Positions 1 through 64,000 of a DNA stretch of 64,000 nucleotides are shown one piece after another. Numbering within the stretch: position 1 is the first letter of the stretch; the number at the start of each line of letters is the position of its first letter. The notes under the pieces are model-generated. The model saw only the letters and a list, made by a program, of their open reading frames with translations. It made no database searches and was not told the origin of the DNA. The stretch covers positions 1 through 64,000 of the forward strand of contig JACRAY010000001.1 in NCBI GenBank assembly GCA_016213325.1. The letters run 5' to 3'. The translations under genes and the position numbers were made by a program. Origin of the DNA: Burkholderiales bacterium. Lineage in GTDB: Bacteria; Pseudomonadota; Gammaproteobacteria; Burkholderiales; Burkholderiaceae_C.

Positions 1-1146
1 GCCCACGAACAGATCGCTCGGGTCGTTGTCAACATCCGTGTCGTTGCTCAGCACATCGCCAAACCCCAGGCCCCAGATGTCCTCGGTCACGCTCTCGCTG
101 TCGTCCACCGCCACCGGCGCGTCGTTGTGGCCCCAGATCGTGATCGTCAGCTCACCCGTGTCCCAGCCACTGTTGCCGTCGGATACCGTGTAGCTGAACG
201 TGTCGACCAGCGTCTCGCCCTCGTTGAGCGCATCAACCGTGAAGTTGTTGTCGTCCAGGTTGTACGTGTAGGCACCGTCGTCCGTGATGTCCAGCGAGCC
301 GAAGCTGCCGCCCACCGTGTCCGAGCTACCAATGCCCGAGCCGTTGACCCACCCCACGAACAGGTCGCCGCTCGCGTCGTCAACGTCCGAGTCGTTCGCC
401 AGCAGGTTGCCCGCAGCCGTGCCGTCGATGTCCTCGGTCACGCTGTTGCTGTCGTCCACCGCCACCGGGTCGTCGTTTTGCCCTGTGATCGTGATGGTAA
501 TCTGCTCGGTCGTCCCATCGAAAGCCGAGATAGTGAAGGTATCGACGTAGTCTTCGCCGCCCACCATCCAGTCCTGCGGGCCGTCCAGCGTGTAGTCCCA
601 TTCCCCGAACCGCGTGATGACCAGGTCGCCATACAGGCCGCCCAGGTCGGCAACCACGACGCGTTGCGGGCTGTCGATATCGTAAACGTCGACGTCACCG
701 TTGGTGCTGCCGGCGTCCTCAGTGAGGAACCCCGCCAGGTCGCTGCCCGTGAACGTGGCAGCATCATCCGTCGCCGCCACATTGATACTGAAGATCCCGA
801 CCTCGCCGACGTCGGACTCCTCGTCCGAGACGTAGAAGTCGAACTCGGCAACGCCATGGAAGTTGGGGTCCGGGCGGTAGACCAGGTCATCGATTTCACC
901 GGTCGTCAGGGAAAGCCAGTTGCCCGTGTAGGCCTGGAAGCTCGCCGGCCCTGTGTCCGTGTAGAAACCCAGTTGCCCAGCCAGTGAAGCCAGGCTGATG
1001 ACGATGTACGCCACGCTGTCCGAGGTATCCGAAGTGCCGGGGACATGGGTGTAGTTGAAGTCGCCAAGGGTGAACCCCGTGAAGTCGACATCCTCGATTG
1101 CGTTGACCGAGCTTGCTTGCGCGTCGTAATAACCTGGTACCGCCAT
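1..1146 (-). CDS. VCBS-repeat adhesin, N-terminal part (runs off window)
   Basis: One open frame of 382 codons without a stop runs from an ATG at 1146 to the window edge, so only the N-terminus is here. A GGAGG box lies about 6 nt before the ATG. Residues 1-222 are acidic and beta-rich with no signal peptide, as in type I secreted adhesins. From residue 224 a repeat begins with N-D-D-P-V-A-V-D-D and V-T-E-D-I; a second copy starts at residue 341, a period of 117 residues (351 bp). The D/N-rich, S-x-T-V-x-D-G-type strands fit VCBS/cadherin-like domains of large surface proteins. The total length, the C-terminal secretion signal and any linked type I secretion genes lie outside the window. Family assignment is firm; ligand unknown. 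Confidence 0.85.
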   Translation of the reverse strand, partial: MAVPGYYDAQASSVNAIEDVDFTGFTLGDFNYTHVPGTSDTSDSVAYIVISLASLAGQLGFYTDTGPASFQAYTGNWLSLTTGEIDDLVYRPDPNFHGVAEFDFYVSDEESDVGEVGIFSINVAATDDAATFTGSDLAGFLTEDAGSTNGDVDVYDIDSPQRVVVADLGGLYGDLVITRFGEWDYTLDGPQDWMVGGEDYVDTFTISAFDGTTEQITITITGQNDDPVAVDDSNSVTEDIDGTAAGNLLANDSDVDDASGDLFVGWVNGSGIGSSDTVGGSFGSLDITDDGAYTYNLDDNNFTVDALNEGETLVDTFSYTVSDGNSGWDTGELTITIWGHNDAPVAVDDSESVTEDIWGLGFGDVLSNDTDVDNDPSDLFVG

Positions 1147-1269
1147 GACTCGTCCCTCCAGACCTGTGGATGAGCCATTTATATGCGAAGGCAGTTACAA
1201 AAGCGACACAAAGATTCTCTTTGCGTCCCGATTTGCCAACTACTGCCGCTCCGGCGCGACAGCCCCCGC

Positions 1270-1306
1270 AAAAAAAAGCCCGACGGCGTAACAACGCTCG
1301 TCGGGC
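1270..1306 (-). terminator. Rho-independent terminator of the pha operon
   Basis: On the minus strand, arms GCCCGACG (1299-1306) and CGTCGGGC (1278-1285) form a hairpin followed by eight T residues (A-run at 1270-1277). It lies 24 nt after the phaB stop codon. Confidence 0.85.
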
Positions 1307-1329
1307 ACTCAGGAAAAACCCGAAGGTCT

Positions 1330-2067
1330 TCAACCCATGTGCAGGCCGCCGTTCACCGAGAAGTCCGCGCCGGTGGAGTAGCCGCTCTCCTCCCCCGCCA
1401 GCCAAGCAATGATCGACGCAATCTCGCTCGGCTCGCCGAAACGCTTGACCGGAATGGTCGCCACGATCTTGTCCTGCACGTCCTGGCGGATCGCCTTGAC
1501 CATGTCGGTGCCGATGTAGCCGGGGCTCACGGTGTTGACCGTCACGCCCTTGTTGGCCAGCTCCTGCGCCAGCGCCATCGTGAAGCCGTGCATGCCGGCC
1601 TTGGCGGCCGAATAGTTGGTCTGGCCGGCCTGGCCCTTTTCGCCGTTGACGCTGCTGATCTGGATGATGCGGCCCCAGCCCTTTTCCACCATGTCGGGCA
1701 CCACCTGCTTGGTCACGTTGAACATGCTGTTCAGGTTGGTGTCGATCACGGCCTTCCAGTCCTCGGGCGTCATCTTCAGGAACATGCGGTCGCGCGTGAT
1801 GCCGGCGTTGTTGACCAGCACGTCGATGGGGCCGTGCTCCTGCTTGGCCTTGGTGAAGGCTTCCACCGTCGACTCCCAGTCGGCGACATTGCCCACCGAC
1901 GCGTAGAAAGTGTAGCCCTGCTCCTTCTGCTCGGCCAGCCACTTGTTGAAGTCGCGCGTGGGGCCGCAGCCCGCAATCACCTTGAAGCCGTCCTTGTGCA
2001 GGCGCTGGCAGATGGCGGTGCCGATGCCGCCCATGCCGCCGGTCACGTACGCTACTTTTTGAGCCAT
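1330..2067 (-). CDS. phaB: Acetoacetyl-CoA reductase PhaB
   Basis: NADPH-dependent short-chain dehydrogenase that reduces acetoacetyl-CoA to (R)-3-hydroxybutyryl-CoA, the monomer for polyhydroxybutyrate. The 245 residues match the usual PhaB length. The Rossmann motif G-G-M-G-G-I-G is at residues 10-16, N-N-A-G at 86-89, and the catalytic Ser139, Tyr152 and Lys156 lie in I-S-S-V and N-Y-S-A-A-K. The C-terminal G-A-D-F-S-V-N-G-G-L-H-M-G is typical of PhaB. It is the last gene of phaC-phaA-phaB, 36 nt after phaA, and is followed by a strong terminator. Confidence 0.96.
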   Translation of the reverse strand: MAQKVAYVTGGMGGIGTAICQRLHKDGFKVIAGCGPTRDFNKWLAEQKEQGYTFYASVGNVADWESTVEAFTKAKQEHGPIDVLVNNAGITRDRMFLKMTPEDWKAVIDTNLNSMFNVTKQVVPDMVEKGWGRIIQISSVNGEKGQAGQTNYSAAKAGMHGFTMALAQELANKGVTVNTVSPGYIGTDMVKAIRQDVQDKIVATIPVKRFGEPSEIASIIAWLAGEESGYSTGADFSVNGGLHMG

Positions 2068-2103
2068 GTTCGTATCTCCTTTAGGTTCTTCTTTGTAGTC
2101 CGA

Positions 2104-3285
2104 TTACACGCGTTCAACGGCAAGGGAAACCCCCATGCCGCCGCCGATGCACAGCGCGGCCACGCCCTTCTTCGCCTCGCGGCGCTGCATCTCGTGCAGC
2201 AGCGTCACCAGGATGCGCGCGCCCGATGCACCGATGGGGTGCCCGATGGCGATGGCGCCGCCGTTCACGTTGACCTTGGCGGCGTCGATGCCCAGCTCCT
2301 TGTTGACCGCGCAGGCCTGCGCGGCAAAGGCTTCGTTCAGCTCGAACAGGTCGACGTCGCTCGCCTTCCAGCCGGCACGCTCCAGCGCCTTCCTGGTCGC
2401 GGGCACGGGGCCCATGCCCATGGTGGCGGGGTCCAGGCCGCTGGTGCCGAAAGCCACGACTCTCGCCAGCGGCTTGATGCCCAGCTCGGCCGCCTTCTTG
2501 GCGCTCATCAGCACCAGTGCGGCGGCGCCGTCGTTGATGCCCGACGCATTGCCGGCGGTCACCGAACCGGCCTTGTCGAAGGCGGGGCGCAGGCCGGCCA
2601 GCGCTTCGGCGCTGGTCTTCTTGTTGATGAACTCGTCGGCAGCAAAGACGACCGGGTCGCCCTTCTTCTGCGGGATGGTGACGGGGACGATCTCGTCCTT
2701 GAACCTGCCGGCTTCCTGCGCGGCAGCGGCCTTCTGCTGGCTGCCCAGCGCCAGCGCGTCCTGCTTCTCGCGGCTGATGTCGTGCGCCTTGGCCACGTTT
2801 TCGGCCGTCACGCCCATGTGGTACTGGTTGTACACGTCCCACAAGCCGTCCACGATCATCGTGTCCTGCATCTTCCAGTCGCCCATGCGCTGGCCGTCGC
2901 GGGAATTCATCAGCACGTGCGGCGCGGCGCTCATGTTCTCCTGGCCGCCGGCCACCACGATGTCGCTGTCGCCCCAGGCGATGGACTGCGCGGCCAGCAT
3001 CACGGCCTTCAGGCCCGAGCCGCACACGGCGTTGATGGTGAGCGAGGGCACTTCCTTGGGCAGGCCGGCCTTCAGCGTGGCCTGGCGCGCCGGGTTCTGG
3101 CCCGAACCGGCCGCGAGCACCTGGCCCATGATCACTTCGCCCACCTGCTCGGGCTTGACGCCGGCGCGCTGCAGCGCTTCCTTGATGACGATGGCGCCCA
3201 GCTCGGGGGCTGGCACCTTGGCGAGCGAGCCGCCGAACTTGCCAACAGCCGTGCGGACGGCCGAAACGATGACGATGTCTTCCAT
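2104..3285 (-). CDS. phaA: Acetyl-CoA acetyltransferase (beta-ketothiolase) PhaA
   Basis: Condenses two acetyl-CoA to acetoacetyl-CoA, the first step of PHB synthesis. At 393 residues it has normal length for a biosynthetic thiolase. The acyl-accepting Cys88 lies in V-C-G-S-G, His349 in G-H-P-I-G, and the second catalytic Cys379 in C-I-G-G-G-M-G. It sits between phaC and phaB on the same strand with gaps of 22 and 36 nt, so the three are probably co-transcribed from the phaC promoter. Confidence 0.96.
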
Positions 3286-3307
3286 GTGTTTGCTCCTTTT
3301 ATCGGCC

Positions 3308-5005
3308 TCAGGCCTTTGCTTTCACGTAACGTCCCGGCGCCGGCTCGATGGCCTTGTACTTCGCGCCCTTGCCGTATCCCTTCGGTGCAGCCACCTGCTT
3401 GCCCGCGTGGCCCTTCAGCCAGGCGGCCCAGTCGGTCCACCAGCTGCCGGGGTGTTCCTTCGCGCCCTTGAACCAGTCGTCGTAGTTCGCCGGCAGCTTG
3501 TCGTTGGTCCAATAGGACCGCTTGTTCTTGGCCGGCGGGTTGATCACGCCGGCGATGTGGCCCGAGGCACCCGCCACAAAGCGCTTCTTGCCTGGCAAGT
3601 GCTTCACGCTGCCGTAGGCGCCGTCGATCGGCACGATGTGGTCCTCGCGCGACCCGTAGATGTAGGTCGGGATGTCCAGGGTGCCCAGGTCCACCTTTTG
3701 GCCGCACACGGTGAGCTTGCCCGGCTTCACCAGGTTGTTCTCGAGGTAGGTGTTGCGCAGGTACCAGGCATACATCGGGCCCGGCAGGTTGGTCGAGTCG
3801 CTGTTCCAGTAGAGCAGGTCGAACGGCGGGGGCGTCTCCCCCTTGAGGTAGTTGCCCACCACATAGTTCCACACCAGGTCGTTCGGGCGCAGGAAGCTGA
3901 AGGTGGACGCCAGGTCCTTGCCCTTCAGCATGCCGCCGTGCCCCATGGTCATTTCGCGGTACTTCACGGTGTTCTCGTCGATGAAGACGTCGAGCACGCC
4001 GGTACTGCTGAAGTCGAGCAGGGCCGTGAGGAAGGTGACGGACGCCGCCGGCTTTTCACCGCGGGCCGCCAGCACGGCCAGTGCCGTGCCGAGGATGGTG
4101 CCGCCCACGCAGAAGCCCAGCGCGTTCATCTTGGCCGCGCCGGTGATGTCCTGCACCGTCTCGATGGCCTTGATCGCAGCGCCCCCCACGTAGTCGTCCC
4201 AGGTCTTGTCCTGCATGGACGCGTCGGGGTTGCGCCAGCTCAGCACGAAGGTGCGGTGCCCCTGCTCCACCAGGTAGCGGATCAGCGAGTTCTCGGGCTG
4301 CAGGTCGAGGATGTAGAACTTGTTGATGCAGGGCGGCACCAGCAGGAACGGGCGCTCGTACACCTGCCTGGTCAGCGGCTTGTATTCGATCAGCTGGAAC
4401 AGCTCGTTCTCGAACACCACGGCGCCTTCGGTGGTGGCGACGTTCTTGCCCACTTCGAAGGCGCTTTCGTCGGTCATCGACACATGGCCTTGCTGGATGT
4501 CGGCCAGCAGGTTCTGCACGCCCTTGGCGATCGACTCGCCCTTGGTTTCGATGGCCTTCTTCTGCGCTTCGGCGTTCAGCGCCAGGAAGTTGCTGGGGGC
4601 CGAGGCGGCCATCCACTGCTCCACCGCAAAGCGCAGCCGCGCCTTGGTCTTGGCGTCGGTGTCGGCGGCTTCCACCAGCCCCAGCAGCGTGCGCGCGTTC
4701 AACAGGTACAAGGCGGCCGAGTACGCCGCCACCGGGTTGTGCGCCCAGGCATCGGCCGAAAAGCGGCGGTCGCTGGTGACGGGGTTGGCCTTCAGGCCTT
4801 CGTTCCAGATCTGGGTGGCTTCGCGCAGGTACGATTGCTGCAGGGCCGCCAGCTTCTCGGGCGCAAAGGTCAACTGGCCAGCGCCCATGCCCATGGACGG
4901 CTGCTGCGGCATCAGCTGGAACGATTGGAGCGCGCGCGTCCAGTTTTCGGCAAGGGATTGCTGAAATTGCTGTCCGGCAGCGGCCCAGGCTGGCTCAGAA
5001 TTCAT
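3308..5005 (-). CDS. phaC: Class I polyhydroxyalkanoate synthase PhaC
   Basis: Polymerises (R)-3-hydroxyacyl-CoA on the PHA granule surface. Length 565 fits class I synthases. The lipase-box-like motif G-F-C-V-G-G carries the nucleophile Cys299; Asp455 (S-R-E-D-H) and His483 (G-A-S-G-H) complete the triad, and W-N-S-D-S-T-N is the conserved class I segment near residue 400. An AGGAG ribosome site precedes the ATG at 5005. First gene of the operon. No phasin or phaR gene lies within the window, so the regulator is elsewhere. Confidence 0.96.
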
Positions 5006-5024
5006 CTTGTCTCCTGATAGTTCT

Positions 5025-5068
5025 TCGGGTTAACCCGAGTATCCCATCATTGATGTTGCACTGCAACA
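5025..5068 (-). promoter_or_regulatory. phaC promoter with two palindromes
   Basis: On the minus strand a -35 TTGCAG (5061-5066) and -10 GATACT (5038-5043) are spaced by 17 bp. A perfect 15-bp palindrome with 7-bp arms TGTTGCA and TGCAACA (5054-5068) covers the -35. A second perfect palindrome, TCGGGTTAACCCGA (5025-5038), covers the expected start of transcription. The first resembles TGCA-rich PhaR-type sites; that identification is inference. The second palindrome has no assignment. Confidence 0.6.
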
Positions 5069-5084
5069 AAAAAATCATCGCAGC

Positions 5085-5327
5085 ATGTACCTCGTCATCA
5101 TCGCCTGGCTCTATGTTGCGCTCATGATGGCCGTGGCGGAAGCGACCAGCCCGGTCGGCACCGTCCTCGGTGCCATTTTCACTTTCGTACTGTATGGCGT
5201 GGGCCCGCTGGCGTTGGTGGTTTACCTCATAGGGCCCAGGCGGCGGCGCGCCGACCCCTCACCCGAGCCAGATGGCAGCGGCGAAGCGCCCGCTGACCCG
5301 GTCGCGCCGGTGCGAAAAGAACCTTGA
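5085..5327 (+). CDS. Small two-helix membrane protein
   Basis: 80 residues. Two hydrophobic helices (about 2-17 and 25-49) are followed by R-R-R-R and a hydrophilic, proline-rich tail rich in Asp and Glu. The start is the first ATG after the phaC promoter region, divergent from phaC. Its last 69 nt overlap the 3' end of the convergent pgeF gene, which is unusual but possible because the overlap encodes only the low-complexity tail. I do not recognise a characterised family, and no function can be inferred beyond membrane location. Confidence 0.6.
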   Translation: MYLVIIAWLYVALMMAVAEATSPVGTVLGAIFTFVLYGVGPLALVVYLIGPRRRRADPSPEPDGSGEAPADPVAPVRKEP

Positions 5328-5993
5328 CGGGTTGCTGGCCGTGCACCACCCGCGGCTGCCGTCGTTGCCGTAGACGGCAGCCACGCCCAGGGCGCGCAGC
5401 CGGCTGCGCGCCAGGCCCGCCAGGTCGGCCAGGAACTTGCCTTCGGCGTGCGCTCGAAAGTGTCCCTCGTCGTTGCTCTCCAGGTCCACGAAAGCGGCCT
5501 TCACTTCGGGTCCCACCTCGAAGGCTTCGGGCCCTATGCAGGGACCCAGCCAGGCCATGACGTTCGCCCCGCGCGGCAGGTTGGCATGGGCCGATTCGAT
5601 CACGCCCGCCGCCAGCCCGCGCCAGCCGGCATGGGCCGCCGCCACGGCGCGCCCGGCTTCGTCGCACAGCAGCACCGGCAGGCAGTCGGCCACCATGACC
5701 GTGCAGGCGATGCCGCGCGACTCGGTGAAGCAGGCGTCGGCCGTCACGCCGTGCTGCGTGCCCTCCCACAGTTCCACCGAGCGTGAGCCGTGCACCTGGT
5801 TCATGTACACGGGCCTGGCGCCCAGGGCTTCTTCGAACCTGCGGCGGTTGGCTGCGACATGGGCTGTGTCGTCGCCCACGTGGTCGCCCAGGTTGAGGCT
5901 GTCGTAAGGCGCAGGCGACACGCCGCCCGCGCGAGTGCTGCACGCCGCTTTCACGTGGGGCGGTACCGGCCAGTCGGGAACGATGAAGTCCAA
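5259..5993 (-). CDS. pgeF: Peptidoglycan editing factor / laccase-domain protein
   Basis: 244-residue member of the YfiH/PgeF (DUF152) family, the multicopper-oxidase-like fold linked to peptidoglycan precursor quality control and reported purine nucleoside activity. Diagnostic motifs are N-Q-V-H-G, A-D-C-L-P-V-L-L and A-H-A-G-W-R-G, with metal-binding His, Cys and His residues, and the C-terminal W-C-T-x-S-x-P-x-R-F-F-S-x-R-R-D signature. It starts 8 nt after the stop of the upstream GST gene, suggesting co-transcription, and lies close to the pha operon. Confidence 0.9.
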   Translation of the reverse strand: MDFIVPDWPVPPHVKAACSTRAGGVSPAPYDSLNLGDHVGDDTAHVAANRRRFEEALGARPVYMNQVHGSRSVELWEGTQHGVTADACFTESRGIACTVMVADCLPVLLCDEAGRAVAAAHAGWRGLAAGVIESAHANLPRGANVMAWLGPCIGPEAFEVGPEVKAAFVDLESNDEGHFRAHAEGKFLADLAGLARSRLRALGVAAVYGNDGSRGWCTASNPSRFFSHRRDRVSGRFAAAIWLG

Positions 5994-6001
5994 GCGCGCG
6001 T

Positions 6002-6643
6002 TCAGGCTTCGTTGTCGGGCTGGCTCGTGGGCTGCGCCTTCTGGAAGGCGGGCAGCTTCATGCAGTTGTCGAAGGCGCGCATGGTGCGCGTGAGGCCGCT
6101 GTAGTCGGTGTTGACACGCCGGCCATTGAAGACCTGCGGCACCAGGCAGCAGTCGGCCATGGTGGGCGTCTCGCCGAAGCAGTAGGTGGATTCGGGCAGG
6201 CGTTCCAGCTCACGCTCGAACATCTCCAGGCCGCTGCGCACCCAGTGGCGGTACCACTCGTTCTTGGTGTCCTCGTCCAGCTTGAGGTTGTGCACCAGGT
6301 ACTTCAGCACGCGCAGGTTGTTCAGCGGGTGGATCTCGCACGCCACCAGCTGCGCCAGTGCGCGCACGTGCGCACGCTCGCCCGCTTCGGTTGGCAGCAG
6401 GCGCGGCTCGGGGTGCGTTTCGTCCAGGTACTCGATGATCGCCATCGACTGGCTCAGCAGCTCGCCACCGTCGGTCTCCAGCGTCGGCACCAGCATCGAC
6501 GGCGATACGGCGGCGTACTTGTCCTGCCTGTGCTCGCCCTTCACCAGGTGCACCGGCACGTAGTCGTAGGGCAGCTCCTTCAGCTCCAGCGCAATACGTA
6601 CGCGGAACGAGGCGGACGAGCGGAAGTAGTTGTAAAGCTTCAT
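6002..6643 (-). CDS. Zeta-class glutathione S-transferase (maleylacetoacetate/maleylpyruvate isomerase)
   Basis: 213 residues. The N-terminal thioredoxin fold carries S-S-A-S-F-R-V-R-I-A-L, the zeta-class active-site segment (usually S-S-C-S), and a conserved Q-S-M-A-I-I-E-Y glutathione site. The C-terminal half has T-M-A-D-C-C-L-V-P-Q. Family members isomerise maleylacetoacetate (Tyr degradation) or maleylpyruvate (gentisate route). The gentisate dioxygenase and fumarylpyruvate hydrolase 6-8 kb away lack an isomerase of their own, so this gene could supply that step; that link is inference. The ATG at 6643 begins the typical M-K-L-Y-N; a longer upstream reading frame is a shadow. Ala instead of Cys in S-S-A-S is a small deviation. 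Confidence 0.85.
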   Translation of the reverse strand: MKLYNYFRSSASFRVRIALELKELPYDYVPVHLVKGEHRQDKYAAVSPSMLVPTLETDGGELLSQSMAIIEYLDETHPEPRLLPTEAGERAHVRALAQLVACEIHPLNNLRVLKYLVHNLKLDEDTKNEWYRHWVRSGLEMFERELERLPESTYCFGETPTMADCCLVPQVFNGRRVNTDYSGLTRTMRAFDNCMKLPAFQKAQPTSQPDNEA

Positions 6644-6697
6644 GGTGCGAAGGATAAACCCGCCTGCCCTACACTGGCAGAAACAGTAGGAGACACG

Positions 6698-7624
6698 ATG
6701 CTGCACCCCCACGCCCAGGCACTGCTGAAGCTGATCGAGGAGAAGGGCGTCCCGCCCACGCATACGCTTGCGCCTGGGGACGCGCGCAGCCTCTACCGTG
6801 ACCGTCGTGCGTTCACCCAGCCCCCCGCACCCGACGTGGGCGCCGTGCGGGAGTTGAAGGCAGGCAGCGTGCCGTTGCGCCTGTACCGGCCCATCGGCAG
6901 CGCCCCTTCGCAGGCGCTGCCCGTGCTCGTGTACTACCACGGCGGCGGATGGGTGATCGGCGACCTCGACACGCACGACACACTGTGCCGCGAGCTCTGC
7001 AATGGCTCGGGTTGCTCGGTGGTGGCGGTGGACTATCGGCTGGCGCCCGAGCACCGGTTTCCCGCGGCAGTGGACGACGCCGCCGCTGCGTTGCGCTGGG
7101 TGCATGCCAATGCCGGTGAACTGAAGCTGGACCCTGCGCGCATCGCCGTGGGCGGCGACAGCGCGGGCGGCAACCTCGCGGCGGTGATGGCGATCGTCGC
7201 TCGCGACGCGGGCGATGTCCCGGTCGTATTCCAGCTGCTGGTCTACCCGGCCACCGACCAGCGGCGGGGCTGGCCGTCGCACACGAGCAATGGCCAGGGC
7301 TACCTGCTGACCAGGGAGACCATGGATTACTTCCATGACCACTACCTGCCCGACCCGGCCATGGACATGGACTGGCGCAGCTCGCCCCTGCTGCGCGACG
7401 ACCTCGGCAAACTGCCGCCCGCCTTGGTGCTCACCGCGGGTTACGACCCGCTGCGCGACGAAGGGCTGCAGTACGCGCACCGCCTCACCGAAGCCGGCAA
7501 TCGCGCCACGCTGGTCAACTTCGAGCGGCAGATCCACGGCTTCATCACCATGGGCCGGGTGATCGACGAGGCCAACGTGGCCGTGCAGCTTTGCGCCGCG
7601 CAACTGCGGCAAGCCCTGCAATGA
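6698..7624 (+). CDS. Alpha/beta hydrolase of the hormone-sensitive-lipase family
   Basis: 308 residues, probably a cytoplasmic carboxylesterase. The oxyanion motif H-G-G-G-W and the nucleophile elbow G-D-S-A-G-G define the HSL (family IV) group; D-P-L-R-D-E-G and I-H-G-F supply the acid and base of the triad. An AGGAG box precedes the ATG at 6698. The stop overlaps the start of the Rieske oxygenase gene (ATGA), so it is translationally coupled to it and likely acts on an ester, amide or lactone in the same pathway. Its natural substrate is not visible. Confidence 0.88.
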   Translation: MLHPHAQALLKLIEEKGVPPTHTLAPGDARSLYRDRRAFTQPPAPDVGAVRELKAGSVPLRLYRPIGSAPSQALPVLVYYHGGGWVIGDLDTHDTLCRELCNGSGCSVVAVDYRLAPEHRFPAAVDDAAAALRWVHANAGELKLDPARIAVGGDSAGGNLAAVMAIVARDAGDVPVVFQLLVYPATDQRRGWPSHTSNGQGYLLTRETMDYFHDHYLPDPAMDMDWRSSPLLRDDLGKLPPALVLTAGYDPLRDEGLQYAHRLTEAGNRATLVNFERQIHGFITMGRVIDEANVAVQLCAAQLRQALQ

Positions 7625-8994
7625 GGGCCGAACAGAACGAACTGGTCACCCGCACCGGGCCCGGCACGCCCTGCGGCGCGGTGCTGCGCAGCTACTGGCA
7701 ACCGGTGGCGCTGCTGGACGAGTTCGACCCGGCGCTGGACCCGCGCATGGCCTACCGCCCGGTGAAGGCCGTGCGCGTGATGGGCCAGGACCTCGTGCTG
7801 TTCAGGGACGCGCAGGGGCGCTGGGGCCTGCTGGACCGCGGCTGCCCGCACCGCGGCGCCGACCTGTCGTTCGGCCGCAGCGAAGGCGACGGCCTGCGCT
7901 GCCCCTTCCACGGCTGGAAGTTCGACGTAGCCGGCCGCTGCCTCGAAACGCCGGCGGAGCCCACCGGCAGCAAGCTGTGCGACCGGGTGCGGCAGCGCTC
8001 CTACCCGGTCATCGAGAAGAGCGGCATCCTCTTCGGCTGGTTCGGCGCCGAAGGCAAGGCGCCGCCCTTCCCTCAGTTCGACTGCTTCACGGCGCCCGGC
8101 ACGCACACGTTCGCGTTCAAGGGCCTGTGGAACTGCAACTGGCTGCAGGCGGTGGAAGTGGGCATCGACCCGGCGCACCCGTCGTTCCTGCATCGCTTCC
8201 TGCAGGACGCGCCGCTGGAGTCGGTGGGCGAGAACGCGGCGGGCAAGCAGTTTCGCAGTGCCGCCGCCGGTGACTTCGGCGGCGAGCGCTGGCCCATGAC
8301 GCGCATCATGCGCGAGTTCCACCAGCCCGAGATCAGCTTCGAGCCCGTGCCGTGGGGGCTGCAGGTCACGGCGCTCAGGCCCATGACCGAAGCGCTCACG
8401 CACGTGCGGGTCACGCAGTCGATCTTTCCGCACACGTTCGTGATCCCGCTGTCGGAGACGCTCACCATCACGCAGATGCACGTGCCGGTGGACGACACGC
8501 GCACCTATTGGTACTCGGTGTTCACCAGCTTTGCTGTACCGGTGGACAAGCAGGCCATGCGCAACCAGCGCCTGCAGTTCATCTCGCTGCCCGACTACCT
8601 GCCCAAGTCGGGCCGCCACAACGACTGGGGGTTCAACCCGCGCGAGCAGCAGTCCCAGACCTACCTGGGCATGGGCGAGGAAGACATCAACGTGCACGAC
8701 CAGTGGGCGGTGGAAGGCATGGGCGCCATCCAGGACCGCACGCGCGAGCACCTGGGCACCAGCGACAAGGTGATCATGGCCAATCGCCGCCTCCTGCTGA
8801 AGGCAATCGAAACGGTGCAGGCGGGCGGCTTGCCACCGGGCGCGGCCGATCCTTCGCTGGCCAGCGGGATGAAGGGCCCCGACACCGTCGACGGCATCGC
8901 GCCGGCGGGCACCTGGGGCACGTGGTGGCGCGAACAGGTCGACGCGAAGCGGCGCAATGCGCCGTGGACGGCGCGGGCCGAAGCAGCGGCATGA
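7621..8994 (+). CDS. Rieske non-heme iron oxygenase, phthalate-dioxygenase-like alpha subunit
   Basis: 457 residues. The Rieske [2Fe-2S] site is C75-x-H77 with C94-x2-H97 (C-P-H-R-G and C-P-F-H-G-W). The mononuclear iron site is D183-x2-H186-x4-H191. The length and the C-terminal segment with V-H-D-Q-W-A-V-E-G-M-G resemble phthalate 4,5-dioxygenase and related oxygenases or demethylases that need a separate reductase. No reductase or ferredoxin gene lies nearby, so electrons must come from elsewhere. The ATG at 7621 overlaps the upstream stop by 4 nt and its own stop overlaps the glutamine-synthetase-like gene, a tight co-translated set. Substrate unknown; an aromatic acid or glutamylated aromatic amine is possible. 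Confidence 0.9.
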   Translation: MRAEQNELVTRTGPGTPCGAVLRSYWQPVALLDEFDPALDPRMAYRPVKAVRVMGQDLVLFRDAQGRWGLLDRGCPHRGADLSFGRSEGDGLRCPFHGWKFDVAGRCLETPAEPTGSKLCDRVRQRSYPVIEKSGILFGWFGAEGKAPPFPQFDCFTAPGTHTFAFKGLWNCNWLQAVEVGIDPAHPSFLHRFLQDAPLESVGENAAGKQFRSAAAGDFGGERWPMTRIMREFHQPEISFEPVPWGLQVTALRPMTEALTHVRVTQSIFPHTFVIPLSETLTITQMHVPVDDTRTYWYSVFTSFAVPVDKQAMRNQRLQFISLPDYLPKSGRHNDWGFNPREQQSQTYLGMGEEDINVHDQWAVEGMGAIQDRTREHLGTSDKVIMANRRLLLKAIETVQAGGLPPGAADPSLASGMKGPDTVDGIAPAGTWGTWWREQVDAKRRNAPWTARAEAAA

Positions 8995-10427
8995 CAGGGC
9001 CCGCAGACTCGCTGCTCGACCGCGTGGCAGCGGAAGGCATCGAGCTCGTGCGCATCGGTTGGTGCGACACGCATGGCGTGCTGCGCGGCAAGACGGTCAC
9101 CGCCGCCGCGCTGGGCCGCGCGCTGGATGAAGGCATCGGCATGGTCAGTACGCTGATGCTCAAGGACACGTCGGACCGCACGGCGTTCAAGGTGTTCGAG
9201 CCGGGCGGAACGGCGGGTCTCGACGGCTTTGGCTTTGCCAACAACCTCGTGCTTCGCGCCAATGCGGCCAGCTTCCGCGTGCTGCCGTGGACCTCGGCCA
9301 CGGGCTGGCTGCAGGGGCAGCCGTTCCACCAGGACGGGCGGCCGGTGGAACTGGACACGCGGCGTGTGCTGCAGTCGGCACTGGAGCGCCTGAAGTCGGC
9401 CGGCTTCGGCATGCTTTGCGGGCTCGAAGTCGAGTTCCACATCTACCGCATCACCGACACACAGTCGCAGCTCGATCCTGAACTGTCGGCATGGCCCGGC
9501 CTGCCGCCGGCCGTGAGCCTGGTGCACCCCGGCTACAACCTGCTCAACGAAGCGTGGTTCGACATGGCCGAGGAGCCGCTGCGCATCGTGCAGCGCACGG
9601 CGCAGGGGCTCGGGCTGCCGCTGGCGTCGCTGGAGATCGAGCTGGGGCCCAGCCAGGTCGAGGCCGTGTTCGAGCCAACCGACGCGCTGGTTGCGGCCGA
9701 CAACATGGTGCTGTTCCGCAACGCCGTGAAGATGGCGCTGCGCCGCGCCGGCTACCACGCCACCTTCATGTGCCGGCCGCCCTTCCCGAACATCATGTCC
9801 AGCGGCTGGCACCTGCACCAGTCGCTGGTGGATGTGGCCTCGGGCCGCAATGCCTTCGTGCGCGGCCAGCCGGCACCCGGCTCGGCCGCCGGCGAGGCAT
9901 CGCACACGCTCTCGCCGACGGGCGAGCACTGGCTGGCCGGCCTGCTCGAACACGGCTGCGGCATGTCGGTGTTCTGCACGCCCACGGCCAACGGCTACGC
10001 CCGCTTCCGCCCCAACGCCCTGGCGCCGCAATCGGTGCTGTGGGGCCGCGACAATCGCGGCGCCATGCTGCGCGTGGTGGGCCACTGCGGCGACCCCGGC
10101 ACGCGCATCGAAAACCGCATCGGCGAGCCGGCCGCCAACCCGTACCTGTACATGGCCTCGCAGGTCCATGCGGGGCTCGACGGGATCGAGCGGCAGTTGA
10201 AGGCGCCCCCCGCGACCGACGCGCCCTACTCCGGCGCCGGCACGCGCCTGCCCGCCAGTCTGGGCGATGCGCTGCAGGCGCTGGCGCAGGACACGCGCCT
10301 GGCTGCGGCCTTCGGCGATACTTTCATTTCGTACTTCACGCGTATCAAGGACGCCGAGCGCCACCGCTTCGACGCCGCCGAGGACAAGGAAGACTTCCAG
10401 CGGCGCGAATACTTCAGCCGCACCTGA
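8991..10427 (+). CDS. Glutamine-synthetase-family ligase (GlnA-like, possibly gamma-glutamyl-amide forming)
   Basis: 478 residues with both GS parts: an N-terminal beta-grasp region and a catalytic domain with G-L-E-V-E-F (metal Glu), a G-W-H-L-H-Q segment and R-I-E-N-R. Family members ligate glutamate to ammonia or to organic amines (PuuA, IpuC, aniline-type TdnQ/AtdA1). Lying between a Rieske oxygenase and an ABM-fold gene, it is more likely a catabolic gamma-glutamylating enzyme than the housekeeping GlnA. The ATG at 8991 overlaps the Rieske stop (ATGA). The amine substrate cannot be read from sequence. Confidence 0.85.
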   Translation: MTGPADSLLDRVAAEGIELVRIGWCDTHGVLRGKTVTAAALGRALDEGIGMVSTLMLKDTSDRTAFKVFEPGGTAGLDGFGFANNLVLRANAASFRVLPWTSATGWLQGQPFHQDGRPVELDTRRVLQSALERLKSAGFGMLCGLEVEFHIYRITDTQSQLDPELSAWPGLPPAVSLVHPGYNLLNEAWFDMAEEPLRIVQRTAQGLGLPLASLEIELGPSQVEAVFEPTDALVAADNMVLFRNAVKMALRRAGYHATFMCRPPFPNIMSSGWHLHQSLVDVASGRNAFVRGQPAPGSAAGEASHTLSPTGEHWLAGLLEHGCGMSVFCTPTANGYARFRPNALAPQSVLWGRDNRGAMLRVVGHCGDPGTRIENRIGEPAANPYLYMASQVHAGLDGIERQLKAPPATDAPYSGAGTRLPASLGDALQALAQDTRLAAAFGDTFISYFTRIKDAERHRFDAAEDKEDFQRREYFSRT

Positions 10428-10441
10428 ACGAGGCAACAACA

Positions 10442-10750
10442 ATGATCCTGGAGATTGCGGACATCCGCGTCGTGGCCGGCAAGGGCGACGAGTTCGAGGC
10501 GGCGATTACGCGGGCAGTGCAGACCGTCGCGGTGCGCGCCCAGGGCATGCGCGGCTACAAGGTGAACCGCTGCGTGGAGACGCCCGAGCGCTTCGTGCTG
10601 CAGATCTTCTGGGACACGCTGGAAGACCACACCGTGGGGTTTCGCCAGGGGCCGCTGTTTGCCGAGTGGCGCGGCATCATCGGGCCGTACTTCGCGCAGC
10701 CGCCGCATGTCGAGCACTTCACGCTGGTGACGAAGAGCGACGCAGCCTAG
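10442..10750 (+). CDS. Antibiotic-biosynthesis-monooxygenase (ABM) domain protein
   Basis: 102 residues forming one dimeric alpha/beta-barrel ferredoxin-like domain: I-L-E-I-A-D-I-R-V at the N-terminus, a central helix and the late strand P-H-V-E-H-F. ABM proteins include small cofactor-free monooxygenases, but many have no shown activity. It follows the GS-like gene by 14 nt and ends the plus-strand operon, overlapping the convergent marR stop by 4 nt. An accessory role in oxidation of the pathway intermediate is inference. Confidence 0.8.
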   Translation: MILEIADIRVVAGKGDEFEAAITRAVQTVAVRAQGMRGYKVNRCVETPERFVLQIFWDTLEDHTVGFRQGPLFAEWRGIIGPYFAQPPHVEHFTLVTKSDAA

Positions 10751-11184
10751 CCGGGTTCGTGGCCGGCCACCAGCCGGTCGAGCAACACCATCAGCTGCTG
10801 CTGCTCCTTCGCGTCGAGCGGCCGCAGGATGCGCGCCTGCGCCTTGCGCACGGCGCGCTTCATGGCGGCAGCCACCGATGCACCTTCGGGCGTGATCCAC
10901 AAAAGCTTCCGCCGGCGATCCGCCGCGTCGGCTTCGCGCCGCACCAGGCCCTTGGCCTCCAGCCGCCCGATCACCGAGCCGAACGTCGCCGCGTCGAATG
11001 CCACCTTGCGCGCCAGCGTCACCTGGTCCTCGCCGGGGTCGTCGATCAGCGCGTTGAGGATCGCAAATTGCACCGGCGTCACGTCGAAGGCAGCCGCCTC
11101 TTCCATGAAAATGGCATAGGCCACCTGGTGGGCCCGGCGGATGAGGTGCCCCGGCGCATGCCGGAAGTCGAAGCTTCGGCTCAT
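10747..11184 (-). CDS. MarR-family transcriptional regulator
   Basis: 145 residues with a central winged helix: V-T-P-V-Q-F-A-I-L-N-A-L, then V-T-L-A-R-K-V-A-F-D as the HTH and R-R-E-A-D-A-A-D-R-R-R-K as the wing. MarR proteins near aromatic catabolism genes usually repress and are released by the aromatic ligand or its CoA ester. Divergently placed 62 bp from the gentisate operon, which it most probably controls. The start M-S-R-S-F-D-F at 11184 is preferred over an ATG 60 bp upstream, because the longer form would overlap the whole promoter region. Confidence 0.88.
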   Translation of the reverse strand: MSRSFDFRHAPGHLIRRAHQVAYAIFMEEAAAFDVTPVQFAILNALIDDPGEDQVTLARKVAFDAATFGSVIGRLEAKGLVRREADAADRRRKLLWITPEGASVAAAMKRAVRKAQARILRPLDAKEQQQLMVLLDRLVAGHEPG

Positions 11185-11209
11185 GCGGCCAAGTGTAGCG
11201 GGCGTATCA

Positions 11210-11238
11210 TTGCCAGCGGGCCAACTCATATGTATTCT
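11210..11238 (+). promoter_or_regulatory. Promoter of the gentisate operon, leaderless geometry
   Basis: TTGCCA (11210-11215) and TATTCT (11233-11238) are separated by 17 bp. The expected transcription start falls at about 11245-11247, i.e. at the ATG of the FAD oxidoreductase, and no Shine-Dalgarno sequence precedes that ATG. The AT-rich stretch 11226-11246 stands out from the GC-rich surroundings and is the likely MarR binding region; no clean palindrome is visible. Confidence 0.5.
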
Positions 11239-11246
11239 TAGCATTT

Positions 11247-12602
11247 ATGCCACAGCCTGTGGACCACCTGGCGGAACCCGCCCGCAAAACCCCCATCCAC
11301 GGCGAATTCGATGTGGTGGTGCTCGGCGGCGGCCCGGCCGGCATGGCCGCTGCCGTGGCGGCCGCCCGGGCCGGGCGCAACACCCTGCTGGTCGAGCGCT
11401 ACGGCTTCCTCGGCGGCATGGGCACGGCCGCCGGCGTCACCAACTTCTGCGGGCTGCATGCCAACGTCCACGGCCGGATCCGGCAGGTGGTGCACGGCGT
11501 GGCCGACGACCTGCTGCAGCGCATCGACCGGCTCGGCGGCCTGAACGCGCCGCACGGCCTGTTCGGCAAGATCGCGGCCCAGGCCTACGACACGGCCGCC
11601 TACAAGATCGCCGCCGACGACCTGATGCTGGCCGCCGGCGTGCAGGTGCTGTTCCATGCGTGGGCCGCTGCCGTCGTGATGGACGGGCAGCGCCGGGTCA
11701 AGGCGCTGCTGGTCGAGACGAAGTCGGGCCGCCGCGCCATCCTCGGGCGCGCCTTCATCGACGCCTCGGGTGACGGTGACCTGTGCGCCTGGGCCGGCGT
11801 GCCGTTCGCCAAGGGCGATGCGCAGGGCAACATGCTGTACCCGTCCACCATGTTCCGCCTGAACGGCGTCGACCCGCAGCGTGCGGGCGAGGCCTGGAAG
11901 ACGATTCCCGAGCTGATGCTCAAGGCCGAGTCCGAGGGGCGCTACAAATTCCCGCGCAAGACGCCCATCGTGCGGCCGCAGAAGAGCGGCATCGAATGGC
12001 GCGTCAACCTGACGCAACTGGCCAACGAGTTCGGCGACGCGATGGACGGCACCGACGCCATCGAACTGTCCGAGTCCGAAATCCTCGGGCGCCGGCAGAT
12101 CGCCGAGGTGGCCGGTTTCCTGCGCGAAGTGCCGGGTTTCGAGCACAGCTACATCGTCGACATCGCGCCGCAGGTCGGCATCCGCGAGACGCGCCGCATC
12201 CGCGGCCTGTACGAGCTGACCGAGGGCGACGTGCTCGACTGCGCGAGCTTCGACGACACGGTGGGCGTCAACGGCTGGCCGCTCGAACTGCACCTGAAGG
12301 GCGACGTGGAGTTCCGCTTCCCGAAAATCCCGGAAAGCCGGGGCTTCAACCACCTGCCCTACCGCATCACGGTGCCGCAGGGGCTGGACAACGTCTGGGT
12401 GGCGGGGCGCTGCGCGTCGATGTCGCACGAGGCCCAGTCGGCCGCACGCGTCACGGGCGCCTGCTTCGTGATGGGGCAGGCGGCCGGCACGGCGGCCCAC
12501 CTGGCATTGCGCCAGGACTGCACGGCCGCACTGGTCGACGTCGCGCAACTGCAAGCGCGCCTCAAGTCCGAAGGCGCTTTCCTCGGCACGGAGAACCCAT
12601 GA
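11247..12602 (+). CDS. FAD-dependent oxidoreductase (FAD_oxidored family)
   Basis: 451 residues. The dinucleotide fold [14 protein letters not shown] sits near residue 25, followed by [12 protein letters not shown], and the C-terminal FAD-closing segment has N-V-W-V-A-G-R-C-A and G-Q-A-A-G-T-A. This pattern is that of the pfam12831-type flavoproteins related to fumarate reductase and GidA-like folds, not of UbiH-type aromatic hydroxylases. It overlaps gentisate dioxygenase by 4 nt and is the first gene of the operon, so it probably prepares the gentisate precursor or recycles a cofactor. The exact reaction is unknown. Confidence 0.82.
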
Positions 12603-13633
12603 ACACACGCGAGCAGCTTTACAGCGACATGGACCCGCACCACCTGACGCCCCTGTGGGAGGTGCTGCACGCCCTGGTGCCGAAGGAACCGAATACGCCT
12701 TGCGTGCCGGCGTTCTGGAAGTACAGCGACGTGCGCCCCTTCCTCATGCGCGCGGGCGAGGCGATCACCGCCGAAGAAGCCGTGCGCCGTGTGCTGGTGA
12801 TGGAAAACCCCGCGCTGCGCGGCCAGTCGGCCGTGACGCAGTCGCTGTACGCCGGGCTGCAACTGATCCTGCCGGGCGAGGTGGCACCGAGCCACCGCCA
12901 CACGCAGAGCGCGCTGCGCTTCATCGTCGAAGGGTCCGGCGCCTACACCGCGGTCGACGGCGAGCGGGCCACCATGCACGCGGGCGACTTCATCATCACG
13001 CCCAGCTGGACGTGGCACGACCACGGCCACGACGCAGCCGGCCCCGTGGTGTGGCTCGACGGCCTCGACATTCCCATGGTGCGGTTCTTCGATGCCGGCT
13101 TCGCCGAGAACGACGCCCGCAAGTCGCAGGCCGTGGCGCGGCCCGAGGGCACCAGCTTCGCGCGGTACGGCCACAACATGGCGCCGGTGCGCAGCGCGGC
13201 GCCTTACGGTGCCACGTCTCCCATCTTCAGCTACCCGTACGAGCGCAGCCGCGAGGCGCTGGACCAACTGGAGCGCAGCGCCCCCGTCGACGAATGGGAC
13301 GGCGTGAAGCTGCGCTACGTGAACCCGCTCACCGGCGGCTGGCCCATGCCGACCATCGCGACCTTCATGCAGAAACTGCCGGCAGGTTTCGCCGGCAAGG
13401 GCTGGCGGCAGACCGACGGCGCGGTGTACAGCGTGGTCGAAGGTTCGGGCAGCGTGGACATCACGCGGGGCGAGCGCACGTGGCGCTTCGAATTCGGCCC
13501 GCGCGACCATTTCGTCGTTCCGTCATGGCACACTGCCCGGCTGTCGTCACCCGGCGGGTGCGTGCTTTTCAGCTATTCCGACCGCCCCGTGCAGCACGCG
13601 CTGGGCATCCACCACGAAGAGAGGTTGTCATGA
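12599..13633 (+). CDS. Gentisate 1,2-dioxygenase
   Basis: 344-residue bicupin Fe(II) ring-cleavage enzyme converting gentisate (2,5-dihydroxybenzoate) to maleylpyruvate. The N-terminal cupin has S-H-R-H-T-Q-S-A with two metal His and W-T-W-H-D-H-G-H for the third; the C-terminal cupin has the V-V-E-G-S-G turn. Residues 39-60 contain the family segment V-P-A-F-W-K-Y. Length matches gentisate dioxygenases such as NagI and SdgD. ATGA overlap with the FAD gene and, at its end, with the FAH-family gene shows a tightly coupled operon. 1-Hydroxy-2-naphthoate or salicylate 1,2-dioxygenase is an alternative within the same family. Confidence 0.9.
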
Positions 13634-14328
13634 GTTTCGTCTTTCCACCGGCTCCCACGCCCAGCGTGCCGGTGCTGGGCCGCGCCGAGCGCTTCCCGGT
13701 GCGCCGGGTGATCTGCGTGGGCCGCAACTACGTCGAGCACGCGAAAGAGATGGGGTTCACCGGCCGCGAGCCGCCCTTCTTCTTCTTCAAGCCGGCCGAT
13801 GCCATCGTGCCCGTGAACGCGGGCGAAACGGGCAGCATCGCCTACCCCAGCCTCACCAGGGACCTGCACCACGAGATCGAACTGGTGGCCTGCATCGGCA
13901 CCGGCGGCCGCAGCATCTTGGCAGCCGACGCCTTGAAGCACATCTGGGGCTACGCGGTGGGCCTGGACATGACGCGGCGCGACCTGCAGGGCGAGATGAA
14001 GAAGCAGGGCCGCCCGTGGGAGATCGGCAAGAGCTTCGAGCAGTCGGCGCCGATCGGCCCCATCACACCGGCGGCGCAGGCGGGCGACGTCGCCAACGCG
14101 GAAATCTGGCTCAAGGTGAACGGCCAGGACCGCCAGCGCAGCAACGTGGGCAAGCTGATCTGGAACCTGGGCGAGATCATCGAGCACGTGTCCGCCGCCT
14201 GGGAACTGGCCCCCGGTGACCTGATCTTCACCGGCACGCCCGAAGGCGTGGCCGCGGTGGTGGCCGGCGACACGCTGGTGGGCGGCGTCGGCGGGCTCGA
14301 GACGCTCTCGGTCAAGGTCGCGGGCTGA
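13630..14328 (+). CDS. Fumarylpyruvate hydrolase (FAH family)
   Basis: 232 residues. It has the short FAH-fold layout: C-V-G-R-N-Y near the N-terminus, F-F-K-P-A-D, H-H-E-I-E-L-V metal ligands, and the F-T-G-T-P-E-G-V signature. Family members in gentisate operons (NagK) split fumarylpyruvate into fumarate and pyruvate. It overlaps the dioxygenase stop by 4 nt. The maleylpyruvate-to-fumarylpyruvate isomerase between the two steps is not in this operon; the zeta GST at 6002-6643 is the nearest candidate. Confidence 0.9.
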
Positions 14329-14329
14329 G

Positions 14330-14806
14330 GTGCGAGTCCTGGAAAAACTGGCCAAGGGGTGCGCCATCCTGGCCGGGGTGCTGCTCACGGCCGTCACGCT
14401 GATGACCTGCGCCAGCCTGATCGGTCGCAACACCATCGGCGTCACGCTGGTCGGCGATTTCGAGCTCACGGGCGTGGCGGCGGGCGCCGCCATCGCCCTG
14501 TTCATGCCCTGGTGCCAGATGAGGCGCGGCAACATCATCGTGGACTTCTTCACCGCGAAAGCCGGCGATAACACCAATGCCTGGCTGGACCGCTTCGGCG
14601 CCCTGCTGCTCGGGCTGGCGATGGCCTTGCTGGCGTGGCGCACCACGCTGGGCGGCCTGAACGCCTGGAACACGAAGTCGGGCACCATGATGCTCGGCTT
14701 CCCGGAATGGATCGCCTACCTGCTGATGGTGCCGCCGCTGGCGCTGACGGCAGTGATCGGGCTGGTGCAGGCAGCCCGGGGCTTCGGCGCCGAGGTCCAC
14801 GAGTGA
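14330..14806 (+). CDS. TRAP transporter small permease (DctQ)
   Basis: 158 residues with four hydrophobic helices (about 8-30, 43-62, 88-106, 124-146), the layout of DctQ subunits, and the typical first-helix end and W-x-Q-M-R-R-G segment. It starts with GTG one base after the hydrolase stop, and its stop overlaps the GTG of the large permease. Together with the next two genes it forms a sodium- or proton-driven TRAP importer, probably for the aromatic acid degraded by the upstream genes. Confidence 0.88.
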   Translation: MRVLEKLAKGCAILAGVLLTAVTLMTCASLIGRNTIGVTLVGDFELTGVAAGAAIALFMPWCQMRRGNIIVDFFTAKAGDNTNAWLDRFGALLLGLAMALLAWRTTLGGLNAWNTKSGTMMLGFPEWIAYLLMVPPLALTAVIGLVQAARGFGAEVHE

Positions 14807-16125
14807 GCCCGCTGGTCCTTACCGCCCTGATCTTCGGGATCATGCTGCTGCTGATGGCGATCCGCACGCCGATCGCGATCTCCATGTTCTTCGCGGGTGC
14901 CATCGGCTACGTGCTGCAGGCCGGCTGGCTGCCGCTGGCGAACTTCCTCAACACGCAGGCCTTCGCGCGCTTCGCCAGCTACGACCTGTCGGTCATCCCC
15001 TTGTTCATCCTGATGGGGCAGTTCGCCACGCAAGGCGGCATCTCCAAGGCCCTGTTCGAGTTCGCCAGCGCCGTGATGTCGCGCTTTCGCGGCGGGCTGG
15101 CCATGGCGGCGGTGATGGCCTGCGCGGCCTTCGGCGCGATCTGCGGTTCGTCGGTAGCGACCGCGGCGACCATCACGTCGGTGGCACTGCCCGAGATGAA
15201 GCGCCACGGCTACTCCGGGCGACTGGCCACCGGCACGCTGGCAGCGGGCGGCACGCTCGGCATCCTGGTCCCGCCTTCGGTGCCGCTGGTCATCTACGCG
15301 ATCCTGGCGGAGCAGAACATTGCCAAGCTGTTCGCCGCCGCGATGATCCCGGGCCTGATCGCGATGCTCGGCTACATGGTGGCGATCGCCATCTACGTGC
15401 GGCTGGTGCCGGGTCATGCGCCCGACCATGACGACGACGACGCGCCCAGGCTCACGCTGCAATCGTTCGGTGGCGTGGCACCCATCGCCGTCATCTTCGT
15501 CATCGTGTTCGGCGGCATCTATGGTGGCTTCTTCACGCCGACCGAAGGCGCCGGCGTCGGCGCGGCCTCGACCTTCCTGGCGGCGCTGCTCAGGCGTGAG
15601 ATGACCTGGCGGAAGTTCAAGCACTGCTTCTACGCCACGGCCGAAGGCTCGGCGATGATCTTCATGATCTTCATCGGCGCCGACCTGATGAATTCGGCGC
15701 TGGCCCTGACGCAGGTGCCCGCGCAGCTCGCTTCGGTGGTCGGCAGCTGGGGCCTGTCGCCGGTGGCGGTGGTGGCTGCCATCCTGCTGTTCTACGTGGT
15801 GCTCGGCGCCGTGATGGACGAGCTGTCGATGATCCTGCTGACCATCCCGATCTTCTTCCCGATGGTGATGGGGCTCGACTTCGGCATGCCCAGGGAGTCG
15901 GTGGCCATCTGGTTCGGCATCATGGTGCTGATGACGGTCGGCTTCGGCCTGCTCGCGCCGCCGGTCGGGCTGAACGTGTACGTGGTCAACGGCATGGCCA
16001 AGGGCGTGCCCATCGGCGAGAGCTACCGCGGCGTGCTGCCTTTCCTGGTGAGCGACACGCTGCGCACGCTGCTGCTGCTGTTCTTTCCGCCCATCTCGCT
16101 ATGGCTGGTGCAGTACATAGGTTGA
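14803..16125 (+). CDS. TRAP transporter large permease (DctM)
   Basis: 440 residues, hydrophobic throughout with about 12 helices, including the DctM hallmark G-G-T-L-G-I-L-V-P-P-S-V-P-L-V-I-Y and F-G-A-I-C-G-S-S-V-A-T-A-A-T-I. Starts at GTG 14803, overlapping the DctQ stop by 4 nt; a longer reading frame starting upstream within dctQ is a shadow. It forms the translocation channel with DctQ. Confidence 0.92.
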   Translation: MSPLVLTALIFGIMLLLMAIRTPIAISMFFAGAIGYVLQAGWLPLANFLNTQAFARFASYDLSVIPLFILMGQFATQGGISKALFEFASAVMSRFRGGLAMAAVMACAAFGAICGSSVATAATITSVALPEMKRHGYSGRLATGTLAAGGTLGILVPPSVPLVIYAILAEQNIAKLFAAAMIPGLIAMLGYMVAIAIYVRLVPGHAPDHDDDDAPRLTLQSFGGVAPIAVIFVIVFGGIYGGFFTPTEGAGVGAASTFLAALLRREMTWRKFKHCFYATAEGSAMIFMIFIGADLMNSALALTQVPAQLASVVGSWGLSPVAVVAAILLFYVVLGAVMDELSMILLTIPIFFPMVMGLDFGMPRESVAIWFGIMVLMTVGFGLLAPPVGLNVYVVNGMAKGVPIGESYRGVLPFLVSDTLRTLLLLFFPPISLWLVQYIG

Positions 16126-16194
16126 GGGAAAGCCCCGAAGTCCGCGGTGCTGCCGGTACGTTAAGTTAGTGAATTCCCCAAGGAGAAAAGCAAC

Positions 16195-17250
16195 ATGATC
16201 CAACGACGCACGCTCCTGAAGTCCGGCGCCGCAGCAGTGGCGCTGGGCGCACCCGCCCTCAGCGGGCTGGCGCAGCAGGCGGTCACGCTGAAATTCCACA
16301 CCTTCATGGCGCCGCAGTCCAACGTGTGGCTGTCCATGCACAAGCCCTGGATGGAGAAGGTCGAGAAGGATTCCGGCGGCCGCATCAAGTTCGAGGCCTA
16401 CCCGGCCATGCAGCTGGGCGGCACGCCCGTGCAGCTGTACGACCAGGCCAAGGACGGGGTGGTGGACATCGTCTGGACGCTGCCCGCCAACACCGCGGGA
16501 CGCTTCCCGCGCATCGAGGTGTTCGAGCTCCCGTTCATCATGAACAACGCCGAGGCGACTTCCAAGGCCTACTGGGAGTACTTCCAGACCATGGCGCCCG
16601 ACGAGTTCAAGGACACGCAGGTGCTGGCGCTGCACGTGCACGGCCCGGGCATGTTCCACACCAAGGACAAGCTGATCAAGCACCCGGACGACCTGAAGGG
16701 CATGAAGATGCGCGGCCCCACCCGGCAGATCACCAAGATGCTGGGCTTCATAGGCGCCATTCCCGTGGGTATGCCGCTGCCGCAGATCCCCGATGCGCTG
16801 TCCAAGGGAACCATCGACGGCTGCGTGATCCCGTGGGAAGTCGTGCCCTCGGTGAAGGTGCACGAGCTGACCAAGTTCCACAGCGAGTTCGACCCGGCAG
16901 GCGGCGCGCTGTACACGACCACGTTCGTCATGGCGATGAACAAGGCCAAGTACAACTCGCTCTCGCCCGACCTGAAGAAGGTGATAGACGCCAACTCCGG
17001 CATGGCCACTTCGGCCTGGCTCGGCAAGGTGCAGCAGGGCAATGACCCGGTAGGCAGAAAGTCGGCGGTCGACCGCAAGAACACGATCTACACCATCCCC
17101 GCCGCCGACGCGCAGGAGTTCCGCCGCAAGGCGCGCCTGGTCGAAGTGGAATGGGTGGAAGACATGAACAAGCGCGGCTTCGACGGCAAGAAGCTGCTGG
17201 AGACGGCGCGCGCCCTGATCGAGAAGCACGGCAAGACGACGAAGACCTGA
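16195..17250 (+). CDS. TRAP transporter substrate-binding protein (DctP)
   Basis: 351 residues. The N-terminus M-I-Q-R-R-T-L-L-K-S-G is a Tat-like signal ending at L-A-Q-Q. The mature part has the DctP fold with a conserved ligand Arg in M-R-G-P-T-R-Q and the segment D-G-C-V-I-P-W-E. An AAGGAG box precedes the ATG after a 69-nt gap from dctM, so it may be translated at a higher level than the permeases, as is usual for binding proteins. Confidence 0.92.
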   Translation: MIQRRTLLKSGAAAVALGAPALSGLAQQAVTLKFHTFMAPQSNVWLSMHKPWMEKVEKDSGGRIKFEAYPAMQLGGTPVQLYDQAKDGVVDIVWTLPANTAGRFPRIEVFELPFIMNNAEATSKAYWEYFQTMAPDEFKDTQVLALHVHGPGMFHTKDKLIKHPDDLKGMKMRGPTRQITKMLGFIGAIPVGMPLPQIPDALSKGTIDGCVIPWEVVPSVKVHELTKFHSEFDPAGGALYTTTFVMAMNKAKYNSLSPDLKKVIDANSGMATSAWLGKVQQGNDPVGRKSAVDRKNTIYTIPAADAQEFRRKARLVEVEWVEDMNKRGFDGKKLLETARALIEKHGKTTKT

Positions 17251-17257
17251 AAACTAG

Positions 17258-17803
17258 TTGCTGCCCGGCCTCATCAAGTTCTGCCGCAACTGCGGCACCG
17301 CCGTCGTCTACCGCATCCCGGACGACGGCGACACGCGCGAGCGCGCCGTCTGCCCCGGGTGCGACACCATCCACTACCAGAACCCGCTGACGGTGGTGGG
17401 GACCGTGCCGCACTGGGGCGACAGGGTGCTGCTGTGCAAGCGCAACATCGAGCCGCGCTGGGGCAAGTGGACGCTGCCGGCCGGTTTCATGGAGCTGAAC
17501 GAAACCACGCTCGAGGGCGCGGCGCGCGAGACCGACGAAGAGGCCGGCGCGAAGTTCGAGATGGAAGGCCTGTTCACGGTGATGAGCGTGCCGCGCGTGG
17601 GGCAGGTGCACCTGTTCTACCGGGCCAGGCTGCTCAGCGACGTCTTCGACCCGGGGCATGAGACGATCGAAGCCCGCCTGTTCACCGAAGGCGAGATTCC
17701 CTGGGAGGAGATCGCCTTCCGGACGGTGAAGGAGACGCTGCTGCGCTACTTCGACGACCGGCGCAGCGGCCGGTTCGCGGTGCACAACGTCGACATCACC
17801 TGA
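17258..17803 (+). CDS. Nudix hydrolase with N-terminal zinc ribbon
   Basis: 181 residues. An N-terminal C-x2-C ... C-x2-C zinc ribbon (residues 9-35) is followed by the Nudix box G-F-M-E-L-N-E-T-T-L-E-G-A-A-R-E-T-D-E-E with A-G-A, matching G-x5-E-x7-R-E-x2-E-E-x-G. Members hydrolyse nucleoside diphosphates linked to other groups; zinc-ribbon forms resemble NudC-like and ADP-ribose or NADH pyrophosphatases. The start is probably TTG at 17258, 7 nt after dctP; no clear ribosome site is visible, and a CTG next to it is possible. Convergent with the kinase gene. Confidence 0.82.
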   Translation: MLPGLIKFCRNCGTAVVYRIPDDGDTRERAVCPGCDTIHYQNPLTVVGTVPHWGDRVLLCKRNIEPRWGKWTLPAGFMELNETTLEGAARETDEEAGAKFEMEGLFTVMSVPRVGQVHLFYRARLLSDVFDPGHETIEARLFTEGEIPWEEIAFRTVKETLLRYFDDRRSGRFAVHNVDIT

Positions 17804-17812
17804 GGCCGCGCT

Positions 17813-19813
17813 TCAGGGCGGCTGGGCCGGGCCCTGGCGGACCTTCGCGTCTTCACGCAGCCGCGCGTCTTCGCGGCGCTTCACGCACAGCGGGTGGTTG
17901 CGCGCCCCGGGCTTGTCGCACTGCTCGGCCAGGCACAGTTCCTTGGACAGGAACACCTTGGAGGCGCACTGGTCGACCAGTGCCAGCACGTTGACCGCGG
18001 GCTGCACGGGTTGCGGGGGGGCCACGGGCTGCGGCGCCGGCACGGCGACGGGTTGCTGGATGATGGGCGTTTCGACCGGTGGCGGCACGTAGGTCGGCGT
18101 GGGGGCTGCGACCTGCGTTCGGCGGGAAGCCACCGGCCTCGGGGCCGAGGCAGCGCTCGCGGGCTTGGATGCGGGCGCGGACGCCGGTGCAGCCGCTGCC
18201 GATGCCGCAGCCACCAGCGTGGCCGAGGCGGGCGCCGATGCCGCCGATGCTGCAGTGCTGTCCGAGGCAGCCGCCACCGAAGCAGCAGAAGCCGCCGCGG
18301 ATGCAGCGGCCATCGCGGCATCCGCGGCGGGGTCCGTCTTCCTGGCCAGCAGGGTGTATGCAGTTGCCGCCGCAATCGCAACGACCAGCACCGCCGCTAT
18401 CGCAACCACCGGCGCCTTCTTCTTCGGCGGCGGTTGCACCTGCGTGTCTTCGGCCACCGGCGCCGCCTTGACGGCCGCAGCGCCGCTGGCAGCGGCGGCA
18501 GCTCCCGGCACGCCCTTCGTGCCGTCGCCCAGGATCTCGGCACGCGACTGCACCACTGTCTTGGTCCAGTCGGCGCCGCCGGGCGGCGCGCCCTTGATGG
18601 GGTCGGAGCGCAGGCGTGTCGCTTCGGCGTCCGGGTCGTCGCCACCCGCGCCGCCCACCTGCGTCTGCTCGCCCACCCCAGTCAGCTTGCGCAGGCGCCG
18701 CCGCGCCAGGTCGGAGTAGATGCCGGTGGGGAACTTGTCCAGGTACGACTGGAACTCGTCGGGGTCGCTGGAGTCCTTGATGTCCTTCCAGTAGACCAGC
18801 TCGACTTCCTGCGTGACGGTGCTGCCGGCACTCGGCGTGGTGGCGCTTCCCGGCGTGGTGAGGCCGCCCGGCGTGGTCATCCCGCCCGGGACGCTCGCGC
18901 CGCCTGGTGCCGTGACCCCGGCCTTCGACAGTGACTTGTCGGACTTCTTGAAAGGGTCGGCCGGCGGGACGACCGTCTGGTCTTCGGCGCGGCGGATCGC
19001 GGACTGCAGCGCCACCGCGAAGTCGCGTGCGGTGGCGAAGCGCTCGTCGCGGTTCTTCGCCAGGCCCCGTGCCACCACGGCGTCGATCGCGGGCGGCAGC
19101 TTGGCGTTGAACTGGCTGGGCGGCGGCGGGTTGTGCCCGATGATCTGGTGGATGATCGAGAAGTCGTTCTCACCGTCGAACGGCCGCTTGTCGGTGAGCA
19201 TCTGGTACAGCACGACGCCCACGGAAAAGAGGTCGGCCCGCGAGTCGATCTTCTGGCCCTGCACCTGCTCGGGCGACATGTACTTGAGCGTGCCCACCAT
19301 GCTGCCCTGCGTGCGCGTGGCTTCGCTCGAGTCCTGGATGCGCGCCACGCCGAAGTCGGTGAGCTTCACACGCCCGCTCGGCTCGATCATCAGGTTGGCG
19401 GGCTTGATGTCGCGGTGCACGATGCCCTGCTTGTGCGCGTAGTCCAGCGCGGACAGCAGGTCGCGGATGATCTTGAGCGACTGCTCCAGCGAGTAGCGCA
19501 CGCCGCGGTCCAGGTGGTGCTTCAGGTCGTCGCCCTGCACGAACTCCATCACCAGGAAAGCGATGTCGCCGTCGCGGTCGGAGTCGTAGACGCTGACGAT
19601 GTTGGGGTGCTGAAGCCTCGCCGCGGACCGTGCTTCGGTGCGGAACCTGTGCTCGTATTCGGCCGCGGCCTCTTCGGACAAGTTCTCGACCTTCACGGTC
19701 TTGATGGCCACGCGGCGGTCGAGGTTCGGATCCTTCCCCTCGTACACGATCCCCATGGCGCCCTTGCCGAGCACGCGGACCAGTTCGTAGCGACCCAGCT
19801 TCTTGAGACTCAT
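17813..19813 (-). CDS. Serine/threonine protein kinase, membrane anchored
   Basis: 666 residues. An N-terminal Hanks-type kinase domain (about 8-270) has the glycine loop G-K-G-A-M-G, Lys38 in V-A-I-K, catalytic Asp135 in H-R-D-I-K-P-A-N, D-F-G at 153-155 and M-S-P-E-Q. A linker with repeated G-x-T-T-P-G units leads to a short helical Y-W-K-D-I-K-D-S module, a single membrane helix (about 470-492), and an Ala/Pro-rich C-terminal part with four Cys near the end. The topology puts the kinase in the cytoplasm and the tail in the periplasm. Next to two FHA-domain genes, which are the likely phosphothreonine readers. Confidence 0.93.
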   Translation of the reverse strand: MSLKKLGRYELVRVLGKGAMGIVYEGKDPNLDRRVAIKTVKVENLSEEAAAEYEHRFRTEARSAARLQHPNIVSVYDSDRDGDIAFLVMEFVQGDDLKHHLDRGVRYSLEQSLKIIRDLLSALDYAHKQGIVHRDIKPANLMIEPSGRVKLTDFGVARIQDSSEATRTQGSMVGTLKYMSPEQVQGQKIDSRADLFSVGVVLYQMLTDKRPFDGENDFSIIHQIIGHNPPPPSQFNAKLPPAIDAVVARGLAKNRDERFATARDFAVALQSAIRRAEDQTVVPPADPFKKSDKSLSKAGVTAPGGASVPGGMTTPGGLTTPGSATTPSAGSTVTQEVELVYWKDIKDSSDPDEFQSYLDKFPTGIYSDLARRRLRKLTGVGEQTQVGGAGGDDPDAEATRLRSDPIKGAPPGGADWTKTVVQSRAEILGDGTKGVPGAAAAASGAAAVKAAPVAEDTQVQPPPKKKAPVVAIAAVLVVAIAAATAYTLLARKTDPAADAAMAAASAAASAASVAAASDSTAASAASAPASATLVAAASAAAAPASAPASKPASAASAPRPVASRRTQVAAPTPTYVPPPVETPIIQQPVAVPAPQPVAPPQPVQPAVNVLALVDQCASKVFLSKELCLAEQCDKPGARNHPLCVKRREDARLREDAKVRQGPAQPP

Positions 19814-19879
19814 GCGGCGCCGGTTTACAAATGGAAATTGATTCTAGCGCCCAGTCCCGTCAAGGCTGGGGAAAACATG

Positions 19880-19900
19880 AAAAAACGCCCGGCGGCGCCG
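19880..19900 (-). terminator. Possible short terminator after the FHA gene
   Basis: A short GC hairpin (CGCC with GGCG, 4-nt loop) is followed by six T residues on the minus strand (A-run 19880-19885), right after the FHA stop codon. It is weak, and read-through into the kinase gene is possible. Confidence 0.4.
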
Positions 19901-21091
19901 TCACCGAGTTGCGCTCGGGGGACGGCCCGGGCCTTCGCGCTTGGCGCGCACGGTCTCACGCACGTAGGCGGCGGTGAAATACTTGTTCAGGATGCGCTGC
20001 ACCCACTTGGCGGTGTCTTCGCCCTGTTCGGCGTAGTCCTTGGAGAAGGCATCCCAGGCGCGCGCCGACTCGAACAGCCGCGCGCCGCCCCCCAGGAGCC
20101 GCGCCTTGAGCGCATCGGGCTCGAACTCCTTCAGCACACCTTCGGCCACGGCGCGCGCGGCGACGGTCGTGGCCTTCTCGTGGATGGCGAGTTCGACCAG
20201 CAGCTCGCGCACGGCCCTTTCGGGCCCGATGTAGCCCGCGGCTGCGGCCGCCCGGCCGCCGAACAGGTACTGCATCAGCGCGTCTTCCGAGATGTCGCCT
20301 TCCTTCAGGGGGTTCTTCTCCTGCTGCTTGGACGCCATCATGGTGCGGTCTTCGGACCGCATCTCCTTCTTGGAGCCTGCCACTGCCTTGTGCAGCTCGA
20401 TCAGCCCCAGCACTCCCAGGCGCACCAGCCGGCCAATGGCCTCCAGTTCACCCTGGCTCAGGACACCGACCTTCTCGGGGTCCATGCCCAGGCCCTGGAA
20501 GAAGCCCGATGCGTCGGCCGCCACCTTGAGGCCGCTGGCCTGCAGGCCACTGCTGCCGCTGCCAGGCGCGTCCGTGCCGTAAGTGTCGAAGCCCCATTCG
20601 CCGAATGGGTCGGCCTCGGAGCCGGCCATGTCGTGCGGGGCGGGCTGGGTGGGCGCGAATTCGGGCGGGTCTTCGAGGGCCGCCCACGGGTCGTCGGGGT
20701 CCGGCTTCGGCCCCGCCGCCGCAGCCGCGGCCGCCACGGGCAGCGGAACGGCCCCAACGGGCGGGATGGTCGGCTGGTCTTCGTCGATGCCGATCGACGT
20801 GACCGTGTACTCGGCGATCTTCATCGTCTCGCCACGTGGCAGCACCCCGCGGGCACCGGGGGGTACGTCACCCGACTCCAGCTCGACGCCGTTGACGACC
20901 GACACCACCAGGAAGTGCAGCGTGCCGTCCTCGTTCCACAGGCTCAGGTGCTTGCGCGAAACGTTCTTCTCGGGGTCGGGCAGGCAGATCGCGCATTCGG
21001 GGTCGCGACCGAGGAACACCGGCGCGGCGCCCGCTTCGATGCGGCGCGTGACGTCGATCCCGGGGCCAGCGATTCTCAGTTCCAGCGCCAT
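19901..21091 (-). CDS. FHA-domain protein with T6SS-type (TagH-like) C-terminal domain
   Basis: 396 residues. An N-terminal FHA domain (about 1-100) has F-L-G-R-D-P and V-S-R-K-H-L-S-L, the phosphothreonine-binding Arg, Ser and His. A Pro/Asp-rich linker follows, then a helical C-terminal domain (about 245-390) with K-N-P-L-K, L-F-G-G-R, A-V-R-E-L-L and F-E-P-D-A-L-K-A-R-L, which resembles the C-terminal domain of T6SS FHA proteins. No other T6SS genes are nearby. It starts 26 nt after the cyclase stop. Partner of the adjacent kinase is the simplest reading. Confidence 0.8.
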   Translation of the reverse strand: MALELRIAGPGIDVTRRIEAGAAPVFLGRDPECAICLPDPEKNVSRKHLSLWNEDGTLHFLVVSVVNGVELESGDVPPGARGVLPRGETMKIAEYTVTSIGIDEDQPTIPPVGAVPLPVAAAAAAAGPKPDPDDPWAALEDPPEFAPTQPAPHDMAGSEADPFGEWGFDTYGTDAPGSGSSGLQASGLKVAADASGFFQGLGMDPEKVGVLSQGELEAIGRLVRLGVLGLIELHKAVAGSKKEMRSEDRTMMASKQQEKNPLKEGDISEDALMQYLFGGRAAAAAGYIGPERAVRELLVELAIHEKATTVAARAVAEGVLKEFEPDALKARLLGGGARLFESARAWDAFSKDYAEQGEDTAKWVQRILNKYFTAAYVRETVRAKREGPGRPPSATR

Positions 21092-21117
21092 GTCGGGAAC
21101 ACGGGCCGCGCGCAGGT

Positions 21118-22008
21118 TCAGCCTTTGACGGCGAACGGCACCAGCGGCGCCTCCTCGGCGTTGCGGTCGCACCCGAGGGCGATGACGCCCTGGCCGACCA
21201 GGTAGCATTCGGTGCGGCGCAGCACCACGGGCTCGGTCTGGTTGCCCATGTAGACCCACGTGCCGAAGCTGGAGGCGTCGCTCAGCACGAACTGGCCGCC
21301 CCGCCATTCGATGGTGCAATGCACGCGCGACACGCGCGAGTCGTTCACCGGCATGTCGGCCGTGGTCGAGCGCCCGAGCGACAGGCGCGGGCTGCGCGGC
21401 TGCAGCTCCAGCGTCTTGCCCCCGTAGGAAATCTCGAGCGAGGCGTCCTTGGAAGCCTTGAACATCGAAACCCCCATGACGGTGGCCTCGGTGTCCTTCT
21501 CGGTCTGCCATTCGACGCGGAACACTTCGGTGACCTTGTCCTTGCCGCGCAGGTACATGGGGCCAAGGCTGCGCAGGTCGTGCTGCAGTTCGAGCGAAAG
21601 GGCGTCACGCACGCGCTGCGTGGTGAGGATCTGGTCGGCCCCGGCCAGGTCGGCCAGGCGCGCGGCGCTGTTCACGGCGTCGCCGTAGCAGTCGCCCTCG
21701 ATCTCCACGACTTCCCCCGATTCGACCCCCATCTGCATCTGGCAGGGCGACCCGAGGCCGCCCGGGTACACCGGTTTCTCGACCAGCCGCTTCTGGATAG
21801 CGATGCAGGAGGTGATGGCGTCGCCCTCATCGGGGAAGAGGACGAACAGGCCGTCACCCAGCATCTTGATCACGCGCCCGTTGTGCTGCTCGAAGGTTTT
21901 CGAGAGGGCGGTGGTGAGCTGGGTGACGAAGCGCCCGGCTGTTTCGTCGCCTAGGCGCTCGAAAATCCCGGTGCTTCCGACGAGGTCTGCGAAGACTACA
22001 GTAGCCAT
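21118..22008 (-). CDS. Class III adenylate/guanylate cyclase-like protein with C-terminal FHA domain
   Basis: 296 residues. The cyclase homology domain (about 1-165) has F-A-D-L-V-G-S-T with the first metal Asp, K-M-L-G-D-G-L-F-V-L-F for the second, and Y-G-D-A-V-N-S-A-A-R-L-A, the conserved Asn/Arg region. A C-terminal FHA domain (about 200-290) has S-L-G-R-S, S-R-V-S-R-V-H-C and S-S-F-G-T-W-V. The start M-A-T-V-V-F at 22008 matches family N-termini; the longer frame runs into the tRNA gene. It heads a cyclase-FHA-kinase set. Whether it is catalytically active for cAMP is not shown. Confidence 0.87.
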   Translation of the reverse strand: MATVVFADLVGSTGIFERLGDETAGRFVTQLTTALSKTFEQHNGRVIKMLGDGLFVLFPDEGDAITSCIAIQKRLVEKPVYPGGLGSPCQMQMGVESGEVVEIEGDCYGDAVNSAARLADLAGADQILTTQRVRDALSLELQHDLRSLGPMYLRGKDKVTEVFRVEWQTEKDTEATVMGVSMFKASKDASLEISYGGKTLELQPRSPRLSLGRSTTADMPVNDSRVSRVHCTIEWRGGQFVLSDASSFGTWVYMGNQTEPVVLRRTECYLVGQGVIALGCDRNAEEAPLVPFAVKG

Positions 22009-22088
22009 TTGCGGGCCATTGTATGCGGGCAACCCACAAAAGCGAACAAGCCGGATGAGCTGGGCCCATCCGGCTTGTCTTTGGAGCT

Positions 22089-22165
22089 TGGTCGGCGTGG
22101 CGGGATTCGAACTCGCGACCCCTTGCACCCCATGCAAGTGCGCTACCAGGCTGCGCTACACGCCG
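22089..22165 (-). tRNA. tRNA-Pro (anticodon GGG)
   Basis: 77 nt. Acceptor arms CGGCGTG and CACGCCG pair fully, the D stem is GCGC/GCGC, and the anticodon stem CTTGC/GCAAG holds loop A-T-G-G-G-G-T, giving anticodon GGG. The T loop is TTCGAAT, and CCA is encoded. The T stem has one A-C mismatch (GCGAG against CCCGC). Confidence 0.97.
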
Positions 22166-22188
22166 AGCCTGAAATTATAACCCGCCGG

Positions 22189-22641
22189 CTAATGACCTGA
22201 AGTGAGGAGGTCGCGGATCTCGAACAGCTCGCGCCTGACGAACTGCAGTTTCTGCGAGACGGCGTCCCTCTCTTCGGGCGTGCCTTCCTCCAGCGACGAC
22301 TCGCTGAAGCCGGGTTCGTCCACCTCGATGACCTCGACGCCTTCGAGCATGACTTCACCGGCCCGGCGCTTGTCGCGTTCGACCTGCACGATCTCCTGCA
22401 GCTTGTTGCGCGCGCCGCTGATGGTGAAGCCCTGGTCGTACAGCAGGTCGCGGATGCGGCGGATCATCAGCACTTCGTGGTGCTGGTAGTAGCGGCGGTT
22501 GCCGCGCCGCTTCATCGGACGCAGCTGCGTGAACTCCTGCTCCCAATACCGTAGCACGTGAGGCTTGACACCACACAGCTCGCTGACCTCACCGATGGTG
22601 AAGTAGCGCTTGGCCGGTATGGCCGGGAGGGGTTTCTCCAT
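22189..22641 (-). CDS. MerR-family transcriptional regulator
   Basis: 150 residues. The N-terminal winged helix has Y-F-T-I-G-E-V-S-E-L-C-G-V, H-V-L-R-Y-W-E-Q-E-F and R-R-G-N-R-R-Y-Y, the MerR signature, followed by a coiled-coil helix and an acidic tail. The C-terminus has no metal-binding Cys cluster. This short MerR protein downstream of ihfA and pheT is a conserved neighbour in proteobacteria and its target is generally unknown. The ATG at 22641 is chosen over a TTG 9 nt upstream. tRNA-Pro follows on the same strand. Confidence 0.88.
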   Translation of the reverse strand: MEKPLPAIPAKRYFTIGEVSELCGVKPHVLRYWEQEFTQLRPMKRRGNRRYYQHHEVLMIRRIRDLLYDQGFTISGARNKLQEIVQVERDKRRAGEVMLEGVEVIEVDEPGFSESSLEEGTPEERDAVSQKLQFVRRELFEIRDLLTSGH

Positions 22642-22709
22642 TGAAATCAATGCGGTAGGAGAGAAAGCTGCTAGGTTACTCTAAGTCAGCTGCATTGCAA
22701 AGCACAGCC

Positions 22710-22727
22710 TGTGCCCTTTGGGGCACA
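22710..22727 (-). other. Hairpin between ihfA and merR
   Basis: TGTGCCC and GGGCACA with a 4-nt loop form a 7-bp hairpin in the 113-nt gap after ihfA. No T-tract follows on the minus strand, so it is not a standard terminator; it may stabilise the ihfA 3' end. Confidence 0.35.
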
Positions 22728-22754
22728 CGGCAGGCAGCCGGCGGCGCCGGTGCG

Positions 22755-23096
22755 TCAGCCCTCGCCGTTGCCGCCCTGGATCTGGTCCTTGAGCTTGTGG
22801 CTGGCGTGGAAGGTCACCACGCGGCGCGCCTCGATGGGGATGGCTTCCCCCGTGCGCGGGTTGCGGCCGGGACGCGGCGCCTTGGTGCGGATCTGGAAGT
22901 TGCCGAAGCCGGAGATCTTGACGTCCTTGCCTTCGACCAGGCTGGTGGAGATCAGGTCGAAGAAGGCGTCGATCATGTCCTTGGACTCGCGCTTGTTCAG
23001 CCCGATCTGCTCGAACAGCAGCTCGGCCAGCTGCGCCTTGGTGAGTGCCGGCGTCTCCAGGCTTTCTACTGCGAAGTCCATGCTCTCCTCAGCCAT
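22755..23096 (-). CDS. ihfA: Integration host factor alpha subunit
   Basis: 113 residues. The HU/IHF fold has [12 protein letters not shown] at the start, the body helix, G-F-G-N-F-Q-I-R, and the DNA-intercalating arm [10 protein letters not shown]. It bends DNA as a heterodimer with IhfB. The start is ambiguous: an ATG at 23102 overlaps the pheT stop as ATGA, but the ATG at 23096 has a GGGG box at better distance and is used here. In E. coli too ihfA follows pheT. Confidence 0.93.
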
Positions 23097-23098
23097 CC

Positions 23099-25516
23099 TC
23101 ATCCCCTCAACCGGCCGCCCGCTTTCGCGGCGATGCTTGCAACCACCGAGGCGACGGCCGCATCGATCTGCTCGTCGGTCAGTGTGGCTTCCGGGCTGGC
23201 GAGCGTCAAGCGCACCGCCATGCTTTTTTCGTGCGCGCCGAGCCCGGCGGCCGCCTGCTTGGGTTTGTAGACATCGAACAACATGGCGGCCTTCAGCAGC
23301 CCGCCCGTGTCGGCCGAATGGACCGCATCCATGAGCGCCGCGTGCGTCACCGAGTCGGCCACCGTGACCGCGATGTCGCGCTCGGCCGGCTGGAACTTGG
23401 GCACGGGCTCGAAGGCGGGCACGTCGCGCTCCAGCACGGCGTCGAGGCCCAGCTCGAACAGCACCGGCGCCTGCGGCAGTTCCCAGCGCTGGCGCCAGCG
23501 CGGGTGCAGCTCGCCGATCACACCGATCTCGCGGTCCCCCAGCCGGATGCTCGCGCAGCGGCCCGGATGCAGCGCGGGGTGGGTGCCCGCCACGAAGGTG
23601 GCGCCGCGCGGCGCCAGCAGCGCCTCGACGTCGCCCTTCACGTCGTGGAAGTCGGCGCCCTGCTCCTTGCGGCCCCATTGCAGGCCGTCGGGTGCGCCGT
23701 AGGCCAGGCCCGCCAGGCGCATCGGCTGGTGCACGCCGCGCACCGTGGTGTCGGTGGTCGTCACGGACGGATCGCGCAGGAACACGCGGCCCACTTCGAA
23801 CACGCGCACGCGTTCGGCCTTGCGGTCCAGGTTGTGGCGCAGCACGTGCAGCAGCGAACCTACGAGCGAGGAGCGCATCACGCCCATCTGGCTGGACATG
23901 GGGTTCAGCAGGCGAATCGGGTCGGGGTTGCCGGCCAGGTCCTTTTCCCACGCTTCCTCGACGAAGCTGTAGTTGATGGTCTCCTGGTAGCCCAGCGCGG
24001 CGAGTGCGCGGCGCACCGCGAAGCGGCCGCGCTGCGACTCCGGCGGCACGCGCGCCACGATGGGTGCCAGCGGCGGCGTCTCGGGCAGGCGGTTGTAGCC
24101 GACGATGCGGATCACTTCCTCGATCAGGTCTTCCTCGATCGTGATGTCGAACCGATAAGGCGGCGGCGTCACCGTGATGACACCGTCGCGAGCCTGCAGG
24201 GGCAGGCCCAGCCGCGTGAGGGCATCGACGCATTGCTCGCCGGTGAGCGGCATGCCGATGACCTTGGCGGCGCGCGCGACGCGCATCGCGACCGGCTTGC
24301 ATTCGGGCAGGCGCACCACCTGGTCGTCCATGGGGCCGGGCTCGCCGCCGCAGATGTCCATGACCAGCCGCGTGATGTGCTCGATGTGCTCCACCGTCAG
24401 GGTGGGGTCGACGCCGCGCTCGAAGCGGTGGCCCGCGTCGGTGGAGAAGTTGTAGCGGCGCGAACGCCCCTGCACGGCTTCGGGCCACCAGAACGCGGCC
24501 TCGACATACACGTTCTTCGTGTCGTCGGAGACCGCGGTGGCGTCGCCGCCCATGATGCCGGCCAGCGACTCGACGGCCTGGTCGTCGGCGATCACGCCGA
24601 CCTTCGCGTCCACCTCGATCGTGTTGCCGTTCAGCAGCTTCAGTTGCTCGCCCGGCTGGCCCCAGCGCACGTGCAGCGCGCCATGGATCTTGTCGTAGTC
24701 GAAGATGTGCGACGGCCGGCCGAACTCGAACATCACGTAGTTGGAGATGTCCACCAGCGCCGTGACGCTGCGCTGGCCGCAGCGCGCGAGGCGGTCGACC
24801 ATCCACTGCGGGGTCTTCGCCTTCGTGTCGACGTTGCGGATGATGCGGCCCGAGAAGCGCCCGCACAGGTCGGGCGACTCGACGTGGGCCTTCAGCTTCG
24901 CATCGTGCGTGGGCACCACGGCCTCGATCTTCGGCTGCTTGAGCGGTGCGCCTGTGAGCGCGGAAAGTTCGCGTGCCACGCCGTAGACGCTGAGCGCGTG
25001 CGCGAGATTGGGCGTGAGCTTGAGCGTGAAGACGTGGTCGTCGAGTCTCAGTACCTCGCGCACGTCCCGGCCGATCGGGGCAGCCCCGTCGAGCTCGAGC
25101 AGCCCGGCGTGGTCCTCGCTCAGTTTCAGCTCGCGCGCCGAGCACAGCATGCCCTGGCTTTCCACGCCGCGCAGCTTGCCCAGCTTGATCTCGAACGGCT
25201 TGCCGTCGTCGCCGGGGGGCAGCACGGCACCCACCAGCGCGGTGGGCACGCGGATGCCGGGCCGCGCGTTCGGTGCGCCGCAGACGATGTTGAGGAGCTG
25301 GCCCTGCCCTACGTCGACCCGGCACACGCGCAGGCGGTCGGCATTGGGATGCTGGACGGCTTCCTTGATTTCTCCGACCACGATCTTCGCAAAGGGCGGC
25401 GCCACGGGGCGCAGCTCTTCGACTTCGAGCCCGCCCATGGTGAGCGTCTCGGCGATCTGTTCGGCGGCAAGCGGCGGGTTGCAGAACTCGCGCAGCCAGG
25501 ACTCGGGGAATTGCAT
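23099..25516 (-). CDS. pheT: Phenylalanine-tRNA ligase beta subunit
   Basis: 805 residues, standard for bacterial PheT. An N-terminal tRNA-binding EMAP-like domain (about 40-150) is followed by B3/B4 editing, B5 and the core region, and a C-terminal ferredoxin-fold anticodon-binding domain with R-D-I-A-V-T-V. It forms an alpha2-beta2 enzyme with PheS, charges tRNA-Phe and edits Tyr-tRNA-Phe. It begins 10 nt after pheS, and its stop overlaps an ihfA ATG. Confidence 0.97.
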
Positions 25517-25526
25517 CGGGTGTCTT

Positions 25527-26573
25527 CTAGCGGAACTGCTTCAGGAAACGGATATCGCCTTCGAAATACAGGCGCAGGTCGTTCACGCCGTAGCGCAGCA
25601 TGGTCAGGCGGTCCGGTCCCATGCCGAAAGCGAAGCCGATGAACTGCTCGGGATCGAGCCCCATGTTGCGCACGACCTGCGGGTGCACCTGCCCCGAGCC
25701 GGCGACTTCGAGCCACTTGCCCGCCAGCGGGCCGTGCCGGAACTGGATGTCGATCTCGGCGCTGGGCTCCGTGAAGGGGAAGAAGCTGGGCCTGAAGCGC
25801 AGTTGCAGGTCGTCGCTTTCGAAGAAGCGGCGGCAGAAGTCGGTGAAGACAACCTTCAGGTCCTTGAAGCTCACGTTCTCGCCCAGCCACAGGCCCTCGC
25901 ACTGGTGGAACATGGGCGAGTGGGTGGCGTCGCTGTCCACGCGGTAGGTGCGCCCCGGTGCGATCACGCGGATCTCGGGCATCACTGCATGGCCGGCGTA
26001 CTTCTTGATGTGGGCATGCGCGTAGCGCACCTGCATCGGGCTGGTGTGCGGGCGCAGGTTGTAGGGGATGCCGTCGTCGCCCTGGATGTCCACGTAGAAC
26101 GTGTCCTGCATCGAACGCGCCGGGTGGTTGGGCGGGTTGTTCAGCGAGGTGAAGCTGTGCCAGTCGCTTTCGACCTCGGGGCCGTCGGCCACGTCGAAGC
26201 CCATGCTGGCGAAGATCTGCTCGATGCGCTCCATCGTGCGCATCACGGGGTGCAGGCCACCCGGTTCACGCTGCCGCCCGGGCAGCGATACGTCGAGCGC
26301 CTCGGCCTTCAGCTGCAGCTCGAGTTCCTGGTCGGCCAGCGCCTGGCGGCGCTCGGCCAGCGCCGCCTCGATCGCCTGCTTGGCCTGGTTGATGGCCGCG
26401 CCGCGCGACTTCTTCTCGTCCACGGCAAGCGCGGCCAGGCCCTTCATGAGCTCGGTGATACGGCCGGACTTGCCGATGAACTGCGCCTTGGCGTTTTCCA
26501 GCTCGGCCGGGGTCGGCGCCTGGCCGAAGGCTTCACGCGCGCTGGCGACGATCGAATCGAGGTCTGTGGTCAT
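25527..26573 (-). CDS. pheS: Phenylalanine-tRNA ligase alpha subunit
   Basis: 348 residues. An N-terminal coiled coil (1-90) is followed by the class II catalytic core with H-P-x-R and D-T-F-Y-V motif 1 region, T-H-T-S-x-M-Q-like H-T-S-P-M-Q, and the C-terminal [10 protein letters not shown] motif 3. The start at 26573 gives the normal M-x-x-D-L-D-S N-terminus. No Shine-Dalgarno box is visible; the 8 bases before the ATG follow the T-run of an intrinsic terminator, so all transcription must come by read-through from rplT. Confidence 0.97.
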
Positions 26574-26581
26574 GTGAAATG

Positions 26582-26615
26582 AAAAACAGGGCTAGAGCCT
26601 TCGGCCCTAGCCCTG
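26582..26615 (-). terminator. Intrinsic terminator directly upstream of pheS (attenuator-like)
   Basis: Arms CAGGGCTAG and CTAGCCCTG with an inner GCC/GGC form a long stem followed by TTTTT (26582-26586) on the minus strand. Only 8 nt separate the T-run from the pheS ATG, leaving no room for a promoter. E. coli has the pheM attenuator at this position, but no Phe-rich small ORF is present here. Confidence 0.85.
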
Positions 26616-26634
26616 AACTTGCGGTTTGCACTGC

Positions 26635-26652
26635 GGCGCCCCAAGGGGCGCC
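26635..26652 (-). promoter_or_regulatory. Perfect GC hairpin upstream of the pheS terminator
   Basis: GGCGCCCC and GGGGCGCC with a 2-nt centre form a perfect dyad 20 nt upstream of the pheS terminator stem. A 15-codon ORF starting at 26653 on the minus strand (M-A-P-L-G-A-P-Q-C-K-P-Q-V-Q-G) runs through it and has no Phe codon. It may be part of an rplT/pheST control structure. Confidence 0.4.
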
Positions 26653-26661
26653 ATCGTGAAC

Positions 26662-27021
26662 TCAAGCAGCCAGCTTGGCCTTGACTTGTTCCACGATGCC
26701 GGTAAACGCCGCGGGATCGTTGTAGGCGATATCGGCGAGGACCTTGCGGTCGATCTCGATGCCGGCCTTGCGGATGCCGTTGGCGAACTGGCTGTAGGTC
26801 AGGCCGTTGGCCCGGGCTGCCGCATTGATACGCGCGATCCACAGCTGGCGGAACACGCGCTTCTTGGCGCGGCGGTCGCGGTACGCATACTGGCCCGCCT
26901 TCATCACCGCTTCCTTGGCGATGCGGAAGACGTTGCCGCGGCGGCCGCGGAAACCCTTGGCTAGTGCCAGGACCTTCTTGTGACGGGCGCGGGCCGTGAC
27001 ACCACGTTTGACGCGAGGCAT
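26662..27021 (-). CDS. rplT: 50S ribosomal protein L20
   Basis: 119 residues starting M-P-R-V-K-R-G-V and containing [13 protein letters not shown] and Y-R-D-R-R-A-K-K-R, typical of L20, which binds 23S rRNA early in 50S assembly. In E. coli L20 also represses its own operon at the infC-rpmI region. AAGGAG precedes the ATG. Confidence 0.98.
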
Positions 27022-27048
27022 GTGTTTTCTCCTTCTTTCGTCGTGGGG

Positions 27049-27252
27049 TTACAGGCCGGCGAACGGCAGCATCTGTGCCATGTGGCCCATGTTGGTCTCA
27101 TGGACCGTCACGGGGCCGCGCAGGTGCCGCTTGTTCTTGGTGGTCTTCTTGGTCAGGATGTGGCGCTTGAACGCCTGTCCGCGCTTGACCGTCCCACCGG
27201 GACGCACGCGGAAGCGCTTCTTCGCGCCGCTCTTGGTCTTCATCTTGGGCAT
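27049..27252 (-). CDS. rpmI: 50S ribosomal protein L35
   Basis: 67 residues, [16 protein letters not shown] ..., the canonical L35 sequence with its basic N-terminus and L-T-K-K-T-x-K-x-K-R-H-L-R-G. A strong AAGGAGG box lies 8 nt before the ATG. Located between infC and rplT as in most bacteria. Confidence 0.98.
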
Positions 27253-27327
27253 TGGAATGCCTCCTTCAAATTGTGCTCGTGAGGCGTCGCGGATGTTCCG
27301 CGCCTTGTTGGCCCCGAGCCACTTGTT

Positions 27328-27356
27328 TGGCGGGCAGCTTCAACTGCCCACCCTAC
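27328..27356. repeat. Intergenic dyad repeat, GTAGGGTGGGCAG family, copy 1
   Basis: Read on the minus strand: GTAGGGTGGGCAG, a 6-nt loop, then CTGCCCGCC. It lies between infC and rpmI inside the operon. The same unit occurs at 47408-47434 and, with a 7-nt deletion, at 30332-30351. Confidence 0.6.
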
Positions 27357-27366
27357 TCTGCCTAAC

Positions 27367-27969
27367 TCAAACCTTCTCCGGTGCCGTCGCGGGTGCCGGA
27401 TCGGCCGGCTTCGCCGCGGTGGGCTTCTTCTTGCCGGGGGCGATCATCATGATCATCTGCCGGCCTTCCAGCTTGGGGAACTGCTCCACCAGGATGGTGT
27501 CCCCGAGGTCGTCGCGCAGGCGCTGCAGCAGCGCCATGCCGATTTCCTGGTGCGTGATCTCGCGGCCCCTGAAGCGCAGCGTGATCTTGCACTTGTCGCC
27601 TTCGGCCAGGAACCTGCGGATGTTGCGCAACTTGATGTTGTAGTCGCCGTCATCCGTCCCGGGCCGGAACTTGACTTCCTTGATTTCGATGACGGTCTGC
27701 TTGGACTTCGCTTCCGCAGCCTTCTTCTGTTCCTGGTACTTGAACTTGCCGTAGTCCATCAGCCGGCAGACCGGCGGGCTGGCAGTGGCGGCAATTTCCA
27801 CCAGGTCCACGTCGAGCTCTCCCGCCATTCGCAGCGCCTCCTGCAGGCTCACGATGCCCAGGGGTTCGTTGTTGGGTCCGCTCAGGCGGACTTCCGGGGC
27901 CATGATTTCCCGGTTCAGGCGGTGCTTGCGTTCCTCGCGTTGGCGGCGGTCGCGAAAGTCAGTAGCGAT
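27367..27969 (-). CDS. infC: Translation initiation factor IF-3, AUC start
   Basis: 200 residues. The N-terminal domain has [11 protein letters not shown]-x-Q-K-K and the C-terminal domain K-L-R-N-I-R-R-F-L and F-R-G-R-E. The conserved N-terminal stretch [18 protein letters not shown] lies upstream of the first ATG (27903), in frame, and is preceded by codon ATC at 27967-27969 with an AAAGGA box 8 nt upstream and 20 nt after the thrS stop. Start at AUC is therefore chosen. IF-3 discriminates against non-AUG starts, so a rare start allows autoregulation, as known for AUU in E. coli. Confidence 0.95.
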
Positions 27970-27989
27970 GGTCCAGATCCTTTATCAAA

Positions 27990-29897
27990 TCAAATCTTCC
28001 CGGCAATGTCCGACGCGATTCTCTGGGAGAAGGCTTCGAGCGGCATGACGCCGAGGTCCTTGTTGCCACGCGCACGTACGGCGACGGCGCCAGCCGCCTT
28101 CTCCTTGTCACCAACGACCAGGAGGTAAGGCGGCTTCTGCAACGAATGCTCCCGTATTTTATACGTTATTTTCTCGTTGCGCTGGTCTACCTCAACCCTA
28201 AGCCCTTGATTTTGCAGCGTTTTGGCAACTTCCCGGGCGTACTCGGCCTGCTGGTCCGTGATATTGAGCACAACCGCCTGTGCCGGGGCCAGCCAGGCCG
28301 GCAGCGCGCCGGCGTGCTGTTCGATCAGGATGCCGATGAAACGCTCGAGGCTGCCCACGATGGCGCGGTGCAGGACCACGGGCCGGTGGCGGGCCCCGTC
28401 CTCGCCCACGTATTCGGCATCCAGCCGCTCGGCCAGGTTGAAGTCGACCTGCATCGTGCCGCACTGCCAGGGCCGGCCGATGGCGTCTTTCAGCGTGTAT
28501 TCGATCTTCGGGCCGTAGAAGGCGCCGTCGCCCGGGGACACCTCGAACTGGCAGCCGCTGGCGCGCAGAGACTCCATCAGGGCGTGCTCGGCCTTGTCCC
28601 ACAGCTCGTCCGAGCCGATGCGGGCGGCCGGCCGCGTGGCGACCTTGTAGATGATGTCCGTGAAGCCGAAGTCCTGGTAGACCTTCTGCAGCAGCGTCGT
28701 GAACGCGGCGCACTCGGCCAGGATGTGGTCTTCCGTGCAGAAGATGTGGCCGTCGTCCTGCGTGAAGCCGCGCACACGCATGATGCCGTGCAGCCCGCCC
28801 GTGGGCTCGTTGCGGTGGCAGTTGCCGAATTCGCCGTAGCGCAGCGGCAGGTCGCGGTAGCTCTTGACGCCCTGCTTGTAGATCAGCACGTGGCCCGGGC
28901 AGTTCATCGGCTTCAACGCATAGTCGCGCTTTTCCGACTCCGTCACGAACATGTTCTCGCGGTACTTGTCCCAGTGCCCCGTCTTCTCCCACAGCGACTG
29001 GTCCAGGATCTGCGGCCCCTTGACCTCCTGGTAGCCGTTGTTCTGGTACACGCGGCGCATGTACTGCTCCACCTGCTGCCACACCGCCCAGCCCTTCGGG
29101 TGCCAGAACACCAGGCCCGGTGCGTGCTCGTCCAGGTGGAACAGGTCGAGCTCGCGCCCGAGCTTGCGGTGGTCGCGCTTCTCGGCTTCTTCCAGCATCG
29201 TCAGGTACTGCTGGAGTTCCTCTTTCGTGGCCCAGGCCGTGCCGTACACCCGCTGCAGCATCTCGTTGCGGTGGTCGCCCCGCCAGTAAGCGCCGGCCAC
29301 CTTCATGAGCTTGAAGTGCCTGAGCTTGCCCGTGCTGGGCACGTGCGGGCCGCGGCACAGGTCTTCGAAGGCGCCTTCGCGGTACAGCGACACGTCTTCG
29401 TTGGCCGGGATGCTGGCGATGATCTCGGCCTTGTAGGCCTCGCCGAGCCCCTTGAAGTACGCCACCGCCTCGTCGCGCGGCAGCACGCGGCGCGTCACGG
29501 GCTCGTCCCGGGCGGCGAGTTCGCCCATGCGCTTTTCGATGGCGGCCAGGTCATCGGGCGTGAAGGGGCGCTTGTACGCGAAGTCGTAGTAGAAGCCGTT
29601 CTCGATCACCGGGCCGATCGTGACCTGGGCATCGGGGAACAGTTCCTTCACCGCATAGGCCAGCAAGTGCGCCGTCGAATGTCGGATCACCTCCAGCCCG
29701 TCGGCTTCCTTGGCCGTGACGATGGCGACCTGCGCGTCGCGGTCGATGGTGAACGACGTGTCGACCACCTTGCCGTCGACCTTGCCGGCCAGGGCGGCCT
29801 TGGCCAGGCCGGGGCCGATGGAGGCGGCGACGTCGGCGACCGACACCGGGCCGGGGTACTCGCGTCTGGAGCCGTCGGGGAGCGTGACATGGATCAT
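27990..29897 (-). CDS. thrS: Threonine-tRNA ligase
   Basis: 635 residues, normal for bacterial ThrRS: TGS domain (1-60), editing domain with H-S-T-A-H-L-L, class II core with M-N-C-P-G-H, zinc ligands including that Cys, and an anticodon-binding C-terminal domain. It charges tRNA-Thr and edits Ser. No Shine-Dalgarno box is evident; the 20 nt before the ATG follow an intrinsic terminator (29914-29950) that is part of a threonine attenuator. Head of the infC-rpmI-rplT-pheST-ihfA operon. Confidence 0.97.
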
Positions 29898-29913
29898 GGT
29901 GAAAACTCTGGGG

Positions 29914-29950
29914 GCAAAAACAAAAAGGCGCGGTCTTCAGCCGCGCCTTT
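29914..29950 (-). terminator. thrS attenuator: intrinsic terminator
   Basis: Minus-strand arms AAAGGCGCGG (29941-29950) and CCGCGCCTTT (29924-29933) pair perfectly with a 7-nt loop, followed by a T-rich tail TTGTTTTT (29914-29923 region). The T-tail ends about 17 nt before the thrS ATG, so thrS needs read-through. Confidence 0.9.
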
Positions 29951-30008
29951 CATTTCGAACCCGGTGACGAATTCAGAGCACGCGCGACCTTCCGACCTCA
30001 AGCGGTCG
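29939..30008 (-). promoter_or_regulatory. thrS attenuator: anti-antiterminator and antiterminator arms
   Basis: Four arms can be read on the minus strand. Arm 1, CGACC (30004-30008), covers Thr codons ACG ACC of the leader. Arm 2, GGTCGCGC (29982-29989), can pair with arm 1 or with arm 3, GCGCGGCT (29939-29946), through 8 bp with two G-U pairs. Arm 3 overlaps the 5' side of the terminator. A ribosome stalled at the Thr codons would mask arm 1, let 2:3 form, and prevent termination. A second GGTCG (29993-29997) next to the leader stop also pairs with arm 1. Confidence 0.7.
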
Positions 30009-30045
30009 TGAACCCTTGCCGGGTAGTTCGCGGTGTCATAACCAT
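29998..30045 (-). CDS. thrS leader peptide, Thr-rich
   Basis: 15-residue ORF M-V-M-T-P-R-T-T-R-Q-G-F-T-T-A with a stop at 29998-30000. Five of 15 codons are Thr (ACA, ACT, ACC, ACG, ACC). An AAAGG box lies 4-5 nt before the first ATG; a second in-frame ATG at 30039 would give 13 residues with all five Thr. It ends 47 nt before the attenuator terminator stem. Too short for standard gene calling. Its role as a translated sensor of charged tRNA-Thr is inferred from composition and the arms downstream. Confidence 0.72.
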   Translation of the reverse strand: MVMTPRTTRQGFTTA

Positions 30046-30087
30046 GGTGCCTTTCTCGCCCTTGTTCGTGGAAACCTTGTGCGGATT

Positions 30088-30273
30088 CTAACCCGCCGGG
30101 ACGAACCCCGTGCCGCCGCAGCGCGGGCACTCGGTGATCACGACCTGCTTTTCCACCTCGAAGTTCTCGTTGATGTTCTCGCTGTCGATGCGCAGCTCAC
30201 CCGTGCCGCTGCAGTCGGGGCAGCGCTGCTGGTTGAGCTTGCTCGCGTCGAAAACCCCGGTCTTCTCGGTCAT
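30088..30273 (-). CDS. Small DnaJ-type zinc-ribbon protein
   Basis: 61 residues with two C-x2-C-x-G-T-G units, C-P-D-C-S-G-T-G (18-25) and C-P-R-C-G-G-T-G (49-56), the DnaJ zinc-finger pattern without J domain. A GGGGAGA box precedes the ATG. It lies directly upstream of the thrS leader on the same strand and may share a transcript with it. Function unknown; a metal-binding or chaperone-like role is only a guess. Confidence 0.75.
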   Translation of the reverse strand: MTEKTGVFDASKLNQQRCPDCSGTGELRIDSENINENFEVEKQVVITECPRCGGTGFVPAG

Positions 30274-30331
30274 GGGTGTCTCCCCAGGTCAGGATGGGGG
30301 AGACTCTACAACCGAAAAGAGGCCGGGGCTA

Positions 30332-30351
30332 GTAGGGCTCCACTGCCCACC
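30332..30351. repeat. Intergenic dyad repeat, GTAGGG family, decayed copy
   Basis: GTAGGG joined directly to CTCC, A, CTGCCCACC: compared with 47408-47434, seven bases (TGGGCAG) are missing, so the left arm of the dyad is lost. Lies between aceA and the zinc-ribbon gene. Confidence 0.5.
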
Positions 30352-30360
30352 GCATCACGG

Positions 30361-31689
<1,329 letters not shown>

Positions 31690-31734
31690 TTCCTTGCTCT
31701 CCGGGGTTGGTGGTTGCCGATGACTGAACTCTAA

Positions 31735-31777
31735 GTCTTCTACAAGACTCGCGCGCCTCTTATGTCTTATACAAGAC
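31735..31777 (-). promoter_or_regulatory. Twin palindromic operators upstream of aceA
   Basis: GTCTTCTACAAGAC (31735-31748) and GTCTTATACAAGAC (31764-31777) share arms GTCTT and AAGAC around a 4-bp centre, 29 bp apart. They lie 46-88 bp upstream of the aceA start. The paired copies on nearly the same helix face suggest binding of two regulator dimers; the shape is compatible with a GntR/FadR-type protein, but the regulator is not identified. Confidence 0.6.
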
Positions 31778-31881
31778 AAATATTTATTTTGTTGTGAATC
31801 AATAGCTTACGATTGCAGTTTCTGGATGTGAAAATAGCTTTCTTGTATTGAGAAAAAATGGCGCGCTGCACAACGCCAAAA

Positions 31882-31896
31882 TTTCGCGATGCGAAA
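31882..31896. promoter_or_regulatory. Palindrome TTTCGC-3-GCGAAA
   Basis: Perfect 6-bp arms TTTCGC and GCGAAA with a 3-bp centre, in the AT-rich 213-bp gap between aceA and the GGCT-fold gene. It lies 7 nt after the stop of the latter and on the minus strand is followed by TTTT, so it may be a small terminator; alternatively it is a distal operator for aceA. Confidence 0.4.
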
Positions 31897-31902
31897 CGAT
31901 TT

Positions 31903-32298
31903 TCACGCGAGATGAAAAAGGATCCAGTCGCCGTGGCCGATGCGCTGCTTGTCGCGCACCCGCTGCGGGTTCACTTCGTACAGCAGGCACTGCAACGAGC
32001 GCCCCTCCACCTGGATGGGCACTTCGCGCTTGAAGTACTCGCTGTCGGCGCCCGCCACCATGCCTTCGATGTCGTCCAGCACGGCCTCGAGCGCCGGCCC
32101 GATCTCGTAGACCTCGCCCACCACCGTCACCGCCTCCTCCCCGCCCAGCGTGAGGCCCGGGTACCAGTCCAGGTGGTACAGGACGCCCTTGACCTCGCCC
32201 ATCCCGACGTAGCGCGGGGCGGGCGCCAGCCGGTTGATGTCGTTGCGGCCGCCGCGGCGCAGCGTGCCGTAGACGAAGACGTAGCGGGTTTCAGGCAT
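31903..32298 (-). CDS. Gamma-glutamylcyclotransferase-fold (AIG2-like) protein
   Basis: 131 residues. The N-terminal V-F-V-Y-G-T-L-R-R-G is the GGCT/AIG2 signature; the acidic residue in D-I-E-G and a short beta-barrel follow. Enzymes of this fold release 5-oxoproline from gamma-glutamyl compounds, though bacterial members are mostly uncharacterised. The ATG at 32298 overlaps the divergent ATG of the DMT gene by two bases, so the two promoters must lie inside each other's coding region, or one start is mis-set. Confidence 0.8.
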   Translation of the reverse strand: MPETRYVFVYGTLRRGGRNDINRLAPAPRYVGMGEVKGVLYHLDWYPGLTLGGEEAVTVVGEVYEIGPALEAVLDDIEGMVAGADSEYFKREVPIQVEGRSLQCLLYEVNPQRVRDKQRIGHGDWILFHLA

Positions 32299-33223
32299 GA
32301 TGCGCCGATTTTTGCGCATCCTGATGAGCTTCACGCCCAGCCGCCCCGTCGCCTACGCCTGCCTCGCGCTGAGCATGTCCTTGGTGGGCTGCTACGTGGC
32401 GCTCTCCAAGCCGCTGGTAGCCGCCATCCCCGTGTTCCTGCTCGCGTGGCTGCGCTTCGGCATCGGCGGCCTGGCCATGCTGCACTGGCTGCGCAAGCCT
32501 GCCAACGAGGCGCCGCTCGCGCCGCGCATCCGGGCGCTGCTGTTCCTGGAATCGTTCCTCGGCAATTTCCTGTTCACCATTTGCATGCTGTACGGCGTGA
32601 GCATGACCAGCGCTGTCGCAGCGGGCGTGGTGATGGCGTCGATCCCGGCGGTGGTGGCGGTGCTGAGCTGGATGTTCCTGCGCGAGCGCGTTGCGCCGCG
32701 GGTCTGGGCGGCCGTGGCATGCGCCGCTGCCGGCATCGGCTTGCTGGCACTGGCCCAGCCGGCGGACGGCGAAAGCCACTGGCTCGGCAACCTGCTGGTG
32801 TTTGGTGCGGTCGTGTGTGAAGCCTCTTATGCCGTGATCGGCAAGCGCCTGACGGGCGCGCTGGGGCCCAAGCGCATCTCGTCGATCATCAACCTCTGGG
32901 GTTTCGCGCTCGTCACGCCGTTCGGGCTGCATGCCGCGATGCAGTTCGACTTCGGCACGCCGGCACCGGGGGTCTGGCTGCTGCTGGTCTTCTATTCGCT
33001 TGCGGCCAGCGTCTGGACCGTCTGGCTGTGGATGACGGGCCTGAAGGCCGTGCCCGCCGCGCAAGGCGGCGTATTCACCGTGATGCTGCCGGTCGCGGCC
33101 GCGCTGGTGGGAATCGTCTTCCTGGGGGAGAGCTTCAGCGGCGTGCAGGCGGCGGCGTTTGCGATGGCGCTGGCGGGGGTGGTGTTGGCTACCGCCCCGT
33201 CACTTTCCGGATCGAAGGCTTGA
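32297..33223 (+). CDS. DMT-superfamily (EamA) exporter
   Basis: 308 residues with ten hydrophobic helices in two EamA repeats. The second repeat begins near residue 175 with A-V-V-C-E-A-S-Y-A-V-I-G-K-R. It probably exports amino acids or related metabolites. The start at 32297 overlaps the divergent gene's ATG; an in-frame ATG at 32324 (M-S-F-T-P-S-R) would leave a 25-bp gap and is a plausible alternative. Its 3' end overlaps the convergent lrp gene by 35 nt; that regulator may control it. Confidence 0.85.
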   Translation: MMRRFLRILMSFTPSRPVAYACLALSMSLVGCYVALSKPLVAAIPVFLLAWLRFGIGGLAMLHWLRKPANEAPLAPRIRALLFLESFLGNFLFTICMLYGVSMTSAVAAGVVMASIPAVVAVLSWMFLRERVAPRVWAAVACAAAGIGLLALAQPADGESHWLGNLLVFGAVVCEASYAVIGKRLTGALGPKRISSIINLWGFALVTPFGLHAAMQFDFGTPAPGVWLLLVFYSLAASVWTVWLWMTGLKAVPAAQGGVFTVMLPVAAALVGIVFLGESFSGVQAAAFAMALAGVVLATAPSLSGSKA

Positions 33224-33683
33224 TGTTCTCGCGCCTGGCAGGCATCACGGCCGCGTTCTCGCGCGGCACGTTCAGCACGATGGACGTGGACGTTTCGGTC
33301 AGGATGCAGAACTTGGTGACCACCGCGTCCAGGTGCTCGACGTCGATCACGGCAATCTCCAGGATCCAGCTGTCTTCGCCCGTGACGTTGTAGGCGTTCA
33401 CCACTTCGGGCGTCTGCTCGACCAGCCGGACCACCCGCGCGTACTCGGCGCGGCCCACCCGCACGATGCCGCGGATGCCGTAGCCGAGCCGCTGGTAGTC
33501 GACTACCGCCCGGTAGCCCTTGATGAAGCCGCCGACCTCGAGCTTGCGCACCCGCTCGGTGACGGCCGGCTGGCTCAGGTGCACCTGGCGGCCCAGTTCG
33601 GCCATGGAGATGCGGGCATCGCGCTGCAGCTCGGCCAGGATGCGTGCATCGTACGCGTCGAGTTCGGGAGTTTCGGCGGGCAT
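33189..33683 (-). CDS. Lrp/AsnC-family transcriptional regulator
   Basis: 164 residues. The N-terminal HTH has L-D-A-Y-D-A-R-I-L-A-E-L-Q-R-D-A-R-I-S and V-H-L-S-Q-P-A-V-T-E-R-V-R-K-L-E; the C-terminal RAM domain senses amino acids (V-N-A-Y-N-V-T-G-E-D-S). It lies between two DMT exporters, divergent from the second (81-bp gap) and convergent with the first. Control of one or both exporters is the likely role, as for other Lrp-type regulators next to amino-acid exporters. Confidence 0.92.
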   Translation of the reverse strand: MPAETPELDAYDARILAELQRDARISMAELGRQVHLSQPAVTERVRKLEVGGFIKGYRAVVDYQRLGYGIRGIVRVGRAEYARVVRLVEQTPEVVNAYNVTGEDSWILEIAVIDVEHLDAVVTKFCILTETSTSIVLNVPRENAAVMPARRENIKPSIRKVTGR

Positions 33684-33764
33684 GGCTTTCTACCTTGGAA
33701 TTGAAGGCAAACCTGTCAGGAGACCTTGGATCATGCATGGAAGGCGGCCGATCGCCAAATTACG

Positions 33765-34679
33765 ATGGCCGCCATGAACAGCGCCGTCCTCGCCGCCGCC
33801 CGCCAGCGGCGTGCTTCGCTCCTCGTTCCCGCCCTGCTCGCCACCTACCTGGTCTGGGGCTCCACCTACCTCGCGATCCGCTTCGCGCTCGAAAGCCTGC
33901 CGCCGTTCTTCCAGATGGGCACGCGCTTCCTGTGCGCCGGCGGCCTGCTGATGGCCTGGGTGGTATGGCGCGGCGGCCCGCCCCCCACCCGCGTGCAGTG
34001 GCGCAACGCCCTGGCCGTGGGGACGCTGATGCTCGGTGGCGGCATGGGGCTCACGGCCAGTGCCGAGCAGCACATCGGCTCGGGGCTCATCGCCGCCTTC
34101 ATCGCGGTGATGCCCATCGTGATGTGCGCCATCGGCCTGGCTTTCGGCCAGCGGCCCAACCGCTGGGAGCTGGCGGGCATGCTCGTGGGCCTGGCCGGGG
34201 TGGTGCTGCTGGTTCGAGGAGCGAGTTTCGCGGGCGCCCCTGCGGGCCTTGCCGCCATCGCCGTGGCCGTGTTCGCATGGTCGCTGGGCTCCACGCTCTC
34301 GACGACGAAGCTCCCGCTGGCGCCCGGCGCGGCCGGCTTCTCCAGCGAAATGTTGTGCGGTGGCGCGGTGTTGATGATGATTTCTCTCGCGTTGGGTGAG
34401 CAGCCGGGCTGGCCCGTGCAGCCACTGGCCACTGCTGCGTGGGCGTACCTCGTCGTGTTCGGTTCGCTCGTGGCGTTCTCGGCGTACATGTACCTGCTGG
34501 CGAACGCGACCCCCGCGCTCGCCAGCAGCTACGCTTTCGTGAACCCCGTGATCGCGCTTTTCCTCGGAGTTTCGGTGGGCGCAGAGGCCGTCACGGGGGG
34601 CGAATGGCTTGCGTGCAGCGTGATCCTCGCGGGCGTCGGGCTCATCTTCAGAGGGAAAAGCGCCTCGCCGCACAGCTAA
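33765..34679 (+). CDS. DMT-superfamily (EamA, YedA-like) exporter
   Basis: 304 residues with ten helices and the typical T-Y-L-V-W-G-S-T-Y-L-A-I-R-F-A at the first helix and S-S-Y-A-F-V-N-P-V-I-A near the ninth. Start candidates are ATG 33765 and ATG 33774; an upstream TTG at 33726 is less likely. Divergent from lrp. Probable metabolite or amino-acid exporter; followed by a hairpin terminator. Confidence 0.88.
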   Translation: MAAMNSAVLAAARQRRASLLVPALLATYLVWGSTYLAIRFALESLPPFFQMGTRFLCAGGLLMAWVVWRGGPPPTRVQWRNALAVGTLMLGGGMGLTASAEQHIGSGLIAAFIAVMPIVMCAIGLAFGQRPNRWELAGMLVGLAGVVLLVRGASFAGAPAGLAAIAVAVFAWSLGSTLSTTKLPLAPGAAGFSSEMLCGGAVLMMISLALGEQPGWPVQPLATAAWAYLVVFGSLVAFSAYMYLLANATPALASSYAFVNPVIALFLGVSVGAEAVTGGEWLACSVILAGVGLIFRGKSASPHS

Positions 34680-34706
34680 AAAAGCAACATTCCCCAATGA
34701 AAAATC

Positions 34707-34730
34707 CCCGTTTTCGCTTGGAAACGGGTT
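34707..34730 (+). terminator. Hairpin terminator after the second DMT gene
   Basis: CCCGTTT (34707-34713) and AAACGGG (34722-34728) form a 7-bp stem with an 8-nt loop, then TTATTTCT. It lies 27 nt after the stop codon. Confidence 0.65.
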
Positions 34731-34811
34731 ATTTCTCCATTAGCATCCGCAGTGCCGATGGAGTGCAGTTTCATTGGTGGTTCATCTCAACTTCTAAAAG
34801 GAAATTCAATC

Positions 34812-35264
34812 ATGGCAACTGCAAAGAAGGCGGCGGCGAAGAAGGCCCCCGCGAAGAAGGCGGCAGCAAAGAAGGCCCCCGCGAAGAAGGCCCCGGCGAA
34901 GAAGGCCGCTGCAAAGAAGGCCCCGGCCAAGAAGGCTGCACCGGCGAAGAAGCCGGCTGCCAAGAAGGCCGCACCGGCGAAGAAGGCTGCTGCGAAGAAG
35001 GCCCCGGCCAAGAAGCGCACGCCCAACGCCGCGTTCATGAAGCCGCTGACCCCCAGCCCGCAACTCGCTGCCGTGGTGGGCTCCGCCCCGCTGCCGCGCA
35101 CCGAGATCGTGTCGAAGCTGTGGGCGTACATCAAGAAGAACAAGCTGCAGGACGCCGTCAACAAGCGCATGGTCAACGCCGACGCCAAGCTGAAGGACCT
35201 CTTCGGCAAGGCGCAGGTCTCCATGTTCGAGATGGCCGGCCTGATCGGCAAGCACGTGAAGTAA
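34812..35264 (+). CDS. Lysine-repeat (histone H1-like) protein with C-terminal SWIB/MDM2 domain
   Basis: 150 residues. Residues 4-68 consist almost only of K-K-A-A-A / K-K-A-P-A units, like the C-terminal tails of eukaryotic H1 and of bacterial HctB/AlgP-type proteins. Residues about 75-148 form a SWIB domain: F-M-K-P-L-T-P-S, L-P-R-T-E-I-V-S-K-L-W-A-Y-I-K-K-N-K-L-Q and F-G-K-A-Q-V-S-M-F-E-M. AAAGGA precedes the ATG. It is monocistronic, with terminators on both sides, and probably a DNA-binding nucleoid protein. The repeat DNA is a tandem run of AAGAAGGC-type units and can change length by slippage. Confidence 0.9.
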   Translation: MATAKKAAAKKAPAKKAAAKKAPAKKAPAKKAAAKKAPAKKAAPAKKPAAKKAAPAKKAAAKKAPAKKRTPNAAFMKPLTPSPQLAAVVGSAPLPRTEIVSKLWAYIKKNKLQDAVNKRMVNADAKLKDLFGKAQVSMFEMAGLIGKHVK

Positions 35265-35285
35265 GCTTCGCTGCATCCAGCCACA

Positions 35286-35310
35286 GGGCCGGTGCAAACC
35301 GGCCCTTTTC
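35286..35310 (+). terminator. Strong intrinsic terminator after the SWIB gene
   Basis: GGGCCGGT (35286-35293), GCAA tetraloop, ACCGGCCC (35298-35305), then TTTT. It isolates the SWIB gene from tldD. Confidence 0.92.
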
Positions 35311-35323
35311 ATTGGGGGCCAGC

Positions 35324-36769
35324 ATGGATTCGATCGAGACCGCCGCAAGGAACGCAGCACCGGCCTGCGACGCCTGGACCTTGCGCTACGTGGACGAAGC
35401 GTCCGAGCAGCTCACCGTGCGCAACGACGTGGCCGAGCCGGCCCAGCGTCGGCGCGACCGCGGCGCCATGGTGTCGGTGACGCGCGGCGGCGCGCTCGGC
35501 TACGCGGCCACGGCTGACCTGTCCGAAGCCGGCCTGCGCGCTGCGTTTGCCCAGGCGCTGAAGCTCGCCCAGGCCTCTGTCGGCCGCTCGCTCATCGACT
35601 TTCGCGAAGTGGAGCAGCCGCGCCATCGCGGCCAGTGGCGCTCCCCCAACGAGAAGCCGCTTTCAGCCCTGTCGCTCGCCGACCGCTTCGACCTGCTGGC
35701 GCGCGTGTGCGCCAGTGCCAATGTGGACGCCTCCATCGTCGAGCGCACCGCGTCGCTGTGGACCCTGCGCACCGAGCAGCTCATGCTGAGTTCGGCCGGA
35801 GCGCGCATCGAGCAGGCGTGGGACATGACCATTCCCGGCATCTCCGCCGTCGCCAGCGCCAACGGCGACACGCAGATGCGCAGCGCCATGCACGACGGCT
35901 CGCAGCAGGGCGGCCTGGAGGTGCTGGAACGCGCGTCGTTCGAGGACGACGGCGTGCGCATCGCCCACGAGGCGCTGCAGCTCGTGCACGCCCCCAACTG
36001 CCCCAGCGGCGACATGGACCTGCTGCTGATGCCCGACCAGATGCTGCTGCAGATCCACGAAAGCATCGGCCATCCTTTGGAGCTCGACCGCATCCTCGGC
36101 GACGAGCGCAACTTCGCCGGCACGAGCTTCGTCACGCTCGACATGTTCGGCAGCTTCCGCTACGGCAGCGACCTGCTGAACGTGACCTATGCGCCCGACG
36201 TCACGGCGCAGCTCGCCAGCTTTGCCTACGACGACGAAGGCACTCCGGCCAAGCGAGAATGGCTTATCAAGGGCGGCATCCTGCTGCGCCCGCTGGGCGG
36301 CGCGCTGTCGCAGGCGCGCGCCCGGCAGGCCAGGCCCGGCATCGGCGGCGTGGCCACCTCACGCGCCTGCAGCTGGAACCGGCCGCCCATCGACCGCATG
36401 AGCAACCTGAACGTGGAGGCCGGCACGTCGACGCTGGACGACATGGTGGCCAGCATCGACGAGGGCATCCTGATGCGCACCAACCGGTCGTGGAGCATCG
36501 ACGACTCGCGCAACAAGTTCCAGTTCGGCTGCGAGTACGGCCGCATGATCCGCGGCGGCAAGCTGGCCGAAGTGGTGAAGCGGCCCAACTACCGCGGCAT
36601 CTCCGCAAGCTTCTGGCGCTCGCTCGACATGGTGGGCGACGCCGGCACCTTCCGCGTCATGGGTTCGCCGTTCTGCGGCAAGGGCGAACCCAACCAGGTG
36701 ATCCGGGTCGGCCATGCGTCGCCCGCGTGCAAGTTCAGCCGCGTCGCGGTGTTCGGGGGCGCGAAGTGA
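35324..36769 (+). CDS. tldD: TldD/PmbA-family metallopeptidase subunit (TldD)
   Basis: 481 residues. The zinc-binding H-E-S-I-G-H motif (HExxxH, about 246-251) marks the TldD subunit, with the family segment N-L-N-V-E-A-G-T. TldD-TldE degrade unfolded small peptides, e.g. in microcin or RiPP maturation and toxin-antitoxin turnover. It overlaps the next gene by 4 nt, and the pair forms the heterodimer. Start ATG at 35324, after the upstream terminator; a longer upstream frame is a shadow through the SWIB gene. Confidence 0.9.
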   Translation: MDSIETAARNAAPACDAWTLRYVDEASEQLTVRNDVAEPAQRRRDRGAMVSVTRGGALGYAATADLSEAGLRAAFAQALKLAQASVGRSLIDFREVEQPRHRGQWRSPNEKPLSALSLADRFDLLARVCASANVDASIVERTASLWTLRTEQLMLSSAGARIEQAWDMTIPGISAVASANGDTQMRSAMHDGSQQGGLEVLERASFEDDGVRIAHEALQLVHAPNCPSGDMDLLLMPDQMLLQIHESIGHPLELDRILGDERNFAGTSFVTLDMFGSFRYGSDLLNVTYAPDVTAQLASFAYDDEGTPAKREWLIKGGILLRPLGGALSQARARQARPGIGGVATSRACSWNRPPIDRMSNLNVEAGTSTLDDMVASIDEGILMRTNRSWSIDDSRNKFQFGCEYGRMIRGGKLAEVVKRPNYRGISASFWRSLDMVGDAGTFRVMGSPFCGKGEPNQVIRVGHASPACKFSRVAVFGGAK

Positions 36770-38091
36770 AGGAAAGCTACTTCCACGCCATCGCCGACGG
36801 CGTGTGCCGCACCGTGGCGGGCACCGACCGCGTCACGCTCTTCTACTCGGCCGAGGCCACCGACTTCATCCGCTTCAACCAGGCGCGCGTGCGCCAGGCC
36901 ACGCACGTCGAGCAGCACATCGCCACGGTCAGCGTGGTGCTGGGACTGAAGCAGGCCACATCGGAGTTGACACTGACCGGCGACGCCGCTGCCGACATCG
37001 CGACCCTGCGTGCCGAACGCGACCAGCTCGTGCGCGACCTGTCGCTGGTGCCGGACGACAGGCACCTGATGCTGCCCGATGAGGTGGTGTCGACTCGCCA
37101 TGAGGCCGGCGGCACCCTGCCTTCGCCGGAACACGTCATCCAGTCCGTCGCCCGCGCGGCCGCGTCGTCGGACTTCGTCGGCATCTACACCGGCGGGCCG
37201 GTCGTCCGCGGCTACGCCGACAGCCGCGGGCAACGCAACTGGCACCGGGTGGAGAGCTTCCACTTCGAATGGTGCCTGTACCGCCAGGCCGACCAGGCCG
37301 TGAAGACGACCTACGCGGGCACCGCATGGGACGACGCCGTGTTCGCCGCGAAGATGGCGACCGCGCGTGAGCAGGAAAAGCTGCTGGCGCTGCCCAGGCG
37401 CACGCTCCAGCCGGGCGCCTACCGCGTGTACTTCAGCCCGGGGGCGGTGGCCGACATGCTGGGCATGCTGGCCTGGGGCGGCTTCGGCCTGCGCGGCGTG
37501 AAGACCGGCGTGGGCTCGCTGGTCACGATGCACGACGGTTCGGCCGCGATGGCACCGGGCATCACCATCAGCGAAGACGCTACCGGCGGCATTGCCCCGC
37601 GCTTCCAGGAAACCGGTTTCGTCAAGCCCGATGCGGTTGCGCTGGTGCGCTCGGGCCGGGTCGCCGAGGTCCTCGTCTCGCCGCGCAGCGCCCGCGAGTA
37701 CGGCGCCGTGCAGAATGGCGCCAATTCGGCGGAGTATCCCGAGCAGCTGGTCATGGCCCCGGGCGAGCTGGACGAAGCCGACGTGCTGCCCACCCTGGGC
37801 ACCGGCGTCTGGATCAGCGACCTGCACTACCTCAACTACAGCGACAAGCAGGCTTGCCGCCTCACTGGCATGACGCGCTTCGCTTGCTTCTGGGTCGAAG
37901 GCGGCCGGCTGGCGGCGCCCATCGGCGTGATGCGCTTCGACGACTCGTTCCTGCGCATGTTCGGTGAAGGCTTGGTCGGCCTCACGCGCCGGGCCGAGCT
38001 GGTGCCGGACAGCCGCACCTACTACTGGCGGTTCCTCGCCAGCGTGACCGCGCCGGGGGCGGTGGTGGATGACTTCCGATTGACTCTGTAG
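36766..38091 (+). CDS. TldD/PmbA-family subunit (TldE/PmbA-like)
   Basis: 441 residues, homologous to TldD but without HExxxH, as expected for the TldE partner. Recognisable parts are F-N-Q-A-R-V-R-Q near residue 36, a core rich in G-G-F-G-L-R-G-V-K-T-G and the C-terminal I-G-V-M-R-F-D-D-S. GTG start at 36766 overlaps the TldD stop (GTGA). No RiPP precursor gene was noticed nearby. Confidence 0.85.
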   Translation: MKESYFHAIADGVCRTVAGTDRVTLFYSAEATDFIRFNQARVRQATHVEQHIATVSVVLGLKQATSELTLTGDAAADIATLRAERDQLVRDLSLVPDDRHLMLPDEVVSTRHEAGGTLPSPEHVIQSVARAAASSDFVGIYTGGPVVRGYADSRGQRNWHRVESFHFEWCLYRQADQAVKTTYAGTAWDDAVFAAKMATAREQEKLLALPRRTLQPGAYRVYFSPGAVADMLGMLAWGGFGLRGVKTGVGSLVTMHDGSAAMAPGITISEDATGGIAPRFQETGFVKPDAVALVRSGRVAEVLVSPRSAREYGAVQNGANSAEYPEQLVMAPGELDEADVLPTLGTGVWISDLHYLNYSDKQACRLTGMTRFACFWVEGGRLAAPIGVMRFDDSFLRMFGEGLVGLTRRAELVPDSRTYYWRFLASVTAPGAVVDDFRLTL

Positions 38092-38106
38092 CTTCGGCTT
38101 GGGCTT

Positions 38107-38198
38107 TGAACGAAGAAGACGCAGAAGGAATTCAAAAGACGCAAAAGGACTTCCTGAAATCTTCTGCGTCTGTTGTCTTTCTTCTGCGTCTTCGTTCA
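38107..38198. repeat. Long imperfect inverted repeat of GACGCAGAAG units
   Basis: The left arm (38107-38149) contains two AAGACGCA(G/A)AAGG units; the right arm (38160-38198) contains two CTTCTGCGTCT units. Outer ends TGAACGAAG and CTTCGTTCA pair exactly, and the arms align along their length with one 3-nt gap. The element fills most of the gap between convergent tldE-like and TPP-enzyme genes and could act as a bidirectional terminator or a mobile REP-like element. Confidence 0.7.
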
Positions 38199-38232
38199 GG
38201 ACCCCAGGGAAATGCCCGGGTGCTTGGACCGG

Positions 38233-39924
38233 CTACTTCTTCAGTGCGTTCTGCCGAATCGCACCCAACGTCCCGCGCGTGGTGATCACCTCGGGGTCCA
38301 GCATCACCTCGATCAGCGTCCCGTTCTTGCGCTCCAGCGCCGCCAGCAACTCCGGTTCGAACTCGGCCGTCTTCGTGATGCGCACCCCGGCGTAGCCGTA
38401 CGCCTTCGCCAGCCCCACGAAGTCGGGGTTGGCCAGCGCGGTGCCATGCACGTGCGCCGGGTAGTCGCGCTCCTGGTGCATGCGGATCGTGCCGAACATG
38501 CCGTTGTTCAGCAGCACGATGATGGACTTTGCGCCGTACTGCGACGCGGTCGCCAGCTCCTGGCCGTTCATCAGGAAGTCGCCGTCGCCCGCGATGGTGA
38601 AGGCGGTGCGGCCCGAAACGATATTGGCGGCAATACCGGCGGGCACGCCATAACCCATGGCGCCCACCGTGGGGGCCAGCTGCGTCTTGAGGCCCTTGGC
38701 CAGCCCATGGTGGCGGAAGAATCGATGCACCCACGACGCGAAGTTGCCCGCCCCGTTGGTCAGCACGGCATCTTCGGGCAGGTGCTTCTGCAGCGAAGCG
38801 ACGATGGCCGGCATGTCGATGTCGCCCGGCAATGGTTGCGGCACGAGGTTGGCCTCGTAGTCGGCATGCACGGCCTCGGTCCACGCGGACCACGGCACCT
38901 CGGGCGGCGCGGCGAGCACCTCCAGCGAACGCGCTGCCGCGTTCATCGTCGCGTTGATCGCGAGGTCGGCCGCATAGACGCGATTGAGCTCTTCGGCGCT
39001 GGCATGGATGTGCACCAGCTTCTGCTTCGGCCTGGGCGGCGTGAGCAACGTGTAGCCGCTCGTCGTCATCTCCCCCAGCCGCGGCCCGATCGCGAGGATG
39101 AGGTCCGCCTCCTTCACGCGCGCCGCCAGCTTCGGGTTGATGCCGATGCCGACGTCTCCCGCATACAGCGGGTGATGGTTGTCGAAGGTGTCCTGGAAGC
39201 GGAAGGCATTGCCCACCGGCAGCTTCCAGTTCTCGGCAAAGCGCTGCAAAGCCTGCGCAGCTTGCGGCGTCCAGCCGCCGCCGCCCGCGATCACCATCGG
39301 CTGCTTTGCCCTCAGCAGCATCTCGCGCAAGGAGCGCAGCGCGCCGGGGTCGCTCCATGCTTCCACCGGCTCCACCCGCGGCAGTGGGCGCACAGCCGTC
39401 GGCTTCACCAGCATGTCCTCGGGCAGCACCAGCACGACGGGGCCCGGCCGCCCGTTCATCGCCGTGGCAAAGGCGCGTGCCACGTATTCGGGGATGCGGT
39501 CGGGCTCGTCGATGCGCTCCACCCGCTTGGCCATGCCCTTGGTGCTGGGGCCGAAGAAGCTGGTGAACTCGACTTCCTGGAAGGCCTCGCGGTCGCGCTG
39601 GTCCGAGGCCACGTCACCCACGAACAGCACCATCGGCGTGGAGTCCTGGAACGCCGTATGCACGCCGATAGCCGCGTTGGTGGCCCCGGGGCCGCGCGTC
39701 ACGAAGCACACGCCGGGGCGGTTGCCCATCTTGCCGTGCGCCTCGGCCATGAAGGCGGCGCCACCCTCCTGCCGGTTGACGATGAAGGTGATGGACTCGC
39801 GATACTCGTGGAAGCCGTCGAGCACGGCGAGGTAACTCTCGCCCGGCACGCCGAAGACGTGTGTGACGCCCTGCGCCACGAGGCACTCGACAATCAGGTG
39901 GCCGGCTATCTGCGTGGACGTCAT
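38233..39924 (-). CDS. Thiamine-diphosphate-dependent enzyme, acetolactate-synthase-like
   Basis: 563 residues with the three-domain TPP fold: the N-terminal Pyr domain with catalytic Glu in N-R-Q-E-G-G, a middle domain, and the C-terminal TPP motif G-D-G-D-F-L-M-N-G to L-L-N-N. It resembles large-subunit acetolactate synthases but no small subunit gene adjoins, so a decarboxylase or carboligase on another substrate is likely. Divergent from the TetR gene with a 37-bp gap that contains a TetR-type operator, so it belongs to that regulon. Confidence 0.85.
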   Translation of the reverse strand: MTSTQIAGHLIVECLVAQGVTHVFGVPGESYLAVLDGFHEYRESITFIVNRQEGGAAFMAEAHGKMGNRPGVCFVTRGPGATNAAIGVHTAFQDSTPMVLFVGDVASDQRDREAFQEVEFTSFFGPSTKGMAKRVERIDEPDRIPEYVARAFATAMNGRPGPVVLVLPEDMLVKPTAVRPLPRVEPVEAWSDPGALRSLREMLLRAKQPMVIAGGGGWTPQAAQALQRFAENWKLPVGNAFRFQDTFDNHHPLYAGDVGIGINPKLAARVKEADLILAIGPRLGEMTTSGYTLLTPPRPKQKLVHIHASAEELNRVYAADLAINATMNAAARSLEVLAAPPEVPWSAWTEAVHADYEANLVPQPLPGDIDMPAIVASLQKHLPEDAVLTNGAGNFASWVHRFFRHHGLAKGLKTQLAPTVGAMGYGVPAGIAANIVSGRTAFTIAGDGDFLMNGQELATASQYGAKSIIVLLNNGMFGTIRMHQERDYPAHVHGTALANPDFVGLAKAYGYAGVRITKTAEFEPELLAALERKNGTLIEVMLDPEVITTRGTLGAIRQNALKK

Positions 39925-39933
39925 GGCTTGACT

Positions 39934-39955
39934 TTATTAACCGTACAGTGAATTA
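39934..39955. promoter_or_regulatory. TetR operator 1 (between TPP enzyme and tetR)
   Basis: TTATTAAC, 6-bp spacer, GTGAATTA. Six of eight positions of the left arm match the perfect dyad at 40652-40673. It fills the divergent promoter gap, 6 bp from the tetR start and 10 bp from the TPP-enzyme start. Confidence 0.7.
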
Positions 39956-39961
39956 TTCGGC

Positions 39962-40612
39962 ATGGCCAGAGATCCCAGCCCCGCCCCCGAAGAGCGCCTG
40001 CGCGACGCAGACCGCTCGCAGGGCATCATCTTAGCGGCGGCGCGCGACGAGTTCGCCGAGTTCGGCCTGGGCGGCGCCCGCATGGACCGCATCGCCGAGC
40101 GGGCCGGCCTGAACAAGCGGCTGATCTACTACTACTTCGAGGACAAGGAACGGCTGTTCCAGGCCGTGCTGGAGCAGGTGTACCGCGACATCCGCGAGCA
40201 GGAGCGGGGGCTGCACCTGCTGGACCTGAGCCCGCCCGACGCCGTGCGGCGGCTGATCGAGTTCACCTGGAACTACTACATCGAGCACCCCGAGTTCATC
40301 ACCCTGCTCAACAGCGCCAACCTGCACAAGGCGCGCCACCTCGAAGGCTCGCAGCGGGCGCGCGCGCTGAACACGCCGCTGATCGAGACACTGGCCGAAG
40401 TGCTCGAGCGCGGTCGGCGCGAGGGCACGTTCCGCGGCGGCGTCGACCCCGTGCAGCTCTACGTATCGATCGCCGGGCTGTCCTACTTCTACCTCTCCAA
40501 CAGCCACACGCTGTCGGCCATCTTCGGCCGCGACCTGATGACCGCCAAGGCGCGCAGCGAGCGGCTGTCGCACATGGGCGACGTGATCCTGGGCTACCTG
40601 CTGCGCAACTGA
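39962..40612 (+). CDS. TetR-family transcriptional regulator
   Basis: 216 residues. The N-terminal HTH has I-L-A-A-A-R-D-E-F-A-E-F-G and G-L-N-K-R-L-I-Y-Y-Y-F-E-D-K-E-R-L-F; the rest is the all-helical ligand and dimer domain. The DNA around its own promoter and that of the next transporter gene share the same dyad, indicating that it represses itself, the divergent TPP gene, and the downstream cluster until a pathway metabolite binds. Confidence 0.93.
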   Translation: MARDPSPAPEERLRDADRSQGIILAAARDEFAEFGLGGARMDRIAERAGLNKRLIYYYFEDKERLFQAVLEQVYRDIREQERGLHLLDLSPPDAVRRLIEFTWNYYIEHPEFITLLNSANLHKARHLEGSQRARALNTPLIETLAEVLERGRREGTFRGGVDPVQLYVSIAGLSYFYLSNSHTLSAIFGRDLMTAKARSERLSHMGDVILGYLLRN

Positions 40613-40651
40613 CCCTGCAAGGGGGACTTGCATGCCGCCGGACTTTTCCCC

Positions 40652-40673
40652 ATAATTCACCAATCAGTGAATT
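40652..40673. promoter_or_regulatory. TetR operator 2 (upstream of the Bug receptor operon)
   Basis: Perfect 8-bp arms TAATTCAC and GTGAATTA with a 6-bp spacer, 15-36 bp upstream of the receptor ATG at 40688. Same architecture as operator 1. Confidence 0.78.
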
Positions 40674-40687
40674 AACTGGAGACCACC

Positions 40688-41662
40688 ATGCCCTTCACCC
40701 GCCGCGCGGCCGCCCTCTTCGCCGCCATCGCCCTCACCCCCTTCGCCGCACTGGCCCAGGCCGGCTACCCGAACAAGCCCATCAAGGTGATCGTTCCGTT
40801 CGCCGCCGGCAGCACCACGGACATCATCGCCCGCGCCATCGCCGACAAGATGGGCCAGAGCATGGGCCAGCAGCTCGTGATCGAGAACAAGGGTGGCGCC
40901 AGCGGCACCATCGGCCAGGCCGCCGTGGCGCAGGCCGCGCCCGACGGCTACACGATCATGGTGCACTCGTCGTCGCACACGGTCAGCCCGCACACCTTTG
41001 CCAAGCTGCCGTTCGACACGCTGGCCGACTTCGTGCCCATCACGCCGATCTCGTCCACGCCCAACGTGCTGGTGATCTCGCCGGCCAAGAACATCAAGTC
41101 GCTGGGCGAGCTGCTGGCCTACGCCAAGGCCAACCCGGGCAAGCTCAACTTCGCCTCGGCGGGACAGGGCAGCGCCACGCACCTGAACGCCGAGAAGTTC
41201 AAGCTGGCTGCAAAGATAGAAGCCACCAATATCCCTTTCAAGGGCTCGGCCGAAGCCGTGACCGAAGTGATGGCCGGCCGCGTCGACTACTACTTCTCGC
41301 CGATCGCGCCGGTCATCGGCCAGATCCGCAACAACCAGCTGGTGCCGCTGGCGGTAGGTTCGCCCAAGCGCGCCACTGCGCTGCCCAACGTGCCGACCAC
41401 CGCGGAAGCCGGCGTACCCGGTTCGGAGTTCAACTTCTGGATCGGCATGTTCGCGCCCGCGAGGACGCCGGCTGCCATCGTCGAGCGCCTGCAGGACGAA
41501 GTGGTGAAGGCACTGGCCACGCCGGAAGTCAAGGAACGCTTCATCGCGCTGGGCGCGGATGCGTGGACGCTCGAGCCGAAGCAGTTCGACGCGTACATCC
41601 GCGAAGAGGTCAAGTCGAACGCCGCGCTCGTGAAGGCGGCGGGTCTCCAGGTCCAACAGTAA
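40688..41662 (+). CDS. Tripartite tricarboxylate transporter (Bug/TctC) receptor 1
   Basis: 324 residues. A signal peptide ends at A-L-A-Q, followed by the Bug signature Y-P-N-K-P-I-K-V-I-V-P-F-A-A-G-S-T-T-D and E-N-K-G-G-A-S-G-T-I-G. Periplasmic solute receptor for a tripartite transporter. The TctA/TctB membrane subunits are not in the cluster; in Burkholderiales many Bug receptors are orphans. First gene after operator 2, so it should respond to the same inducer. Confidence 0.9.
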   Translation: MPFTRRAAALFAAIALTPFAALAQAGYPNKPIKVIVPFAAGSTTDIIARAIADKMGQSMGQQLVIENKGGASGTIGQAAVAQAAPDGYTIMVHSSSHTVSPHTFAKLPFDTLADFVPITPISSTPNVLVISPAKNIKSLGELLAYAKANPGKLNFASAGQGSATHLNAEKFKLAAKIEATNIPFKGSAEAVTEVMAGRVDYYFSPIAPVIGQIRNNQLVPLAVGSPKRATALPNVPTTAEAGVPGSEFNFWIGMFAPARTPAAIVERLQDEVVKALATPEVKERFIALGADAWTLEPKQFDAYIREEVKSNAALVKAAGLQVQQ

Positions 41663-41672
41663 AGGCGAGCAC

Positions 41673-42836
41673 ATGCCCACCCATCGACTCGGAATCATCA
41701 TGCACGGCGTCACCGGACGCATGGGCATGAACCAGCACCTCGTCCGCTCCATCGTCGCGATCCGCAACGAGGGCGGCGTCACCCTCGCCAATGGCGACAA
41801 AGTCATGCCCGACCCGATCCTGGTCGGTCGCAACGCCGAGAAGATCGAGGCGCTGGCCAAAGCCCACAAGATCGAACGCTGGGGCACCGACCTGGACAAG
41901 GCGCTCGCCAACAAGGACGACACCGTCTTCTTCGACGCCGGTACCACGCAGCTGCGCCCCACCCTGCTGGCCAAGGCCATTCGCGCGGGCAAGCACGTGT
42001 ACTGCGAAAAGCCGATCGCGACCAACCTGAACGAAGCGGTCGAGATCGCGCGCCTGGCCAAGGGCTCGGGCCTGAAGCACGGCGCCGTGCAGGACAAGCT
42101 GTTCCTGCCCGGGCTGCGCAAGCTCGACATGCTGCGCCGCGCCGGCTTCTTCGGCCGCATCCTGTCGCTGCGCCTCGAGTTCGGCTACTGGGTGTTCGAA
42201 GGCGACCTGCAGCCCACCCAGCGCCCGAGCTGGAACTACCGCCAGGAAGACGGCGGCGGGATGATCCTGGACATGATGTGCCACTGGCGCTACGTGCTGG
42301 ACAACCTGTTCGGCGAGGTCAAGTCCATCACTTGCCTGGGCGCCACGCACATCCCGCAGCGCTGGGACGAGAACGGCAAGCCCTACAAGGCCACCGCCGA
42401 CGACGCCGCCTATGCGACGGCCGAACTGGTCGGCTTCGACGGCGAGCCGATCATCGCGCAGCTGAACATGTCGTGGGCCACGCGCGTGCGCCGCGACGAC
42501 CTCGTGACCTTCCACGTCGACGGCACCAACGGTTCTGCCGTGGCGACGCTGACGGAGTGCCGCGCGCAAAGCCGCGTGACCACGCCGCGCCCGGTGTGGA
42601 ACCCCGAGACCAAGCAGCCGATGAACTTCTTCGACCAGTGGCAGGAAGTGCCGGACACGCAGTTCTACGACAACGGCTTCAAGATCCAGTGGGAGCACTT
42701 CATCCGCCACGTGGTGGAAGATGCGCCGTACACGTGGACGCTGCCCGACGGCGCCAAGGGCGTGCAGCTGGTCGAGGCCGCGTTGCAGTCGTGGAAGGAA
42801 CGCCGTTGGGTCGACGTGCCCAGGCTGGAGATCTGA
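41673..42836 (+). CDS. Gfo/Idh/MocA-family oxidoreductase
   Basis: 387 residues. The N-terminal Rossmann segment I-I-M-H-G-V-T-G-R-M-G-M is unusual for the family, which normally has G-x-G-x2-G. The E-K-P-I-A-T-N motif with the essential Lys lies at about residue 112. The C-terminal half is an open beta-sheet binding domain. NAD(P)-dependent oxidation or reduction of a polyol or sugar acid is expected. It ends two bases before the DUF993 gene. Confidence 0.85.
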   Translation: MPTHRLGIIMHGVTGRMGMNQHLVRSIVAIRNEGGVTLANGDKVMPDPILVGRNAEKIEALAKAHKIERWGTDLDKALANKDDTVFFDAGTTQLRPTLLAKAIRAGKHVYCEKPIATNLNEAVEIARLAKGSGLKHGAVQDKLFLPGLRKLDMLRRAGFFGRILSLRLEFGYWVFEGDLQPTQRPSWNYRQEDGGGMILDMMCHWRYVLDNLFGEVKSITCLGATHIPQRWDENGKPYKATADDAAYATAELVGFDGEPIIAQLNMSWATRVRRDDLVTFHVDGTNGSAVATLTECRAQSRVTTPRPVWNPETKQPMNFFDQWQEVPDTQFYDNGFKIQWEHFIRHVVEDAPYTWTLPDGAKGVQLVEAALQSWKERRWVDVPRLEI

Positions 42837-42837
42837 G

Positions 42838-43992
42838 ATGGCCTTGTCGCTGAAGCTGCCGGCGCGTGGCGGCGCGATCGAGTCATACTCACTCCGGGGC
42901 ACCGTACCGGTGAAACCGGCGACCGGCGTGAAGTTCAACCGCATCGCCTACTCCGCCGCACACGTAGTCGCCGATCCGCGCGCCGCCATCGACCCTTGGC
43001 TCGAAGCTGCCGTCGACTGGGACGCCACCATCGCCTACCGCCAGCGCCTGTGGTCGCTGGGCCTCGGCGTTGCCGAAGCGATGGACACGGCGCAGCGCGG
43101 CATGGGCCTCGACTGGCCCACTTCGCTGGAGCTGATCACCCGTTCGCTCGATGCGGCACGCGACTATCCGGGCGCGATCATCGCCTCGGGCTGCGGCACC
43201 GACCACCTGGCGCCGCAGGACGCGAAGGGCATCGACGACGTGATCCGCGCCTACGAAGAACAGATGGCCGCCATCGAGAAGCTGGGCGGCAAGCTGATTG
43301 TGATGGCCAGCCGCGCGCTGGCCCGCGTGGCGAAGTCGCCTGCCGACTACGAGAAGGTCTACGGCCGCATCCTGTCGCAGGCGAAGCAGCCGGTCGTGCT
43401 GCATTGGCTGGGTGACATGTTCGACCCCGCCTTGTCCGGATATTGGGGCAGCAGCGACGTCGACGCCGCCATGGACACGGCGCTCGGCATCATCGCCGCC
43501 CATGCAGACAAGGTCGACGGCATCAAGATCTCGCTGCTGGACAAGGACAAGGAGATCGCGATGCGCTCTAGCCTGCCCGCGGGCGTGCGCATGTACACGG
43601 GCGACGACTTCAACTATGCCGGGCTGATCGAAAGCGGCAGCCATGCGCTGCTGGGCATCTTCGACGCGATTGCACCGGCTGCGAGCGCCGCGCTCGGCGA
43701 ACTGGCGCAAGGCAACACCGACCGCTTCCACGCGATCCTGGGCCCCACCGTGCCGCTGTCGCGCCATATCTTTGCGGCGCCCACGCGCTTCTACAAGACC
43801 GGCGTGGTGTTCATGGCCTGGCTCAATGGCCACCAGTCGCACTTCACCATGGTCGGCGGCCAGCAGAGCACGCGCAGCCTGCCGCACTTTGCCGAGCTGT
43901 TCCGGCTGGCCGACGCGGCCAACCTGCTGGAGCAGCCCGAGCTGGCGGTGCGGCGGATGAACACGCTGCTGGCCCTGCACGGCATCGAGTAA
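42838..43992 (+). CDS. DUF993 (dihydrodipicolinate-synthase-like TIM-barrel) protein
   Basis: 384 residues matching the DUF993 family in length and in the segments N-R-I-A-Y-S-A-A-H-V-V-A-D-P and W-L-G-D-M-F-D-P-A-L-x-G-Y-W-G. The barrel contains a Lys in V-D-G-I-K-I-S-L-L-D, positioned like a Schiff-base Lys of DapA/NanA aldolases; the assignment of that Lys is inference. Sits between the Gfo/Idh gene and the second Bug receptor. I know of no assigned reaction for this family. Confidence 0.8.
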   Translation: MALSLKLPARGGAIESYSLRGTVPVKPATGVKFNRIAYSAAHVVADPRAAIDPWLEAAVDWDATIAYRQRLWSLGLGVAEAMDTAQRGMGLDWPTSLELITRSLDAARDYPGAIIASGCGTDHLAPQDAKGIDDVIRAYEEQMAAIEKLGGKLIVMASRALARVAKSPADYEKVYGRILSQAKQPVVLHWLGDMFDPALSGYWGSSDVDAAMDTALGIIAAHADKVDGIKISLLDKDKEIAMRSSLPAGVRMYTGDDFNYAGLIESGSHALLGIFDAIAPAASAALGELAQGNTDRFHAILGPTVPLSRHIFAAPTRFYKTGVVFMAWLNGHQSHFTMVGGQQSTRSLPHFAELFRLADAANLLEQPELAVRRMNTLLALHGIE

Positions 43993-44016
43993 GAAACCAC
44001 ACGAGGAGAAGAACAA

Positions 44017-44979
44017 ATGTTCAATCGTTCGATGAAATGGGTATTGGCCGCCCTGATGGCCGCAGCCACCCTCACGGCCCAGGCACAGGCCTGGCCGAGC
44101 CGGCCGGTCAAGGTGGTCATCCCCTTCCCGCCCGGCGGCACGCTGGACACGCTGGGCCGCAGCGTCGCGCAAAAGCTCGCCGAGCAGCTCGGCCAGCCTT
44201 TCGTGGTGGAGAACAAGCCAGGCGGCAACGGCACCATCGGCGCCGACCAGGTGGCCAAGGCACCGGCCGACGGCTACACGCTGCTGTTCAATGCTTCCAC
44301 GTTCACCACGGCGCCCATGACGATGAAGTCGGTGCCGTACAGCGTCACGCGCGACTTCGCCCCGATCGCACTGGTGGCGATGGCGCCGCTGTCGGTGGCC
44401 ATCAACAAGAACCTGCCCATCACCGACGTGAAGTCGCTGGTGGCATACGCCAAGGCGAACCCCGGCAAGATGACGTTTGCCGTCGGCTCCATCGGCTCGG
44501 CCGGGCACCTCGCGACCGAGCTGCTGAAAAAGTCGGCGGGCATCGACTACATGGTGGTGCCGTACAAGGGCACGGCCCCGGCGTTTCAGGACCTGATCGG
44601 CGGGCAAATCACCGGCTTCATCGACCCCATCCTCGGCTCGCTGCAGTACCACAAGGGCGGCATGCTGCGCGTCGTCGCGGTCACGTCGCAAGCGCGCACG
44701 CCCAACCTGCCCGAGGTGGCGACGGTCGCCGAAAGCATCCCCGGCTACGAGTACTACAGCTGGTACGGCCTGTGGGCGCCGGCGAAGACGCCGCAGGACA
44801 TCCTGGCCAGGCTCAACACCGAAGTGAACAAGGCGATCGCCGCCGAAATCCGCGAGAAGTTCTCGGCACAGGGCCTCACGTTCTCGCCCGGCTCGATCGA
44901 CGACTTCGCCAGGTTCCAGGCCGCTGACATGGCGCGGGCCCAGAAGATCATCACGGAAGGCAACATCCGTGTCGAGTGA
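44017..44979 (+). CDS. Tripartite tricarboxylate transporter (Bug/TctC) receptor 2
   Basis: 320 residues. Signal peptide to A-Q-A-Q-A, then W-P-S-R-P-V-K-V-V-I-P-F-P-P-G-G-T-L-D-T and E-N-K-P-G-G-N-G-T-I-G, the Bug signature. A second paralogue in one cluster suggests two related substrates or a more specific receptor. GAGGAG precedes the ATG. Overlaps the SDR gene by 11 nt. Confidence 0.9.
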   Translation: MFNRSMKWVLAALMAAATLTAQAQAWPSRPVKVVIPFPPGGTLDTLGRSVAQKLAEQLGQPFVVENKPGGNGTIGADQVAKAPADGYTLLFNASTFTTAPMTMKSVPYSVTRDFAPIALVAMAPLSVAINKNLPITDVKSLVAYAKANPGKMTFAVGSIGSAGHLATELLKKSAGIDYMVVPYKGTAPAFQDLIGGQITGFIDPILGSLQYHKGGMLRVVAVTSQARTPNLPEVATVAESIPGYEYYSWYGLWAPAKTPQDILARLNTEVNKAIAAEIREKFSAQGLTFSPGSIDDFARFQAADMARAQKIITEGNIRVE

Positions 44980-45664
44980 GGCGCGTCGCGCGCTCGTGAC
45001 GGGCACCAGCTCGGGCATCGGGCTCGCGATAGCGCGCTGTCTCCTCGACGAGGGCTGGCAGGTGACGGGCGCCGACATCGCGCCTGCGGTGTTGCGGCAC
45101 GAAGGCTTCGAAGCGGTGCAGGCCGACCTGCTCGATGGGCCCGCCGTCGCATCGCTGGCCGAGCGGCCGGCCCCGCAGGCCCTGGTGCACGCAGCGGGCA
45201 TCCTGCGCGCATCGCGGCTCGGCTCGCTGGACCTGCGCGACGGCGAGGCCATGTGGCGGTTGCACGTGCAGGCCGCCACACAACTGGCCGACCGCATCGT
45301 GCCCGCCATGGCCGAAGCGGGCAGCGGCCGCGTGGTACTGATCTCGAGCCGGGTTGCGCGCGGCATCGCCGGGCGCAGCCAGTACGCGGCGACCAAGGCT
45401 GCGCTGGCTTCGCTGGCACGCAGCTGGGCGGCCGAAGTGGTGGCGCGCGGCGTCACGGTCAACGTGGTGTCGCCCGGTGCGACGCGCACGGCCATGCAGA
45501 CCGACCCTGCACGCGGGCACGTCGCGCCGCGCGTACCGCCCCTCGGGCGCTTCATCGAACCCGAAGAAGTGGCCTCCCTCGTCGGCTACCTCCTGTCGCC
45601 GATGGCCGCGGCCATCACCGGGCAGGACATCCAGGTGTGCGGCGGCGGCTCGCTGTCGCTCTGA
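44969..45664 (+). CDS. Short-chain dehydrogenase/reductase
   Basis: 231 residues. Cofactor motif T-G-T-S-S-G-I-G, H-A-A-G for the N-N-A-G position, catalytic S-S and Y-A-A-T-K. The C-terminal half ends with G-Q-D-I-Q-V-C-G-G-G. GTG start at 44969 inside the receptor gene. Oxidises or reduces an alcohol or keto intermediate; NADH or NADPH preference is not readable. Confidence 0.88.
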   Translation: MSSEARRALVTGTSSGIGLAIARCLLDEGWQVTGADIAPAVLRHEGFEAVQADLLDGPAVASLAERPAPQALVHAAGILRASRLGSLDLRDGEAMWRLHVQAATQLADRIVPAMAEAGSGRVVLISSRVARGIAGRSQYAATKAALASLARSWAAEVVARGVTVNVVSPGATRTAMQTDPARGHVAPRVPPLGRFIEPEEVASLVGYLLSPMAAAITGQDIQVCGGGSLSL

Positions 45665-45669
45665 AAGCC

Positions 45670-46533
45670 ATGGACGTCGGAATCGTCGGGCTCGGGCTGG
45701 TCGGGCAAGCCATTGCACATCGGCTGCTGCTGGCGGGCCATGCGGTGCGGGGTTACGACTTGCGCGAAGAGGCGCGTGCCGCGCTGGTCGCGCGCGGGGG
45801 TGCTGCCTGCACGAGCGCGCGCGACGTCGCTGCGGCCTGCCAGACCGTGGTGCTCGCCGTGTTCGACAGCCAGGACGTGCTGGCCGTCATCGACGGCATG
45901 CAAGGCGATGCCCTGCACGTGCAGCGGTTCATCGACTGCTCCACCGGTTCGCCCGACATCCTGGCGGAGCTGGCCACGCGCCTGAAGGCGCTGGGCATCG
46001 ATTTCATCGAAGCGCCGCTCTCCGGCTCCAGCCAGCAGGTCGAAGCTGGCGAAGCCACGCAGCTGCTGGGCGGTGAAGCCGATGCGATAGCGAGTTGCCT
46101 GGCCGTGCTCGAAGCCATCTCGCCGCGCCGCATCCATGTGGGCGCGGCCGGCATGGCGGCGAAGGCCAAGCTCGCCACCAACCTCGTGCTGGGGCTCAAC
46201 CGAGCCGTGCTGGCAGAGGGCATGGCTTTCGCCGAGAGCCTGGGCATCTCGCCCGCAGCCTTCCTCGCGCTGGTGCTCGCGACACCCGCCCGGTCGGCGG
46301 CCGCGGAAGCCAAGGGACAGCTGATGGTCGAAGGCCGCTTCGAGCCGCAGTCGCGCATCCGCCAGCACCTGAAGGACGTGGGCCTGATGCTGCAAGCGGC
46401 TGCCGAAGCGGGCCAGCCGCTGCCGCTGTCGCAGGCGCACGCCGAGATCATGCGCCGCGCGGTCGAGGCCGGCGACGGCGACCTGGACAACGCCGCGATC
46501 CTGCGCCAATGGCGGCGCGAGCGCGGCCACTGA
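45670..46533 (+). CDS. 3-hydroxyisobutyrate-dehydrogenase-family NAD(P) oxidoreductase
   Basis: 287 residues. The N-terminal Rossmann G-I-V-G-L-G-L-V-G, the family S-T-G-S-P region (D-C-S-T-G), A-P-L-S-G-S and the catalytic Lys in A-K-L-A-T-N-L-V define the beta-hydroxyacid dehydrogenase group (HIBADH, GarR, tartronate semialdehyde reductase). It starts 5 nt after the SDR stop. Reduction of a semialdehyde in the pathway is likely. Confidence 0.9.
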   Translation: MDVGIVGLGLVGQAIAHRLLLAGHAVRGYDLREEARAALVARGGAACTSARDVAAACQTVVLAVFDSQDVLAVIDGMQGDALHVQRFIDCSTGSPDILAELATRLKALGIDFIEAPLSGSSQQVEAGEATQLLGGEADAIASCLAVLEAISPRRIHVGAAGMAAKAKLATNLVLGLNRAVLAEGMAFAESLGISPAAFLALVLATPARSAAAEAKGQLMVEGRFEPQSRIRQHLKDVGLMLQAAAEAGQPLPLSQAHAEIMRRAVEAGDGDLDNAAILRQWRRERGH

Positions 46534-46541
46534 AGCAAGAG

Positions 46542-47402
46542 ATGAGAGACTTTTCGCAAGACCACCGCTGGCTGTCGGTCAACACGGCCACCATCCGCAA
46601 GTCGCAGGGCGTCGACCTGCCGCTTGCGCAGATCATCGATGCGTGTGCCCGGCGCGGCATCCGCGCAATTTCGCCGTGGCGCGACCAGGTGGCCGCTGCA
46701 GGGCTGAACAACGTGGCAAAGCTGGTGCGCGACCACCAGATGGAACTCTCCGGCTATTGCCGCGGCGGCATGTTCACCTCGGAAGGCGCGCGCGAAGACA
46801 ACCGCCGCGCCGTCGACGAAGCCGCGCAGCTGGGCGCCGCCTGCCTGGTGCTGGTGGTAGGCGCGTTACCCGGGGCGCTGCAGGGCCGGGCAGCCCACAA
46901 GGACATCGCGCTGGCCCGCAACCAGGTGCGTGACGGCATCGGCGAACTGCTGGACTACGCACGCACGGCGCGCATGCCGCTGGCCATCGAGCCGCTGCAC
47001 CCGATGTACGCCGCCGACCGCGCCTGCATCAACACGATGGAGCATGCGCTGGACGTCTGCGACGAGCTCGACCCTTATCGCTCGGGAAGCATCGGCGTGG
47101 CGGTGGACGTGTACCACGTGTGGTGGGACCCGAAGCTGGAGCAACAGGTCGAGCGGGCCGGCGGCAAGCGCCTGCTCGCCTTCCACGTGTGCGACTGGCT
47201 CACGCCGACCACCGACCTGCTGAACGACCGCGGGATGATGGGCGACGGCGTGATCGACATCCCGAAGATCCGCGGCTGGGTCGAAGCGCAGGGCTTCGCG
47301 GGCTATAGCGAAGTCGAGATTTTCTCCACCGGCAACTGGTGGCAGCGCGGGCACGGCGAGGTGCTCGACACCTGCATCGCGCGGCACAAGGCCGCCGTCT
47401 GA
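46542..47402 (+). CDS. Sugar phosphate isomerase/epimerase-like TIM-barrel protein
   Basis: 286 residues of the IolE/IolI-type AP-endonuclease fold: C-R-G-G-M-F near residue 78, P-L-A-I-E-P-L-H-P-M-Y with the metal Glu, V-D-V-Y-H-V-W-W-D-P and F-H-V-C-D-W for His/Asp ligands, and E-V-E-I-F-S. Epimerase or dehydratase of a ketose or inositol-like compound. Last gene of the TetR operon; its ATG is 8 nt after the previous stop. Confidence 0.85.
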   Translation: MRDFSQDHRWLSVNTATIRKSQGVDLPLAQIIDACARRGIRAISPWRDQVAAAGLNNVAKLVRDHQMELSGYCRGGMFTSEGAREDNRRAVDEAAQLGAACLVLVVGALPGALQGRAAHKDIALARNQVRDGIGELLDYARTARMPLAIEPLHPMYAADRACINTMEHALDVCDELDPYRSGSIGVAVDVYHVWWDPKLEQQVERAGGKRLLAFHVCDWLTPTTDLLNDRGMMGDGVIDIPKIRGWVEAQGFAGYSEVEIFSTGNWWQRGHGEVLDTCIARHKAAV

Positions 47403-47407
47403 GCCCC

Positions 47408-47434
47408 GTAGGGTGGGCAGCTCCGCTGCCCACC
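47408..47434. repeat. Intergenic dyad repeat, GTAGGGTGGGCAG family, copy 3
   Basis: GTAGGGTGGGCAG, 5-nt loop, CTGCCCACC. 9-bp stem between the convergent epimerase and bactofilin genes, where it may also terminate transcription. Confidence 0.65.
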
Positions 47435-47438
47435 ATGC

Positions 47439-47939
47439 TCACCCCACCGAGGTATTACGCACCGGCTGCAAAGCCGGCCGCTCCGTCTTGGCAGTGCCGA
47501 ACTCGATCTCGCCCGAAAGCTGCCCGCCCTCCTCGATGACGACCTTGCCGTAGCGCACGCGGCCCGTCACACGGCCGGTCGAATAGATCACCAGCTTCTG
47601 GCGTGCCGTGAGGTTGCCGTCGAACTGGCCGCGGATCTCGGCGATGTCGATCTCCGCCGAGCCCTTGAAGGAGCCGCGCTCGGAGATCTGGATCACACGC
47701 GAATCCATTGTCGCCTCCACCGAGCCTTCGACCACCAGCGTGTCGCAATCGGTGATCTCCACGCCCTTCAGCTTGATGTTGGGGCCGACGGTCAGCTTGC
47801 TCTCCCCTTCCTTCACCGCTGGCGCTTGCGGGGCGGGTGCAGCGGCCGCTGCGTTGGGACTCTGGGCCGGGCGTGCCGCAGGGCCGTCGGCCTCGCGCTT
47901 GCTGCTGGTGTTGTTGAAGAAGGGGGACTGCAGTGCCAT
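47439..47939 (-). CDS. Bactofilin (polymer-forming cytoskeletal protein)
   Basis: 166 residues. A central beta-helix domain (about 45-150) has repeating hydrophobic turns, V-G-P-N-I-K-L-K-G-V-E-I, V-V-E-G-S-V-E-A-T and L-V-I-Y-S-T-G-R-V-T-G-R-V-R-Y, flanked by disordered Ala/Pro-rich tails, the typical bactofilin layout. Such proteins self-assemble at membranes and organise cell-wall enzymes or polarity. No metallopeptidase partner (LmdC) lies next to it. Confidence 0.92.
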   Translation of the reverse strand: MALQSPFFNNTSSKREADGPAARPAQSPNAAAAAPAPQAPAVKEGESKLTVGPNIKLKGVEITDCDTLVVEGSVEATMDSRVIQISERGSFKGSAEIDIAEIRGQFDGNLTARQKLVIYSTGRVTGRVRYGKVVIEEGGQLSGEIEFGTAKTERPALQPVRNTSVG

Positions 47940-48098
47940 GAAATGCTTTCCTCTGTTTCGTTGATGGTGTGTGGAGAGCGACCGATGCTACGCAGCACAT
48001 GCATTACATGTTCAGCGGGCGGCGCAAGATCGGTAACATTGCTTGCGCTGCATCGCGAGAGCAGGCAACATCGATTGCAGGACGATGAGGGGATCCGG

Positions 48099-48776
48099 AT
48101 GACACGCAGACTGCTGGGCGCTGCCGCCCTGTGCCTGGCGTGCGCCTGTGCAACGAACGCGTGGGCGCAGGGGTTCGACACGAGCGCGGGCAACCTGCTG
48201 GCCCTGCTGCGCGAAAGCCCGGGCAACAACCGGCCCGAGGAAAAGCTGGACCCCATAGGCCTGGTGCGCGCGCAGCTCGCCGACGGCCGCGAAGTCGACA
48301 TCGACGCCAGCTGGTTCCAGTACCTCGGCGACATGCACGTGCGGCTGGTGTTCGACGGCGAAGCCAGCATGCAGACCGCTTCCCCGGGTGACCTCGAAAG
48401 GCTGCACCTGTCCCCGCAGGACGCCGTGACGCAGGCCGTCGACAACATGCGGCGCCGCTACGGCGCGCCGCGCGTGCAGCCCTACGGCGGCGGGCTGATG
48501 CAGGTGGTGGCCGCCGAGCCCGACCTCGTGAGCAGCTACTTCCTCGACCGCGCTCTCTGGCAGGACCAGTTGCATCGCTACCCGCAGGGCGTGGTGGCCT
48601 CGGTGCCGCTGCGCGGCGGCCTGCTGTTCGCGCCGGCCGACGACGAGAAGGCGCTGACCAACCTGAGGTTCAGTGCGGCGGCGCTGTTCACCGCCAGCGA
48701 CCGCACGCGCGTGTCGTCGGCGCTGTACCTGTTCAAGGACGGGCGCTGGTCGGTCTTCCAGGCTCCCAGGCTGTAG
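48099..48776 (+). CDS. Exported protein of unknown function
   Basis: 225 residues. Signal peptide M-T-R-R-L-L-G-A-A-A-L-C-L-A ending near A-W-A-Q (cleavage around residue 24). The rest is alpha/beta with no Cys and no motif I recognise. A GAGGGG box precedes the ATG. Its 3' end overlaps the convergent histidine phosphatase gene by 44 nt. Confidence 0.7.
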   Translation: MTRRLLGAAALCLACACATNAWAQGFDTSAGNLLALLRESPGNNRPEEKLDPIGLVRAQLADGREVDIDASWFQYLGDMHVRLVFDGEASMQTASPGDLERLHLSPQDAVTQAVDNMRRRYGAPRVQPYGGGLMQVVAAEPDLVSSYFLDRALWQDQLHRYPQGVVASVPLRGGLLFAPADDEKALTNLRFSAAALFTASDRTRVSSALYLFKDGRWSVFQAPRL

Positions 48777-49329
48777 GCGCCAGGCGCCCCTCGACCTTGT
48801 AGCCCCCGCCCGGCAGCAGCGCCAGCACCACCATCTCGCCTTGCGCGGGCTGGATGCCCGTGAAAGCGTGGATGGTGGAGCCGTGCGTGACCAGCACTGC
48901 ATTGCCGGCCGCCGGCCGTCGCGACACCAGGGCCTTCAGGCGCTCGAGTTGCGACGCTTCGTTCTCGCGCCGCCCGAACAGGTTGGACAAGGCCGTGTCG
49001 ACCTGGGCTTCCTGCCCGAAAGCCAACCGCGCCGTTTCGAGGCAGCGGCACCACGGGCTCGACACCAGCGATGCGAGCCGGATGGAACGTGCCCGCCAGG
49101 CCTCGCCGAGCGCACGCGAAGAGCGGCGGCCCTCCTCGTTCAGGTTGCGCTGGGTCGCGCAGTCGTCTGCGCGGAAGCCGGGTGGATCGCCGGTACCGGG
49201 GTCGGTGGCGCCATGCCGCATCAGCACGACGCGGCCGCCGGCCTTCAGCCCCGTCCACGCGCCATCGTCGGCGCGCGCTGTTCCCGCCGACACCAGCAGT
49301 GCAGCCAGCAGTGCGAACACATAACGCAT
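48733..49329 (-). CDS. Exported histidine phosphatase (phosphoglycerate-mutase-like)
   Basis: 198 residues. A signal peptide (to about residue 21) is followed by V-V-L-M-R-H-G-A-T with the phospho-accepting His, N-L-N-E-E-G-R-R-S, S-P-W-C-R-C-L-E-T-A with a catalytic Arg, and V-T-H-G-S with the second His. Branch-2-like periplasmic phosphatase; substrate unknown. Start at ATG 49329; divergent from the aldo/keto reductase with a 21-bp gap. Confidence 0.85.
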   Translation of the reverse strand: MRYVFALLAALLVSAGTARADDGAWTGLKAGGRVVLMRHGATDPGTGDPPGFRADDCATQRNLNEEGRRSSRALGEAWRARSIRLASLVSSPWCRCLETARLAFGQEAQVDTALSNLFGRRENEASQLERLKALVSRRPAAGNAVLVTHGSTIHAFTGIQPAQGEMVVLALLPGGGYKVEGRLAPTAWEPGRPTSARP

Positions 49330-49350
49330 GCGCCATGCTACGCTGGCCGC

Positions 49351-50241
49351 ATGAAGCGACGCTCGCTGCTGCAAGCGATGCCCCTGCTCGCCGCAGGGAC
49401 CGCTTCGGCGCAGCCGCAGCCGCTGGCCCGCCCCATCCCGTCGAGCGGCGAGCGCATCCCGGTGGTGGGGCTGGGCACCTGGATCACGTTCAACGTCGGC
49501 AAGGACGCCGATGCCCGTGCGCAGTGCGCGCGGGTGCTGAAGCATTTCTTCGACGCGGGCGGGCGTGTGGTCGACTCTTCGCCCATGTATGGCTCCTCGC
49601 AGGGCGTGGTCGGCGAAGCGCTGCAGCGCCTCGGTGCGCAGCAGCGGGTGTTTGCGGCGGACAAGGTCTGGACCTCCTCGCCCGGCGCTGCGCAGATAGA
49701 GGCATCGCGGCGGCTCTGGCAGGTTCCGCGCTTCGACCTGCTGCAGGTACACAACCTCGTCGGCTGGGAACACCAGCTGCCGCTGCTGCTGGAGATGAAG
49801 GCGCGGGGCTTGGTGCGCTATGTGGGCATCACCACGTCGGAGGGGCGCCGGCACCGCGAGATCGAGCAGCTGATGCGCACCCAGCGCATCGACTTCGTGC
49901 AGTTCACCTACAACCTGCTGGACCGCGAGGTGGAAGAACGCCTGTTGCCGCTGGCCAGGGACCGCGGCATCGCGGTGATCGCCAATCGCAACTTCCGCGA
50001 AGGTGCGCTGCTGCAGCAGTTGCAGCGGCATCCGCTGCCGCCTTTTGCCGGCGAAGCAGGCTGCACCAGCTGGGCGCAGTTCGCACTGAAGTGGGTGATC
50101 TCGCATCCGCAAGTGACTTGCGCGATCCCGGCGACCACGCGCGTGGACCACGTGCGCGAAAACGTCGCCACGGCCCTCGGCCCCATGCCCGACGACGCGT
50201 TGCGCAAGCGCATGGCCGACCACGTGGCGAGGCTGCGTTGA
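49351..50241 (+). CDS. Aldo/keto reductase with Tat-like signal
   Basis: 296 residues. The N-terminal M-K-R-R-S-L-L-Q-A ... A-S-A-Q looks like a Tat signal, unusual for the family. The AKR core has the tetrad Asp (V-V-D-S-S-P-M), Tyr (M-Y-G), Lys (A-D-K-V-W) and His (Q-V-H-N). Export through Tat would allow a bound NADP. TTG of the next gene overlaps its stop. Confidence 0.85.
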   Translation: MKRRSLLQAMPLLAAGTASAQPQPLARPIPSSGERIPVVGLGTWITFNVGKDADARAQCARVLKHFFDAGGRVVDSSPMYGSSQGVVGEALQRLGAQQRVFAADKVWTSSPGAAQIEASRRLWQVPRFDLLQVHNLVGWEHQLPLLLEMKARGLVRYVGITTSEGRRHREIEQLMRTQRIDFVQFTYNLLDREVEERLLPLARDRGIAVIANRNFREGALLQQLQRHPLPPFAGEAGCTSWAQFALKWVISHPQVTCAIPATTRVDHVRENVATALGPMPDDALRKRMADHVARLR

Positions 50242-50750
50242 GCGAGTGGTCGACCTACACGCTGTCCGACTTCCTGATGTTCTCGCCGCGCACGTGGTGG
50301 CGGCTGGTGGAGGCGTACAACCGCGAGTGGTGGCCTTTGCACATTGCCATGTTCGTTGCGGGCATCGCTGCAGTGTGGCGGGCCAGGTTCGCGCCGTGGG
50401 TGCTCGCCGCGGCATGGGCCTGGGTGGCGTGGGCGTTCCACTGGGAGCGCCATGTCGAAGTCAACCTGGCCGGGCCGTGGTTCGCGGGTGCCTTCGCTTT
50501 GCAGGCAGCGCTGCTGCTCGCTAGCCCGCGGGAAAGCGCCTCGCGTGTCGGCCTCGGCGTCGCTGCCGCAGGGCTGGTGCTCTATCCACTGGTGGGCGTG
50601 GTGTCGGGCAAGCCGGTTGAAGTGTTCGGCATGATGCCCGACCCGACCGCGCTGGTGACGCTGGGACTGGTGAGGCGCTGGTGGCTGCGCGTGATTCCCG
50701 CCCTGGCGCTCACCGCGGGCTGGCTCACGCGTTGGGTGATGGCGGGGTGA
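50238..50750 (+). CDS. DUF6064-like integral membrane protein
   Basis: 170 residues with five to six hydrophobic helices rich in Trp. The N-terminal Y-T-L-S-D-F-L-M-F-S-P-R-T-Y/W-W-R-L and M-M-P-D-P-T-A-L-x-T-L-G near residue 130 fit the DUF6064 family as I remember it. TTG start at 50238 overlaps the AKR stop (TTGA). Function unknown. Confidence 0.7.
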   Translation: MSEWSTYTLSDFLMFSPRTWWRLVEAYNREWWPLHIAMFVAGIAAVWRARFAPWVLAAAWAWVAWAFHWERHVEVNLAGPWFAGAFALQAALLLASPRESASRVGLGVAAAGLVLYPLVGVVSGKPVEVFGMMPDPTALVTLGLVRRWWLRVIPALALTAGWLTRWVMAG

Positions 50751-50751
50751 G

Positions 50752-50817
50752 GGCTGGGGTTGCACCCCAGCCTACAAGAACATGGCGGGGTTCCGTAGGC
50801 TGGGGTGAAACCCCGGC
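50752..50817. repeat. Pair of GTAGGCTGGGGT dyad repeats
   Basis: Two inverted copies lie in the 70-bp gap between convergent genes. Copy A (50752-50775) has arms GGCTGGGGT and ACCCCAGCC followed by TAC; copy B (50795-50817) is GTAGGCTGGGGT, GAA, ACCCCGGC. They face each other with 19 bp between and begin with GTAGG, as in the other intergenic family. Confidence 0.6.
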
Positions 50818-50820
50818 GCC

Positions 50821-51405
50821 TCAATACGCCACGCTGTACCGGAACCCGCGAAACCGCAACACGGCCGACTTCGGCCGGATCTGCTCGAGCACCAGCCCCG
50901 GCGCCACCTCGGCACCTTCGTTGGCCACCTGCCCGCCCACGATCAGCATGCGCTGCGAGGCGTTGTCCGAATACACACCACCACTGATCGGCAGCTTCGG
51001 CAACTCGCGCTGCACCTCCGCCGGCAGTTCGCTCACGGCATGGATGCGTTCCGCAGCCGAGGCGGCGGGCGCTGCAGCAGGCGCAGGCACCGGTGCAGCC
51101 ACTGGCGCTTTCGCCACCACCGGCTCGGGCGGCGGTGGCGCGGGCAGCAACACCGGTGCCGGTGCAGGAGCTGGCACCACGACCGGCGCCGGCGCAGCCA
51201 CCGTCGGGGCGCTTCGGCCCGAAGGCCACAACCACGCGGCCGCAGCCACCACTGCAAGGCCACCCAGGCCGCCCGCCACCACCGGCCAGTTCATACCGTG
51301 CCGCGCACGCCCCGGCACCGCCACCGGATGCGCATGGATGCCGCGCGACGGGTCGCGCTCGCGGTCGGCGTCGGCTTTGCGCAAGGCATCGAGGATGTAC
51401 GACAT
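50821..51405 (-). CDS. GspB-like type II secretion accessory protein
   Basis: 194 residues. The N-terminus M-S-Y-I-L-D-A-L-R-K-A-D is the GspB signature, then a single membrane helix (about 40-60), a long Pro/Ala/Val-rich periplasmic linker and a C-terminal domain (about 135-194). It starts one base after the GspA/ExeA stop. The pair helps place the secretin of the type II system through peptidoglycan; the core gsp operon is not here. Confidence 0.85.
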   Translation of the reverse strand: MSYILDALRKADADRERDPSRGIHAHPVAVPGRARHGMNWPVVAGGLGGLAVVAAAAWLWPSGRSAPTVAAPAPVVVPAPAPAPVLLPAPPPPEPVVAKAPVAAPVPAPAAAPAASAAERIHAVSELPAEVQRELPKLPISGGVYSDNASQRMLIVGGQVANEGAEVAPGLVLEQIRPKSAVLRFRGFRYSVAY

Positions 51406-51406
51406 G

Positions 51407-52876
51407 TCAGGGCACCTTGCGCAGGCGCGGCTCGTCCACGCCGGCGGCGCGATTGAGCTGCATCGAAGTGAACGGGCCGGGCACGCCGTCGGCGGGCAAG
51501 CCCTGCGCCACCTGGAACGCGCGCAGGTCCGCCGGCTTGCTCACCTCGGCCCTGCGCCACATGGTGCCGAACTCGCCCTGCCAGCGCTCGGCCAGCTTGG
51601 CGATGGGAATCTGGTATTCGGCGCCGCCGGCCGCCAGCACCGCGTCCTTGTCGCCCAGCCCGATGAGGATCGCGTACGAAGGCCGCGAAGTGCCGGCGTC
51701 GAGAGTCAGCACGCCGGGCCGGTCGATCTGCCGGATCAGCGCGAGGTTGATCTTGCGGTTGGCGCACTGCACTTCTTCGCGCAGCACTTCACAGGGCTTG
51801 CCGTCTCCGGGCGAGAGCTTCCAGGACGAAGCCAGTTCGCGCCATGCGGCCGCTTCGTTGTCGAGCAGTGCTACCTGGCGCGAGACGGGCGGCTCGGGCG
51901 CAGCGGCAGGCTTCGCATCCGCCTTCGCGGCCGGTGCCGGCGCCGCCGACGCGGCGGCGGGCTCTTCGCGCACCGCGTTGGTCGCCGCCGCCAGCAGCCC
52001 CGCACCCAGCGCGAGCCCGAGGCCCATCGCCAGCGCCGGCTTGCGCCACGTGGCCGCTTGCGCCGGTGCCGGGTCGAACACTTCAGCGGCCGCCTGCTCC
52101 ACGATGCGCGGCGTCACCGTCGCCTGCCCGCCGGCATAGGCGCCCAGCAGCGCACGGTCGCACAGCAGGTTGATGCGGCGCGGCACGCCACCCGTCAGCC
52201 GGTGAATGCGCTGCAGCGCCCGCCGGTCGAACGGAAAAGGCCGGTCGAGTCCCGAAGCGTCCATGCGATGCCGCACGTACTGAGCTGCTTCACCTTCACC
52301 CAGCGCCTGCAGGTGGTAGCGCGCGATCACGCGCTGTGCCAGCTGTTCGAGTTCGGGCCGCGCCAGGATCTCGCGCAGCTCGGGCTGGCCGATCAGGATG
52401 ATCTGCAGCAGCTTGCGCTCGCTGGTTTCCAGGTTGGTCAGCAGGCGCAGCTGCTCCAGCACTTCGGCCGACAGGTTCTGCGCCTCGTCGATCACCAGCA
52501 CGTTGTTGCGCCCCGCCGCATGGGCCTGCAGCAGGAAGGCGTTGAGCGGGTCCAGGTAGTCCTTGACCGTACCGCCGCGCGACACCTCGATGCCGAATTC
52601 GTGGCACACCGTCTCCAGCAGCTCCAGCACCGTGAGCTTCGGGTTGAAGATGTAGGCCAGGTTGCAGTTTTCGGGCACCTGCTCCAGGAAGGACCGGCAC
52701 ACCGTGGTCTTGCCGGTGCCGATCTCGCCCGTGAGCAGCACGAAGCCGCCGCCGCCGCGCACGCCGTACAACAGGTGCGCCAGCGCCTCGCGGTGCCGTT
52801 CGCTCATGAACAGCAGGCGCGGGTCCGGCGCTATCGAGAACGGCTCCTGTTTCAGCCCGAAATAGGCAAGGTACAT
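51407..52876 (-). CDS. GspA/ExeA-like ATPase
   Basis: 489 residues. AAA-type ATPase domain (1-265) with P-loop G-E-I-G-T-G-K-T-T and Walker B L-V-I-D-E-A-Q-N. One membrane helix near 285 separates it from a periplasmic part whose C-terminus (F-Q-V-A-Q-G-L-P-A-D-G-V-P-G-P-F-T) looks like a peptidoglycan-binding domain. M-Y-L-A-Y-F-G-L-K is the typical start. Upstream of gspB on the same strand. Confidence 0.88.
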   Translation of the reverse strand: MYLAYFGLKQEPFSIAPDPRLLFMSERHREALAHLLYGVRGGGGFVLLTGEIGTGKTTVCRSFLEQVPENCNLAYIFNPKLTVLELLETVCHEFGIEVSRGGTVKDYLDPLNAFLLQAHAAGRNNVLVIDEAQNLSAEVLEQLRLLTNLETSERKLLQIILIGQPELREILARPELEQLAQRVIARYHLQALGEGEAAQYVRHRMDASGLDRPFPFDRRALQRIHRLTGGVPRRINLLCDRALLGAYAGGQATVTPRIVEQAAAEVFDPAPAQAATWRKPALAMGLGLALGAGLLAAATNAVREEPAAASAAPAPAAKADAKPAAAPEPPVSRQVALLDNEAAAWRELASSWKLSPGDGKPCEVLREEVQCANRKINLALIRQIDRPGVLTLDAGTSRPSYAILIGLGDKDAVLAAGGAEYQIPIAKLAERWQGEFGTMWRRAEVSKPADLRAFQVAQGLPADGVPGPFTSMQLNRAAGVDEPRLRKVP

Positions 52877-52919
52877 GCGGCAAGGATACCGCGGCAGCCG
52901 CCAGCCGGCGGTGGCGGCT

Positions 52920-54155
52920 TCAGGCCGCAGCGAGCACCGTGCGGCGGGCCTTGCGCACGTTGACGGCCGTGCCGATCATCGCAACCTGCACGACGACCAG
53001 GCCCAGCCACACGCCCTGCCAGTTGCCGCGGTCCATCAGCGCGCCGAACACCAGCGGCGCAATGGCCTGGCCGATGTCGAGGCCGGAATACACCACGCCG
53101 TAGACGCGGCCGATCGCATGGGCGGGGGTCGACTTCTTGACGATCATGTCGCGCGACGGGCCAGCGATGCCCGAGGCAAAACCCATCGCTCCGAACATCA
53201 CGGGCACCAGCAGCGCGGGCATCGGCACCAGGGCGACCGAAAGCGCGACGATGGCGGCCGCTCCGAAGCCCAGTGCCACGATGCGTTCGCAGCGTTGCGG
53301 GTCGGCAACCAGGAAGCCGCCCAGCAGGATGCCGCCCGCGGCGCAAACCATGTAGATGGTCAGGCAGGCGGCCGCCATGGCCACCGGCACGCCGTGCATC
53401 TGCCGCGCGGCCTCGGGCGCGAAGGCCTGCACCACGCTGAGCGCCACGGCGTACAGCAGGAAGAACGTGAGGCACATCCACACGGCCGGGATGCGCAGGA
53501 AGTCGAAGCTGCCATCCTCGCGCCCGTGCGAGGAAGCCGCCGCCTTGGGGGCGGGCGCAAGTTCGAGCGTGCTGCGGTTGAACCATGCAAGCAGGAACAC
53601 GATGACCACGAAACCACCGGCAACGGCCAGCGCGACGCGCCAGGAGAACGCGATGGCGAGCGGCACGACGACCGCAGGCGCCAGCGCCCAGCCGAGGCTT
53701 CCGGTCAGCCCGTGCATGCTGTAGGCATGGCCCAGCCGTTGCGCGCTGACCTTGCGATTGAGCAGCGTGTAGTCCACCGGGTGAAACACGCCGTTGCCGA
53801 CACCCGCCACCACCGCGAAGAACGCCATGGAGCCGTAGCTGGGGCTGGCTGCAAAACCGAACGCGGCCGTGGCCAGCAGGGCCAGCCCGCCGAAGAGGAT
53901 GGGGCGCGGGCCGTACTTGTCCACCAAGAAGCCCGAGGCCGCCTGCACGCCGCACGACACGACGAAAAACACCGTCATCAGGAAGCCAAGCTCGATGTAG
54001 CTCGCGTTGAAGGCGTCTTTCAGCCAAGGGAACAGCGGCGCCAGCAGCAACTGGCAGAAGTGGCTGGTCAGGTGGGCCAGTCCCACCAGGCCGATGACGC
54101 CGGCGTCCTGCCGCAAGGGCGCAACTGGCAGGTCGGCGGTGCTCGAGGGGCTCAT
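52920..54155 (-). CDS. Major facilitator superfamily transporter
   Basis: 411 residues with about 12 helices and the loop 2-3 motif G-F-L-V-D-K-Y-G-P-R-P. The start at M-S-P-S-S-T (54155) precedes the first helix properly; an upstream extended frame runs through the AraC gene and is a shadow. Divergent from the araC-type gene by 73 bp, which suggests control by it. Substrate unknown; drug or sugar-type exporter. Confidence 0.88.
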   Translation of the reverse strand: MSPSSTADLPVAPLRQDAGVIGLVGLAHLTSHFCQLLLAPLFPWLKDAFNASYIELGFLMTVFFVVSCGVQAASGFLVDKYGPRPILFGGLALLATAAFGFAASPSYGSMAFFAVVAGVGNGVFHPVDYTLLNRKVSAQRLGHAYSMHGLTGSLGWALAPAVVVPLAIAFSWRVALAVAGGFVVIVFLLAWFNRSTLELAPAPKAAASSHGREDGSFDFLRIPAVWMCLTFFLLYAVALSVVQAFAPEAARQMHGVPVAMAAACLTIYMVCAAGGILLGGFLVADPQRCERIVALGFGAAAIVALSVALVPMPALLVPVMFGAMGFASGIAGPSRDMIVKKSTPAHAIGRVYGVVYSGLDIGQAIAPLVFGALMDRGNWQGVWLGLVVVQVAMIGTAVNVRKARRTVLAAA

Positions 54156-54228
54156 GGCTGCGAATCGTAGTCGGGCCGCGCGTTTCCGAAATGCGACAGG
54201 AAGACAGGTTTCTGCGAAAATCGGCCAA

Positions 54229-55047
54229 ATGCCGCCACGCAGGCTCCCCATCGCCACCGGCGATACCGTCCACTTCCAGCCCGACCGCAAGCGGCCGGTG
54301 CGCGTGCGCTCGCGTTCGCTGGCGGCCGACACGCATTTCGAGCCGCACAGCCACGCGTGGGCGCAGCTGGCCTACTGTGCCAGCGGCATCCTGCAGGTGA
54401 CGGCCACCACGGCGGCGGGAGACGAAATGACCTACATCGTGCCGCCGTCGCGCGCGGTGTGGATCGCGCCCGGCGCCCGGCATGCCGTGCACGTGCTGGA
54501 GGACGCGCAGTTCCGCACGCTCTACATCGACGCGTCGGCCCGGCCCAGGGGCTGGGACAGCTGCAAGGTCATCGTGGTATCGGGGCTGCTGCGCGAGCTG
54601 GTCGTGGCACTCGACGCGCTGCCGGCGCAATCATCCGACACTGAACGCGAGGCGCGGCTGGCGGCCCTGGTACTCGACGAGATCGGATGCGCCGACACGC
54701 TGCCGCTGGGCGTGCCCCTGCCGCCCGCACAGGGCGGCGACAAGCGCCTGCGGGCGCTGTGCGAAGCGGTGCTGCACGCGCCGTCGCAGCGCGCCACGCT
54801 CGCGCAGCAGGCCGCCGACGTGGGCGCCAGCGAGCGCACCATGGCGCGCCTGTTCCGCGAACAGCTGGGCACGACCTACCAGCAGTGGCGCCAGCAGGCG
54901 CTGCTGGCGCACGCATTGCCGATGCTCGCGCGCGGGCTGCCGGTGAGCCATGTGGCCGCAGCCAGCGGCTATGCGAGCGACAGTGCTTTCACCGCGATGT
55001 TCAAGTCGGCCATGGGGCAGCCGCCCAGCCACTTCCAGCGGGCGTAA
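54229..55047 (+). CDS. AraC-family transcriptional regulator
   Basis: 272 residues. An N-terminal cupin-like domain (H-F-E-P-H-S-H-A-W-A-Q-L, Y-I-V-P-P-S-R-A-V-W-I-P/A-P-G) is followed by two HTH motifs in the last 100 residues, with A-D-V-G-A-S-E-R-T-M-A-R-L-F and A-A-A-S-G-Y-A-S-D-S-A-F. Likely controls the divergent MFS gene. The intervening DNA holds GACAGG-AA-GACAGG, a possible direct-repeat site. Confidence 0.9.
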   Translation: MPPRRLPIATGDTVHFQPDRKRPVRVRSRSLAADTHFEPHSHAWAQLAYCASGILQVTATTAAGDEMTYIVPPSRAVWIAPGARHAVHVLEDAQFRTLYIDASARPRGWDSCKVIVVSGLLRELVVALDALPAQSSDTEREARLAALVLDEIGCADTLPLGVPLPPAQGGDKRLRALCEAVLHAPSQRATLAQQAADVGASERTMARLFREQLGTTYQQWRQQALLAHALPMLARGLPVSHVAAASGYASDSAFTAMFKSAMGQPPSHFQRA

Positions 55048-55058
55048 TCCAGGGCCTG

Positions 55059-55412
55059 TCACTTTCCGCGCCGGCGCGCGGCGGCGGCAAACGCCCGCCC
55101 GCCCCGCGCAGCGCGCTCCTGGTGGCGTGCGATGTTGCCGCAAACCAGGTCGCAAAGCGCATACACCGACTCGTCGCCGATGCTGTAGTAGACCGAGGTG
55201 CCCCGCGCCTCGCGCGCCACCAGCCCCTGCTGCATCAGGAACGACAGGTGCCGGGAGACGTTGGCCGACGTGTAGCCGGTGAGCTGCGCGATCTCGCCCA
55301 CGTTGCGCTCACCCGAGCGCAGCAGGTTCAGGATGTGCAGGCGGGTCGGCTCGGCGAGCGCCTGGAAATAGGCGGCCACCTGCTCGAGCGCTTCGGGGGG
55401 CAGGTCTTTCAT
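55059..55412 (-). CDS. ArsR-family regulator of the RND/DUF2892 operon
   Basis: 117 residues with an ArsR winged helix: E-P-T-R-L-H-I-L-N-L-L, V-G-E-I-A-Q-L-T-G-Y-T-S-A-N-V-S-R-H-L and R-E-A-R-G-T-S-V-Y-Y-S. The last helix has A-L-C-D-L-V-C-G-N-I-A-R-H, a C-x3-C plus His that could bind metal or react with sulfide or electrophiles. The Cys usual in helix 2 of BigR/SqrR-type sensors is Asn here. A 25-residue longer start (55487) is possible. Divergent from the efflux operon and probably its repressor. Confidence 0.87.
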   Translation of the reverse strand: MKDLPPEALEQVAAYFQALAEPTRLHILNLLRSGERNVGEIAQLTGYTSANVSRHLSFLMQQGLVAREARGTSVYYSIGDESVYALCDLVCGNIARHQERAARGGRAFAAAARRRGK

Positions 55413-55494
55413 CGTGTATGCAGGCCAGGTGCCAACCCCGATCATGCCGCAGGGCAGCGGGCCGCAGGCACCGGTTGGCGGATTCATCGGTTAC

Positions 55495-55523
55495 TTGACT
55501 ATTTAGCTATTTAGCTAAATAAT
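55495..55523 (+). promoter_or_regulatory. Promoter/operator of the RND operon
   Basis: TTGACT (55495-55500) and AATAAT (55518-55523) are separated by exactly 17 bp. The spacer and -10 contain the perfect palindrome TATTTAGCTAAATA (55508-55521) and an extra direct copy of TATTTAGC upstream (55500-55507). An ArsR dimer bound here would block the polymerase. Confidence 0.75.
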
Positions 55524-55546
55524 ACATCAAATCGACCTGCGACACC

Positions 55547-56623
55547 ATGAAAAACCCCCGACTCCTTCCGGCCGCCTTCGGCGCCGCCGCTGTCCTGGCC
55601 CTTCTCGCCCTGCTGGCCGCCTCGCCGGGCGCCACGTCCGCACAGCCGGACGCCGCGCCGCAGGCGGCCCTTGCGCGGGCAGCCGTGCAAAGCAGCGCGG
55701 ACAGCGGCCAGGCGGCCTTCGACGGCGTCGTGCAGGCGGTGCGGCAGACCGTGATCGCGGCCCAGGTGCCCGGCGCGGTCGTCGCGCTGGGCGTGCAGGC
55801 CGGCGACAGGGTGCAGGCGGGCCAGGTGCTGTTGCGGCTGGACGCACGCGCGGCCGAGCAGACCGCGGCGGCCGGTGCGGCGCAGGTCCGTGCCGCGCGG
55901 GCGGGGCTGGAGGCAGCCACTCGCGATTTCGACAGGCAGAAGCAGCTCTTCGCGCAGAAGTACATCAGCCAGGCCGCCCTGGACCGGGCCGAGGCACAGT
56001 TCAAGTCGACCAGCGCAGATGCGGCGGCGCAGCTGGCAAGTGCCGGCGCAGCGCGCACCCAGTCCGACTTCCATGTGATACGCGCGCCCTATGCCGGCGT
56101 CATCGCCGAAGTCGCGGTCGTGCTGGGTGACATGGCCATGCCCGGTCGTCCCCTGCTCACCATCTACGACCCCGCCGCGCTGCGCGTGAGCGCGCCCATC
56201 CCGCAGATGGTGGCCGCGCGGTTGGCCCCGGGCGCGCTGCCGCAGGCGGACATTCCCGCGGCCTCCACCGGCCGCCTGCAACCCGCACGTGTGCACCTGA
56301 TGCCGACGGTGGACCCTGCCACGCACACGCGGGAGCTTCGGCTCGACCTGCCGGCCGGGCTCACCGGCATTACGCCCGGCATGTTCGCGCGCGCCTGGCT
56401 GCCCGAGGCCGGGGGGGGTGTGCAACGGTTGTACGTGCCCGCGCGCTCCGTGCTCAAGCGCGCCGAGCTCACGGGCGTCTATGTCTTCGCTGCAGATGGC
56501 AAGCCCTTGCTGCGCCAGGTGCGGGTGGGGCGTGCAGAAGGCGAGCGCGTCGAAGTGCTGAGCGGCCTGGCCGCCGGCGAATGGGTCGCACTCGACCCGC
56601 AGGCCGCCGCGCGCGGCCGGTAG
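55547..56623 (+). CDS. RND efflux periplasmic adaptor (membrane fusion protein)
   Basis: 358 residues. A signal or anchor helix (8-27) is followed by the lipoyl/biotinyl-like halves V-Q-A-G-D-R-V-Q-A-G-Q-V-L-L-R-L-D and P-Y-A-G-V-I-A-E-V, a coiled-coil hairpin between them (about 105-155) and a beta-barrel. Links the RND pump to an outer-membrane channel; no tolC-like gene is nearby. 4 nt before the GTG of the RND gene. Confidence 0.9.
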   Translation: MKNPRLLPAAFGAAAVLALLALLAASPGATSAQPDAAPQAALARAAVQSSADSGQAAFDGVVQAVRQTVIAAQVPGAVVALGVQAGDRVQAGQVLLRLDARAAEQTAAAGAAQVRAARAGLEAATRDFDRQKQLFAQKYISQAALDRAEAQFKSTSADAAAQLASAGAARTQSDFHVIRAPYAGVIAEVAVVLGDMAMPGRPLLTIYDPAALRVSAPIPQMVAARLAPGALPQADIPAASTGRLQPARVHLMPTVDPATHTRELRLDLPAGLTGITPGMFARAWLPEAGGGVQRLYVPARSVLKRAELTGVYVFAADGKPLLRQVRVGRAEGERVEVLSGLAAGEWVALDPQAAARGR

Positions 56624-56627
56624 CCGG

Positions 56628-59600
56628 GTGGAACGCATGAACCCGACCACGCTCGGCATCTCCGGCCGCATCGCTGCGTTTTTCCAGTCCGCGCGCATCA
56701 CCCCGCTGCTGGCGCTCCTGGGCCTGCTGCTGGGCGCCTTTGCGGTGATGGTCACGCCGCGCGAGGAGGAGCCGCAGATCAACGTCACCATGGCCAACGT
56801 GCTCGTGCCCTTCCCCGGTGCATCGGTGCGCGACGTCGAACAGATGGTCGCGACGCCGGCCGAGCAGGTGCTGGCGCAGATCTCGGGCATCGAGCACGTG
56901 ACTTCCGTCTCGCGCCCGGGCATGGCCGTCATCACCGTGCAGTTCAAGGTGGGCATTCCCCGCACCGAGGCCCTGGTCCGCCTGTACGACACCGTGCACG
57001 CCAATGCCGACTGGCTGCCGCGCGGCCTGGGCGTCGGCGACCCGATCATCAAGCCCAAGGGCATCGACGACGTGCCCATCGTCAGCCTGACGCTGTTCGC
57101 GAAGGATCCGGCGCTGGGCGCTTTCGACCTGGAACGCGTGGCCCACAGCGTCGAGGCCGACCTCAAGCGGGTGCCCGGCACGCGCGAGGTGGCCACCATC
57201 GGCGGGCCTGGCCGGGGCGTGCTGGTCGAGCTCGACCCCGCCCGGATGGCCGGCGCCGGCGTGACCGTGGCCGAGATGCGGCAGGCGCTGCACGCCGCCA
57301 ACCTCGGCGCGCCGCTGGGCGACCTGCTGGGCGGCAACCGCGCAGTGGCGCTCGAGGCCGGGCCGTTCCTGCGCGATGCGCGCGACGTGGGCGAGCTCGT
57401 CATCGGCGTGCGCAACGGCCGGCCCGTCTTCCTGCAGGACGTGGCGGCCGTCCGCGACGGTCCCCTGCCCGCGCAGCGCTACGTGTGGCACGGCATCGCC
57501 GGCGAGGGCGGCGGTGAGTACCCCGCGGTCACGATTGCCGTGACGAAGAAGCCGGGCGAGAACGCCATCGACGTCGCCAGCGCGGTCGTACGCCGGGCGG
57601 GGGAGCTGCGCAACACGGTGATCCCGCAAGGTATCGAGGTGGCCCAGACGCGCAACTACGGCGCCACGGCCGACGACAAGGCCGGCAAGCTGATCCAGAA
57701 GCTCCTGTTCGCCACCGCCTCCGTGGTCGCCCTCGTGTTCCTGGCGCTCGGCCGCCGCGAAGCCGCCATCGTCGGCGCCGCAGTGGTGCTCACGCTCACC
57801 GTGACCCTCTTCGCCTCATGGGCCTGGGGCTTCACGCTGAACCGCGTGTCGCTGTTTGCGCTGATCTTCTCCATCGGCATCCTGGTGGACGACGCCATCG
57901 TCGTGGTGGAGAACATCCACCGCCACCAGGCGCTGGACCCGGGCCGCACCCTGGCCGAGCTGATCCCGGGCGCCGTGGACGAAGTGGGCGGGCCCACGAT
58001 CCTCGCCACGCTGACCGTCATCGCCGCGCTGCTGCCGATGGCTTTCGTCTCGGGCCTGATGGGTCCCTACATGGGCCCGATCCCGATCAACGCCAGCATG
58101 GGCATGCTGCTGTCGCTGGCCATCGCCTTCGTCGTCACGCCGTGGCTGGCGCGGTTGTGGATGAAGCATGCTCCCGCCGGTCATGCGGGCGGCTCGGGCG
58201 GCTTCGCCGCCAGGCTGGCGCCGCTCTTCGAGCGCGTGTTCCGCCCCCTGCTCGACGAACGCACGGGTCCGCGCAGCCGGCGCAAGCTGGGGCTGGCCGT
58301 GGCGGGGCTGATCGCCGTCTCGCTCGCCCTGCCCGCGGCGGGCCTGGTCGTGCTGAAGATGCTGCCGTTCGACAACAAGTCGGAGTTCCAGGTGGTCGTC
58401 GACATGCCGGCCGGCACGCCGCTGGAACAGACGGCGGCGGTGCTGCGCGAACTCGGCGCGCTGCTGGCGAAGCAGCCCGAAGTCACCGACTACCAGGCTT
58501 ATGCCGGGACCGCGGCGCCGATCAACTTCAACGGGCTGGTGCGGCAGTATTACCTGCGCGCCGGCAGTGAGTCCGGCGACCTGCAGGTGAACCTGGCCGA
58601 CAAGTCGCAGCGCCACGAGCAGAGCCACGCGATCGCCACGCGATTGCGCCCGCTGCTGCAGGCCATCGGCAAGCGCCATGGCGCCAACGTGAAAGTGGTC
58701 GAAGTGCCGCCCGGCCCGCCGGTGCAGGCGCCCATCGTCGCCGAGGTGTACGGCCCCGATGCCGACGGCCGGCGCGAAGTGGCACGGGCGGTGCGTGCGG
58801 TGTTCGACAAGACACCCGGCGTGGTTGACGTCGACGACAGCAGCATCGCGGACGCACCGCGCAAGCTGCTGCTGGTCGACCGCCGCAAGGCGGCGCTGCT
58901 GGGCGTGACGCAGGAGGCGGTCGTGGGCACGCTCAGGGCCGGCCTCGCGGGGGAGCCGACCACCTACCTGCATGACCAGGCCAAGTACCCGGCCGCAGCC
59001 GTGTTGCAGCTGCCCGCCGAACGCCAGGGCGACCTCGACACGCTGCTGCAGCTCGCGGTGCGCGGGTCGGCCGGCCAGCTCGTGCCGATCCGCGAACTCG
59101 TGACGGTGACCGACACCCAGCGCGAGCAACCCGCCTTCCACAAGGACCTGCTGCCGGTGAACTTCGTGACCGGCGATATGGCGGGCGACGTGGACAGCCC
59201 CCTGTATGGAATGTTCCGCATGCGCGGCGACCTGCAGCGCATCGCACCGCCCGGCGGCGGTTCGCTGGGTGAGTACTTCATCCGGCAGCCGGCCGATGCC
59301 TACCGCGGCTACGCGATCAAGTGGGACGGCGAATGGCAGGTCACCTACGAGACCTTCCGCGACATGGGCGCAGCCTATGCCGTCGGGCTCGTGCTCATCT
59401 ACCTGCTGGTGGTCGCGCAGTTCAGCTGCTACGTCGCCCCGCTCATCATCATGGCCCCCATCCCGCTCACCATCGTGGGCGTCATGCCCGGCCACGCGCT
59501 GCTCGGGGCGCAGTTCACCGCCACCAGCATGATCGGCATGATCGCGCTGGCCGGCATCATCGTGCGCAACTCGATCCTCCTGGTCGACTTCATCGCGCTG

Positions 59601-59879
59601 CAGCTGTCGCAGGGCGTGCCGCTCGAGCAAGCCGTCGTCGGCGCGGCAGCAACCCGTGCGCAGCCCATCCTGCTGACGGGCCTGGCGGCGATGCTGGGCG
59701 CGTTCTTCATCCTGGACGACCCCATTTTCAACGGCCTGGCGATCTCGCTGATCTTCGGCATCTTCGCGAGCACCCTGCTCACGCTGGTCGTGATCCCCCT
59801 TCTCTACTACCTGGCAGCCAAGCGGCGGGTCGTGGCTGCCCACCTCTGCAGTCCCGCTACACAAGGAAACCACCCATGA
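56628..59879 (+). CDS. RND-family efflux transporter
   Basis: 1083 residues, 12 helices in two repeats with large periplasmic domains after helices 1 and 7. Helix 4 contains F-S-I-G-I-L-V-D-D-A-I-V-V-V-E-N, the proton-relay Asp pair, so it is a proton-driven RND pump. The sequence is not close to AcrB in the docking parts; drug, dye or sulfur-metabolite export cannot be decided. GTG at 56628 or ATG at 56637 may be the start. Its stop overlaps the DUF2892 ATG. Confidence 0.93.
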   Translation: MERMNPTTLGISGRIAAFFQSARITPLLALLGLLLGAFAVMVTPREEEPQINVTMANVLVPFPGASVRDVEQMVATPAEQVLAQISGIEHVTSVSRPGMAVITVQFKVGIPRTEALVRLYDTVHANADWLPRGLGVGDPIIKPKGIDDVPIVSLTLFAKDPALGAFDLERVAHSVEADLKRVPGTREVATIGGPGRGVLVELDPARMAGAGVTVAEMRQALHAANLGAPLGDLLGGNRAVALEAGPFLRDARDVGELVIGVRNGRPVFLQDVAAVRDGPLPAQRYVWHGIAGEGGGEYPAVTIAVTKKPGENAIDVASAVVRRAGELRNTVIPQGIEVAQTRNYGATADDKAGKLIQKLLFATASVVALVFLALGRREAAIVGAAVVLTLTVTLFASWAWGFTLNRVSLFALIFSIGILVDDAIVVVENIHRHQALDPGRTLAELIPGAVDEVGGPTILATLTVIAALLPMAFVSGLMGPYMGPIPINASMGMLLSLAIAFVVTPWLARLWMKHAPAGHAGGSGGFAARLAPLFERVFRPLLDERTGPRSRRKLGLAVAGLIAVSLALPAAGLVVLKMLPFDNKSEFQVVVDMPAGTPLEQTAAVLRELGALLAKQPEVTDYQAYAGTAAPINFNGLVRQYYLRAGSESGDLQVNLADKSQRHEQSHAIATRLRPLLQAIGKRHGANVKVVEVPPGPPVQAPIVAEVYGPDADGRREVARAVRAVFDKTPGVVDVDDSSIADAPRKLLLVDRRKAALLGVTQEAVVGTLRAGLAGEPTTYLHDQAKYPAAAVLQLPAERQGDLDTLLQLAVRGSAGQLVPIRELVTVTDTQREQPAFHKDLLPVNFVTGDMAGDVDSPLYGMFRMRGDLQRIAPPGGGSLGEYFIRQPADAYRGYAIKWDGEWQVTYETFRDMGAAYAVGLVLIYLLVVAQFSCYVAPLIIMAPIPLTIVGVMPGHALLGAQFTATSMIGMIALAGIIVRNSILLVDFIALQLSQGVPLEQAVVGAAATRAQPILLTGLAAMLGAFFILDDPIFNGLAISLIFGIFASTLLTLVVIPLLYYLAAKRRVVAAHLCSPATQGNHP

Positions 59880-60085
59880 CATCCTGGCAACTCGTGCGCC
59901 TGTTCGCAGGCATCTTCATCCTGCTTTCCCTGGCCCTCGCGATACCCGGCAGCCCGCTGTTCGTGAGCACCTGGTGGCTGGCCTTCACCGCGTTCGTCGG
60001 CGCCAACCTGCTGCAGAGCTCGCTGACCCGGTGGTGCCCGCTCGAAATCATCCTGCGCAAACTCGGCGTGCGCAGCGGCTGTTGA
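59876..60085 (+). CDS. DUF2892 (YgaP-type) small inner-membrane protein
   Basis: 69 residues, two hydrophobic helices with the DUF2892 pattern (R-L-F-A-G-I-F-I-L-L-S-L-A, F-V-G-A-N-L-L-Q-S-S-L-T-R-W-C-P). The C-terminal R-W-C-P-L and ...G-C tail carry two Cys. In E. coli the same domain anchors the rhodanese YgaP under control of the ArsR-type YgaV. Overlaps the RND stop by 4 nt (ATGA). Confidence 0.9.
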   Translation: MTSWQLVRLFAGIFILLSLALAIPGSPLFVSTWWLAFTAFVGANLLQSSLTRWCPLEIILRKLGVRSGC

Positions 60086-60147
60086 CCGTACGTTTGACAG
60101 GGCCGCGATGTGCATCGCATGATGCGCCTCCCAATGGAGGACGCATC

Positions 60148-60810
60148 ATGTCTCTGCGCATCAACGACACCGCCCCGAACTTCAAGGCGACCACCACCCA
60201 GGGCCCGATCGATTTCCACGAATGGATCGGCGACGGCTGGGCTGTCCTGTTCTCGCACCCGAAGGACTTCACGCCGGTCTGCACCACCGAGCTCGGCTAC
60301 ATGGCGAAGATCGAGCCCGAGTTCACCAGGCGCGGCGCCAAGCTGGTCGGCCTGTCGGTCGACCCGGTGGACAGCCACAGCCGCTGGCTCGGCGACATCG
60401 AGGAGACGCAGGGCGCGAAGGTCAACTACCCGATCATCGGCGACCCCGACCTCGCGATTTCCAAGCTCTACAACATGCTCCCGGCCGAAGAGCCGGGCAC
60501 GTCGGACGGCCGGACGCCCGCGACCAACCAGACGGTGCGCACCGTCTTCGTGGTCGGGCCCGACAAGAAGATCAAGCTGATGCTGACCTACCCGATGACC
60601 ACGGGCCGCAACTTCGACGAGATCCTGCGCGTACTCGACTCGATGCAGCTCACCGCGAAGTACAAGGTCGCCACGCCCGTCAACTGGAAACAGGGCGACG
60701 ACGTGATCATCGCCGGCTCGGTGTCGGACGACGACGCGATGAAGCTGTTCCCGGGCGGCTGGAACGCCGTGAAGCCTTACTTGCGGGTCGTGAAGCAGCC
60801 AGGCAAGTAA
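60148..60810 (+). CDS. 1-Cys peroxiredoxin (Prx6 type)
   Basis: 220 residues. The peroxidatic Cys lies in D-F-T-P-V-C-T-T-E-L-G (residue about 45) with the preceding H-P-K-D, and no resolving Cys in the N-terminal domain. The C-terminal extension with P-V-N-W-K-Q-G-D-D-V-I and F-P-G-G is the Prx6 dimer domain. Reduces peroxides; a GGAGG box is at 60136-60140. Follows the DUF2892 gene by 62 nt, so it may extend the ArsR operon. Confidence 0.93.
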   Translation: MSLRINDTAPNFKATTTQGPIDFHEWIGDGWAVLFSHPKDFTPVCTTELGYMAKIEPEFTRRGAKLVGLSVDPVDSHSRWLGDIEETQGAKVNYPIIGDPDLAISKLYNMLPAEEPGTSDGRTPATNQTVRTVFVVGPDKKIKLMLTYPMTTGRNFDEILRVLDSMQLTAKYKVATPVNWKQGDDVIIAGSVSDDDAMKLFPGGWNAVKPYLRVVKQPGK

Positions 60811-60811
60811 C

Positions 60812-61243
60812 TCACCCCGAGTAGTCGGGCTGCGGTTGCCGCACGGCCCAGTCGTGGATCGCCATGCCGGCCAGCATGGCCACGACGAACAGCAGCGCCT
60901 GCCAATGCCCGGCGCCAGCCGCGACGATGGCTGGTCCCGGGCAGAAGCCGGCCAGTCCCCATCCGATGCCGAACACCAGGCTGCCTTCGATGAGCGGCCG
61001 GTCGACGGCTACGTTCGCGGGCAGCATCATGGGGGCGCCCAGCACGGCCGTCGTGCGCCGCTTCGCCAGCGTGAAGCCGACGACGCCGACGGCGATGGCG
61101 CCGGCCATCACGAGCGCCAGCGACGGGTCCCACGCACCCGCGAGGTCGAGGAAGCCGATGACTTTGCCGGGGTCGCTCATGCCCGAGACGATGAGGCCCA
61201 GCCCGAACAGCAGGCCCACGCAGAATTCGATCGCGCGTGACAC
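60812..61243 (-). CDS. YeeE/YedE-family sulfur transport protein, half B
   Basis: 143 residues with four to five helices and the motif G-W-G-L-A-G-F-C-P-G-P-A, one half of the YeeE/YedE (TsuA/PmpB-type) thiosulfate or sulfur-compound channel. GTG start 9 nt after the companion half. Convergent with prx by one base. Works with the next gene as a two-component version of the fused transporter. Confidence 0.88.
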   Translation of the reverse strand: MSRAIEFCVGLLFGLGLIVSGMSDPGKVIGFLDLAGAWDPSLALVMAGAIAVGVVGFTLAKRRTTAVLGAPMMLPANVAVDRPLIEGSLVFGIGWGLAGFCPGPAIVAAGAGHWQALLFVVAMLAGMAIHDWAVRQPQPDYSG

Positions 61244-61252
61244 GGCACCCCC

Positions 61253-61684
61253 CTAGGCGATGACGTGGCGCACCACGAACACCGTGGCGAACCCTGCCGC
61301 CATGAAGGCCAGTGTGGCGACGAGCGAGCGAGGCGACAGGCGCGACAGCCCGCAGACGCCGTGGCCGCTGGTACAGCCCGAGCCGCGGCGCGTCCCCCAG
61401 CCCACCAGCAAGCCCGCCAGCACGAGCATGGGCGCGCCCGCCGGGAAGCGCGGCTGCACCGGTTCAGCGAACAGCAGCCAGACCCACGGCGCCGCCAGCA
61501 GCCCGGCGAGCAAGGCGATGCGCCACGGCAGGTCGCCCGGCGAGAGGCGAACCAGCCCCGACAGCACGCTGCTCGCGCCCAGCACGCGGCCGTTCAGCAG
61601 GATGAAGGCTGCGGCTGCCAGCCCGATCATCACGCCGCCCACGAGCGAGGCCCAGGGCGTGAAGTGGTTGAAGTCGATGGTCAT
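61253..61684 (-). CDS. YeeE/YedE-family sulfur transport protein, half A
   Basis: 143 residues, hydrophobic, with G-S-G-C-T-S-G-H-G-V-C-G-L-S, the conserved Cys-containing motif of the first half. The ATG overlaps the hutF stop (ATGA), so it is translated with the hut genes. Together with half B it probably imports a sulfur compound such as thiosulfate. Confidence 0.88.
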   Translation of the reverse strand: MTIDFNHFTPWASLVGGVMIGLAAAAFILLNGRVLGASSVLSGLVRLSPGDLPWRIALLAGLLAAPWVWLLFAEPVQPRFPAGAPMLVLAGLLVGWGTRRGSGCTSGHGVCGLSRLSPRSLVATLAFMAAGFATVFVVRHVIA

Positions 61685-63042
61685 TGTGAAGTCCAGAGTT
61701 CCTGCATCGCCTTGACGAAGCCCGTTGCGGTGTCACCGAAAGTGATGCGGCGGCCCGCGACGAAGACGTCGGAGAGCCGTGCATCCGGGCTGGAGAAAAC
61801 CATGGCGTCCAGCACATGGTCGTCCGGCACGCCAAGTAGCGTTGGCGACGAACGGTCGACCACGCTGAAGTCGGCACGCTGCCCCGCCGCCAGCCCGCCC
61901 AGCGGCAAGCCGGCTGCGGCCGTGCCGCCTTCCAGCGCGCCTTCGAACAGTGCGGCGGCCGTGCTCTCGCGCAACGCGGAACGCGCGGCGACGTTGCGGC
62001 TGCGCAGCGCGAAACGTTGCGAGTATTCGAGCAGCCGCAGCTCTTCCATCCAGCTGCGCGTGACGTGGCTGTCGGAGCCGACGGACCAGCGGCCGCTGGC
62101 ACCCAGCCAGGCCGGCAGGTCGAACACGCCGTCGCCCAGGTTGGCTTCGGTGCTCGGGCAGATCACGATGGCCGCGCCCTGCCCGCGCGCGAGCGCCAGT
62201 TCATCGCGGTTTGCCTGCGTCGCATGCACGAGGTTCCAGCCCGCGTCCACCGGTGCGTGGCGCAGCAGCCATTCGACCGGCCGCTCGCCGTGCCGCTCCA
62301 GGCAATCGGCCACCTCGAGCTGCTGCTCGGCGATGTGGATATGGATGGGCATGCGGCCGCGCGCAGCCGACGCCACTTCCTGCAGGGCTTTCTCGTCGAC
62401 CGCTCGCAGCGAGTGCAGCGCCACGCCACTGGTGACCAGCCCCGTGCGCGCCACGCCTTCGGCGATGCGCAACACGGAGTCGGGTGTCGAAGCGAAGCGG
62501 CGCTGGTCGTCGCGCAGGCCCCTGGCGGCGAACCCCGAGCGCATGTACAAGGTCGGTAACAAGGTCAGGCCCATGCCCGCACGCTGCGCAGCGCGGACGA
62601 GCGCCTGCGACACCTCCGACGGGTCTGCATAGGTTCGGCCGTCGGTGTCGTTGTGCAGGTAGTGGAACTCGCACACCTGCGTGTAGCCGGCGGCGAGCAG
62701 CTCCGCGTAGAGATGCGCGGCGATGGCTTCCAGTTGTTGCGGCGTGATGCGCAGCGCCGCGGCATACATGCGGTCGCGCCAGCGCCAGAAGTCGTCCTCG
62801 CCCTCGGCGCTGCGCTCGGCCAGCCCGGCGATGGCGCGCTGGAAAGCGTGGCTGTGGGCATCGACCAGGCCCGGCAACACCGGGCCGCCCAGCACCTGCG
62901 CGCCGTCGCGGTGCGACGGCAGGCATGAAGTGCGGACCGACGACCACCGGCCGTCGTTGCCCACCGCCAGCACCACGTCGCGGGCCCAGCCACCGCCAAC
63001 CCACGCGAGCGGCGCGAAGAACCGCCCGGCTTCAGGCGCCAT
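61681..63042 (-). CDS. hutF: Formimidoylglutamate deiminase
   Basis: 453 residues of the amidohydrolase superfamily. The metal site H-S-H in G-L-V-D-A-H-S-H-A-F-Q-R, a later H-I-H-I-A-E-Q and D-S-H-V are as in HutF. It turns formimino-glutamate into formylglutamate and ammonia, the second route of histidine degradation, whose product is used by HutG next door. The ATG at 63042 overlaps hutG's 3' end by 11 nt. Confidence 0.9.
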   Translation of the reverse strand: MAPEAGRFFAPLAWVGGGWARDVVLAVGNDGRWSSVRTSCLPSHRDGAQVLGGPVLPGLVDAHSHAFQRAIAGLAERSAEGEDDFWRWRDRMYAAALRITPQQLEAIAAHLYAELLAAGYTQVCEFHYLHNDTDGRTYADPSEVSQALVRAAQRAGMGLTLLPTLYMRSGFAARGLRDDQRRFASTPDSVLRIAEGVARTGLVTSGVALHSLRAVDEKALQEVASAARGRMPIHIHIAEQQLEVADCLERHGERPVEWLLRHAPVDAGWNLVHATQANRDELALARGQGAAIVICPSTEANLGDGVFDLPAWLGASGRWSVGSDSHVTRSWMEELRLLEYSQRFALRSRNVAARSALRESTAAALFEGALEGGTAAAGLPLGGLAAGQRADFSVVDRSSPTLLGVPDDHVLDAMVFSSPDARLSDVFVAGRRITFGDTATGFVKAMQELWTSQ

Positions 63043-63832
63043 GGAGTTTCCGCGCTGCCAGGACCGCTGCCACCAGCATGGCCTTGAGCAAGGGCTGGAT
63101 GTCGGCTGCCCGGCGTTCGTCGTAGTCGTAGGGCGGCGACTCGCGCATGTAGAGCTTCTGCACCATCTCCAGCTGCACGGCATGCACGCGCTCGGCAGGC
63201 CGTCCGTAGTGGCGCGTGATGTAGCCGCCCTTGAAGCGGCCGTTGACGATGTGGCTGGCTTCTTCCTGGGCCGCGGCTTCGCGCGTGACGGCCTCCTCGA
63301 CCTGCAGCGCGGCCGAGGTGCCGCCCGCGGTGCCGATGTTCAGGTCGGGCAGCACGCCTTCGAACAGCCACGGGATCTGCGAGCGGATGCTGTGCGCGTC
63401 CCACAGCACCACGAAGCCGTGCTTGTCCTTCAGGCCCTGCAACTCCGCGGCCAGCGCCGTGTGGTACGGCTGCCAGTAGAGCTCGCGGCGGCGCCCGCGT
63501 TCGGCCTCGCCGGGTTCGCAGCCCTGGACATAGAGCGCGTCACCGGTGAAGAAACGCGTGGGGCACAGCTCGGTGTTCGAAGCGCCCGGGTACATGGCCG
63601 CGTCGTCGGGCGGGCGGTTCAGGTCGATCACGTAGCGCGAATAGCGCGGCTGCAGCACGGTGGCACCGAGTTCGTCGGCAAAGCCGTACAGCCGCTCGAG
63701 GTGCCAGTCGGCATCTTCCACGGCCAGCGCCCGTTCGATGTACTGGCTGCGCAGATCCTCGGGGATTTCCGTGCCGATGTGCGGCATGCTTACGAGCAGG
63801 GGGGCCGTGCCGCGCCGCAGGCTGAAGCTCAT
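63032..63832 (-). CDS. hutG: N-formylglutamate deformylase
   Basis: 266 residues of the FGase family: P-H-I-G-T-E-I near the N-terminus, [16 protein letters not shown] and a C-terminal E-M-V-Q. Hydrolyses N-formylglutamate to glutamate and formate. ATG at 63832 overlaps the hutI stop. With hutF it completes the five-step pathway without formiminoglutamase. Confidence 0.92.
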
Positions 63833-64000
63833 TGCACCTGTCCTTCGATGACGGTCTGGCGCCGCGGGTTGGCGCCGATGGCATAGGCCAGTTGGGCCGG
63901 CTGCTTCGCGTCCCACAGCACGAAGTCGGCGCGCAGCCCCGCAGCCAGCGTGCCGCGATCCGCCAGGCCGAGCGCCTGCGCGGCATTGCGGGTGACGCCG
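63829..64000 (-). CDS. hutI: Imidazolonepropionase, C-terminal end (partial)
   Basis: The last 56 codons of an amidohydrolase frame: [19 protein letters not shown] with R-A-D-F-V-L-W-D, the usual C-terminal end of HutI, which opens the imidazolone ring. It runs off the right edge. TGA at 63829-63831 overlaps the hutG ATG. Confidence 0.88.

Follow-up and report, generated by a model that had tools for sequence, protein, structure and literature searches.

How transcription into thrS, the gene for threonyl-tRNA synthetase (ThrRS), is governed is a question raised by the region directly upstream of it in the window (the whole 64,000-nt stretch of DNA analyzed here), where a Shine-Dalgarno site, a Thr-rich ORF, pairing arms and an intrinsic terminator follow one another on the minus strand between 30056 and 29916. 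Downstream, thrS precedes the genes for IF3, L35, L20 and PheS on the same strand, with which it is probably co-transcribed (infC, rpmI, rplT and pheS; the infC start is taken as the first ATG of its reading frame). The features of the locus are as follows:

30085..30090, minus: probable -10 element TAGAAT of the leader promoter (7/12 matches including its -35)
30050..30056, minus: Shine-Dalgarno-like AGAAAGG of the leader (from sequence)
29998..30045, minus: leader ORF MVMTPRTTRQGFTTA plus stop, the start kept in relatives being 30039 (sequence, conservation)
30026..30043, minus: near-invariant block GGTTATGACACCGCGAAC (1.79-2.00 bits per position, 124 leaders)
30028..30035, minus: segment 1 CACCGCGA, within leader codons 2-4, complementary to 29987-29979 with one bulge
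29993..30008, minus: stop-codon hairpin CGACC-GCTTGA-GGTCG (counterpart with covariation in a group of 26 sequences, the window not among them)
29979..29989, minus: segment 2 GGTCGCGCGTG, candidate partner of segment 1 or of the terminator 5' arm (window-alone p values not significant)
29923..29951, minus: intrinsic terminator stem, segments 3 and 4 (terminator scan; terminator in 122/124 relatives)
29916..29922, minus: remaining T-rich tail (from sequence)
27990..29897, minus: thrS (Pfam TGS, tRNA_SAD, tRNA-synt_2b, HGTP_anticodon)
25527..27903, minus: infC, rpmI, rplT and pheS, downstream of thrS (Pfam)

The original prediction described a threonine attenuator here, with a 15-codon ORF containing five Thr codons and a ribosome site, and these are present: the ORF at 30045-29998 reads ATG GTT ATG ACA CCG CGA ACT ACC CGG CAA GGG TTC ACG ACC GCT TGA, with AGAAAGG upstream, and its second ATG (30039) is the conserved leader start, giving a 13-codon leader. 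The two pairs of exclusive arms proposed at that time can likewise be drawn. GGTCGCGC (29989-29982) and GCGCGGCT (29946-29939) can form the antiterminator pairing with eight pairs, two of them G-U, and CGACC (30008-30004) and GGTCG (29997-29993), which border the stop codon, can pair into a hairpin whose loop holds that codon. The complementarity of segment 1 to 29987-29979 is part of the predicted fold of the window. The terminator (29951-29923), said to be a perfect 10-bp hairpin, has 10 contiguous Watson-Crick pairs by eye and 11 pairs by scan, and its T-tail does run out before the thrS ATG, at a distance corrected from about 17 to 18 nt (last T at 29916, ATG at 29897). A consensus scan of 29400-30400 picked up promoters on neither strand, in keeping with the claim that none lies between the terminator and thrS, though the probable upstream promoter also falls below the threshold of that scan. 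Among relatives, TANNAT, matched 50 times in the 124 leaders, peaks 51-48 nt 5' of the leader start, and a purine-rich AAAGG is enriched at the Shine-Dalgarno positions of the 124 leaders.

Significance from the window sequence alone was rejected: its fold has a z of -1.34 relative to shuffles, 16/200 of which fold as well, and 0.8 terminator-like sites are expected by chance in shuffles of the surrounding 1-kb region. The attenuator call rises above chance because the leader, its Thr codons and the terminator are conserved in relatives. Rfam gives no match at the leader at gathering score, the window yielding only a tRNA elsewhere; sub-threshold matches at 29880-30120 include none of interest, and 12 relatives return only tRNA, with no Thr_leader or T-box family. 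Given the lack of a matching Rfam 15 family, family-based annotation will miss the thrS leader.

Conservation of the leader in relatives

We compared the regions upstream of thrS from 80 named loci and from 110 genomes of the window's family, which with few exceptions represent different genera. The relative search, in which 3/120 genomes had no match, yielded 116 matched relatives for the family set, six of which were omitted (partial matches, contig ends, matches starting at residue 4). With a leader defined as a short ORF with M-T-[PARVSQ]-R-T, an M-T-P-R-T leader (M-T-A-R-T in one case) lies 5' of thrS in 93/111 family regions, the window included, and in 33/80 named loci, across genera that include Acidovorax, Comamonas, Variovorax, Rhodoferax, Roseateles, Massilia, Janthinobacterium, Burkholderia, Paraburkholderia and Cupriavidus. 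Removal of duplicates reduced these 126 leaders to 124. Presence is nearly all-or-none, the 65 regions without a leader showing 2-4 mismatches to a 19-nt block in five cases, 6 in one and at least 7 in the rest.

The first codons of these leaders are almost fixed, with ACA at codon 2 in 123 of the 124, CCG at codon 3 in 123, CGA at codon 4 in 120 and ACT at codon 5 in 105. Beyond them Thr recurs at codon 6 (93/124) and codon 7 (67/124), all four Thr codons being used, and does so in one frame: the counts for frames 0/+1/+2 are 93/0/9 and 67/0/0, respectively. After codon 5, Thr makes up 25.7% of leader residues as against 4.5% in nine genes of the window; the mean is a frame-specific 4.27 Thr per leader, with only two in 10/124. 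The Thr codons conserved across relatives are those at positions 2, 5, 6 and 7 of the shorter leader (MTPRTT); the expectation of conserved Thr codons is borne out for these and not for ACG ACC close to the stop. Between leader and thrS, 122/124 cases have an intrinsic terminator; strong terminators are found in 92/93 family regions with a leader, 14/18 without and 0/111 mononucleotide-shuffled regions. The proposed check on relatives thus came out in favor of the leader ORF, its Thr codons and the terminator.

The leaders with only two Thr and the 18/111 family regions without a recognized leader, most of which still have a terminator, weigh against an attenuator. Among the 15/18 inspected, several keep a TAAAAT-like promoter and a terminator with the ORF gone, implying that the terminator there is leaky or that a different control operates. 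Of the 18, L187 carries a leader of the FRT type (MQIFRTSLPTS), and near-variants of the conserved block occur in L146 and L190. In L107, L114, L117, L139, L143, L161 and L189 a promoter-like AAAAT element and a terminator are kept, with no recognizable leader ORF. In a Polaromonas MAG (L004), some 150 nt before thrS, the block is decayed to GGCTATAACACCGCGAATT: its leader start reads ATA in place of ATG, and the Shine-Dalgarno-like site and terminator are still there.

The order-level set comprises 80 thrS upstream regions from 50 other families, many without a leader recognizable by reading. Thr leaders from other families include MSFRTTTTGTLNLG, MFKRTTTTRISR, MQLNRTTTTS, MFRTCTTTWC and MRTTTTHP, several of which share a CGA-ACT (Arg-Thr) core. 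Terminators are present within the last 260 nt in 60/80 regions, and strong ones within the last 200 nt in 57/80. The arms outside the family keep the same layout in different sequence words, e.g., ACAACCCG:CGGGTTGT and CTGAGCC:GGCTCAG in Aquitalea (L056). As judged from these comparisons, the putative Thr attenuator of thrS is widely conserved in Burkholderiales, the order being deduced from the named loci.

Arm pairing and the proposed switch

Pairing was examined in 122 leaders (2/124 dropped for want of a terminator) and in 27-sequence sets selected by visual search for a Thr leader, the majority being order-level regions; the joint-pairing and swap versions of the latter differ by one row (window versus L212), and five candidates were left unscored in the joint-pairing test as no leader was found. 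The joint 1:2 and 2:3 pairing of the 27 sequences including the window exceeds that of shuffled linkers (Fisher p 4e-7, ancestry ignored), with p <= 0.05 individually in 7/27 and p = 0.156 for the window. Outside the family, cognate 2:3 arms pair at -12.55 kcal/mol versus -11.02 kcal/mol for swapped arms (1/5000 permutations), and a 24-sequence set with about one sequence per family (20 family representatives, the window and three named loci) gives 12/5000. The same test within the window's family is not significant (520/5000). Covariation of the predicted antiterminator arms (2:3), a sign named in the original prediction, is seen between families and not within the window's own, with its almost constant arms or non-significant swap test.

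The 1:2 swap tests are weak or not significant (183, 1091 and 1392 of 5000). The helix predicted to free the terminator joins CACCGCGA (codons 2-4) with TCGCGCGTG. GTTCG, the complement of CGAAC, occurs in 33/90 family linkers versus 10.3 expected, an excess that gives a direct sign of 1:2 pairing in the family; outside the family it occurs in 10/54 versus 6.3 expected.

The CGACC:GGTCG pair is best read, from sequence, as the window's counterpart of a stop-codon hairpin that only some members of the family have. In a 26-sequence group this stop-in-loop hairpin keeps 4/6 pairs through changes on both sides, with 85.1% of cells paired. That group, alignment A1, consists of 26 of 30 sequences picked for containing GTTCGCGC, the window not among them, so that the invariant 1:2 helix in A1 is partly a result of the choice. 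RNAalifold did not recover the stop-codon hairpin, and as a general part it was rejected at 26/90 in the family (11.6 expected) and 8/59 elsewhere (5.8 expected).

To follow the arms with translation, we masked the ribosome footprint and folded the RNA up to the terminator loop. Across 149 sequences, a ribosome on codon 6 gives a sequestration of the terminator 5' arm of 0.708, one at the stop 0.554 and no ribosome 0.557, compared to 0.716, 0.680 and 0.706 with shuffled linkers (Mann-Whitney p 6e-8 and 5e-15, ancestry ignored). Compared to shuffled ones, the real linkers thus leave the terminator arm free with a ribosome at the stop or with none, the direction needed for attenuation. Moving the ribosome from the stop back to codon 6 raises sequestration by more than 0.1 in 59 of 122 sequences and lowers it by more than 0.1 in 7. 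The window has low contrast in this model (0.85 at codon 6, 0.85 at the stop, 0.74 free); hence, the claim for its own copy comes mainly via membership in the conserved set.

Taken with the conserved leader ORF, the in-frame Thr enrichment, the terminator and the antiterminator arms matched between families, we propose, with a probability of roughly 0.88, that a ribosome-mediated transcription attenuator sensing charged tRNA-Thr controls thrS. Transcription would start about 40 nt 5' of the leader. Under scarcity of Thr-tRNA the leading ribosome would stall on Thr codons 5-7 and cover segment 1, leaving segment 2 to pair with the terminator 5' arm and RNA polymerase to continue into thrS. With ample Thr-tRNA the ribosome would arrive at the stop codon and depart, segment 1 would capture segment 2, and the terminator would form and halt transcription upstream of thrS. 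The promoter position, the stalling, the termination and the control of the genes after thrS are inferred. The leader and its hairpins very likely allow these bacteria to make more ThrRS upon threonine shortage.

Two other explanations deserve consideration. The leader RNA might be an operator for ThrRS, or for another protein or RNA recognizing the block, with the peptide incidental. The conservation of the block nucleotide by nucleotide, third codon positions included and beyond what pairing with a variable segment 2 needs, speaks for such an operator. The enrichment of Thr at codons 6-11, however, is in frame only and accompanied by synonymous change, which indicates that translation is needed; moreover, the terminator is almost always present (122/124), and some other families lack the block yet keep a Thr-rich leader. 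We regard an operator as improbable for these reasons. Still less probable is a separate small RNA or peptide gene, with thrS served by a promoter of its own: promoter, ORF and terminator do form a complete short unit, and 60-170 nt separate the terminator from thrS in some relatives, but in the window and many relatives this distance is about 13-25 nt, into which a promoter would not fit, and the scan found none there. Further points against a free-standing gene are that the block is single-copy in 46/46 genomes, that it adjoins thrS in the 13 compared and that the gene downstream encodes the synthetase fitting the enriched codon.

The near-invariant block and known systems

A feature absent from the original prediction is the sharp-edged 18-nt block GGTTATGACACCGCGAAC around the leader start, with 1.79-2.00 bits at every position in 124 leaders. 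Third positions of leader codons 2-5 reach 1.34-2.00 bits versus 0.26-1.18 for thrS codons 2-15 in the same genomes. Its codons ACA (1/117 Thr codons) and CGA (4/167 Arg codons) are rare in nine genes of the window, and so is ACT (3/117 Thr codons), which mostly comes next. There is one exact copy in the window's genome; with at most one mismatch, the block occurs in 46/399 genomes of the order, as a single copy in all 46, and it adjoins thrS in all 13 genomes compared by position, the window included. Outside the order, a 369-genome sample of the class gave three single-mismatch matches against nine for a reversed control pattern, i.e., chance level.

The block is, from sequence, kept across several families in its exact nucleotides while the pairing arms change, and since the partner arms vary, pairing alone does not account for it. 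A GGTT/AACT hairpin closing the block was rejected by eye, as CGTT families keep ACT (members read) and 18/124 leaders have ACG. Tentatively, and with more doubt than confidence, we consider that the block might be a second functional element beyond the attenuator arm, giving the leader two inputs. As such, it could time the ribosome by way of slowly translated rare codons (ACA, CGA, then mostly ACT), or a trans-acting RNA or protein could recognize it. This frozen block is easy to mutate and so lends itself to asking which requirements a leader has besides cognate codons and hairpins.

Leader-peptide transcription attenuators are known from pheM-pheST and thrL-thrABC of E. coli, pheST being a synthetase operon. 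The locus described here resembles these enteric attenuators in its short Thr-codon ORF, alternative hairpins and intrinsic terminator 5' of the first gene, and differs from them in the gene (thrS), in sequence and in the near-invariant rare-codon block at the leader start. E. coli thrS is itself autorepressed, ThrRS binding its own mRNA and blocking translation; the gene is the same and the operon (thrS-infC-rpmI-rplT) similar, but the window has a Thr-codon leader and a terminator where E. coli has a ThrRS-bound mRNA. In Bacillota, the consulted part of one report places thrS-infC-rpmI-rplT operons under tandem T-boxes, again the same gene with a response to charged tRNA-Thr (PMC12452182). 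T-boxes bind the tRNA directly without a peptide, and Rfam finds no T-box match at the window leader. Synthetase genes of the hisS/hisZ family in bacilli have leader peptides with cognate codons; these concern His and Firmicutes, and a thrS attenuator in Burkholderiales is not described in the consulted part of that source (PMC2965389).

No earlier report of a thrS attenuator in Burkholderiales was found in the literature searched. In 2010 Lopatovskaya et al. (Mol Biol 44:128-139) reportedly took a comparative look at amino acid and aminoacyl-tRNA operons controlled by attenuation, and a thrS attenuator may already have been predicted there. If the leader works as proposed, many Burkholderiales set ThrRS through a ribosome sampling Thr-tRNA, with IF3, L35, L20 and PheS perhaps set along with it. 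Leader attenuation would then stand beside E. coli autorepression and, as far as the consulted part of the T-box report goes, Bacillota T-boxes as three solutions for thrS.

Neighboring features

Between rplT and pheS, a strong terminator-like hairpin with a T-run (26615-26587, minus strand) lies 14 nt 5' of the pheS ATG; no Phe-rich leader ORF was obvious by eye. On the other side, a 61-residue cysteine-rich protein (CPDCSGTG...CPRCGGTG; 30088-30273, minus strand) ends at the leader promoter; in Pfam it matches the DnaJ zinc finger and Anti-TRAP weakly, with scores below the cut-off. This zinc-ribbon-like protein was rejected as a candidate trans factor, a relative occurring in 9/270 stretches, most of which reach only about 400-450 nt upstream. 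The window has no tRNA gene before thrS. Among 60 of the 80 order-level regions scanned for tRNAs (L199-L258), 38 have a tRNA-Val(GAC) gene directly 5' of thrS on the same strand, and one further order-level region has a tRNA-Asp upstream of thrS; in the genomes bearing the tRNA-Val gene, thrS may share a transcript with the tRNA.
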